Positions 1-38,415 of a stretch of DNA of 38,415 bases are shown here, piece by piece. The position numbers and the translations under genes are program-made. The DNA comes from Cytophagales bacterium (lineage in GTDB: Bacteria > Bacteroidota > Bacteroidia > Cytophagales > Thermoflexibacteraceae). Positions within the stretch are counted from its first letter, which is position 1. Every line of letters begins with the position of its first letter. The DNA is taken from positions 1 through 38,415 of the forward strand of contig CANGYA010000015.1 in assembly GCA_947457925.1 (NCBI GenBank), given 5' to 3'. The notes below the pieces were generated by a model. That model saw nothing but the letters and a program-made list of their open reading frames with translations, searched no databases and was not told the origin of the DNA.

Positions 1-1532
1 AGGGCGGTGGCGTACAATAAAGACACATTTTCGGCTACTAACTCTGCTACATTTATTTGTTCTGGGTGCAAAATTTCCCCTGAAAGTTGGCTTTTTGCCC
101 AATGTAGTAAATTGTGTAAGGTGTTTTCTATACTTCCTAATTGGCGGTTTACTTCTTGGCGAATCATCTGCAAATCTTCAGGCGAAAGAGTATCTAATGA
201 CAACAACACCAACATTCCTTTTAATGTATTGATAGGGCTTTTAAGGTCGTGGGCAATGACTGAAAAAAGCCTGTCTTTGAGTTGGTTCGTTTCACCTAAT
301 TCTTGTGCTTGTAGGGTTAATTCTTCTTTTTGTTGCTGGATTTCAGCATTTTTTTGTCTTAGCAAGTGATTCAAACGAATATGTTTTTGTCTTTCCCCAA
401 ACAAAATAGCCCCTAATAGCAACATAGACGTGATGAGAATTAACAAAGAAATAATCAACACTCTTTCTTTGGCTTTTTCCTCTTGGCGAATTTGTTTGTC
501 TTTTTCCAATAAAATAATCTGTTGTTCTTTGTCATGGATTTGGTAGTCATAATCCAATGTTTTAATAATTTTGTCTTTTTCTACTAAATGAATACTGTCT
601 TTGATGTTATCGTACAATTTATGATATTTTAGGGCTGCTGCCAACTGCTGTTTTTGTTCGTATAAATCATACAATTCATAGCTTATATCTTTACTTATTT
701 CTTTGCTACCTATTTTTTGAGAAATTTCCAATGCTGCCAATAGTTTTATTTCACTCTCTTGCAGTCTTTTGGTCGTCTTGTAAATAATGCCTAATTGTAA
801 CAAACTATTGGCAACATCTCTATTGCTGTTAATTTTACCAGCTAATACCAATGCTTCTTTGGCATATTGTTCTGCTTTGCTATAATCTTTTTTACCAACC
901 AAAGTTCTACTCAAATGGTACAAATCCAAACACTCCAAAGTTTGGTCTTTGTATTTTTTGTTCAACACTAATGACTTTTGCAAATACACCAAAGCCGTAT
1001 CGTATTCGCCTTTGAGCAAACAACTTTCACCAATATTTCCGTACAAAAGCCCCAAACCTTTTTCGTATTTTAATATCCTAAATTGTTCTAAGGCTTGACG
1101 AAAATAGAATAAGGCTTTGTCATAATTCAAAAAATAATCGTTATGAATAACCCCAATATTATTCATACAACTTGCCATGCCTTTATGATTACCTATTTTT
1201 TGATAGGTCTGCAAAGCCTCTTTGTAGTAGCCCAAAGCCTCTTGATAGTTTCCTTTGGCATAATGCCCTATACCCAAATTTTTTAGACTTTCTGCCATTC
1301 CCCAAGTATATGCTAATTCAGTCGCAATGTTGTGAGCTTTTTGGGCAAAAATAAGGGTACTATCAGGGTTGATTCGATAATAATTAAAAGCCAAACTACA
1401 GTATAAACGTACTTGCGTAGTGTCTATTTGGGCGTGTTGTCTCGATAGATAGTGCAGACTATCCACCATGTTTTGTTGGGCAGTTACTAAAATAGGTACA
1501 AAAACCACTAAAAAAAACACCAAAAAACGCAT
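1..1532 (-). CDS. TPR-containing sensor histidine kinase, partial (C-terminus beyond window)
   Basis: The reverse strand is open from the ATG at 1532 to the window edge, giving 510 residues. It begins with a signal peptide (MRFLVFFLVVFVPILVTAQ). Tetratricopeptide-like repeats follow to about residue 310, with recurring pairs such as YQEALGYYKEAL and YDTALVYLQKSL. Next come a charged coiled coil, one membrane helix at about 354-374, a second coiled coil and a HisKA phosphorylation helix. The H-box reads FSVIAHDLKSPINTL, with the phospho-acceptor at about His428. This is the layout of Bacteroidota TPR histidine kinases: a periplasmic TPR sensor and a cytoplasmic kinase. The ATP-binding domain lies outside the window, so completeness cannot be judged. 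A TATTTTTG element sits only 6 bases upstream of the ATG, so the transcript may be nearly leaderless. The ligand and partner regulator are unknown. Confidence 0.88.
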   Translation of the reverse strand, partial: MRFLVFFLVVFVPILVTAQQNMVDSLHYLSRQHAQIDTTQVRLYCSLAFNYYRINPDSTLIFAQKAHNIATELAYTWGMAESLKNLGIGHYAKGNYQEALGYYKEALQTYQKIGNHKGMASCMNNIGVIHNDYFLNYDKALFYFRQALEQFRILKYEKGLGLLYGNIGESCLLKGEYDTALVYLQKSLVLNKKYKDQTLECLDLYHLSRTLVGKKDYSKAEQYAKEALVLAGKINSNRDVANSLLQLGIIYKTTKRLQESEIKLLAALEISQKIGSKEISKDISYELYDLYEQKQQLAAALKYHKLYDNIKDSIHLVEKDKIIKTLDYDYQIHDKEQQIILLEKDKQIRQEEKAKERVLIISLLILITSMLLLGAILFGERQKHIRLNHLLRQKNAEIQQQKEELTLQAQELGETNQLKDRLFSVIAHDLKSPINTLKGMLVLLSLDTLSPEDLQMIRQEVNRQLGSIENTLHNLLHWAKSQLSGEILHPEQINVAELVAENVSLLYATA

Positions 1533-1537
1533 AAGTA

Positions 1538-1545
1538 CAAAAATA
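1538..1545 (-). promoter_or_regulatory. -7 promoter element TATTTTTG of the histidine kinase gene
   Basis: On the minus strand this matches the Bacteroidota TAnnTTTG element. It ends 6 bases before the ATG, which would give a very short leader. No clear -33 TTTG is seen at the usual distance. Confidence 0.35.
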
Positions 1546-1675
1546 GCTTTAAATAAGGCTATGGCTAACTAATTTAGTGGCTATTGTGTGAATAGTCTAA
1601 TATTTTGTTGAATTTATTTGGAAATAGCCTCCGTTAAGTTCTATCTTTTTGAAAACTTTAATTATTAGAATAAAT

Positions 1676-2599
1676 ATGAAAATCCTACATTTTATCTTTT
1701 TGTCTATTGCCCTACAAACAGCTGTGTATGCTCAAACATTGCCCAAAGTAGCAGGAGGAAGTTTGCAACGGTTTGCAGATTTTCCGTCAAAATATGTAGC
1801 CCCTCGTAACATAGATGTTTGGCTACCAAAAGGTTATGACAGTAAACAAAAATATGCTGTTTTGTATATGCACGATGGGCAGATGTTATACGACTCGGCA
1901 ACAACTTGGAACAAACAAGAGTGGGGCGTAGATGAAACCATGCAACAACTTATCAAAGAAGGCAAAATCCGCAATACGATTGTCGTAGGGGTGTGGAATG
2001 GCGGTAAACTTCGGCACAGTGAGTATTTTCCGCAAAAACCTTTCAAGTATTTGACTCAATACCAACAAGATACATTGCTCAACACTTTTCGTAGCAAAGA
2101 TGTGCCTTTGTTTAATGCCCCTGTGCAATCAGATTTATACCTCAAGTTTTTGGTTAAAGAACTAAAACCATTTATAGACCAGAAATTTTCTACCCTTACA
2201 GACGCAGCCAATACATTTATTGCAGGTTCAAGCATGGGTGGATTAATTTCTATGTATGCCATTTGTGAATACCCAAAAGTTTTTGGTGGGGCTGCTTGCC
2301 TTTCTACGCATTGGGTAGGCATTTTTAAGGCAGAGAACAATCCTATTCCTGCTACCTTTATGAAATATTTGGGTAAAAAATTGCCTTCACCCAAAAACCA
2401 CAAAATCTATTTTGATTACGGTACAGCCACTTTAGATGCCTTGTATCCACCTTTTCAAAAACAAGCTGATGAAATTATGGCAGCAAAAGGATTTGACTCA
2501 ACGAATTGGCTCACCAAAGAATTTGTAGGAGAAGCCCACACCGAAAAGGCTTGGCAACAACGGTTGCATATTCCTTTGTTGTTTTTGTTGGGTAAATAA
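1676..2599 (+). CDS. exported alpha/beta-hydrolase, putative esterase
   Basis: A 307-residue protein with a signal peptide (MKILHFIFLSIALQTAVYAQ). The frame is open further upstream to a TTG at 1649, but the ATG at 1676 puts the signal peptide at the N-terminus and is preferred. It resembles the esterase D / enterochelin esterase-like family (PF00756): the early strand has VLYMHDGQML, and the nucleophile elbow is GSSMGG. An aspartate in the FDYGTATLD stretch and the histidine of GEAHTEKAW near the end are plausible triad partners. Such enzymes hydrolyse ester bonds in sugar esters, siderophores or small acyl esters; the substrate cannot be told here. It stands alone, divergent from the kinase gene, and is followed by a repeat element. 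Confidence 0.82.
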   Translation: MKILHFIFLSIALQTAVYAQTLPKVAGGSLQRFADFPSKYVAPRNIDVWLPKGYDSKQKYAVLYMHDGQMLYDSATTWNKQEWGVDETMQQLIKEGKIRNTIVVGVWNGGKLRHSEYFPQKPFKYLTQYQQDTLLNTFRSKDVPLFNAPVQSDLYLKFLVKELKPFIDQKFSTLTDAANTFIAGSSMGGLISMYAICEYPKVFGGAACLSTHWVGIFKAENNPIPATFMKYLGKKLPSPKNHKIYFDYGTATLDALYPPFQKQADEIMAAKGFDSTNWLTKEFVGEAHTEKAWQQRLHIPLLFLLGK

Positions 2600-2617
2600 C
2601 TTGGCTTGTATAGTAAC

Positions 2618-2742
2618 CTGTAGAACGGACTTTAGTCCGTTTATTGTACATAAGAACCAAAGTATTGCATTGTAAAACATATTTTTTTGTTGCCAAATGC
2701 GACAAACGGACTAGGTGTCCCCGACTAAAGTTCGTTCTACAG
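2618..2742. repeat. Family A inverted-repeat element, copy 1
   Basis: The arms CTGTAGAACGGACTTTAGTC (2618-2637) and its near-perfect reverse complement (2723-2742, one mismatch) enclose about 85 bases. Each arm carries its own small palindrome around GACTTTAGTC. It belongs to the same family as copies at 19407, 27475, 29667 and 33237. It lies in the 3' region of the esterase gene. Confidence 0.8.
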
Positions 2743-2786
2743 TAGGCATTATGCAACTCAAGTTGAATAATAAAACAAGCAACTTT

Positions 2787-2820
2787 TTTGCTATGCACCC
2801 TACTTTTTTCATTAACTTTG
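2787..2820 (+). promoter_or_regulatory. promoter of the cystathionine beta-synthase gene
   Basis: TTTG at 2787-2790 is followed after 22 bases by TAACTTTG at 2813-2820, a match to the Bacteroidota -33/-7 consensus with a slightly long spacer. It lies 40 bases before the ATG. Confidence 0.5.
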
Positions 2821-2859
2821 TCAAAAAAATAGCCTAACCAAGTTCACAACAACAGTGTT

Positions 2860-4233
2860 ATGAAATATTACAATTCAATCATAGATACTATCGGTAATAC
2901 ACCTTTAGTAAAACTCAACAAAGTAACCAAAGGCATTAAAGGCACTATTTTGGTGAAAGTAGAATACTTTAATCCCGGTAACTCTGTAAAAGACCGTATA
3001 GCCCTCAAAATGATAAATGATGCCGAGAAAAACGGCGTATTGAAGCAAGGCGGTACGATTATAGAAGGCACATCTGGCAATACGGGCATGGGCTTGGCGT
3101 TGGTAGGTGTGGCAAAAGGCTATCGTTGTATTTTTACAATGGCAGACAAGCAGTCTAAAGAAAAAATGGACATTTTGCGTGCTGTAGGGGCAGAAGTGGT
3201 TGTTTGTCCCACTAACGTAGAACCCGAAGACCCTCGTTCTTACTATTCTGTGGCTCGCCGTTTGAACAAAGAAATTAACAATTCTATCTACCCGAACCAA
3301 TACGACAACGAGTCAAACTCTGCGGCTCACTACGAAACTACAGCACCCGAAATTTGGAGAGATACCGAAGGTAAAGTTACACACTATGCTTGTGGTGTAG
3401 GTACAGGCGGTACAATGTGCGGAACTGCGAAGTATTTGAAAGAAAAAAATCCTAATGTGGTAACTATAGGCATAGATACTTACGGTTCTGTGTTCAAAAA
3501 ATACAAAGAAACAGGCATTTTTGATAAAAACGAAATCTACCCTTATTTGACAGAAGGAATTGGCGAAGACATCATGCCAAAAAACGTCAATATGGATTTG
3601 ATAGACCATTTCATCAAAGTAACAGACAAAGACGCAGCAGTCATGGCACGCAGATTGGCAAGAGAAGAAGGCTTATTTGTAGGCTGGTCTTGCGGTTCTG
3701 CGGTATATGGTGCATTGGAGTACGCCAAACAACATTTGAAAGAAGATGATGTAATGGTGATTATCCTACCAGACCACGGCACAAGGTACTTGGGCAAAGT
3801 CTATAACGACTCTTGGATGAAAGACCATGGATTTTTAGAGCAACGCAGCTTTGCTACTGCCAGAGATATTATTGCCAAAAGACAAGGACATTCAGCATTG
3901 ATTACCGTAACCAAAGACATGAATTTGGGCGAAGCTGTAAAAGCATTGAGCCAAGCAGGTATTTCTCAACTCCCTGTGTCTGATGGTGATGAAATCGTGG
4001 GCAGTGTGTCTGATAGCAAAGTATTGAACTTATTGATAGAAAACCCCGAATCTAAATCACAAAAAGTAAGTGAAATAATGGACAAGCCATTTATTTTTGT
4101 TGGTTTAGACAATACGGTAGATGCTTTGTCATCTTTGATAGACAAAAATAATAAAGCATTATTGGTGAGAGATGAGTTTAATAAAGTGCATATCATCACA
4201 CAACACGACTTGTTAATGGCATTGACTAACTAA
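2860..4233 (+). CDS. cystathionine beta-synthase (PLP enzyme with CBS-domain pair)
   Basis: A cytoplasmic fold-type II PLP enzyme of 457 residues. Residues 1 to about 320 form the catalytic core. The PLP lysine is in NPGNSVKDR (Lys44), the substrate/phosphate loops are EGTSGNTGMG and GVGTGGT, and EGIGEDIMP matches the EGIGYDF loop of cystathionine beta-synthases better than plain cysteine synthases. From about residue 330 there is a tandem CBS pair (HSALITVTKDM..., then a second half ending near the C-terminus), the adenosyl-binding regulatory module of this family. The predicted reaction joins serine and homocysteine to cystathionine; a cysteine-synthase activity cannot be excluded by sequence alone. 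It has its own promoter and a terminator, so it is probably monocistronic. Confidence 0.82.
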   Translation: MKYYNSIIDTIGNTPLVKLNKVTKGIKGTILVKVEYFNPGNSVKDRIALKMINDAEKNGVLKQGGTIIEGTSGNTGMGLALVGVAKGYRCIFTMADKQSKEKMDILRAVGAEVVVCPTNVEPEDPRSYYSVARRLNKEINNSIYPNQYDNESNSAAHYETTAPEIWRDTEGKVTHYACGVGTGGTMCGTAKYLKEKNPNVVTIGIDTYGSVFKKYKETGIFDKNEIYPYLTEGIGEDIMPKNVNMDLIDHFIKVTDKDAAVMARRLAREEGLFVGWSCGSAVYGALEYAKQHLKEDDVMVIILPDHGTRYLGKVYNDSWMKDHGFLEQRSFATARDIIAKRQGHSALITVTKDMNLGEAVKALSQAGISQLPVSDGDEIVGSVSDSKVLNLLIENPESKSQKVSEIMDKPFIFVGLDNTVDALSSLIDKNNKALLVRDEFNKVHIITQHDLLMALTN

Positions 4234-4289
4234 TAGGCAGTACATTTACCTTTAGGCGAATATACTTTTGATTTTTTTATTACTTATTT

Positions 4290-4315
4290 TAGGCATTTAA
4301 GCAATTAAGTGCCTA
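4290..4315 (+). terminator. Rho-independent terminator after the CBS gene
   Basis: Stem of 11 pairs (TAGGCATTTAA / TTAAGTGCCTA, one G-U) around a GCAA tetraloop, followed by TTTTATTT. Confidence 0.65.
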
Positions 4316-4378
4316 TTTTATTTCACAAAAAATTATTACGTTTGCAAAAAGTGTTTTCTTAGAGAAAAAAACGTGAAT

Positions 4379-4409
4379 TTTGGAAAAAAAGAAATTGCTA
4401 TTACATTTG
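4379..4409 (+). promoter_or_regulatory. rnc promoter (TTTG-N19-TACATTTG)
   Basis: TTTG at 4379-4382, a spacer of exactly 19 bases, then TACATTTG at 4402-4409. This is a full match to the Bacteroidota housekeeping promoter. Transcription would begin near 4413-4417, leaving a leader of roughly 25 bases before the proposed ATT start at 4440. It supports a start in this interval rather than further upstream. Confidence 0.68.
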
Positions 4410-4439
4410 TAAACCTTTTCACTTTTAAATCCTTCAGGT

Positions 4440-5186
4440 ATTATTAACTTTTTATCATCTTTTTTACGGCTTTTTCGAGTAGAAACTACCGAAGACAAAG
4501 AACTGCGTACAGCCATTCGTAACATTACAGGCTATACCCCCAGCAACTTAGACCTTTTCAAATTAGCCTTAATACATAATTCTGTAGCCAAAGAAGTAAA
4601 CGGAGGCTTCAAAGTATCTAATGAAAGGTTGGAGTATTTGGGAGATGCTGTATTGGGAATGGTCGTGGCGGAGTATCTGTTCAAAAGATTTCCTTACAAA
4701 AACGAAGGTTTCTTAACCGAAATCCGTTCTCGTCTTGTAAGTAGAGAGTCTATGGACAAACTTTGTAAGAAAGTAAAATTAAATGACTTGGTAGAATATG
4801 ACTCCAAAAACCGCAATATGTCTTCTTTCCGCTATATTTACGGCGATGCAATGGAGGCTTTTATTGGTGCGGTATATATGGACGTAGGTTTTAAGAAATG
4901 CCAACAGTTTATTATCGACAAACTTTTGCACACACACATAGACTTGGAAACAGTCATAGAAACAGATACCAATTACAAGTCTAAATTGATAGAATGGTCG
5001 CAGAAGAATAATAAGTTTGTTCGGTTCGAAACTTTGGAGGAAAAAGGCTCTGCCCACCAAAAACAGTTTAAGGTACAAGTATTGATAGACGACGAGATAG
5101 TTTCCAAAGGAGCAGGTTTTAGCAAAAAAACTGCCGAACAAGACGCAGCCCGCAGAGCTTGCGAGTTGTTGGAGATACAACAGTGA
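4440..5186 (+). CDS. rnc: ribonuclease III, apparent ATT start
   Basis: RNase III cleaves double-stranded RNA in rRNA maturation and mRNA turnover. The catalytic domain carries the signature ERLEYLGDAVLG and a downstream acidic site around FRYIYGDAMEAFIGA. A C-terminal double-stranded-RNA-binding domain runs from about NYKSKLIEWSQK to the end, with the conserved KKTAEQDAARRA helix. The frame is open from the stop at 4410-4412, yet it has no ATG, GTG or TTG before codon 64 (TTG 4629), which lies inside the catalytic signature. The residues between are typical of the family N-terminus (FLRLFR...ELRTAIRNITGYTP...LALIHNS). The start is therefore placed at ATT 4440 (or 4443), giving 248 residues, the usual size. 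A strong promoter lies just upstream. A lost ATG or an unseen frameshift is the alternative. The usual neighbour fabF is absent. Confidence 0.85.
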   Translation: MINFLSSFLRLFRVETTEDKELRTAIRNITGYTPSNLDLFKLALIHNSVAKEVNGGFKVSNERLEYLGDAVLGMVVAEYLFKRFPYKNEGFLTEIRSRLVSRESMDKLCKKVKLNDLVEYDSKNRNMSSFRYIYGDAMEAFIGAVYMDVGFKKCQQFIIDKLLHTHIDLETVIETDTNYKSKLIEWSQKNNKFVRFETLEEKGSAHQKQFKVQVLIDDEIVSKGAGFSKKTAEQDAARRACELLEIQQ

Positions 5187-5320
5187 TTTTTGTTAATTTT
5201 TTGTTATCAAATTCTTAATCAAAACTTTCGAAAAAACAGTATATTGGCATACTATTTGGCTATATTTTAGCTGAAATAATTTTTTTTACTAATTTGTAAA
5301 AAAAATTTAAAAAATTTGGT

Positions 5321-5328
5321 TACATTTG
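5321..5328 (+). promoter_or_regulatory. -7 element TACATTTG ahead of the small ORF
   Basis: A perfect TAnnTTTG match 21 bases before the ATG at 5350. The nearest TTTG upstream (5293-5296) is 24 bases away, longer than ideal. Confidence 0.4.
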
Positions 5329-5349
5329 TTAATAAGTTGTTATTAATTT

Positions 5350-5478
5350 ATGAAAATGTACTTAATGATGCTTACCACACTAATTGCAGTGCAGTTCACC
5401 TTATATTCTTTATGGTATTACCCTAAAAACAGTGCCAAGTGTAAAAAAAGAGAAAAAAAAATTAAATTTTTTAGTTAG
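5350..5478 (+). CDS. possible small membrane peptide, 42 residues
   Basis: ATG at 5350 opens a frame of 42 residues. It has a hydrophobic first half (MKMYLMMLTTLIAVQFTLYS, then LWYY) and a strongly basic tail (KCKKREKKIKFF). One membrane helix with the tail in the cytoplasm would fit the positive-inside rule. A TACATTTG promoter element sits at a good distance upstream. The gldL promoter begins within a few bases of its stop codon. No family is recognised, and the AT-rich context can create such frames by chance, so it is listed with low confidence. Confidence 0.35.
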   Translation: MKMYLMMLTTLIAVQFTLYSLWYYPKNSAKCKKREKKIKFFS

Positions 5479-5481
5479 TTT

Positions 5482-5511
5482 TTTGAAAAAAACAAAAAAA
5501 CTCTATTATTG
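5482..5511 (+). promoter_or_regulatory. gldL promoter
   Basis: TTTG at 5482-5485, an 18-base spacer, then TATTATTG at 5504-5511 (one mismatch to TAnnTTTG). This leaves a leader of about 50 bases before gldL. Confidence 0.5.
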
Positions 5512-5570
5512 CACTTCAAACATCAAATCTTTTAATAAATCTAATCACTTAATTAAAACCAAACAGAAAA

Positions 5571-6386
5571 ATGGCTTTACATCAAGAATCAAAGTTAGAC
5601 TTTTTCTACCGTGTGGTAGCACCAAAAATTACCAGTGTTGGTGCAGCTGTCGTTATCTTCGGTGCCATGTTCAAAATCCTTCACTTGCCGGGTGCAGGTC
5701 TTATGTTGGGTGTAGGTTTGTCTATTGAGGCAGCCTTGTTCTTAATGTTTGCATTCCAACCTGCTCCTCCTCCAGAGAAGCACTATGATTGGGAATTGGC
5801 TTATCCAGAATTAGCAGGTGGTCATGGTTCACACAAACCAAAAGAAGACCCAACTTCTAAATTAGGAGCAGGTGCTGTAACAGCAATTGATGCATTATTA
5901 AGTGGCTCAGACCTTAGCCCAGACTCTTTCAAAAAATTCGGTCAAGGTATCAAGTCTTTGAATGATACTGCGGGTAAAATGAAAGACATGACAGAGGCTG
6001 TGAACGTAACTACTGAATATGCTACAAACGTAAAACAAGCATCTACGTCTTTAGTAAATTTGAACAAAGCCTACTCTACGACTGTTCAGTCTATGGAATC
6101 TATGGCAAATGCAGCTAAAGATGCTAAATCTTATCATGACCAAGTACAGTTAATTACAAAGAACTTAGGTGCTTTGAACGCAGTGTACGAAATGGAATTG
6201 AAAGATGCTAACAGCCACTTAAAAGCTCTTAACAAGTTCTATGGTAACTTGACAACAGCTATGGAAAGTATGGCAGACGCAAGCAAAGAATCTCAAGTAT
6301 TCAAAGAGCAAATGACCAAATTAACTGGTAACATTACTTCTTTGAATAAGATTTACGGAAATATGCTTACCGCAATGAAAGGCTAA
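5571..6386 (+). CDS. gldL: gliding motility / T9SS motor protein GldL
   Basis: An inner-membrane protein of the rotary, proton-driven motor that powers type IX secretion and gliding, working in complex with GldM. Two helices span about residues 18-38 and 43-63 (VVAPKITSVGAAVVIFGAMF; GLMLGVGLSIEAALFLMFAF). Glu53 in helix 2 corresponds to the conserved membrane glutamate of GldL needed for proton use. A proline-rich loop (QPAPPPEKHYDWELAYPEL) leads to a long cytoplasmic coiled tail. The tail holds a tandem duplication of about 56 residues: LNKAY at 164 and LNAVY at 202 recur as LNKFY at 220 and LNKIY at 258. The protein has 271 residues, longer than the roughly 215 of Flavobacterium johnsoniae (remembered value). 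It is followed after 55 bases by gldM. gldK is not upstream, as it is in the usual gldKLMN operon. Confidence 0.95.
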   Translation: MALHQESKLDFFYRVVAPKITSVGAAVVIFGAMFKILHLPGAGLMLGVGLSIEAALFLMFAFQPAPPPEKHYDWELAYPELAGGHGSHKPKEDPTSKLGAGAVTAIDALLSGSDLSPDSFKKFGQGIKSLNDTAGKMKDMTEAVNVTTEYATNVKQASTSLVNLNKAYSTTVQSMESMANAAKDAKSYHDQVQLITKNLGALNAVYEMELKDANSHLKALNKFYGNLTTAMESMADASKESQVFKEQMTKLTGNITSLNKIYGNMLTAMKG

Positions 6387-6441
6387 TCGCCCTACCATTT
6401 TCATAATTTTAATTTTTATTCAACCTTAAAACAAAAGAAAC

Positions 6442-8049
6442 ATGGCAGGCGGTAAGGAAACACCACGTCAGAAGATGATCGGCTTGATGTACCTTGTACT
6501 CACCGCTCTCTTAGCGTTGCAAGTTAGCAACACCATATTAGACAAATTCGTCTTCATCGACGAAAGTTTGAAGTATTCTGTTAATATATCACGTAAAGCT
6601 ACCGAAAATCAAATTGAAGGTGGTAAAGCTGCTGCTGAAAAGCAAGGTAATACTCCTAAAGATTTGGCTTTAATTAAGCTGGCAGAGGAAGTGAAAAAGA
6701 AGACAGATGAAGTGATAGCACAAGTTCATAAGAGCCGTGAGGAGCTTATCAAAAGAACTGGCGGTATGGACGAGAAGGGTGATTATGTAGGTAAAAAAGA
6801 TGATAACGAGGTTATGGCTTACATGATTGGTGCAGAAGGCACTAAGTCTGGTGAGGCATACAAAATGCAGCAATATTTGAACAAATATGCAAAGGATATT
6901 GCCAATTTGGATACAGCCTTGAAAGATTTAGACCAACCTATAGCTATAGATGCTAAGGATATGACTATGTATTCAAAAGACCCTGAGCAAAAAGGAAAGG
7001 ACTTTGCAAAAATCACTTTTGAAAGTACACCTCTTGTTGCTGCATTAGCTATTTTGTCTGATATAGACTCTAAAGTAGCTCGTGTTGAGGCAAAGGCAGT
7101 TGAACGAATTGTAAACCGTATCGGTGGTGTAATTCTTAAATTTGACCAAATCAAAGGTATGGCTTCTGCGGAATCTAAAGTGATAGCTGCGGGTACTAAA
7201 TACAAAGCTAAAATGTTCATTACTGCGTCTTCTTCACAAATTAAACCTCGTATGTCTGTATCACAAGGCTCTGTGAAAGTAAACGGTAATGAAGGTGAAG
7301 TAGAATTTACTGCACCAGCTTTGGAAAACTCTGCTTATGATGCGGCAGGTTTAGCAAAACGTGAATGGCAAGGTTCTATCACTATCAAGAAAGCTGATGG
7401 TCAGGACACTACATTTAAGTTCAAAGAAGAATACTTCATTGCAAAACCAGTTATTAAAGTAGAAGCTGGTAATGTATCTGCTTTATATTTGAACTGTGGT
7501 AACGAATTGCAAATAGACGTACCTGCTTTGGGTGCTTCTTATGACCCTTCTTTCAGTGCATCTGGTGGTGAGGTTATTAAAGGTGCTTCTAAAGGTAAAA
7601 TTACGGTTGTTCCAAAAGCTGCTAACGTTGATTTAACAGTGTCAAGCAGTGGTAACAAAATTGGTATTGAGAAATTCAAGGTAAAAATGATACCAAAACC
7701 AACATTGCAAGTAATGAATGGTGGTAAAGTATTGGATATTAAAAATGGTGGTGCTTGCCCTCGTGCTTTAAGAGCTGTAGCTGTACCAGATCCTGGTTTC
7801 AAAGATGCTGTACCCAAAGATGCTCGTTACAAAGTTGTAGAATGGGAATTAACATTGGCTCGTGGTCGTCGTGCTATCAAGCAACAAAAAGTAACATCTG
7901 ATGAGGTAAACTTAACAGATTTTGCTAGCCAAGCTAAAGAAGGTGACCGTATCGTAATTGAAATCAAAGGTGTAAAACGTTTGAACTTCAAAAACGAACA
8001 AGAAAATGTTAGTGCAAGTGAAATTCTTAGCTACCAAATTACTCAATAG
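6442..8049 (+). CDS. gldM: gliding motility / T9SS motor protein GldM
   Basis: Partner of GldL. A single N-terminal helix sits in the inner membrane (about residues 12-32, starting MIGLMYLVLTALLALQVSNT), and the rest extends through the periplasm as a row of domains toward the GldK/GldN ring. The N-terminus MAGGKETPRQKMIGLMYLV is the family signature. The helical D1 region runs to about residue 220, followed by beta-rich D2-D4 domains (for example GSITIKKADGQDTTFKFKE, and the last domain ending SASEILSYQITQ). At 535 residues the length is normal. A strong terminator follows directly, and the next gene points the other way, so gldN is not part of this operon. Confidence 0.95.
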   Translation: MAGGKETPRQKMIGLMYLVLTALLALQVSNTILDKFVFIDESLKYSVNISRKATENQIEGGKAAAEKQGNTPKDLALIKLAEEVKKKTDEVIAQVHKSREELIKRTGGMDEKGDYVGKKDDNEVMAYMIGAEGTKSGEAYKMQQYLNKYAKDIANLDTALKDLDQPIAIDAKDMTMYSKDPEQKGKDFAKITFESTPLVAALAILSDIDSKVARVEAKAVERIVNRIGGVILKFDQIKGMASAESKVIAAGTKYKAKMFITASSSQIKPRMSVSQGSVKVNGNEGEVEFTAPALENSAYDAAGLAKREWQGSITIKKADGQDTTFKFKEEYFIAKPVIKVEAGNVSALYLNCGNELQIDVPALGASYDPSFSASGGEVIKGASKGKITVVPKAANVDLTVSSSGNKIGIEKFKVKMIPKPTLQVMNGGKVLDIKNGGACPRALRAVAVPDPGFKDAVPKDARYKVVEWELTLARGRRAIKQQKVTSDEVNLTDFASQAKEGDRIVIEIKGVKRLNFKNEQENVSASEILSYQITQ

Positions 8050-8071
8050 TAATTGGTAATTATAAAAAATG

Positions 8072-8103
8072 AAATGCTGTTAGGTGAAAATCTAACAGCA
8101 TTT
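8072..8103 (+). terminator. Rho-independent terminator of gldLM
   Basis: A perfect 12-pair stem (AAATGCTGTTAG / CTAACAGCATTT) around an 8-base loop, followed by a T run. It closes the operon after gldM. Confidence 0.85.
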
Positions 8104-8143
8104 TTTGTTTATTTTAGCCTATAAAGACTTTAAAGTTACTATT

Positions 8144-8812
8144 TTACAATAAAACTTTGCCTTCTTTTAACTCTATTTTTCTATCTGCCATATTCGCTAA
8201 TTCGGCATTGTGCGTTACGATTACAAAAGTTTGCCCAAAATCTTTTCTTAATCTAAAAAACAATTGGTGTAGTTCTGAGGCTCTTTGTCCATCTAAGTTG
8301 CCTGAAGGTTCATCTGCTAAAATTACGTCTGGTTGGTTCATTAATGCCCTTGCTACAGCTACTCTTTGTTGCTCTCCGCCTGAAAGTTCCGAAGGTTTGT
8401 GTGTTTTACGGTGGCTTACTTCTAATAAGTCTAATAGTTCGGTGGCTCTTTGTTCTATTGCTGCTCTATTATTTGTGTGGTTGTTGAGCAAGAACTTTGG
8501 CATACAGACATTTTCGAGGGCTGTAAACTCTGGAAGTAGGTTATGAAATTGGAATACAAAGCCTAAATGTTGATTACGTAAGGCTGCTAATTTTTGCGGT
8601 GTGGTATTATGAATAGGTTTATTCAATAGTGTTACTGTACCACTATCGGGTTGGTCTAATGTGCCTAAGATGTGCAACAAGGTGCTTTTTCCTGCACCCG
8701 AAGCTCCTACTATAGACGTAATTTCTCCTTTACAAATTTCTAAGTCTATACCTTGTAAAACTTGTACGTTGCCATATTTCTTATAAATATTGTTGGCTGC
8801 TAAAATGACCAT
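8144..8812 (-). CDS. lolD: ABC transporter ATP-binding protein, LolD/MacB type
   Basis: A 222-residue ATPase of the LolD/MacB/FtsE branch. It has Walker A GASGAGKST at about residues 37-45, Q-loop FVFQFHNLLPEFTALEN, signature LSGGEQQRVAVARAL, Walker B VILADEPSGNLD, and the H-loop VTHNAEL. The Q-loop wording (FQFHNLLPEFTALENV) is characteristic of LolD, the ATPase that, with LolC/E permeases, releases lipoproteins from the inner membrane toward the outer membrane. No permease gene is adjacent, so the partner must be encoded elsewhere. Assignment to LolD rather than a MacB-type exporter ATPase is probable, not certain. It converges on gldM. A TACATTTG element lies 23 bases upstream. Confidence 0.82.
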   Translation of the reverse strand: MVILAANNIYKKYGNVQVLQGIDLEICKGEITSIVGASGAGKSTLLHILGTLDQPDSGTVTLLNKPIHNTTPQKLAALRNQHLGFVFQFHNLLPEFTALENVCMPKFLLNNHTNNRAAIEQRATELLDLLEVSHRKTHKPSELSGGEQQRVAVARALMNQPDVILADEPSGNLDGQRASELHQLFFRLRKDFGQTFVIVTHNAELANMADRKIELKEGKVLL

Positions 8813-8834
8813 ATCCTTACAACTGTTTAAGGCA

Positions 8835-8842
8835 CAAATGTA
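8835..8842 (-). promoter_or_regulatory. -7 element TACATTTG of lolD
   Basis: A minus-strand TAnnTTTG match 23 bases before the lolD start. No good -33 partner was found. Confidence 0.4.
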
Positions 8843-8887
8843 CTACTCTTTCAATGTATGACGATACGATTGAGCAAAACTTTGGGC

Positions 8888-9100
8888 TTATTCTTGTGGT
8901 GGCAAGTCTTCTCTGTCTTTTAGCTTTTTATCTACAACATTTTTATTCAAAAAAGTATTGAGTTGGTCTATGCTATAATTAGACACAATTTCTCCAAAAG
9001 AATTGATATGAATATCAAACCCTTTGAGGTCGGGGTGAACATGGGCTGCGTCTATTTCTTTTTTCTTTTTGGCAGTAGTGTTGTCTTTTTTCTTCTTCAT
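8888..9100 (-). CDS. small hypothetical protein, 70 residues
   Basis: A 70-residue soluble protein. It has a lysine-rich head (MKKKKDNTTAKKKKEIDAA), a middle HPDLKGFDIHINSFGEIVSN, and a charged helical end (IDQLNTFLNKNVVDKKLKDRED). The patterned middle and balanced codon use argue for a real gene, and it resembles short uncharacterised proteins common in Bacteroidota, though no function is recognised. The lysine head could suggest nucleic-acid binding, but that is only inference. It lies 76 bases upstream of lolD in the same direction. Confidence 0.6.
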   Translation of the reverse strand: MKKKKDNTTAKKKKEIDAAHVHPDLKGFDIHINSFGEIVSNYSIDQLNTFLNKNVVDKKLKDREDLPPQE

Positions 9101-9168
9101 AAATGCTGTTATTTTTATAGTAACTTTTTGACGTAAGATTAAGTTCGCATACCTAAGCTATTATTGAG

Positions 9169-9273
9169 AAAATTTGGTAGTGCATAACAACTAATGCTAT
9201 ACGGGTAAAAAAGGTGTAATCTTTTGAAAAGATTACACCTTTGGCATTACATCTTTAAGACTACCGAAAATTT
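9169..9273. repeat. nested inverted-repeat element with a 16-bp hairpin core
   Basis: The outer arms (about 9169-9181 and 9260-9273, AAAATTTGGTAGT against ACTACCGAAAATTT, one gap and one mismatch) flank a perfect hairpin at 9210-9242. The hairpin is AAAGGTGTAATCTTTT, one base, then its exact complement. The architecture resembles the element at 22579-22707. It fills most of the gap between the 9100 gene and frr; nothing else is seen in that gap except the frr terminator. Confidence 0.65.
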
Positions 9274-9309
9274 GAACAATGAATGCAGCACAAAGGGCTT
9301 TGAAAAACT

Positions 9310-9342
9310 AACACCGCAAGGGTTTAAAGTCTTTGCGGTGTT
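9310..9342 (-). terminator. terminator of frr
   Basis: Stem AACACCGCAA / TTGCGGTGTT (10 pairs) with a 13-base loop. On the minus strand it is followed by AGTTTTTC, just downstream of the frr stop. Confidence 0.6.
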
Positions 9343-9367
9343 TAGCACATTTTAGTTTTGCTATGAA

Positions 9368-9928
9368 TTAAACTGTCATAATTTCTTTTTCTTTGGCAGC
9401 CAATACTTCATCTAATTTTTTGATGTAGCCGTCTGTCAAAGTTTGTACTTTGGTTTCGCCTGCTTTTACGTCGTCTTCAGAAACACCTTCTTTGAGTAGT
9501 TTTTTCAAACTTTCATTAGTGTCTTTGCGAATATTGCGTACTTTCACACGACCCGCCTCTACTTCATTTTTTACTTGTTTTACCAAATCTTTTCTTCTTT
9601 CTTCCGTCAATGGTGGCACAATCAAACGTATTACTTCGCCGTCATTGTTAGGGTTAATGCCCAAATCACTGATTTTGATAGCCTTTTCTATTTCTGCCAA
9701 CATATTTTTTTCCCAAGGCTTAATCACAATAGTACGAGCATCTGGAGTGTTGACTGCTGCTACTTGTGAAAGTGGGGTTGGTGTACCATAGTAATTTACT
9801 GAAATACCTTCTAAAACGGCAGGATTTGCCTTACCTGCACGTATTTTTGTCAATTCTCCTTGTGTGTGTTTTAAGATTTTCTCCATAGAATCTTTCGCAC
9901 TGTCAAGGTTTGATGATACTGATGCCAT
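9368..9928 (-). CDS. frr: ribosome recycling factor
   Basis: A 186-residue protein of normal RRF length. RRF works with EF-G to split post-termination ribosomes. Family motifs are present throughout: LTKIRAGKANPAVLEGISVNY at the start of the first long helix, YYGTPTPLSQVAAV, the loop PWEKNMLAEIEKAI, and the C-terminal helix RRKDLVKQVKNEVEAGRVKV with VRNIRKD. The usual neighbour pyrH is not next to it; the gene upstream on this strand is the YjbR-like gene 140 bases away. A TAACTTTG element at 9995-10002 is a candidate promoter. Confidence 0.96.
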   Translation of the reverse strand: MASVSSNLDSAKDSMEKILKHTQGELTKIRAGKANPAVLEGISVNYYGTPTPLSQVAAVNTPDARTIVIKPWEKNMLAEIEKAIKISDLGINPNNDGEVIRLIVPPLTEERRKDLVKQVKNEVEAGRVKVRNIRKDTNESLKKLLKEGVSEDDVKAGETKVQTLTDGYIKKLDEVLAAKEKEIMTV

Positions 9929-9994
9929 AAATGTATGTTCAAGAATGGTTAAAACAAATTATTGTAAGAGCAATACTAACTCTTTAAACAATCA

Positions 9995-10002
9995 CAAAGT
10001 TA
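9995..10002 (-). promoter_or_regulatory. -7 element TAACTTTG of frr
   Basis: A minus-strand TAnnTTTG match 67 bases upstream of the frr start. There is no clear -33 element. Confidence 0.35.
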
Positions 10003-10068
10003 GAAAATAGCTGGTTTTTTTGGTACATAGCACACAATATTTGTTTTGAATCTTTGAAAAATATTTGG

Positions 10069-10422
10069 CTACAAATCTTTTAGTGCTTGTTGTTGCTTTT
10101 TGGGCAGTTTTGCCACGACCAATTCGTAAGAGTGTAGTGTCCATTGTAGCACTTCTTTGGCGGGCATATCTTCGCCAACAGTAATGGTGTTCCAATGCTG
10201 CTTGTTCATGTGATAACCTGCGGTTACGGCTTGGTATCTTTCACGTAACTCTATGGCTTTTTCAGGTTCACACTTTACGTTGATACTCCGAAAATCTGCC
10301 ATGTCTGTTAAGGCAAACATTTTGTCCATGACCTTAAAAACTAAGGTGTTTTCATCGAAAGGTAAAGATTCTGTTACGCCTTTTAGCCCTAAACAAAAAT
10401 TTCTGAAGTCATCGAGTTGCAT
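10069..10422 (-). CDS. MmcQ/YjbR family protein
   Basis: A 117-residue protein of the MmcQ/YjbR family (CyaY-like fold, PF04237). Typical features are the N-terminal helix MQLDDFRNFCLGLKGVTES, the strand LPFDENTLVFKVMDKMFAL, and the region YHMNKQHWNTITVG, which matches the YHMNKxHWNTV signature of the family. A DNA-binding role has been suggested for members, but the biochemical function is not established. The ATG is 11 bases after the stop of the M28 peptidase gene, so the two form one transcript. Confidence 0.85.
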   Translation of the reverse strand: MQLDDFRNFCLGLKGVTESLPFDENTLVFKVMDKMFALTDMADFRSINVKCEPEKAIELRERYQAVTAGYHMNKQHWNTITVGEDMPAKEVLQWTLHSYELVVAKLPKKQQQALKDL

Positions 10423-10433
10423 GGTAGTAAAGT

Positions 10434-11864
10434 TTAAGGTTGTACGCCGTACTCTGCCAATAAATATAGTAAACTTGCCATACCTGCTGCCCCCAAAGCT
10501 AATTCTCTTGGGTTCACTTTGTCAAAAGTGTCTGCGGTAGAATGGTGCAAATCAAAATAACGTTGTGAGTCGGGTACGTACCCAATCAATACAGTACCTA
10601 CCACTTTGAGAGGAGTAATATCTACGCCACCTCCGCCTTTTTTAATTTCTGAAATGCCGTAGTTGTTCATCAAAGGCAACCAAAACTGCATTTTAGTTAA
10701 TAACTCTGGGGGTGCGTCTGTTGAAAAACCTCTTGGTGTAAAACCACCTCTATCAGACTCTAAGGCTGCAATATGTTTGAGGCGACCTTGCTCTTGTTCG
10801 GCATAATTTGCGTAGCCAATACCGCCTTTATTTCCAAACTCCTCATTCATATACATAATGCAACGAATGGTACGTTTAGGTTTAATGTTTAATTTCTTAA
10901 AAATACGTATTACTTCTATACTTTGCATACACCCTGCACCGTCATCATGCGCACCCTGTGCCAAATCCCAAGAATCTAAATGCCCACCTACCACAATCAC
11001 TTCTTCGGGTTTTTCCGTCCCTTTTATATCTCCAATGACATTGTAGGAAATTTTATCCTCAAATCTTTGGCAATATGTTTCAAAATAGACTTGTGTAGTG
11101 GGGCTTTTTTTCAATGTTTCACTTAACAAATTTGCCCCATTGGTGCTAATAGCTACCGCAGGAATTTGTGGAACATTGGGCTGGTAGCTCATAGAACCTG
11201 TGTGCGGTAAATCGTCATTGTTTTGTGCCAAAGACCTGACAATCACACCAATAGCACCGTATTTTGCTGCTTCCGAAGCACCGTTTCGGCGTTGGTCGCC
11301 TACACCACTGTAGGCTTCAAACGTATCGAATTTGGTAGCATCAAAACCTCTGTTGTAAAAAATAATCTTTCCTTTGATGTTTGCCTCACCCAAAGTAGCT
11401 AATTCGGAAAGTTGTTTTACTTCTATAATTCCTGCCTTAATGCCTTTGCTGCCTGTGCCAATAGAACCACCTAAAGCACAAATAGGCACATCTGTTTTTC
11501 CGTTATTGGTTTGAATATAGGCTTTTTCTTGCTTGCCTCTTTCCCAATGAGGCACTTTGATAGGTTGTAACCAAACACTGTCTAAGCCCAAAGAATCCAT
11601 AATAGATTTTGTCCACTTTACTGCTTTTTCGGCTTGAGGCGAGGCTGTCATACGTCCCCCGATATTGAGGCACAAATAACGCAAATAGCCGTAGGCTTTG
11701 CCGTTTTGTAGGGCTTCATGGTAAATTTGCTGTACCGTTGCAGAGTCTTTTAAGTTATAAAAACTTTCGGCTTGGGCTGTAACTATAGGTACTGTAGTAG
11801 GATTAGTTTGGCAAACTGCTAAGTAGGGCAATAGCAAAAAAGGTAAAAAATAGTGTTTTTTCAT
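10434..11864 (-). CDS. secreted M28 family zinc aminopeptidase with PA domain
   Basis: The ATG at 11864 starts a signal peptide (MKKHYFLPFLLLPYLAVCQ); the open frame further upstream has no better start. The mature protein has an inserted protease-associated domain (around IKGKIIFYNRGFDATKF, roughly residues 125-245). An M28 catalytic domain follows, with metal ligands in GGHLDSWDLAQGAHDDGAG (His and bridging Asp), NEEFGNKGG (Glu pair), ALESDRGG (Asp) and LHHSTADTFD (final His). It should remove N-terminal residues from peptides in the periplasm or outside the cell. The length of 476 residues is normal. It leads a two-gene operon with the YjbR-like gene. Confidence 0.92.
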   Translation of the reverse strand: MKKHYFLPFLLLPYLAVCQTNPTTVPIVTAQAESFYNLKDSATVQQIYHEALQNGKAYGYLRYLCLNIGGRMTASPQAEKAVKWTKSIMDSLGLDSVWLQPIKVPHWERGKQEKAYIQTNNGKTDVPICALGGSIGTGSKGIKAGIIEVKQLSELATLGEANIKGKIIFYNRGFDATKFDTFEAYSGVGDQRRNGASEAAKYGAIGVIVRSLAQNNDDLPHTGSMSYQPNVPQIPAVAISTNGANLLSETLKKSPTTQVYFETYCQRFEDKISYNVIGDIKGTEKPEEVIVVGGHLDSWDLAQGAHDDGAGCMQSIEVIRIFKKLNIKPKRTIRCIMYMNEEFGNKGGIGYANYAEQEQGRLKHIAALESDRGGFTPRGFSTDAPPELLTKMQFWLPLMNNYGISEIKKGGGGVDITPLKVVGTVLIGYVPDSQRYFDLHHSTADTFDKVNPRELALGAAGMASLLYLLAEYGVQP

Positions 11865-11894
11865 GGATAAATAGAGATAGTCAATAGTGAAAAA

Positions 11895-11924
11895 AATAGT
11901 GTGAGTTTGAAGTCCCACACTATT
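11895..11924 (-). terminator. terminator of the repeat-module protein gene
   Basis: Stem AATAGTGTG / CACACTATT with a 12-base loop. On the minus strand it is followed by TTTTTTCAC. It separates the 11940-13715 gene from the M28 peptidase gene. Confidence 0.65.
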
Positions 11925-11939
11925 AAATTTTTCGTGAAT

Positions 11940-13715
11940 TTAATACTTATCCGTTTTAAAACGAATAGTTTTTTGCGTTTTATTGCCCAACTTGTCTTCT
12001 GCCATAATGACAATGGTATAAGTTTTATTTTTTTCAAAGCCTTTTACCAAACCTTCATATACTTTTGGTTTTTCGTTGTTGAGGCTGTAACGAATTTCGT
12101 CAAAACCTGTTTGTTGGTCGGTAGCTGCCAAGAACAAGGTAACATAAGACGGATAAACAGGGACTTTTTCGTTACTGCTATTCGTGCCTGCATTGGCAGA
12201 GGGCGGTGCATCTTCCCAACGGTTCGGCGAAATACTGTAAGTTACATACACATCTGGCGGTTTATTATCCACTACAAACGTAAACGTACCTACATTTCGG
12301 TTATTTACATTGTCATAACCAAAATAATTAACAGTGTGTGTACCATTTTCCTTGACCTTAATCGGCTGATTGTAAGGGGTTTCGTCTGAAATGCCATCTA
12401 CGCTGTACGTGATTTTTTGCAAACCAGATTCGGGGTCGAAGGCACTTAATTTAATTGGTGTGTTGCCCGTAATAAATATCGTATCACCTTTCACAAATTT
12501 AGGTTCAAGGTATTGGTAACTCATGGCGGGACCTGTTAAATCCACATATACTGTACTTACATTGTGTTTATATTCATCAAACTTCGTGTTGCGGTTGCCT
12601 GCACCTTCGTTTTCCATATTGTCCAAAGCATAGTAACGAATGACATGAATACCTGATTTACTTGGCAAATAAAAAGGCTCACTGTAATCTTGGTATTCTG
12701 TACCATCAACAGAATACAACGTTTTCTTAATCCCTGCTTTGTTATCTACGGCTGTTAATTTTAATTTCGTTCTGCCCGAAAAATACACTTGGTCGCCAAC
12801 AATAAACCTATCTCCCAATACGTCTGCCGACATGATAGGGGCAGTACGGTCTAAGTAGAACTCAAACTTCTTTTCTTCTTCTTTATTAGACACATTGTCA
12901 ATAGAATAGTAGTACAAGGTATGTTCTCCGTCATTGAGTTGGTCTAAGGGTAACACTGTATTAGGCACATACTCACGCCATTTGCCATCATCAAAACGGT
13001 AGTAAGTACCATTTACACCCGAAAGTTTATCGGAAATGGTCAAATAGATTTTTGTACTTAAAGAAATGATTTTTTCTTTGGCTACCCCTACTACATTATG
13101 GTAACTTTCGGGGCTGGTTAAATCCACTACGAATTTGCGTGTATTGGCTTTTTCTACATTGCCTACATTGTCCACTGCATAAAAAGCATAGCTTTGTTCG
13201 CCTTCTGTACCAAAAGTAATTGCACCGTTATAGGCGGTATAGCTTGCACCTGTTACGGCACTGTATAAAGTATTGATGCCCGACATCTCGTCTTTGGTGC
13301 TGGTGGTTACGGTCAGTCCTTTGCCATAATACTGTATGCCGTTGCGGTTGAAACGTGGGGCTGTCAAGAAGCTAACATCAGATTTGGGGGCTATGCCGTC
13401 TGCGTACACCGCAAAGTTTTGTGAAACATTGTGTAGCCCATCTATATGCCGTAAATAATGTTTACCATGTCCATCTAAATAAATGGGCTTTAAATCCATT
13501 TTGCCTTTGTCGTCCTCACTTCGTTCTTCGGCTATTTGTGTAGGTGTTTGGTTAGGTGTATGCGAAACGTACACATATAAAGGTAGTTCGGCTTGTTGGT
13601 AATAATGATTCAGGCTGTCCACATACGAGCCTTTTTCGTGGGTAAGTTGTGTTTGTGCCATACCTTGCACACACAAGAATAATAAGGCACAAGCAAAATA
13701 ATAAAATTTATTCAT
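11940..13715 (-). CDS. secreted protein of repeated OmpL47/Ig-like modules
   Basis: A 591-residue protein with a signal peptide (MNKFYYFACALLFLCVQGMAQ). After about residue 110 it consists of repeated modules, each ending in a strand like YYSIDNVSNKEE, YYALDNMENE or YFGYDNVNNR. They are joined by linkers of the form VDLTSPE, LDRTAPI, VDLTGPA and VDNKPPD. Inside each module is a line such as TLYSVDGTEYQDY or ITYSVDGISDETPY. This is the pattern of OmpL47-type or chitobiase-C-terminal-like beta-sandwich repeats found on Bacteroidota surface proteins. No enzymatic domain and no T9SS sorting tail are visible. A structural or adhesive role in the periplasm or at the surface is inference. Confidence 0.72.
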   Translation of the reverse strand: MNKFYYFACALLFLCVQGMAQTQLTHEKGSYVDSLNHYYQQAELPLYVYVSHTPNQTPTQIAEERSEDDKGKMDLKPIYLDGHGKHYLRHIDGLHNVSQNFAVYADGIAPKSDVSFLTAPRFNRNGIQYYGKGLTVTTSTKDEMSGINTLYSAVTGASYTAYNGAITFGTEGEQSYAFYAVDNVGNVEKANTRKFVVDLTSPESYHNVVGVAKEKIISLSTKIYLTISDKLSGVNGTYYRFDDGKWREYVPNTVLPLDQLNDGEHTLYYYSIDNVSNKEEEKKFEFYLDRTAPIMSADVLGDRFIVGDQVYFSGRTKLKLTAVDNKAGIKKTLYSVDGTEYQDYSEPFYLPSKSGIHVIRYYALDNMENEGAGNRNTKFDEYKHNVSTVYVDLTGPAMSYQYLEPKFVKGDTIFITGNTPIKLSAFDPESGLQKITYSVDGISDETPYNQPIKVKENGTHTVNYFGYDNVNNRNVGTFTFVVDNKPPDVYVTYSISPNRWEDAPPSANAGTNSSNEKVPVYPSYVTLFLAATDQQTGFDEIRYSLNNEKPKVYEGLVKGFEKNKTYTIVIMAEDKLGNKTQKTIRFKTDKY

Positions 13716-13815
13716 GGTAATTCAGTAGAAAACAGAATAGGGAAAATGAATTGAATGATAGATTGACAATACTAATTAATAGTTAGGAATTTTAAAAATA
13801 AATAGCAAATAGAGT

Positions 13816-13890
13816 TTATGAATAGTTCTATAGAAACCCTCTCCATTTGGAGAGGGTAGAGTGAGGTGTTATTAAAAAACTATTCATTAA
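13816..13890. repeat. Family B inverted-repeat element, copy 1
   Basis: Outer arms TTATGAATAGTT (13816-13827) and AACTATTCATTAA (13878-13890) flank an inner palindrome ACCCTCTCCA / TGGAGAGGGT at 13836-13857. The outer and inner design matches the element at 19506-19631. The rest of the 13716-14118 gap is AT-rich. A weak hydrophobic frame at 13921-14106 is not called as a gene. Confidence 0.65.
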
Positions 13891-14118
13891 CCCTAATAAC
13901 CTTAACAAAGTTTAACGGCAGTGAATTGTAAAATAGTTGTCAAAACAATAATTTTGGAATACTTATTAGCTATCACTTATCTATTGTTATTATTGTATTT
14001 TTACCAGAAAATGGCATTTTTCCTCCTGAAAATTGTCATTTTCTATTTTTACACATACAGTTGTGCTACTCTACTTCCCCAACAATACAAAATACTAACT
14101 TACTAATACCTTACTAAC

Positions 14119-16395
14119 TTGAAAAAACTTACTATCTTCTTATTCATTTTTTTGTTGTCTAATACCTATCTATTAGCTCAAAAAAGTGCAAGCAAGTACC
14201 CTCCCAAAGAACTGCACGCCGTTTATACGGACTCTGCCATTACGGTTGATGGCGTACTGAATGAAAAAGCATGGCAAAATGCAGAATTAGCAAAGGATTT
14301 TTACATGAACTATCCTTCGGATTCGTCTATGGCTAAGTCAAAAACAGAAATCAAAATCACTTTTGACAAAAAATTCTTGTATATCGCAGCTATCTGTTAT
14401 GACGAAATCAAGGATAAAAACTTTGTAGTTACGTCCCTCAGACGTGATTTTGATGGCGGGAACAATGACAATGTAGCCTTTTATATAGACCCTTTTGGCG
14501 ATAAGCTCAACGGTTTTCTGTTTGCTGTAACCCCCTATGGTGTGCAACGTGAAGGGCTGATTTCTAACGGTGATAATTTAGACCAAAGTTGGGATAACAA
14601 ATGGTATTCAGAAGCCAAAGTTTACACGAACTACTGGGTGGCAGAAGTAGCTATTCCGTTTAGCACCTTGCGTTTCAAGGAACATTCGCAGGAATGGCGT
14701 ATGAATTTTGGGCGAATAGACCGTAAACGCAATGAAATGTCGTCTTGGGTGCATGTGCCTATCAATTACCGTTTGTCATCTTTGGCTTTTTCAGGGGCTA
14801 TTCATTTTGACCAGCCTTTGCACAAACCCAAAACCAATATTTCTTTGATTCCCTACGCTATTGTAGAAGGCACAAAAGACCAGCTGCCCGAAAATGCCAA
14901 CCCATACGCACATGGCTCTACAATCAACAACTTAGAAACGCAAAGAGTAGAGCTTGCCCCGCGTGTAATTCCTGCCAACCACAAAGCCAATGTAGGACTT
15001 GACGCGAAAATAGCTGTTACACCCTCTTTGAACTTAGATATTACGCTAAATCCCGACTTTTCGACAGTAGAGGCAGACGTACAAGTAACAAATTTGAGCC
15101 GTTTTGAATTGTTTTTTCCTGAAAGAAGGCAGTTTTTTGTGGAAAACAGCGACTTGTTTGGCTCTTTTGGTTTTTCGCGTATTCGTCCCTTCTTTTCGCG
15201 TAGAATAGGCATTGGACGTGATAGAAATTCAGGCATCATTGTTCAAAATCCTATTTATTACGGGGCAAGACTAAGTGGTCGTTTGAACAAGGATTGGCGA
15301 ATGGGGCTGATGAATATGCAAACAGCAGGTACAGACAACGGCAACGTACCCAGCCAAAACTATACGGTGGCTGCCCTACAAAGACAAGTTTTTTCACGTT
15401 CAAATATTGCAGGCTTGTTTATTAACCGCCAAAGATTTGATAGTGAGGCGGGCAATGATGCCTATACAAGATTGGTAGGTTTAGAATATAATTTACAATC
15501 TGCGGATAATAAATGGGTAGGCAAAGTATTCTATCATAGAGCCTTTAAACCGAATGACCTACACGATAATCACGCACACGCAGGGTATGTGGGCTACCGA
15601 GGACGTAAGATTTGGAGTTTTGTCAATTACGAATATGTAGGCAGAAACTACCGTATTAATGATATTGGGTTTGTGCCACGTACCAATTTATGGCGTTTTG
15701 AGCCGATGGTAGGTGTAAATTTTTATACACCACAGTCTAAAATAGTGAACCGCCATGGTCCCTTTTTCTACCAAAATATCTATTGGAGTTTAGATGGACA
15801 AATGCAAGATTGGAATACTTCTGTGCAATATTCAGTAGATTTTCTGAATACAGCCTATTTGGAAGTAGGCTTTAATAGAGATTTTACTTTCTTATTCAAT
15901 GGTTTTGACCCAACAAATACAGGAGGGAAAGAATTACCTTCTAATACGTCTTATGTCAATCATAGAGGTTACATTTGGTTCATGTCAAGCCGTATTCCGA
16001 AGTTGGGTTATGCCGTAAGTACAAGTTATGGTGAGTATTTCAACGGTTATCGTACAAATTTTTATGGGGAGTTGAGCTACCGTTTTCAACCTTACGGTTC
16101 TATCAATATCAACATAGACTACAACAATTTGAGTTTCCCCGCACCGTACACTTCCAGAGATTTTGCCTTAGTGGGTACTCGTGCAGATGTTTCGTTTAGT
16201 AGAAAACTGTTTTTTACAGGCTTTTTGCAGTACAACCAACAAAGTGATAACGTAAACCTCAATGCACGTTTGCAGTGGCGTTTCAAACCTGTTTCAGATG
16301 TCTTTTTAGTGTATATGGAAAACTATTTCCCTGAAAACTTTGCAGCCAAAAATAGGTCTTTGGTCTTAAAAGTTACTTATTGGTTGAATATTTAA
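14119..16395 (+). CDS. CBM9-like / DUF5916 outer-membrane protein
   Basis: The TTG at 14119 opens a signal peptide (KKLTIFLFIFLLSNTYLLAQ); an in-frame stop at 14104-14106 rules out an upstream start. Residues of about 35-230 resemble a family 9 carbohydrate-binding module, with ITVDGVLNEKAWQNAE, LYIAAICYDE and WVAEVAIPFSTLRF. The remainder matches the DUF5916 barrel-like domain, with the hallmark NPDFSTVEADVQVTNLSRFE, then LFFPERRQFFVENSDLF. It ends in an amphipathic strand (VLKVTYWLNI) as outer-membrane proteins do. Members are often annotated as carbohydrate-binding or hydrolase proteins, but their real function is not settled. It is transcribed alone and followed by a large inverted repeat. 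Confidence 0.85.
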   Translation: MKKLTIFLFIFLLSNTYLLAQKSASKYPPKELHAVYTDSAITVDGVLNEKAWQNAELAKDFYMNYPSDSSMAKSKTEIKITFDKKFLYIAAICYDEIKDKNFVVTSLRRDFDGGNNDNVAFYIDPFGDKLNGFLFAVTPYGVQREGLISNGDNLDQSWDNKWYSEAKVYTNYWVAEVAIPFSTLRFKEHSQEWRMNFGRIDRKRNEMSSWVHVPINYRLSSLAFSGAIHFDQPLHKPKTNISLIPYAIVEGTKDQLPENANPYAHGSTINNLETQRVELAPRVIPANHKANVGLDAKIAVTPSLNLDITLNPDFSTVEADVQVTNLSRFELFFPERRQFFVENSDLFGSFGFSRIRPFFSRRIGIGRDRNSGIIVQNPIYYGARLSGRLNKDWRMGLMNMQTAGTDNGNVPSQNYTVAALQRQVFSRSNIAGLFINRQRFDSEAGNDAYTRLVGLEYNLQSADNKWVGKVFYHRAFKPNDLHDNHAHAGYVGYRGRKIWSFVNYEYVGRNYRINDIGFVPRTNLWRFEPMVGVNFYTPQSKIVNRHGPFFYQNIYWSLDGQMQDWNTSVQYSVDFLNTAYLEVGFNRDFTFLFNGFDPTNTGGKELPSNTSYVNHRGYIWFMSSRIPKLGYAVSTSYGEYFNGYRTNFYGELSYRFQPYGSININIDYNNLSFPAPYTSRDFALVGTRADVSFSRKLFFTGFLQYNQQSDNVNLNARLQWRFKPVSDVFLVYMENYFPENFAAKNRSLVLKVTYWLNI

Positions 16396-16399
16396 AATT

Positions 16400-16510
16400 A
16401 CCTCACCCCTTCCCCTCTCCATTTAGAGAGGGGCTTTTTTAACCTTAGTTTTGACCTTAAAAGGTCAAGAAACTCCCCCTCTCCAAATGGAGAGGGGAAG
16501 GGGGTGAGGT
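16400..16510. repeat. Family B inverted-repeat element, copy 2 (also a likely terminator)
   Basis: The arms at 16400-16433 and 16477-16510 are nearly exact complements (ACCTCACCCC...GAGAGGGG). Each arm also folds on itself (CCCTCTCC / GGAGAGGG), and a third hairpin, TTGACCTT-AA-AAGGTCAA, sits in the middle at 16451-16468. The left hairpin followed by CTTTTTTAA can end transcription of the upstream + strand gene. It separates two convergent genes. Confidence 0.8.
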
Positions 16511-16537
16511 CTTAATAAAAAAATATTCAATCAAATA

Positions 16538-17410
16538 CTACCACATCATTCTCTCTACTTTTTCTGTAATTTTCTTTTTCAATTCAGGCGTAGCTTTTAA
16601 CAAAGGCATACGCACTTCGCTACTACATACACCCAACAATTCTAAGGCTTGTTTTACGCCTACAGGATTACTTTCTGCATACATCAATTCGTTGATAGCC
16701 AAGAAGTTGTAAAGTAATTTTGAAGCCCCTACAAAGTCATTAGCTAAGGCTTTGCGTACCATGTCCCCAAATTTTTGCGGAAAAGCATTAGCCAAAACAG
16801 AAATTACCCCCGAAGCACCCACCGCAATCATAGGCACAGTCAATAAATCATCACCAGAAATTAACAAGAAATCCGCAGGTTTATGGTGAGCAATGTTCAT
16901 ACATTGTTCCAAGTTACCCGAAGCCTCTTTAATCCCAATGATATTGGGGTGTTCTGCCAAACGCAAAGTAGTTTGGGCAGTAAGATTAGACATTGTACGA
17001 CCCGGTACGTTGTATAAAATGATAGGCAAGGGAGAATTATCGGCTATTTTTACGTAGTGTTGGTAAATGCCTTCTTGCGAAGGTTTATTGTAGTATGGAG
17101 AAACCGAAAGAATGGCAGAATAGCCTGTAAAATCAATTTTTTTGAGTTCTTCTAATAGGTGTTGTGTGTTGTTGCCCCCCAAACCATACACCAAAGTTCG
17201 TTGGGTAGGGTTGTTTTTGCGAATAAACTCTGCAATTTGGGCTTTTTCGGTGGCGGTAGTGCTTACAGATTCGCCTGTTGTGCCATGCACTACCCAGTAT
17301 TCTACGTGGTTTTCGGTGTGTTGGAGGAGTCGGCGGAGTGCCTCGTAATCTACCTGTCCTTCTCTGTCAAACGGCGTTACCAAAGCTATGCCTGTGCCAT
17401 GTAAATTCAT
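16538..17410 (-). CDS. dapA: 4-hydroxy-tetrahydrodipicolinate synthase
   Basis: This enzyme condenses pyruvate with aspartate semialdehyde, the first step toward diaminopimelate and lysine. The 290-residue TIM barrel shows the Schiff-base lysine in IGIKEASGN (Lys161), the catalytic tyrosine in ILYNVPGRT (Tyr133), the GTTGES loop (Thr44-Thr45) and YYNKPSQEG, including the tyrosine contributed across the dimer (Tyr107). All key residues are intact and the length is normal. It is divergent from purH and convergent with the CBM9 gene, so it is probably monocistronic. A TATTTTTG element at 17436-17443 lies 25 bases upstream. Confidence 0.95.
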   Translation of the reverse strand: MNLHGTGIALVTPFDREGQVDYEALRRLLQHTENHVEYWVVHGTTGESVSTTATEKAQIAEFIRKNNPTQRTLVYGLGGNNTQHLLEELKKIDFTGYSAILSVSPYYNKPSQEGIYQHYVKIADNSPLPIILYNVPGRTMSNLTAQTTLRLAEHPNIIGIKEASGNLEQCMNIAHHKPADFLLISGDDLLTVPMIAVGASGVISVLANAFPQKFGDMVRKALANDFVGASKLLYNFLAINELMYAESNPVGVKQALELLGVCSSEVRMPLLKATPELKKKITEKVERMMW

Positions 17411-17435
17411 ATCATTTTGTTGTGTTAAAAGATGC

Positions 17436-17443
17436 CAAAAATA
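17436..17443 (-). promoter_or_regulatory. -7 element TATTTTTG of dapA
   Basis: A minus-strand TAnnTTTG match 25 bases before the dapA ATG. No -33 TTTG lies at the expected distance. Confidence 0.4.
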
Positions 17444-17665
17444 GGTTGTAAGATTGCGTTGGTTATGGCAGTAAAAAACGCAAAAAAGTTCTCAATTTTC
17501 AAGTAAATAAAGCATTTATTCAGGGGCAGCACACAATAATGGAACACAGACGACACGAAACACACAAAAATACACTGTTTGCTTATTAAGAAATTGTTAA
17601 TTATGTTTTACAATTCGTAAGCAAGCATAAAAAACGACAAATTGCAGGCAAATTATTTTGCGACC

Positions 17666-19180
17666 ATGAAAATCCGTTCTGCTCTTATCTCTGTCTTTTA
17701 CAAAGACCAATTAGACGAAATCGTCAAAGTTTTAGACCAACAAGGCGTACAAATCTACTCTACAGGTGGTACGCAGACTTTCATAGAGTCTTTGGGTGTG
17801 CCTGTTACGGCTGTAGAAAATCTTACTTCTTATCCTTCTATTTTTGGCGGTAGAGTGAAAACCTTGCACCCAAAAGTATTCGGGGGGATTTTGTATAGAC
17901 GTGAAAACCAAGAAGATGTGCAACAAGCTGCCCAATACGAAATCCCTGCGATTGATTTGGTAATTGTGGACTTGTACCCCTTCGAGGAAACTGTAGCCAA
18001 GACCACAGACGAGGCGGAAATCATAGAAAAAATTGATATTGGGGGTATTTCTCTCATTCGTGCTGCTGCCAAAAACTATAACAATGTCTTGATAGTGGCT
18101 TCTCGCAACCAATACGGCGACTTATTGGAATTATTGAAGGCTAAAAATGGTGAAACGGATTTAGCAGACCGCCGTAGCTTTGCTATGCAGGCTTTTGCGG
18201 TTTCTTCGCACTATGACACCGCCATTTTCAACTACTTTAACCAAAGTTATGCAACGCCTTACTTCAAAGAAAGTATTTTGGCAGGTCGTACTTTGCGTTA
18301 TGGCGAAAATCCACATCAAAAAGGCGTATTCTATGGCAATTTAGATGAAATGTTTGAGCAACTCAACGGTAAGGAGTTGTCTTACAATAACTTAGTAGAT
18401 GTTGATGGGGCTATTAGTTTGATAGATGAATTTGATGAAACGGCTTTTGCTATCATCAAACACACCAACGCCTGCGGAGTGGCTTTGGGCAAAACCGTTG
18501 CGGAGGCATACCAACGTGCTTTTGCTGCGGATACCGTATCGGCTTTTGGCGGCGTATTAGCTACGAACCGCACTGTAGATGAAGACGCAGCTAACGCCAT
18601 GAACAGCTTGTTTTTTGAGATTTTAGTAGCTCCAGACTACACGCCAGAGGCTTTGGAAATTTTGAAAAGCAAGAAAAACCGTATGTTATTGAAACGTAAA
18701 CCTGTGGCTTTGTCTAAAAAACAGTTCAAAACTTTGTTGAATGGCGTGATAGAACAAGACAAAGATTTGGTAACAGAAACGGCTGCGGACTTGAAAACCG
18801 TTACACAACGCCAACCCACAGAGGCAGAAGTACGTGCATTGTTGTTTGCGTCTAAGGTTTGCAAACATACCAAATCGAATACGATTGTATTGGCAAACGA
18901 CAACCAACTTTTTGCAAGTGGCGTAGGGCAGACTTCAAGAGTAGATGCCTTGAAACAGGCTATAGAAAAAGCTAAGGTGTTTGGTTTTGATTTACGCAAT
19001 GCGGTAATGGCTTCTGATGCCTTTTTCCCTTTCCCAGACTGCGTAGAAATTGCGTACCAAGTAGGCATTAGGGCAGTCATACAACCTGGGGGGTCTATCA
19101 AAGATGCAGATTCTATTGCTTTTTGCGACCAACACGATATGGCAATGGTGTTTACGGGTATTCGTCATTTTAAACATTAA
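17666..19180 (+). CDS. purH: bifunctional AICAR formyltransferase / IMP cyclohydrolase
   Basis: This enzyme catalyses the last two steps of purine synthesis, AICAR to FAICAR to IMP. The ATG at 17666 (MKIRSALISVFYK) matches the family N-terminus; the frame also opens at TTG 17642, but those 8 residues are not expected. The cyclohydrolase domain (about 1-195) has IYSTGGT and GGRVKTLHPKVFGGIL. The transformylase domain has RYGENPHQ, KHTNACGVA, AFGG and the C-terminal VIQPGGSIKD...VFTGIRHFKH. The length is 504 residues, normal. It is transcribed alone, with a strong terminator behind it. Confidence 0.96.
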   Translation: MKIRSALISVFYKDQLDEIVKVLDQQGVQIYSTGGTQTFIESLGVPVTAVENLTSYPSIFGGRVKTLHPKVFGGILYRRENQEDVQQAAQYEIPAIDLVIVDLYPFEETVAKTTDEAEIIEKIDIGGISLIRAAAKNYNNVLIVASRNQYGDLLELLKAKNGETDLADRRSFAMQAFAVSSHYDTAIFNYFNQSYATPYFKESILAGRTLRYGENPHQKGVFYGNLDEMFEQLNGKELSYNNLVDVDGAISLIDEFDETAFAIIKHTNACGVALGKTVAEAYQRAFAADTVSAFGGVLATNRTVDEDAANAMNSLFFEILVAPDYTPEALEILKSKKNRMLLKRKPVALSKKQFKTLLNGVIEQDKDLVTETAADLKTVTQRQPTEAEVRALLFASKVCKHTKSNTIVLANDNQLFASGVGQTSRVDALKQAIEKAKVFGFDLRNAVMASDAFFPFPDCVEIAYQVGIRAVIQPGGSIKDADSIAFCDQHDMAMVFTGIRHFKH

Positions 19181-19203
19181 AATTTTCTGATAAACCTATC
19201 AAA

Positions 19204-19233
19204 AAAACCTATAAGACTTATCTTATAGGTTTT
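19204..19233 (+). terminator. terminator of purH
   Basis: A perfect 13-pair stem (AAAACCTATAAGA / TCTTATAGGTTTT) with a CTTA loop and a T run, 23 bases after the stop. Confidence 0.85.
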
Positions 19234-19274
19234 TTAGTCGTTTTATACGAACAGGGTAGTTTTCAAAAAAATAT

Positions 19275-19394
19275 AATTACCTAATTTACTGATAATCAAT
19301 TAATTAATTATCATACATTTTATCACTACCAGTTACTTTTACTTAATGGTTATTCTATACTATTTATAGTAGTATTGCTAACTACTAGGTAATT
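19275..19394. repeat. AT-rich nested inverted repeat
   Basis: Outer arms AATTACCTA (19275-19283) and TAGGTAATT (19386-19394) surround a quasi-palindrome GATAATC...ATTATC at 19291-19312 and a short TACTA/TAGTA hairpin. It is weaker than the other elements and could be chance in AT-rich DNA. Confidence 0.35.
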
Positions 19395-19406
19395 GGAAAA
19401 AATAAA

Positions 19407-19473
19407 TGTACCACAGACTTTAGTCTGTGAGTCTTTGGTTATCAAGAGATTACAGACTAAAGTCCGTGGTACA
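19407..19473. repeat. Family A inverted-repeat element, copy 2
   Basis: The 22-base arms at 19407-19428 and 19452-19473 (TGTACCACAGACTTTAGTCT... and its complement) differ at one position. The GACTTTAGTC core is shared with copies 1 and 5. It lies between the convergent purH and the T9SS cargo gene. Confidence 0.8.
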
Positions 19474-19505
19474 ATATTATCAATTAATTAGTTACTCATA
19501 CTTAT

Positions 19506-19631
19506 AAATAGTAAAACCTCATCATTAGAGGTTATGAATAATTTTTTGCTACAGCCCCACCCAACCCTCCCCCCATAGGGAGGGCTAAAAAGGAGTTATT
19601 CATAACCTCTAATGATGAGATTTTACTATTT
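19506..19631. repeat. Family B inverted-repeat element, copy 3
   Basis: Two 36-base arms at 19506-19541 and 19596-19631 are complementary with one mismatch. The inner palindrome CCCTCCC / GGGAGGG is at 19565-19584. The inner ends of the arms (TTATGAATA / TATTCATAA) match the outer arms of the 13816 element. It ends 23 bases from the stop of the T9SS cargo gene and could also act as its terminator. Confidence 0.8.
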
Positions 19632-19654
19632 TGGTACTACAAAACTTCCCTTGC

Positions 19655-22354
19655 TTATTGTTTCACAAAACGGCTTATTGCTATCTTACCGTCTGCACTT
19701 ACAGTATGTAATAAATAAACACCTGTAGGCAACTGCGAAACATTCAAGGTAGCATTTTGTGCGTCTTTCACTTCTTGTTTCAATAGGATAGTTCCCATTA
19801 CATCATACACCATTACTTGGTATGTACCCACTGTTTTCATGTCTAAATTTAGGCTTTGGTTTACTGGGTTTGGGTATAAATTCATGCTTTGAGGAGTTTC
19901 TTGTCTTGCCCCCTCTTTATTTTCTGATGTTTGTGGAGTAGCTTTTTGCTCTACTCTACCATTAGAGAAGTTTCTTAGTACAAATCTTTCACCACCTACT
20001 ATTTTGCAGCCCAAAGTCGGAGTACAAGCCTCTTGTACTAAGTCTATACTCAACTCCTTTTTTGAAGTGTTTTTTGGTATAAATTTGTGTATAATGCCTA
20101 CTGTGCCTTCTAAGCCCAAAGACAAGTAAATGAAACTATTAGGAGCTACAACTCTTAGTGTGTTAGGAGCTACTTCAACTACACCACTACCTTGGCTACC
20201 AGCTTGCACCCATGCGTTATATACATGAGCAGGAAGTTGAATAAGTAAGTTACCATAATTCCAAAAATCTGTTTCACTTGCATTTTTCCAAGTAAATTTA
20301 TATTGTGCTTTTGTGCAACATTGTTGCTCATCAGGCGTAACACTAGTAGCACCCTTGCCAGCCGTCCAAAATTCTAATGGTAAACAAGTTCCTCTTGCAA
20401 TAACCCCTGCTGTAAAGCTACCATCTTCGCCTGTTGCATCTAAAATAGTTACATTTTGCCAATACATATTATTATTGCATACCGTATTTCCATATGTATC
20501 TATAGTTTCATTTTCTGGCAATGCACCTCTCTTACAATCTCCATTAGCCTCTTGTTCTATACGTACCAACAAACAGAAGTGGTGTGCGTCTATTTGCCCA
20601 CCATTAAAGAAACAAGCTGCATAATCAATTGGGTTAGGTACATTCCACTCAAAACGGTACACTTTTTCGCCTGCTGCATTTACACTTATCATACCATTTG
20701 TGATAGTAGCTCCTGTTTCATCTACTACATTACCCACTACTTCACCACCTAATGGCGTACCTGTAGCCTGACATACATCTTGCCCTGTCCAACTCTGTTT
20801 CCAAAACAAACCAGTAGAAGCTGCCGCCCAATATAGACGTAATTTGCCCTTATCTGTTCCTTCGCCCCGATTACGTACTCGTACATATACATAATTTACT
20901 TCACCTACTTTGGGTTTTCTGTCGGTATCATCATCAAAAGCATCTGCACTTGGGCTTAACCAAATATCTGGGCTTGCCCACGCTGGCGTAGTTTGGGTCG
21001 CACAATTTTCTGTATCGCCCTTATCTTCATAAAAATCTTTACCCCAAAGGTCGCCACAAGTAGCTGTAGAATCTGCAATTTGAGCCGTAAATATGCCTTC
21101 TCCTCTAACACTATCACAAGATGGCAGTAAAGCTGTTGCTTTCTCTATTTGGTAAGTATAAGTACCTGCGGTGTTTGCATAGTTGTCTATGTATTGGTAG
21201 GGTGGTGTCGTCAGATTAAATTGAATGGTTTGTGTAGGGCTTTGGCGAACTATTCTTATTGTATAAGGGTTGGTTGCACTTGGTTGTTGCCCTGTAATTG
21301 TGATAGGTACAACTACTGGCGTGCCTGCAGTAGTGCTTACACTCCCATTGATGCTTACCACTGCTGCTGCGGTTGCCGTTGGAGGCGTGAAATTAAGGCA
21401 ATACACAGGGTCATTTTGTTTGTTAGCTTGGGCATTACAATAAGGTGTGTAGATAGTTCCATTCCGAATATCAATACCGTTGAGCCAACCGTTATTGGTT
21501 GCAGGGTAGAGAGTTTGGGCTGCCACTTGCACCCCCGCAAAGCAAAAACTTCTTACTTGGCTACTTGCTCCGCTACCTGACCCATAGTTTAAGTGTATAA
21601 ATTTGTTATTATCTATCACTATTCGAGAAACCTGCGAGCCGGTAGGGGCTTGTGCCGAAAAGCTACGTTCTGCAAACACATGATTGTTAGCATCAATACT
21701 AAAAATATGCACGTTGCCTGTTGTAAAATTGGTCATTGCCAAAAAAGTAGTGCCAGTATTATCTGTGTAAGTATCTAAGTCAAGGAATCTTTGGTTGGTA
21801 GGCGAAGATAAAGAAATGCCTGTCAGGTTAATAACCTGATGACTATTATTTGTATTGTAAACCCTGATACTTGTATTGACTAATGTGTTACCAGACATAT
21901 TGTTTACCAAAACAAACAACCTACCCATGGCATCTATAGAGAACATATCCATCATTTCATTGGCATTTAGGCGTGGAATGGCGGTGATTTGTGTGTTGCT
22001 AATTTGATTAAAAACCCGAATACGGTTGTTATTCGCATTCGCAAATCCTCTTTCCCCTACATACAAATTACCGTTGTTAGGGTGTATGTCCATACCCAAA
22101 GGAAAATCTAAACCATTAATAAGAGAGGAGCTTGTATTGGTACTGAGGTCATGGCGTATGACTCTACCAGAAGGCACACCCGCAGGAGCAGCCTCTGCCA
22201 ATAACAAAGCATTGCCAGCTATTTTTACATTGACTAATCTACTTACATTGTTAATGGTAGTAGTGCCACAAGGTGTAAGTTGTGCATACAAACTATTGGG
22301 CAATACCCAAATAAGAAATAGGCAGAAAGCTGCCAAAAATTGATTTTTTTTCAT
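19655..22354 (-). CDS. secreted T9SS cargo protein with type A sorting domain
   Basis: The ATG at 22354 starts a signal peptide (MKKNQFLAAFCLFLIWVLPN then SLYAQ); the open frame upstream is not expected to be translated. Residues of about 30-330 have repeated strands such as LGMDIHPNNGNLYVGERG and MFSIDAMGRLFVLVNN, suggesting an NHL/SMP-30-like propeller. A Pro/Thr-rich Ig-like piece follows. Then comes a domain with NYVYVRVRNRGEGTDKGKLR, like CARDB modules, with several cysteines. The last 75 or so residues are a T9SS type A sorting domain, with NLYPNPVNQSLNLD, VYDVMG and LPTGVYLLHTVSADGK, and an end in FVKQ. The 899-residue protein should be exported through the T9SS that includes GldL/GldM. 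A good promoter is present. Its ligand is unknown. Confidence 0.87.
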   Translation of the reverse strand: MKKNQFLAAFCLFLIWVLPNSLYAQLTPCGTTTINNVSRLVNVKIAGNALLLAEAAPAGVPSGRVIRHDLSTNTSSSLINGLDFPLGMDIHPNNGNLYVGERGFANANNNRIRVFNQISNTQITAIPRLNANEMMDMFSIDAMGRLFVLVNNMSGNTLVNTSIRVYNTNNSHQVINLTGISLSSPTNQRFLDLDTYTDNTGTTFLAMTNFTTGNVHIFSIDANNHVFAERSFSAQAPTGSQVSRIVIDNNKFIHLNYGSGSGASSQVRSFCFAGVQVAAQTLYPATNNGWLNGIDIRNGTIYTPYCNAQANKQNDPVYCLNFTPPTATAAAVVSINGSVSTTAGTPVVVPITITGQQPSATNPYTIRIVRQSPTQTIQFNLTTPPYQYIDNYANTAGTYTYQIEKATALLPSCDSVRGEGIFTAQIADSTATCGDLWGKDFYEDKGDTENCATQTTPAWASPDIWLSPSADAFDDDTDRKPKVGEVNYVYVRVRNRGEGTDKGKLRLYWAAASTGLFWKQSWTGQDVCQATGTPLGGEVVGNVVDETGATITNGMISVNAAGEKVYRFEWNVPNPIDYAACFFNGGQIDAHHFCLLVRIEQEANGDCKRGALPENETIDTYGNTVCNNNMYWQNVTILDATGEDGSFTAGVIARGTCLPLEFWTAGKGATSVTPDEQQCCTKAQYKFTWKNASETDFWNYGNLLIQLPAHVYNAWVQAGSQGSGVVEVAPNTLRVVAPNSFIYLSLGLEGTVGIIHKFIPKNTSKKELSIDLVQEACTPTLGCKIVGGERFVLRNFSNGRVEQKATPQTSENKEGARQETPQSMNLYPNPVNQSLNLDMKTVGTYQVMVYDVMGTILLKQEVKDAQNATLNVSQLPTGVYLLHTVSADGKIAISRFVKQ

Positions 22355-22396
22355 AAAAAGGAAGTTTATGTAAATATGATTAACTAAAAAGTAATA

Positions 22397-22427
22397 CAAA
22401 CCTACTAATAATATGATATATAGCAAG
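22397..22427 (-). promoter_or_regulatory. promoter of the T9SS cargo gene (CTTG-N19-TAGGTTTG)
   Basis: On the minus strand CTTG (22424-22427) is followed after exactly 19 bases by TAGGTTTG (22397-22404), 42 bases before the ATG. This is a good Bacteroidota promoter. Confidence 0.6.
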
Positions 22428-22578
22428 AATTATTTTTATTTTTTACTAAGAATAAAAATAATTTTAAAAATAGCATTAAGAATAATGTAAGGTATTAAAT
22501 ATAAAAAATTGATAATCAATCACTTAAATGAATAAATGAATAGTATTATTTCTATATATACTTCATAATGTATTGCTT

Positions 22579-22707
22579 ATACCAATTATAATTAGTAGAT
22601 AGTTCAATGCGTAAAGATGTCATCTTTTGTAAAAAGAGTAAAATTGCAAGTTTTTATGCTTGTAAAAAGATGACATCTTTGGACTGTATTTTATTTATAA
22701 TTGGTAT
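22579..22707. repeat. nested inverted-repeat element with AAAGATG/CATCTTT cores
   Basis: Perfect 13-base outer arms (ATACCAATTATAA at 22579-22591 and its complement at 22695-22707) enclose a perfect 16-base inverted pair (AAAGATGTCATCTTTT at 22613-22628 and its complement at 22665-22680). Each inner copy is itself palindromic. It lies in the gap between the methyltransferase and the T9SS cargo gene. Confidence 0.75.
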
Positions 22708-22748
22708 TAGACTTAAAAAAATGAGTGTATAGGTATAAAATAAAAAAC

Positions 22749-22775
22749 GTCTTTTTCTTTGAAAAGGAAAAAGAC
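22749..22775 (-). terminator. terminator after the methyltransferase gene
   Basis: Stem GTCTTTTTC / GAAAAAGAC. On the minus strand it is followed by GTTTTTTATTTTA, 25 bases after the stop codon. Confidence 0.6.
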
Positions 22776-22799
22776 ATTAGGCAAAAAGGTTAATGGAGT

Positions 22800-23738
22800 T
22801 TATTTCATATCATTCATGCGTGTTTCCAAATTATCAGAATACGTATTAATTTCTAAGTAACGTGAAGACATTTTTGCTTTCATGTATTGCTTAATAGCAT
22901 ATCCAAAAGACTTTGCAGCATATAGAAATTTACCAGACATCAACAAACTAAAAGCCCGTACCAAAGTGGGAGCTATTTCAGCCACCCTCGATGGGTGTAC
23001 TAAATGCTCATTTTCATAAAGTTCTCTGGGTCTGTATGTTTGTGGCAGCATTGGTGCTAATATGTTATCGGTATCATACACCAAGATATTCACACCGTCC
23101 CACCAGCCTTCAAGAGCCGTATCTTTTCTATCTTCGGGCATATTATTGGGGTGCGTATAAGTGTACGTTTCGTAAAGTAACTTGAACTCAGGGTGTGCCA
23201 CCAAAAAATCTCTGTTGGCTTGCCGTACATGGCGATAATTCGAATCATCTACAATAATAACGGCATTAGGAGCTAAAAACGGTTTGATAAGCAACAAACA
23301 CATCATTTGGCTGCGGTAGTCGTGAGGTCCGTCTATAAAATAAACTGCCACTTTTTTGTTCCCTATATGCTTAGAGAGGTTTTCTAAAATATCTTCATAG
23401 TCATCATTCAGGAGTTGTACTTGTGTAAGTCCCAATGCTTGTATTCTGTCTTGTACGATACCATAATTTTTTTTATCCTTATCAAAGTATGCAAAATTAT
23501 CTATACCACAACACAATAATTCATTTTCTGTACTTGCTGCCACAGAAAGCAGCGTAAGCCCCTGAAAAACACCTACTTCCAGATAACAAACCTCTTTATT
23601 GCCCTTATAAAGGTTACTAAATCTCTATAAGGCATTCATCATTTTTTTGCCCGAAAAGCCTGTTAAAATAGGCGAAGAAAACAATAAAGGGCTTCCTTGC
23701 TCTATAGACTTTATAATTTCTTTGTACTTTTCAATCAT
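22800..23738 (-). pseudogene. class I SAM methyltransferase interrupted by an in-frame TAG
   Basis: The natural frame starts at ATG 23738 (MIEKYKEIIKSIEQGSPLLF) and would give 312 residues, but codon 38 is TAG (23625-23627). The frame continues without shift (RFSNLYKGNKEVCYLEVGVF, then QGLTLLSVAAST). The stop comes just before the SAM-binding motif LEVGVFQG. The rest is typical of the Methyltransf_24 group: KVAVYFIDGPHDYRSQM (post-II), AVIIVDDSNYRHVR and EGWWDGVNILVYD. A restart at GTG 23543 would lose motif I and is unlikely to give an active enzyme. A single base change (CAG or AAG to TAG), a sequencing error, or readthrough would explain it. It lies 12 bases after pyrB in the same operon, so it was co-transcribed. 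The substrate is unknown. Confidence 0.8.
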
Positions 23739-23750
23739 GTTAGTAATCAA

Positions 23751-24695
23751 TTACGATAATTTTTGCAAAGGATTTAATTTTTCTGCCAATAGGTACAAAA
23801 CAGCCATACGTACAGCTACGCCATTTTCTACTTGTTGTAAAATAATAGAATGGTGCGAATCTGCCACATCACTACTCAACTCTATCCCTCTATTGATGGG
23901 ACCTGGGTGCATAATCACAATTTCTTTGTCCAACTCGTCTAACAAAGCCTTGTTGATACCAAAATATAAGGTATATTCTCTCAAAGACGGAAAATACTTG
24001 CCTTGCTGCCTTTCCAACTGAATACGCAATACATTTGCCACATCGCACCACGCTAAGGCTTTGCGTACATCTGTTTCCACTTTTACGCCCAACGTATCAA
24101 TATGCTTGGGCAATAATGTTTTCGGTCCGCAAACCATGACCTCCGCCCCTAATTTTTGTAGGGCATAAATATTTGACAAAGCCACTCTTGAATGTGAAAT
24201 ATCTCCAATAATAGCCACTTTTACGCCTTGTATCCGTCCCAACTTTTCTTTGATAGAATACGCATCTAACAAGGCTTGTGTGGGGTGTTCGTGTGTGCCG
24301 TCCCCTGCGTTCACAATGGCAGCATTGATGCGTTGGCTCAAAAAGTGTGGCACACCGGGGCTGGCATGACGAATGACTATCATATCTACCTTCATTGCCA
24401 AAATGTTATTGACCGTATCCAACAGGGTTTCTCCTTTTTTAACAGAGCTTTGGGCAGCAGCAAAATTGAGTACATCTGCCGACAAACGCCGTTCTGCCAA
24501 CTCAAAAGACAACCGAGTACGGGTAGAGTTTTCAAAAAACACATTGGCAATCGTAATATCTCTTAGCGAAGGTACTTTTTTGATAGGTCTATTGATAACT
24601 TCTTTGAAACGGTCTGCCGTTTCCAGTATCAGTGCTATGTCTGTGGGCTGTAGGTTTTTGATACCTAACAAATGATTGACGGTTAAGGAGTTCAC
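23751..24695 (-). CDS. pyrB: aspartate carbamoyltransferase catalytic subunit
   Basis: Catalyses the first committed step of pyrimidine synthesis, from carbamoyl phosphate and aspartate to carbamoyl aspartate. The 314-residue protein shows the carbamoyl phosphate loop FFENSTRTRLSFE (about 53-65), SSVKKGETLLDT with the catalytic lysine region, HPTQALLDAY, and the aspartate loop HPGPINRGIE near the end. No pyrI regulatory gene is next to it, so it resembles ATCases that work as catalytic trimers or with a separate partner. It leads a transcript with the broken methyltransferase. A TAAATTTG element at 24725-24732 is a candidate promoter. Confidence 0.95.
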   Translation of the reverse strand: MNSLTVNHLLGIKNLQPTDIALILETADRFKEVINRPIKKVPSLRDITIANVFFENSTRTRLSFELAERRLSADVLNFAAAQSSVKKGETLLDTVNNILAMKVDMIVIRHASPGVPHFLSQRINAAIVNAGDGTHEHPTQALLDAYSIKEKLGRIQGVKVAIIGDISHSRVALSNIYALQKLGAEVMVCGPKTLLPKHIDTLGVKVETDVRKALAWCDVANVLRIQLERQQGKYFPSLREYTLYFGINKALLDELDKEIVIMHPGPINRGIELSSDVADSHHSIILQQVENGVAVRMAVLYLLAEKLNPLQKLS

Positions 24696-24724
24696 GGGAA
24701 TATAGGGTTGTGCAAAATTGGGTG

Positions 24725-24732
24725 CAAATTTA
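24725..24732 (-). promoter_or_regulatory. -7 element TAAATTTG of pyrB
   Basis: A minus-strand TAnnTTTG match 29 bases before the pyrB ATG. There is no good -33 match, since the siaC terminator occupies that position. Confidence 0.4.
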
Positions 24733-24748
24733 TGAAAATAGCATAAAA

Positions 24749-24778
24749 AAACCTATAAAGTGGTAGCTTTATAGGTTT
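24749..24778 (-). terminator. terminator of siaBC
   Basis: A perfect 12-pair stem (AAACCTATAAAG / CTTTATAGGTTT) with a 6-base loop, followed on the minus strand by a run of seven T. Confidence 0.8.
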
Positions 24779-24803
24779 CTTATCATAGTGGAAGACACAT
24801 AAC

Positions 24804-25166
24804 TTAGTATGTTTTAAACTCGAATGGCACATCTACAAGTTCAGAAAATTCCTGACCTGCTTCCTCCATATCTTCATCGTCCTCGTGATAGTACCAAACA
24901 ATCTTCACACCCGACACTGCCTCTAACGCAGACAATACATCAAGAATTAATTTTGATGAGGCTGTGTTAAAGTATTCAAGTTTAAACATGAAACTTGTTG
25001 TAGGGTTAGGTTGTTTTTCGTACTGCTCAATCCAACTGATGATAGGCTCGTAAAACTCGGCAGCGTCTTCTGGAAGAGAACGACCAGAGATTTCGAACAC
25101 ACCGTCAGCTTTGTTAAGGACTACTTGTGGGGTATCTTCTGTTCCGGGTATATTGGTGATTTCCAT
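24804..25166 (-). CDS. siaC: SiaC-family regulatory phosphoprotein
   Basis: A 120-residue STAS-like protein of the SiaC family (formerly DUF1987). In Pseudomonas aeruginosa, SiaC is phosphorylated on Thr68 by the kinase SiaB and, when unphosphorylated, activates the diguanylate cyclase SiaD. Here the matching site FKLEYFNTASSK places the threonine also at residue 68. Other family features are ISGRSLPEDAAEFYEPIISW at about 26-45 and KIVWYYHEDDEDMEEAG in the second half. siaB lies directly upstream, 86 bases away. No siaA or siaD is next to them, so the output partner in this organism is unknown. A TAATTTTG element at 25196-25203 may allow separate expression. Confidence 0.9.
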   Translation of the reverse strand: MEITNIPGTEDTPQVVLNKADGVFEISGRSLPEDAAEFYEPIISWIEQYEKQPNPTTSFMFKLEYFNTASSKLILDVLSALEAVSGVKIVWYYHEDDEDMEEAGQEFSELVDVPFEFKTY

Positions 25167-25195
25167 TTGTCTATATGCTAAATTTTAAGACTTGA

Positions 25196-25203
25196 CAAAA
25201 TTA
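25196..25203 (-). promoter_or_regulatory. -7 element TAATTTTG between siaB and siaC
   Basis: A minus-strand TAnnTTTG match 29 bases before siaC. The nearest TTTTTTG is only 14 bases further, short for the consensus. Confidence 0.3.
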
Positions 25204-25252
25204 GATAATTTAAAACGCAAAAAAGAATAAAGAGGCATTAAAATATTTACAA

Positions 25253-25816
25253 TTAATCTCCGCCAGCTCCTTTTACACGAGAAATAGTTAGTTTTAAAGA
25301 GAAAAAGGTGAGATGTTCGTCTATAGGTTCAAAATCAAAACGTAACTTTTGACCAGACTTACGAGCCATATCTACAAAACCCAAGCCAGCACCACCTTTT
25401 GGCGACAAACCGTCACTCCCTTTGATAATACTTTTATAGAGTTCTTTTAATCCTTCTTTGTCTAATAAATTAATTTCTTCTAATTTCCGAGAAATAGAAG
25501 GTACTTTTTCATTCGGCATAGCGTTGCCAGAAGTAATGACGTATGCCTCATCATATTTTCCAATCATGAAGATAGCGTTGTTTTTGCCGTAAGTTTCTAC
25601 GTCAAAACTTTCGGCGTGTTTACAGATATTTTGCAAACACTCTACCATCACATTAAATACTTTCCGCTTGACACTGGAATCTTCACCGAAAGAATCCATG
25701 TTCCGTTCTGCCATTGCAAGGACAGATTTTGTTACCTCTTGGGTAAACTCTCCCTCATAGACCAATATGAGGTTTTGGCGGAGCATGGTTTTATGAAGGT
25801 CATAGATATACTTCAT
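25253..25816 (-). CDS. siaB: SiaB-family protein kinase
   Basis: A 187-residue GHKL-type kinase of the SiaB family (DUF6272), which phosphorylates the neighbour SiaC. It has the N-box in FNVMVECLQNICKHAESF (Glu59, Asn63) and a glycine-rich ATP lid, LSPKGGAGLGFVDMARKSG. The C-terminal strand FFSLKLTISR closes the fold as in RsbW/SpoIIAB-like kinases. The motifs appear intact, so an active kinase is expected. It is co-directional with siaC. In Bacteroidota such pairs occur near PAS/GAF or PP2C proteins; none is seen here. A TATCTTTG element at 25855-25862 is a candidate promoter. Confidence 0.88.
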   Translation of the reverse strand: MKYIYDLHKTMLRQNLILVYEGEFTQEVTKSVLAMAERNMDSFGEDSSVKRKVFNVMVECLQNICKHAESFDVETYGKNNAIFMIGKYDEAYVITSGNAMPNEKVPSISRKLEEINLLDKEGLKELYKSIIKGSDGLSPKGGAGLGFVDMARKSGQKLRFDFEPIDEHLTFFSLKLTISRVKGAGGD

Positions 25817-25854
25817 CTTGTATGGATAGCTATGTTAGATAACTGTTATGACTA

Positions 25855-25862
25855 CAAAGATA
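25855..25862 (-). promoter_or_regulatory. -7 element TATCTTTG of siaB
   Basis: A minus-strand TAnnTTTG match 38 bases before the siaB ATG. A TTG (25888-25890) lies 25 bases further, longer than ideal. Confidence 0.4.
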
Positions 25863-25933
25863 TACTTTCCTTTGTGGTTTCGAGTTTCAAGATAAAAAAT
25901 TTTTTTTAAAACCAAATACTAAGGGTAAAAAAA

Positions 25934-26353
25934 TTAATTTTTTTGTGCCTTTACTAACTGCAAAAGCACCCACACATCTAAGCACCACAAGATAATAGCC
26001 TCTATGCCTACGTATTTTAGTGGAGAAAAAGTCCAGACATACAAAGGTTGTTGTAATATTTCTGCCCACAAAAAGCCATTGCACCACTCTAAGCCCCAAC
26101 AAATGCTGCCTGCGGTGAGGCAAATAGTCCAAAGATTGTAGTTTTTAGCCCTAAAAAATTTATCTACAAACAGCATAACAGCTAAGGCAATGCCCCAAGA
26201 AGGCAAGGTGCGGAAGGAAAACCAGTGGCTACTTTCGGTAGGATACACCCAACCGTATTCGCCAGTGGTAAGTTTATAGGCAAGGTTTTGTAACAATTCA
26301 AAAAACCAAAAAAAAGGGGTGTAGATGAATATAGTGAGTAGTAGCTTTTTCAT
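25934..26353 (-). CDS. small integral membrane protein of unknown function
   Basis: A 139-residue protein with about four hydrophobic helices: MKKLLLTIFIYTPFFWFFEL, then WGIALAVMLFVDKFF, LWTICLTAGSICWGLEW and YVGIEAIILWCLDVWVLLQL. It is rich in tryptophan and aromatics, with a conserved-looking loop GEYGWVYPTESSHWFSF. No family is recognised. It is probably monocistronic, with a TATTTTTG element 22 bases upstream, and divergent from the pirin gene. Confidence 0.65.
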   Translation of the reverse strand: MKKLLLTIFIYTPFFWFFELLQNLAYKLTTGEYGWVYPTESSHWFSFRTLPSWGIALAVMLFVDKFFRAKNYNLWTICLTAGSICWGLEWCNGFLWAEILQQPLYVWTFSPLKYVGIEAIILWCLDVWVLLQLVKAQKN

Positions 26354-26375
26354 ACATTTTGGGAGTTTATGGCTG

Positions 26376-26383
26376 CAAAAATA
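26376..26383 (-). promoter_or_regulatory. -7 element TATTTTTG of the membrane protein gene
   Basis: A minus-strand TAnnTTTG match 22 bases before the ATG at 26353. It faces the pirin promoter about 60 bases away. Confidence 0.42.
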
Positions 26384-26445
26384 GGGAGTTTTTTGTGTTA
26401 TGTGCTTTCTTAACCTACATTATGAAATTTTCGGAAAAAGAGCTA

Positions 26446-26453
26446 TATTTTTG
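26446..26453 (+). promoter_or_regulatory. -7 element TATTTTTG of the pirin gene
   Basis: A TAnnTTTG match 21 bases before the ATG at 26475. It supports that start over the internal ATG at 26649. Confidence 0.45.
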
Positions 26454-26474
26454 TAACAACAAAGTAAGTGGTGT

Positions 26475-27362
26475 ATGAACAGAAAAAATTTTATCAAAAA
26501 AGGGCTATTGGGGGCAGGAGCTTTGACAACAGGTGTGGCTTCGCTGCAAACTTTGGCGGGTTCGGCTGTTCCTTTGGCAGATTTATCTTTGGATATTTCT
26601 AAAATAGTAGGATTCAATCATTTACCTTATACTTCTTCTACAATTATGGCAAATACGGTATTGCACAAAGCAGATTCAAGAGGCTACGCCAATCATGGTT
26701 GGTTACAAAGCCGACATACTTTTAGTTTTGCGAGCTACTACAATCCAGAAAGAATGAACTTTGGTGTGTTAAGGGTGCTGAATGATGACTTGATAGCAGG
26801 TGGTACGGGCTTTGGCACACACCCACACGACAACATGGAGATTATTTCTATTCCATTGGAAGGGGATTTGGAACATAAAGACAGTATGGGCAATGTGGCG
26901 GTGATTCGTCATGGCGATATCCAAGTGATGAGTGCAGGTACGGGTATTCAACACAGTGAGCATAACAAAAATAAAGATAAGCAGACCAAGTTTTTGCAAA
27001 TTTGGGTGTTTCCGAATAAACGCAACGTACAGCCTCGTTACGACCAACTTACTTTGAATTTGGCAGATAGAAAGAACAAATTGCAACAAGTCTTGTCGCC
27101 AAATCCTGATGATGCGGGTGTGTGGATACACCAAGACGCATGGTTTCATTTGGGCAATTTTGACAAAGGTGTAAGCACTACTTACAACATGAAACTAAAA
27201 GGCAATGGCTTGTATATCTTTAACTTAGAAGGAGATATAAAAGTAAATGGGCAGTTGTTACACAGTAGAGATGGTTTTGGGATATGGGACACCGACCAAG
27301 TGCAGATTACGGCAGCAAGTAATGCGGAGTTTTTGTTAATGGAAGTGCCTATGACGGTTTAG
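26475..27362 (+). CDS. pirin family protein with N-terminal export-type signal
   Basis: A 295-residue bicupin of the pirin family. The first cupin keeps the metal ligands seen in pirins: GTHPHDNMEI (His116, His118) and GTGIQHSEHN (His160, Glu162). The core starts with MANTVLHKADSRGYANHGWL at residue 58 or so, which is where most cytosolic pirins begin. The extra 57 residues open with MNRKNFIKKGLLGAGALTTG, a Tat-like signal with an RK in place of RR. Bacterial pirins are metal-binding and some have quercetinase activity; the substrate here is unknown. The promoter position favours the long form, but an internal start at 26649 is possible. A perfect hairpin terminator follows. Confidence 0.88.
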   Translation: MNRKNFIKKGLLGAGALTTGVASLQTLAGSAVPLADLSLDISKIVGFNHLPYTSSTIMANTVLHKADSRGYANHGWLQSRHTFSFASYYNPERMNFGVLRVLNDDLIAGGTGFGTHPHDNMEIISIPLEGDLEHKDSMGNVAVIRHGDIQVMSAGTGIQHSEHNKNKDKQTKFLQIWVFPNKRNVQPRYDQLTLNLADRKNKLQQVLSPNPDDAGVWIHQDAWFHLGNFDKGVSTTYNMKLKGNGLYIFNLEGDIKVNGQLLHSRDGFGIWDTDQVQITAASNAEFLLMEVPMTV

Positions 27363-27395
27363 TCCTTCATTAGTTACACAATACCACTCCTAATA

Positions 27396-27439
27396 TTTTT
27401 GTGTAAAGTAGGGTTTGTAAACCCTACTTTACACAAAAA
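27396..27439. terminator. perfect 21-pair hairpin after the pirin gene
   Basis: The arms 27396-27416 and 27419-27439 are exact complements around a 2-base centre, with T5 and A5 ends, so it can stop transcription in both directions. Its symmetry and size resemble the other repeat hairpins, so it may also be mobile in origin. Confidence 0.7.
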
Positions 27440-27474
27440 TTGCTTGATATATACTGAAACTAAATTGGTTTTAA

Positions 27475-27528
27475 TCTGTAGCATAGGCTTTAGCCTGTGC
27501 CTACACAGGCTAAACCCTATGCTACAGA
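27475..27528. repeat. Family A inverted-repeat element, copy 3 (short loop)
   Basis: The 25-base arms at 27475-27499 and 27504-27528 (TCTGTAGCATAGGCTTTAGC...) are complementary except for one position, with a 4-base loop. The core is GGCTTTAGCC rather than GACTTTAGTC. It shares the gap with the pirin terminator. Confidence 0.8.
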
Positions 27529-27584
27529 AAATCCATTTTTGATTGAGTATAAATGCTTGTACTTGAATAAATTGTAAAATCTTG

Positions 27585-27616
27585 TTGCATTGCTACCAAA
27601 AACTTTGCTACTTTCG
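27585..27616 (+). promoter_or_regulatory. possible promoter of the 27640 gene and tsaE
   Basis: TTG at 27585-27587, 21 bases, then TACTTTCG at 27609-27616 (one mismatch to TAnnTTTG), 24 bases before the ATG. Confidence 0.35.
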
Positions 27617-27639
27617 TTGCAGTAAATCTTCAAAACAGC

Positions 27640-28113
27640 ATGGCAAAGGTTTCTTTACAAGACCAAAAACAACAATTATTGGCAGAAAGGGAAAATTACA
27701 AACAACATCTTTTGGGTGAAGTAAAAGACCTGAAAGACAATGCGTTGGCTGCCAAAGAGGTACTGCTGGAACAAGCAGTTGATTTCAAAAATGACTTGAT
27801 ACAAACTAAAAACCGTGTGTTATTGGTAGCAAGTGGGCTAATTATTGGTTATGTCGCATTTCGTGCTATCAAAGGTTTGTTAGATATTTTTGTGAAAGAC
27901 GACAGCCCCGCCATACCACTCCCCCCCGCCCCTACTTATGCGGTATATAACCCCGAAACTGAAAAAAAGGAAACTTTTTTAAGTGCCATTATAGACGAAA
28001 TAAAACGAGAAATGCTGTCTTTTTTATTGGCTTTTGCTAAAAAGAAATTACAAGAATTTTTAGAAGAATTATACGTACAACAAATGCAAAAAAATCAACC
28101 TAAAGAACAATAG
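27640..28113 (+). CDS. membrane-anchored hypothetical protein
   Basis: A 157-residue protein. A charged helical N-terminus of about 55 residues (MAKVSLQDQKQQLLAERENY...) is followed by one membrane helix near 58-78 (NRVLLVASGLIIGYVAFRAI). A proline-rich linker (PAIPLPPAPTYAVYN) and a C-terminal amphipathic helix pair (FLSAIIDEIKREMLSFLLAF, then AKKKLQEFLEELY) complete it. The general layout recalls YtxH-like or DUF3618-like envelope proteins, but no family is firmly recognised. It starts the transcript that contains tsaE, 13 bases downstream. Confidence 0.65.
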   Translation: MAKVSLQDQKQQLLAERENYKQHLLGEVKDLKDNALAAKEVLLEQAVDFKNDLIQTKNRVLLVASGLIIGYVAFRAIKGLLDIFVKDDSPAIPLPPAPTYAVYNPETEKKETFLSAIIDEIKREMLSFLLAFAKKKLQEFLEELYVQQMQKNQPKEQ

Positions 28114-28126
28114 GTTTTATTCTATC

Positions 28127-28564
28127 ATGTCATCACAACAATTTACGATACATTCTACTGATGAATTGCCCCAAATTGCAAAAGCCATTATTCAGTGGGC
28201 AGGAGAAGAAAAAATATGGTTGCTCAATGGCGAAATGGGAGCAGGAAAAACCACTTTAAGCAAGGCTATTTGTAAAGAATTAGGGGTAATAGACACCGTA
28301 AGTAGCCCTACATTTTCTATTGTCAATGAATACGCCACGCAAAAACACCAAACCATTTATCATTTTGACTTTTATCGGCTCAAAAATGAACGGGAAGCCT
28401 TAGACATAGGCGTAGAAGACTATTTTTATAGTGAAAATCTTTGCTTGATAGAGTGGGCAAGCCAAATTCCTTCGCTAATTCCAGCACAACATTTGGTAAT
28501 TAGCCTCCAAAAAGACTTAGAGAATCCTTCTCTGCGGGTCATTACTCTTGAAAAAGTCAAATAA
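28127..28564 (+). CDS. tsaE: tRNA threonylcarbamoyladenosine biosynthesis ATPase TsaE
   Basis: TsaE is the small P-loop ATPase that works with TsaB and TsaD to transfer the threonylcarbamoyl group to A37 of tRNAs reading ANN codons. The 145-residue protein shows Walker A NGEMGAGKTTLSK (Lys41), the switch SSPTFSIVNEY, the HFDFYRL strand and the CLIEWASQIPSLIP segment, all diagnostic. The length is normal. It ends against a perfect inverted repeat, and the convergent neighbour is the Sua5/TsaC gene, which makes the intermediate used by this same pathway. Confidence 0.95.
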   Translation: MSSQQFTIHSTDELPQIAKAIIQWAGEEKIWLLNGEMGAGKTTLSKAICKELGVIDTVSSPTFSIVNEYATQKHQTIYHFDFYRLKNEREALDIGVEDYFYSENLCLIEWASQIPSLIPAQHLVISLQKDLENPSLRVITLEKVK

Positions 28565-28581
28565 TTGGTAATTATTGAGGT

Positions 28582-28657
28582 ACGTTGGCAATGGTCGAAG
28601 ACCTTGACAACCGTATCATTTTAGACGATTGTCAAGGTCTTCGACCATTGCCAACGT
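28582..28657. repeat. perfect 29-bp inverted repeat between tsaE and Sua5/TsaC
   Basis: The arms 28582-28610 and 28629-28657 (ACGTTGGCAATGGTCGAAGA...) are exact complements around an 18-base loop. Pairing continues inward with one mismatch. Each arm contains its own mini-palindrome, GGTC-GAA-GACC. It lies between the 3' ends of two convergent genes and can act as a two-way terminator. Confidence 0.85.
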
Positions 28658-28680
28658 CTGTGCAAAGGCGAATGTACTGT

Positions 28681-29643
28681 TTACCTTGCAGCAGCTCTCC
28701 GCAGCCTATCATTAATGGCACGACCTAAATCTACATCTGGCACTTGTTCTGCCCAAATAGCCTCACAGCCCAACGCATCTAACTCACGCATATAGGCGAA
28801 TAAATGGCGGGCAGCCTCCGAAAAACTGCCTGTAGGTGATAAAACTCGTTGATTTTCAAGGGGTACAGCAGACACATAGTCTTGAAAAGATAAAATAGCC
28901 AATTTATTTTTATGTGGCGTATCAGACAATTTTTTTAACAAAGTAGCCCTATCCAACAATTCAAATGCTGTGTGTGGAGCATAATGACTTTTCAACTGCC
29001 CTGGGGCTTTTGGATTAGAACTCGAATGTTCTTGTAACTGTACTTTTCCTATCAAATTTTCTATGACTTCAATGGCTATTCCGCCTTTGCGGTAAATCGT
29101 AGGAACACCGCCCTCAAAGCCAATAATCGTAGATTCTACCCCTATTTGGCAAGCACCACCGTCTAATATGTACGGAATTTTATCGCCTAATTGTTGGGCT
29201 ACGTGCTGGGCAGTTGTAGGGCTAATATAACCAAAAGGGTTAGCACTTGGGGCTGCTAATGGATACGCTAAGGTTTTGAGCAATGCCAAAGCAAGAGGGT
29301 GTGCAGGAATACGCACCGCCACCAAAGGCAAACCACTTGTAACTAAGTCGGGTACGATACTTTTTTTGGGCAGCAAAAACGTAATAGCACCCGGTACTAA
29401 ATGTTGCGCCAATAAGGTAGCTTGTTCAGGAACTTCCGTTACAAATTGGTGCAATTTATCCCAGCTATCTGTATGGACAATGAGAGGGTCAAAAGACGGT
29501 CTTTGTTTGACCTTAAAAATTGCTAACACCGCCTTTTCATTCAAGGCATTGCCCGCCAAACCGTACACCGTTTCTGTGGGAATAGCTACTAATTGCCCAT
29601 TATCTAAATACTGTTTTGCCGTTTGAATATCTTGCCCAATCAT
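28681..29643 (-). CDS. L-threonylcarbamoyladenylate synthase, Sua5 type
   Basis: This enzyme makes threonylcarbamoyl-AMP from threonine, bicarbonate and ATP for tRNA t6A. The ATG at 29643 (MIGQDIQTAKQYLDN) is preferred; the frame continues upstream through a repeat element and is not expected to be translated. The YrdC domain (about 1-200) shows VAIPTETVYGLAGNA, KVKQRPSFDPLIVH, RIPAHPLALALL, PLAAPSANPFGYISPTTA and DGGACQIGVESTI. The C-terminal extension, KAPGQLKSHYAPHTAFELL, is the linker and Sua5 domain, so this is the long Sua5 form (320 residues) rather than short TsaC. It is convergent with tsaE. Confidence 0.93.
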   Translation of the reverse strand: MIGQDIQTAKQYLDNGQLVAIPTETVYGLAGNALNEKAVLAIFKVKQRPSFDPLIVHTDSWDKLHQFVTEVPEQATLLAQHLVPGAITFLLPKKSIVPDLVTSGLPLVAVRIPAHPLALALLKTLAYPLAAPSANPFGYISPTTAQHVAQQLGDKIPYILDGGACQIGVESTIIGFEGGVPTIYRKGGIAIEVIENLIGKVQLQEHSSSNPKAPGQLKSHYAPHTAFELLDRATLLKKLSDTPHKNKLAILSFQDYVSAVPLENQRVLSPTGSFSEAARHLFAYMRELDALGCEAIWAEQVPDVDLGRAINDRLRRAAAR

Positions 29644-29666
29644 TAAGACTTTAATTATGATGTTTT

Positions 29667-29741
29667 GTAGCATAGGCTTTAGCCTGTGCATTAATTAATT
29701 GGTTTTCAGTGTATAAATGCACAGGCTAAAGCCTATGCTAC
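29667..29741. repeat. Family A inverted-repeat element, copy 4 (perfect arms)
   Basis: The 24-base arms at 29667-29690 and 29718-29741 (GTAGCATAGGCTTTAGCCTG...) are exact complements. The loop, TTAATTAATTGGTTTTCAGT and on, resembles the loop of copy 5 (AATTAATTGATTAGCAATG). It sits between the Sua5 start and the end of the LytTR gene. Confidence 0.85.
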
Positions 29742-29809
29742 CTACCTTAATAATCTCTATTAAGACTTATTAATTTTTTTTTGCAAAGATAGTATTTCTG
29801 TTTTTCTTA

Positions 29810-30556
29810 TCACAACTTTATTTTATCGTGAAATGCTTGCACTTTTTCGGGAGAAACTTGTACCTCCGCACCATTTGACAACAAAACGGCATTGGCATTG
29901 GTGTATTTGCTGACTTTCCGCAAATTGACTAAAAAAGAACGGTGTATTCGCATAAAATCGGGGTGGTTTTGCAGCAATTCTTCAAAATATTTGATGTTTT
30001 TGCCTACATACAATTTCTGTTTTTCCGCAAAAACTTCTGTGTACGCCCCATCTGCCCTGAAATAAATAAGGTCTTTGGGTTCAAAAAAATATTTGCCTTC
30101 ACTTGTTGGAATACAAATTTTTGTGGGTGTGCTTGTATTCAAATTAGCTTTAAAAGTCTGCACTTGTTCGGCTGTTACTTTGAGTTTTTTGGTATTTTTC
30201 AACCTTGTTATAGCTCTTTCCAACTGTTCATCATCTATTGGCTTCAAAATATAGTCTATTGCAGCTAACTGAAAGGCTTTTACAGCATATTCACTATAAG
30301 CCGTAACAAAAACTATTTCAAAATTCATTTCATTTTCGTTGAAATAATCTAAAATTTCTAAACCACTATGGTTAGGCATTTCTATATCTAAAAACACCAC
30401 ATCTGGCTCATATTTCCGAATGGCTTTAATGCCTTCGGGCAAGTCTTTGCATTGTGCCAAGACTTGCACCTCTGCAAACTGTTCTTGCAGCATTTGTTGG
30501 AGTAAATGGCGTGCAGCCAACTCGTCATCAACAATAATAGCTTTGATTTGTTCCAT
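29810..30556 (-). CDS. LytTR-family response regulator
   Basis: A 248-residue regulator of the LytR/AlgR type. The receiver domain has the acidic pair IIVDDE at 8-13, the phospho-acceptor in VVFLDIEMPNHSG (Asp57), the switch FVTAYSEYA and the KPIDD lysine. A LytTR DNA-binding domain follows, from about residue 150, with YFRADGAYTEVF, GKNIKYFEELL, FMRIHRSFLVNL and VQVSPEKVQAF. Such regulators usually pair with a membrane sensor kinase of the YehU (His_kinase) type. None is adjacent, so it is an orphan here. It is divergent from tamL. Confidence 0.94.
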   Translation of the reverse strand: MEQIKAIIVDDELAARHLLQQMLQEQFAEVQVLAQCKDLPEGIKAIRKYEPDVVFLDIEMPNHSGLEILDYFNENEMNFEIVFVTAYSEYAVKAFQLAAIDYILKPIDDEQLERAITRLKNTKKLKVTAEQVQTFKANLNTSTPTKICIPTSEGKYFFEPKDLIYFRADGAYTEVFAEKQKLYVGKNIKYFEELLQNHPDFMRIHRSFLVNLRKVSKYTNANAVLLSNGAEVQVSPEKVQAFHDKIKL

Positions 30557-30588
30557 AGCACAATGTTACAGAGTTTAGGCGGTTTGCA

Positions 30589-30596
30589 CAAATCTA
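30589..30596 (-). promoter_or_regulatory. -7 element TAGATTTG of the response regulator gene
   Basis: A minus-strand TAnnTTTG match 32 bases before the ATG at 30556. No -33 match is visible. Confidence 0.38.
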
Positions 30597-30618
30597 ATTG
30601 AGAAAAGGGCTTTGTGCA

Positions 30619-30649
30619 TTGATTATCTCTTTAAGAATTGTCATCTTTG
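30619..30649 (+). promoter_or_regulatory. possible tamL promoter
   Basis: TTG at 30619-30621, a 20-base spacer, then CATCTTTG at 30642-30649 (one mismatch), 25 bases before the ATG at 30675. Confidence 0.4.
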
Positions 30650-30674
30650 CTTTAATGTCTTTTATAACTTACTT

Positions 30675-33209
30675 ATGCCCTGTCGTTTCTCTTTTTTTTG
30701 TTTTATTGCTTACTTGTTAATCTTAGTGTATGGTTTGGCAGGTTGTTCTTCTACCAAATACTTAGCAAAAGACGAAGCATTACTTTTTTCGCAAAGCATC
30801 AAAGGCAATCAAACTATTCCTTTAGAACAATTAGAAACATTTTATAGGCAAAAACCCAATAGGCGTTTATTAAAACTGCCTGTCAATCCATACATTCCTA
30901 TTTATTTTTGGGGCAAAAAAATGTATGATAAAAAGAAAGATAAAGATATTGCTAAATTAAATGATTTAGATGCTTATTACGATAGTTTATTGCGTAATGA
31001 AGAACTAACTTCAGAAGAAAGACGAAAGGTTATTGCACAAAAAGAAAAGAAAACGGCAAAATTACGTTTAAGAATTAAAGAAGGTAACTCTCTTATGAGG
31101 TCTGTGGGCGAAAAACCTGTTTTGTTCGACAGTACCCTTATGCACAAAACAGCCTCACAATTAGCCTTATTTTTACGTCAAAAAGGTTTTTTTAGGGCTA
31201 CTGTTGTTCCTACTTACCAAATTACGAATCAAAGAGCCAATGTCGTTTATCAAATCACAGAAAATACACCCCACCAATTCAAACGTATTTTTTACCAATG
31301 TGAAGATACTACTTTGCTCAAAATCGTGTATCGGGATACCATAAATTGTTTAATCAAAACAGGAAAAAGATATGATGAAAGTTTGATGGACGGCGAAAGA
31401 AATAGGATTACTCGTATGTTAAAAGACTTCGGTTATTATGATTTTGTGAAGCAATATATTTTTTTCGAGGTAGATACGGTGAATCAAACAGCTAACAGCA
31501 TGGGGGCAGATTTGCGAATAGAAATAGAAAGCCCTAAAAAGTCTGCCATACACAAGCAATACACAATTAAAGAAGTGGTCATGATAACAGATGTGAACGA
31601 AGCATCTAACCAAATAGCCCGCACTGATATTTGGTACGACAGCCTGCTGTTCAGGGCGTATCGCCACAACTACAAACACAAGATTTTGAGAAGAAAAATA
31701 CACCTTGCACCCAATCAATTTTACAACCAAAGTTTGACAGAAAAAACCCAAAGGTCTTTGGCTTTATTGGAAATGTACAAATTTGTTAATGTCAAATATG
31801 ATACGGTCAATAGTGGTTTACGGGCTAATTTGTACGCAAGCCCTGCCCAAAAATACAGTTTTACAGTAGAAGGTGGGGCAGAATTGAATCTAAGCCAGAC
31901 AGTACCCGGTCCCTTTGGTTCTTTTATGTTCAGAAATTTGAATACTTTTGGTGGTTGTGAAATCCTTACGTTTAGGTTACAAGGCTCAATAGAAGCACAA
32001 GGGGCTTTGTCTAACGTACAAACCAACTACCAAAGCCAAGTTTTGAGTAGTAATATTGCCTTGCAATTCCCGACTGTCATAGCTCCACTACCCAAAAGTT
32101 GGCGAAATAACATAGAACTTCTTAACCCTACCACCAAATTACAGTTGGGTGTTTTGTTTATTAACCGTCCCGAATACATAAGGTCTGCCTACCAAGCTAC
32201 GTTTAGTTACCAATGGACAGAACACCAAAAGCATTTTTACACGATTAATCTCTTTGACCTTAGTATTATTCAAACACCATTTTTGAGTAGCTCTTTTCAA
32301 GATTTATTGCGAAAACAATATTTGAATGGTAATAACTTGTTGTTTCGTTTTTCTAATGCCTTTGTGCCGAGTATTTCTCTTAACTATGTTTACAATACTT
32401 ACAATCCTTCGGTAAAAGAAAGTGCTAAGTTTTTTAGGCTGTTTGTAGAATCGGGCGGCACAACCCTGAATCTTTTGCCCACAGAATTTTTCCGCAATAC
32501 ACCTTATATTTTGGATAGTTTGCGGTATTACCGTTTTTGGAAGGTGCAAGGAGATTTTCGTTATTATTACCCTATAGGCAAAGACGGAATGTTGGTTTTG
32601 CGGGCTAATGTGGGTGCTGCTATGCCCTATGGCACTACGCCCAGAGATGTACCTAATATTTTGCCTTATGAAAAGAACTTTTTTTCGGGAGGTAGCAACT
32701 CTTTGAGGGCTTGGGCTATGAGAAGATTAGGTACAGGAGGCTTTCTTACGCCTCGTTTGCACTTCAAAAATAATGATACAGAAATTGATGTAGAAAAAAC
32801 TGTGGCAGACGGCTTACCTAACTATGCCATAGAGCAAGCTGGGGAAGCATTGTTAGAACTTAATATAGAATATCGTAAAAAAATTTGGGGCTTTTTGCAT
32901 GGGGCATTGTTTATAGATGCAGGTAATGTGTGGATGCTAACAGATGTAGCGGAAAAAAGTGCCAAACTCAATTTTAATTCTTTTTACAAACAAATAGCTG
33001 TAGGCACAGGGGCAGGTTTGCGTTTAGATTTTTCGTTTATAGTCATGCGTTTTGATTTGGGCGTAAAAGTGTACGAACCCGGTGAATATGACCCTCAATA
33101 CCTAAAAAGTTTGGGTTTGCCCGAAAATTTCCGCAAAAAACCTTTATGGGACAGAGATTTTTTAGGTGATATATCCAATTTTAGTTTTGGTATTGGTTAT
33201 CCGTTCTAA
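30675..33209 (+). CDS. tamL: TamL-type BamA/TamA family outer-membrane lipoprotein
   Basis: The ATG at 30675 opens a lipoprotein signal (MPCRFSFFCFIAYLLILVYG, then LAGCSS) with lipobox LAGC, Cys24. The 63 bases upstream that stay open add a poor N-terminus. The mature start SSTKYLAKDEALLFSQSIKG is typical of TamL, the Bacteroidota counterpart of TamA. A charged stretch (KKMYDKKKDKDIAKLNDLDA) and POTRA-like repeats (QLALFLRQKGFFRATVVPTY and others) follow. The C-terminal half is a 16-strand BamA-type barrel, with a conserved FFSGGSNSLRAWAMRRLGTG segment and the end FSFGIGYPF. It is expected to act with TamB in outer-membrane assembly; no tamB is next to it. Confidence 0.9.
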   Translation: MPCRFSFFCFIAYLLILVYGLAGCSSTKYLAKDEALLFSQSIKGNQTIPLEQLETFYRQKPNRRLLKLPVNPYIPIYFWGKKMYDKKKDKDIAKLNDLDAYYDSLLRNEELTSEERRKVIAQKEKKTAKLRLRIKEGNSLMRSVGEKPVLFDSTLMHKTASQLALFLRQKGFFRATVVPTYQITNQRANVVYQITENTPHQFKRIFYQCEDTTLLKIVYRDTINCLIKTGKRYDESLMDGERNRITRMLKDFGYYDFVKQYIFFEVDTVNQTANSMGADLRIEIESPKKSAIHKQYTIKEVVMITDVNEASNQIARTDIWYDSLLFRAYRHNYKHKILRRKIHLAPNQFYNQSLTEKTQRSLALLEMYKFVNVKYDTVNSGLRANLYASPAQKYSFTVEGGAELNLSQTVPGPFGSFMFRNLNTFGGCEILTFRLQGSIEAQGALSNVQTNYQSQVLSSNIALQFPTVIAPLPKSWRNNIELLNPTTKLQLGVLFINRPEYIRSAYQATFSYQWTEHQKHFYTINLFDLSIIQTPFLSSSFQDLLRKQYLNGNNLLFRFSNAFVPSISLNYVYNTYNPSVKESAKFFRLFVESGGTTLNLLPTEFFRNTPYILDSLRYYRFWKVQGDFRYYYPIGKDGMLVLRANVGAAMPYGTTPRDVPNILPYEKNFFSGGSNSLRAWAMRRLGTGGFLTPRLHFKNNDTEIDVEKTVADGLPNYAIEQAGEALLELNIEYRKKIWGFLHGALFIDAGNVWMLTDVAEKSAKLNFNSFYKQIAVGTGAGLRLDFSFIVMRFDLGVKVYEPGEYDPQYLKSLGLPENFRKKPLWDRDFLGDISNFSFGIGYPF

Positions 33210-33236
33210 ACCAATTATTTGACGTTATTAAAGTTT

Positions 33237-33314
33237 TGTAACATAGACTTTAGTCTGTGTAGTAATTAATTGATTAGCAATGTATTACAGGCACAGACTA
33301 AAGTCTATGCTACA
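33237..33314. repeat. Family A inverted-repeat element, copy 5
   Basis: The 23-base arms at 33237-33259 and 33292-33314 (TGTAACATAGACTTTAGTCT...) are complementary with one mismatch. The loop is related to that of copy 4. It lies between tamL and the next gene. Confidence 0.82.
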
Positions 33315-33354
33315 GACCTTAATCACCTTTATTTAACTACATAATTTTATATTT

Positions 33355-34452
33355 ATGAAAAAACTATTGTTCATTTTTTGCTGTCTAATCAATCATTGGC
33401 AAATGGTGGCACAAAATAACTACCAACATTTAATAGACAGCATAGCCAAAAGTCATCAATTAGTTGGTATGACTTACACAGTAGTACATGGCGAAAAGGA
33501 AGTAGTAGCTGCTGCATGGGGCAATAAATGTGCTGGCGAACACCAACCCCTTACGCTATCAGATAGGTTTCACTTGGGAGCAATTAGTAAAACTCTTACG
33601 GCATGGGTAGCTGCCCGATTGGTAGAACAAGGTAAAATACAATGGCAAACCTCTTTTTTTAGCTTGTTTCCATCGCTGCAAAGCACTTCTCGCAAGGCGT
33701 ACCAAGAAGCTACCTTAGAAACACTTTTGAACCATAGGGCAATGATACCTGCTTTTACGAATTTAGCAAGTTTAGAGAACCTAACTTTTGAAGGAAGTGT
33801 ACGTGAGCAAAGGGAGAAATTCATTGCGTATGTACTCCAACAAGCACCGCCCACACCTCCCGCAGGACAAGACTATGTGTATTCTCACGCAGGTTATGTG
33901 ATGGCTGCTGCCATGTTAGAAAAAGCAAGTGGTACTCCTTTTGAAGAATTGGCGGTGGCGTTGATTAATGAAGAATTGGCGATTGATATTAATTTTGGCT
34001 TTCCTAACCAACTTAGCAAGCAAGGTGTGTGTGGACACCAATTAAAAAATGGAAAATTAAGTGCCGTAAGTAGCAAAGAAAATGTAAAAATACTCTCTTT
34101 TTTAGTCCCAGCCTTAGATTTTAGCATGAATATACAAAATTATGGCAAATGGTTGCGTCATTATTTATTAGGCATACAAGGGAAAGATACAAAAAATCTA
34201 CCTCAGAGTGTGTATGAAAAGCTATTATTTGGATACAAAGATTATGCTTTGGGTTGGAACAATAACCAAAAAGTAGAGAATAAAATGCGTATAGCTTCTT
34301 CTGATGGAAGTATAGGTACATTTTTTTGCCATACAGTCATGTACCCAGACAAAAATTTAGGTATAGCCATTTTTATTAACTCTGCCGAACCTGCCTCAAT
34401 AATGGCAGTGCAACAGATACAAAAGGTTTTGATAAAGGAATTTGGGAAGTAA
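33355..34452 (+). CDS. serine-hydrolase-like (class C beta-lactamase fold) protein, catalytic motifs altered
   Basis: A 365-residue protein with a signal peptide (MKKLLFIFCCLINHWQMVAQ) and the overall sequence of PF00144. The usual SxxK tetrad is replaced: FHLGAISKTLTAW has Ala76 where the nucleophilic serine belongs (codon GCA at 33580-33582), although the lysine (Lys79) is kept. The YxN motif reads YSH (Tyr176-His178). The C-terminal HxG motif appears as SDG in ASSDGSIGTFFCHT. Surrounding family features are normal: the helix ARLVEQGKIQW, LLNHRAMIPAF, YVMAAAMLEKASGTPFEEL and the final strand LGIAIFINSA. An inactive, binding-type paralogue is therefore likely, or the gene has a shifted mechanism. 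The gene is otherwise intact and has a strong terminator. Confidence 0.85.
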   Translation: MKKLLFIFCCLINHWQMVAQNNYQHLIDSIAKSHQLVGMTYTVVHGEKEVVAAAWGNKCAGEHQPLTLSDRFHLGAISKTLTAWVAARLVEQGKIQWQTSFFSLFPSLQSTSRKAYQEATLETLLNHRAMIPAFTNLASLENLTFEGSVREQREKFIAYVLQQAPPTPPAGQDYVYSHAGYVMAAAMLEKASGTPFEELAVALINEELAIDINFGFPNQLSKQGVCGHQLKNGKLSAVSSKENVKILSFLVPALDFSMNIQNYGKWLRHYLLGIQGKDTKNLPQSVYEKLLFGYKDYALGWNNNQKVENKMRIASSDGSIGTFFCHTVMYPDKNLGIAIFINSAEPASIMAVQQIQKVLIKEFGK

Positions 34453-34460
34453 ACATAAAA

Positions 34461-34484
34461 AAACCAACGTTTTCACGTTGGTTT
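34461..34484. terminator. bidirectional terminator between convergent genes
   Basis: A 10-pair stem (AAACCAACGT / ACGTTGGTTT) with a TTTC loop, extended by A and T runs on both sides. It serves the serine-hydrolase-like gene and the lipoprotein gene. Confidence 0.85.
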
Positions 34485-34490
34485 TTTTTA

Positions 34491-35060
34491 CTAGTTTAAA
34501 GTAACAACTATAGAAGGTGTAAAAATTTGCCCTAAAGGTCTATTTCTAAAATCTGTTGCAGAAGATTCCGCACCACCTGTAAATACCCTGCCATCTTTCA
34601 TTGTGGCTACAAATACAAGAAGAAATCTATCACGAGCTTTTACGCTTGTAGCACCAGCAGCAGTTGTAAGTTGTGCTACGCTAAATTCTTCTCTTGTACC
34701 GAAAGAGGTAAATTCTTTTACTAATCTGCCATAGTTTTGACCTGGATTTGGCAAAGCAGGAACAACAGCTAAAGCTGTACCTGTAGCTGGTGCTACCAAA
34801 TGCTGTACATACATCTCTACCTTTGCTATTTCGCCTGCATTTGCACTAGAAGTTTTAAAAGCAAATGTACCACCAGTTGCAGGCAAAGTAACGGCATTAA
34901 TGTTTGCATTAGAGGTAAATACATTATCAGGTCTTTCCAAATCTGCTACAAAGCTTGCCCCATTCAATAATTTAGGATAAGGATACTTCGAATCGTCTCG
35001 GCATGATGATAAACCTACCAGAGCAGCCAAAAACAATATAATATATGAGTTTAGTTTCAT
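34491..35060 (-). CDS. lipoprotein at the end of the susCD operon
   Basis: A 189-residue lipoprotein (MKLNSYIILFLAALVGLSSC, lipobox LSSC at about residue 17-20). The rest is beta-rich, with alternating hydrophobic strands such as GGTFAFKTSSANAGEIAKVE, RFLLVFVATMKDGRVFTGGA and IFTPSIVVTL. Its position directly after a SusD gene suggests a surface-exposed accessory binding protein, as SusE/SusF-type lipoproteins are. No specific family is recognised. A hairpin in the 78-base gap before it may lower its expression relative to susD. Confidence 0.75.
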   Translation of the reverse strand: MKLNSYIILFLAALVGLSSCRDDSKYPYPKLLNGASFVADLERPDNVFTSNANINAVTLPATGGTFAFKTSSANAGEIAKVEMYVQHLVAPATGTALAVVPALPNPGQNYGRLVKEFTSFGTREEFSVAQLTTAAGATSVKARDRFLLVFVATMKDGRVFTGGAESSATDFRNRPLGQIFTPSIVVTLN

Positions 35061-35098
35061 TGTTATTACAAAATTTTAATAGTTCAACCATTTAAAAA

Positions 35099-35130
35099 TG
35101 TTCATACAGACTGTAAAATCTGTATGAACA
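35099..35130 (-). terminator. intercistronic hairpin between susD and the lipoprotein gene
   Basis: A perfect 12-pair stem (TGTTCATACAGA / TCTGTATGAACA) with an 8-base loop, followed on the minus strand by ATTTTTAAA. It is probably a partial terminator or RNA-stabilising element inside the operon. Confidence 0.6.
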
Positions 35131-35138
35131 GTGGAAAA

Positions 35139-36779
35139 TTATTTTTGCCAAAATACCTTAGCAGCAGGAGTTCCTATAAGTTTTTGCACAATATTAGGAT
35201 TTGTATTAATTTCTCTTTGAGGATATGGGAAAGAGAAAGGAAATACACCTGAACCTGTTAGGACAAAGTTAGGCACACCAGGCATTGACTTTACAAATGT
35301 CTTAGGAAAGCCTGTTCTTCTTACATCATTATAAGATTCTACAGATGAGCCATAGTTAGCTATCCATTTTTGCGTAAGAATATGCTCTAATTTACCTTCT
35401 GGAGAAGCTGCATCATACCTAGCTAATACTACAGTTCTATAGGCATTAATACGGTCAGCAGGTATTATAGGAGCTGAAAAAGCAGCAGCCATACGGTTTA
35501 CCTCTGAAAAAGCAGCATCAATACCTTGACTTAATAAATTACGTGGATTTTCAGATGAAACTCCAACTTGTGCTAATTCTGCTCTTATGAATAAGACACT
35601 GTAGTAAGGCAATAAACGTTGTGTACCTGCACCCGTAGAAGAACTTAAGTTAGCAGCAGCAGCAGAACCATCGTCATATTTACCTCCACAAGGATATAAA
35701 CCAACCACTGTTAAAGAGTTAGATTGGTCAAAATCTCTATTAGGTCCTGTTGAGTTAAAATAAATACTTACAGTATTCCCTAATCTATATTCAAATGGGT
35801 TTTGTGTAGCTTGCCCCGTTCTGCGTTGATTATAAAAATAATAAGGGACACGTGGGTCTTTAATTCCTCTATAAATAGGGTTAGAAATTTGTGATAGACC
35901 ATTTGCCACTACTGCCGAAGTATCAGCCATAATTTCATAGAAATAAGGGCTAATATGGTTGAGTCGCTGTGCAGCATTATACTCTCCAATATACATAGGG
36001 TGTCTGTCCTCTGGCGCACTTGAGCTTCCATAAGTTAATGAAAAACTAGTACCAGCATCATTAATAAGGTCGCCTTCTTGTAATAAACTATTTACAGCTG
36101 CCTTTACATCTTGAACATTACGCACTTGATTGTATAAACGAAGTTTAAAAGTTTTTGCAAACTTTCTCCACTTATCAGTATCACCACCATAGATTAAATC
36201 ATCTCCAGCTGGCACAGCACTTGATGGTTTAGCTAAATCAGCAATGGCTTCATCTAATAACTTAATAGCACCAGCATAAACATCTGCACCTTTATCTGGT
36301 TTTGGTTGTGTAGTTTTAGCAGGGCTATTAGCTTCTGTGAAAGGAACATCACCATAAATATCTACTAAATAGGTAAACATTACAGCTTTTTGGATTTTAG
36401 CTATACCTACATACGCAAAGTTACCTGTTGGCTCTGATGCTTGAATAATCCTATTACAACTTTCAATTACATTGGTGTACGCATTTGCCCAAGCATTTAA
36501 AACTGCCACTTGACCACCCGAAATCGCATAATTATCGTTTTGAGTACGTTGGTTATGTTGATGTACAAATACAGATGCAGGATTACCTAATCCATTTTGC
36601 CCGTCCCCTACTGCCCCAAATAAACTCACTTGTGATGTAGGTAATAGCAATCTGGCTACTGGTTTAGCCGCATTATTAGGGTCTGTATTAATATCTAAAA
36701 AGCCTGAACCACAACTAAATGTAGCTAAAGAAACCCCAGCTATCATTATTGTTTTTAATATATTTTTATATGTATTCAT
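35139..36779 (-). CDS. SusD/RagB-family nutrient-binding lipoprotein
   Basis: A 546-residue surface lipoprotein with a signal ending in ATFSC and the mature start GSGFLDINTDPNNAAKPVA, which is typical of the SusD-like_2 group (PF12771). SusD-like proteins form a lid over the partner SusC barrel and deliver glycans or peptides to it. The N-terminal TPR-type helices show KIQKAVMFTYLVDIYGDVPF, a hallmark of the family. The C-terminal part has LARYDAASPEGKLEHILTQK and a final segment WIANYGSSVESYNDVRRTGFP. The substrate is not evident. susC is directly upstream, 22 bases away. Confidence 0.93.
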   Translation of the reverse strand: MNTYKNILKTIMIAGVSLATFSCGSGFLDINTDPNNAAKPVARLLLPTSQVSLFGAVGDGQNGLGNPASVFVHQHNQRTQNDNYAISGGQVAVLNAWANAYTNVIESCNRIIQASEPTGNFAYVGIAKIQKAVMFTYLVDIYGDVPFTEANSPAKTTQPKPDKGADVYAGAIKLLDEAIADLAKPSSAVPAGDDLIYGGDTDKWRKFAKTFKLRLYNQVRNVQDVKAAVNSLLQEGDLINDAGTSFSLTYGSSSAPEDRHPMYIGEYNAAQRLNHISPYFYEIMADTSAVVANGLSQISNPIYRGIKDPRVPYYFYNQRRTGQATQNPFEYRLGNTVSIYFNSTGPNRDFDQSNSLTVVGLYPCGGKYDDGSAAAANLSSSTGAGTQRLLPYYSVLFIRAELAQVGVSSENPRNLLSQGIDAAFSEVNRMAAAFSAPIIPADRINAYRTVVLARYDAASPEGKLEHILTQKWIANYGSSVESYNDVRRTGFPKTFVKSMPGVPNFVLTGSGVFPFSFPYPQREINTNPNIVQKLIGTPAAKVFWQK

Positions 36780-36801
36780 TATTAAGACTATTTAAGAGTA
36801 A

Positions 36802-38415
36802 TTAGAATGTTACACGAAGGTTAAAGCCATAACGACGAACAGAAGGCAAACCAAAGAAGTCAAAGCCTTGTGCATTAGACGCACCCAAAGAACTTAACTC
36901 TGGATCCATATTCGCAGCTTGCGGTATGTTAGGAGCGTAGAACCATAAATTTCTACCTGTAACATTAATACTAATCGCACCAATGTACTTACCTATGAAA
37001 TTCTTGTCTAACCACGTTTTAGGTACAGAATAGCCTAATGATACTTCTCTTAGACGAATAACAGTACCATCAAAAATAGAGAAATAGTTAGGAGCATTGA
37101 TAGCCAAACCACCATTGAACCACAAGTTATTTTCATTTACTTGCATATTGTTCGTAATTGTTTTACCTTCTGCATTTAATAATGGTTTTTCTGTAGCTCT
37201 ATCGCCTAATAAACCAGGCAATACACGAGGAATATCTCTTGTATCGTTTTCTTTGATAGTACCTCTACCCATCAAGAACTGAATAGTTTGAGAGTAGAAA
37301 TCTCCACCGTGTTTGTAATCAATTAAAGCACTTAATGTAAAGCCTTTGTAAGAGAACGTATTAGTCAAACCTAATAAGAAATCAGGGTTAGGGTCACCAA
37401 TTACTTGTTGTGTTGTAGATGTCATATAAAAACCTGTAGTAGGGTCCACTAAAAACTGACCTGTTGCAGGATCTTTCATTGGAACATCTCCTCTTATTAC
37501 ACCATAAGGTTGACCAACACGCAAAACAGGTGATAGGGTAGTCAATAAAGGTCTAACAGACAATTCTTCTACACCACCTAAACTTTCTACTTTACTGATA
37601 TTACGCGTAAATACAGTAGTTACATTCCAACGGAAACTATTAGTTAATTCCACAGGCGTAATACTTAATGAAGCCTCTATACCACTATTACGGATATCGC
37701 CCAAATTAGTATAGAAAGAACCTGCACCAGAACTTTGAGCTATACTCTTGCTGCCAATAGCTTGTGTAGTTAAACGGTTATAATAGGTAAAATCAAATGA
37801 AATTTTATTTTTCCATGCATCTACCGCAAAACCAGCTTCTGTTTCATTAGTAAACTCAGGCTTTAGGTTAGGGTCATAAATAACATTATTGATGTTTGGT
37901 ATCATACCAGGAATACCTTTGAAAGGGAAATCAACATCATTACTTGCAGCTAAGAATTGTTTAGGGTTTACAGTGTAAACAGAAAATACTCTATAAGGGT
38001 CTGCATCTCTACCTACACGTCCCATTGAAGCTCTTAATCTTAAGCTATTTAACCAATCAGACTTAAGATTTTTGAACGCATCAGTTACACTGAATGACAA
38101 ACTACCAGAATAATAAAAATAACTTCTGTTAGCTTCAGGCAAAGTAGAACTATTGTCGTTACGCAATGTAGCATTTACACTTAAATAGTCTTTATAGTTA
38201 GCTGTAACATCTGCAAATACCGCCCATAAACGTCTTCTTGAATAAGCAGAGCCATTAGGGGTTACTGTATTTACGTTACCCAAATTATCTAAGCCCGGAA
38301 ATACAATATTTAAACTTGTAATCTGTCTGCTATCATTAGTTCTTTGGTTAATGTTATGTCCAACAATAGACTTAATCTCTATGTCCTGACCTATTTTATT
38401 AGAAAATGTAGCCAA
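36802..38415 (-). CDS. SusC/RagA-family TonB-linked outer-membrane receptor, partial (N-terminus beyond window)
   Basis: About 537 residues of the C-terminal barrel are visible. The frame runs off the right edge, so the signal, carboxypeptidase-like, TonB-box and plug regions are not seen. Typical features are repeated barrel strands (WAVFADVTANYKDYLSVNAT; LRLRASMGRVGRDADPYRVF), EVSLGYSVP, ISINVTGRNLWFYAPNIPQA and a terminal aromatic strand (RRYGFNLRVTF). The segment AANMDPELSSLGASNAQGFD, then FFGLPSVRRYGF, is the standard SusC ending. It moves substrate across the outer membrane with TonB energy and partners the SusD downstream. Confidence 0.94.
   Translation of the reverse strand: MATFSNKIGQDIEIKSIVGHNINQRTNDSRQITSLNIVFPGLDNLGNVNTVTPNGSAYSRRRLWAVFADVTANYKDYLSVNATLRNDNSSTLPEANRSYFYYSGSLSFSVTDAFKNLKSDWLNSLRLRASMGRVGRDADPYRVFSVYTVNPKQFLAASNDVDFPFKGIPGMIPNINNVIYDPNLKPEFTNETEAGFAVDAWKNKISFDFTYYNRLTTQAIGSKSIAQSSGAGSFYTNLGDIRNSGIEASLSITPVELTNSFRWNVTTVFTRNISKVESLGGVEELSVRPLLTTLSPVLRVGQPYGVIRGDVPMKDPATGQFLVDPTTGFYMTSTTQQVIGDPNPDFLLGLTNTFSYKGFTLSALIDYKHGGDFYSQTIQFLMGRGTIKENDTRDIPRVLPGLLGDRATEKPLLNAEGKTITNNMQVNENNLWFNGGLAINAPNYFSIFDGTVIRLREVSLGYSVPKTWLDKNFIGKYIGAISINVTGRNLWFYAPNIPQAANMDPELSSLGASNAQGFDFFGLPSVRRYGFNLRVTF

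Follow-up and report, generated by a model that had tools for sequence, protein, structure and literature searches.

To our knowledge, very few bacterial genes carry conserved near-cognate start codons. RNase III, the product of rnc, is autoregulated by cleavage of its own mRNA, in the 5' UTR in Escherichia coli, in the coding region in Staphylococcus aureus, and also in Streptomyces. This autoregulation is thought to avert harmful over-accumulation of the enzyme (PMC3386247), which in E. coli accounts for about 0.01% of protein (PMC5371410). Of the near-cognate starts that have been described, the AUU of E. coli infC, like the one proposed here for rnc of a Cytophagales bacterium, lies on a housekeeping gene and is kept in relatives; its own product, IF3, discriminates against AUU and thereby provides feedback, whereas the AUU proposed here belongs to the RNase III gene, in a genome whose infC has an ATG start. 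Closest in function is E. coli pcnB, likewise the gene of an RNA-decay enzyme with an AUU start, although it is another gene in another phylum; its translation is limited by the inefficient AUU, according to a paper citing Binns and Masters (2002). In S. aureus, expression of cvfC1 (AUU), ccpN (AUA) and infC (AUA) is lowered by conserved non-canonical starts (PMC13009471). The rnc start would resemble these in its conservation, but the S. aureus genes rely on extended Shine-Dalgarno motifs, and Bacteroidota ribosomes are described as not recognising Shine-Dalgarno sequences (PMC9976891), so that this help should be absent here.

From sequence comparison, we consider it probable that rnc in this genome is translated from a near-cognate AUU, which would limit RNase III. 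Such a start would be of an already known kind (infC, pcnB, ccpN), with rnc apparently a new carrier: a limited literature search found no paper naming rnc among near-cognate-start genes or describing an AUU start for rnc.

The rnc reading frame and its 5' end

The window, that is, the whole stretch of 38,415 nucleotides that was analysed, contains rnc on the + strand. An open reading frame check placed its stop-to-stop frame at 4413-5186 (257 codons), bounded upstream by an in-frame TAA (4410-4412, +). The first ATG, GTG or TTG in this frame is a TTG (4629-4631, +) situated 63 codons past an ATT at 4440, and the codons between the two encode the conserved N-terminus of RNase III. This TTG falls within the ERLEYLGDAVLG signature and is implausible as a start, as it would drop 63 residues conserved in relatives. 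The preliminary description had given the same TAA, TTG and in-frame ATT codons (4440 and 4443), had placed the TTG within the RNase III signature and had recognised a normal N-terminus ahead of it, and we verified each of these points. Read from ATT 4440, rnc (4440-5186, +) encodes 248 residues followed by a stop. The product matched the RNase III equivalog TIGR02191 at 204.1 bits, above the curated cut-off of 166.25, over profile positions 4-218 of 219, and its Pfam matches (PF14622, PF00636 and PF00035) cover the RNase III and dsrm domains.

Two tandem ATT codons are candidates for initiation, at 4440-4442 and 4443-4445 (both +). Comparison of the source genome (G000) with a genome of the same genus (G001) revealed no residues in common over codons -8 to -1 and five over codons 1 to 10; few codons are compared, and similarity sets in at ATT 4440. 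The same column holds the TTG start of five family members. The start column reads ATT-ATT-AAC in G000, ATT-ATC-AAT in G001 and ATC-ATC-AAA in G005, with ATC at the position of the second ATT in the latter two, and rnc of G001 contains no standard start before residue 23, where a TTG occurs. Initiation in Bacteroidota is favoured by A at -12/-13, -6 and -3 (PMC6847099); ATT 4440 has AAA at -13 to -11, and ATT 4443 has A at -3. These comparisons favour AUU 4440 as the likely start of rnc translation, with AUU 4443 possible and less likely. An ATT initiation codon had already been suggested in the preliminary description, and the suggestion is well supported by the onset of same-genus similarity at 4440 and by relatives that have no standard start at the same place.

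The route by which that description had arrived at ATT fared less well. It had noted a well-formed promoter and concluded that the leader must be short. The candidate Bacteroidota-type promoter, TTTG-N19-TACATTTG (4379-4409, +), is indeed an exact match, but 2.4 such matches per window are expected by chance against 3 found; by its pattern a promoter here is plausible and no better than chance. The short-leader argument is thus weak, and the homology argument takes its place. The segment 4415-4480 folds no better than shuffled sequences; that the leader is short depends on this candidate promoter. Upstream of rnc lies a cysteine synthase gene with CBS domains, followed by a terminator-like hairpin (4290-4315, +) of 11 pairs and a T-rich tail (fold z = -4.7). 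Elsewhere the neighbour is usually fabF, found just upstream of rnc in 98 of the 110 loci read, a linkage lost in G000 and G001. Visual inspection also showed hairpins with T-rich stretches behind them between fabF and rnc in several fabF-linked family members (L007, L010, L012 and L018). These hairpins could terminate fabF and so uncouple rnc from it, or could be sites for RNase III.

Start codons of rnc in the family and the class

The 5' end of rnc was read in all 13 genomes of the family sample. In seven of them (G000, G001, G002, G003, G005, G006 and G011), the sequence between the upstream in-frame stop and residue 20 or further contains no standard start. An eighth, G009, is ambiguous: its only standard codon is a TTG at residue 11, which might be its rnc start. 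In the other five, which belong to the genera g4 and g7, TTG occupies the column of ATT 4440, and an ATG start was found in 0 of 13. Five of the family's seven genera show the lack of a standard start, which appeared nowhere else in the sample. Together with the missing ATG, GTG or TTG at the conserved N-terminus of the source genome, the same lack in these relatives argues for a start at a near-cognate codon.

Which near-cognate codon is present varies. The start-less genomes offer AUU, AUC or a conserved CUG at the rnc N-terminus: the three g6 species have a CTG in common at one position, which for G011 is the only good near-cognate candidate, while G003 offers ATC or ATT and G002 offers ATC, CTG or ACG. 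Of the conservation of ATT in relatives, for which the preliminary description had proposed an alignment, it is therefore the lack of a standard start that is conserved; AUU itself recurs only in the genome of the same genus and possibly in two more. On the RNase III tree the label "no standard start" needs two changes, and start-less rnc may have had a single origin in the family.

Outside the family, a standard start was present in the rnc N-terminal window of 97/97 sampled genomes of the order and of 46/46 from other orders of the class. Within the order (n=97), candidates were GTG only in 38, TTG only in 20, both in 11, ATG only in 18 and ATG among several in 10; in the other orders, ATG was absent from the window in 34 of 46 genomes by a hand count. 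Across the class Bacteroidia, rnc starts are mostly GTG or TTG and not ATG. The near-cognate starts of the family thus seem to be an extreme form of the weak rnc start (GUG/UUG) seen across the class.

Initiation elsewhere in the genome and alternative readings

Generally relaxed initiation in this genome was considered and rejected. A genome-wide control covering about 440 kb of G000 yielded 217 coding-like ORFs; the start-less lead of rnc, at 72 codons, is the longest among them and itself scores as coding. The frr gene starts with ATG in 30/30 genomes, 12 of them family members, and infC does so in 11 of 12, the source genome included; the initiator tRNA has a normal anticodon stem. With frr, infC and the other ORFs standard and the initiator tRNA normal, the oddity does not reflect initiation at large. 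The exception for infC is G005, where no ATG, GTG or TTG precedes the IF3 domain and the start is probably ATT; as its 11 relatives have ATG, this appears to be an independent gain of an infC-type start. A second start-less candidate in the window, at 22803-23627 on the minus strand, was discarded, because there an in-frame TAG interrupts a methyltransferase-like frame and no near-cognate start is involved. At this locus (22803-23749, minus) the interruption is TAG 23625-23627, with an ATG-started front part just upstream in the same frame; either a nonsense codon has broken the gene or the sequence is in error.

The alternative that survives best, though we regard it as unlikely, is that the rnc start is regulated, with IF3 level or growth state acting through start-codon discrimination as in E. 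coli infC. E. coli IF3 discriminates against AUU (PMC9410913), and every family genome encodes an IF3, which looks ordinary. However, infC starts with ATG here, which leaves no linked feedback on IF3 of the E. coli type, and the type of rnc codon varies among relatives. The S. aureus data point both ways on growth state, one AUA start being medium-responsive while an AUU start showed no medium effect (PMC13009471). In the genera g1 and g6, IF3 is extended at its N-terminus by about 30 to 40 residues rich in Asn, Pro and Gly; g4 and g7 lack this extension. When the preliminary description suggested that RNase III may be limited at initiation, for example through IF3, the limitation itself was a reasonable inference, in line with the weak rnc starts of the class; the IF3 route remains unsupported.

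Very unlikely, in our judgement, is coupling to a small upstream frame of 24 codons (4373-4447, +), which begins with GTG and whose TAA (4445-4447) overlaps the ATT pair, so that termination there could feed re-initiation. The candidate promoter falls inside this frame, and no overlapping upstream frame at the rnc start is kept in the near-cognate genomes compared, G000 alone having one; the frame is probably a chance occurrence. Less credible still is a shorter RNase III made from an internal standard codon (TTG 4629 here, 185 residues): the 185-residue form still scores above the NCBIfam cut-off and the TTG at residue 23 of G001 could yield an E. coli-like N-terminus, but here the whole conserved first part (ITGYTPSNLDLFKLALIHNS...) would be lost, though it is kept in all relatives. 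Least probable of all is that the gene has decayed or that sequencing or assembly went wrong, since, even though G000 is a draft genome of 329 contigs, seven separate family genomes (eight with G009) show the same lack, and rnc is the sole copy found in the genome, with frame and domains intact.

Proposed control of RNase III dosage

In the reading that we prefer, translation of rnc from AUU, the normal initiator tRNA would read AUU 4440 with one mismatch and deliver fMet. Initiation at AUU, AUC or CUG is expected to be poor, with an output at or below about one tenth of that from AUG where it was measured in other bacteria. In S. aureus reporters, non-canonical starts gave ~10% of AUG output, one AUA start reaching as much as 30% in rich medium (PMC13009471); for a CUG start in E. 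coli, a figure of 0.86% is cited in PMC11497404. A predicted unstructured leader should aid initiation, while in a phylum whose ribosomes do without Shine-Dalgarno pairing nothing obvious would offset the weak start. Poor near-cognate initiation with no obvious compensation would thus hold RNase III low and limited at translation.

ATG is one base change away from ATT, ATC or CTG and yet is found in the rnc of no family member, from which we infer selection for weak initiation rather than mere tolerance of it. We see an even chance that AUU, AUC and CUG swap under such selection, the weak start being a conserved regulator of RNase III dosage throughout the family.

Autoregulation by cleavage keeps the same enzyme low, as proposed here. 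Elsewhere, however, it operates by cutting the mRNA, whereas the leader predicted here is short and unstructured; the weak start may for this reason do here what autoregulation by cleavage does in E. coli and S. aureus, needing no RNase III site in the leader.

Gene callers restricted to ATG, GTG and TTG would give a truncated RNase III in such genomes (185 residues here) and hide the true start. If our reading is correct, the family would offer a natural test of how ribosomes choose among AUU, AUC and CUG without Shine-Dalgarno recognition, and it would suggest that a limit on RNase III set at initiation can substitute for self-cleavage by the enzyme.
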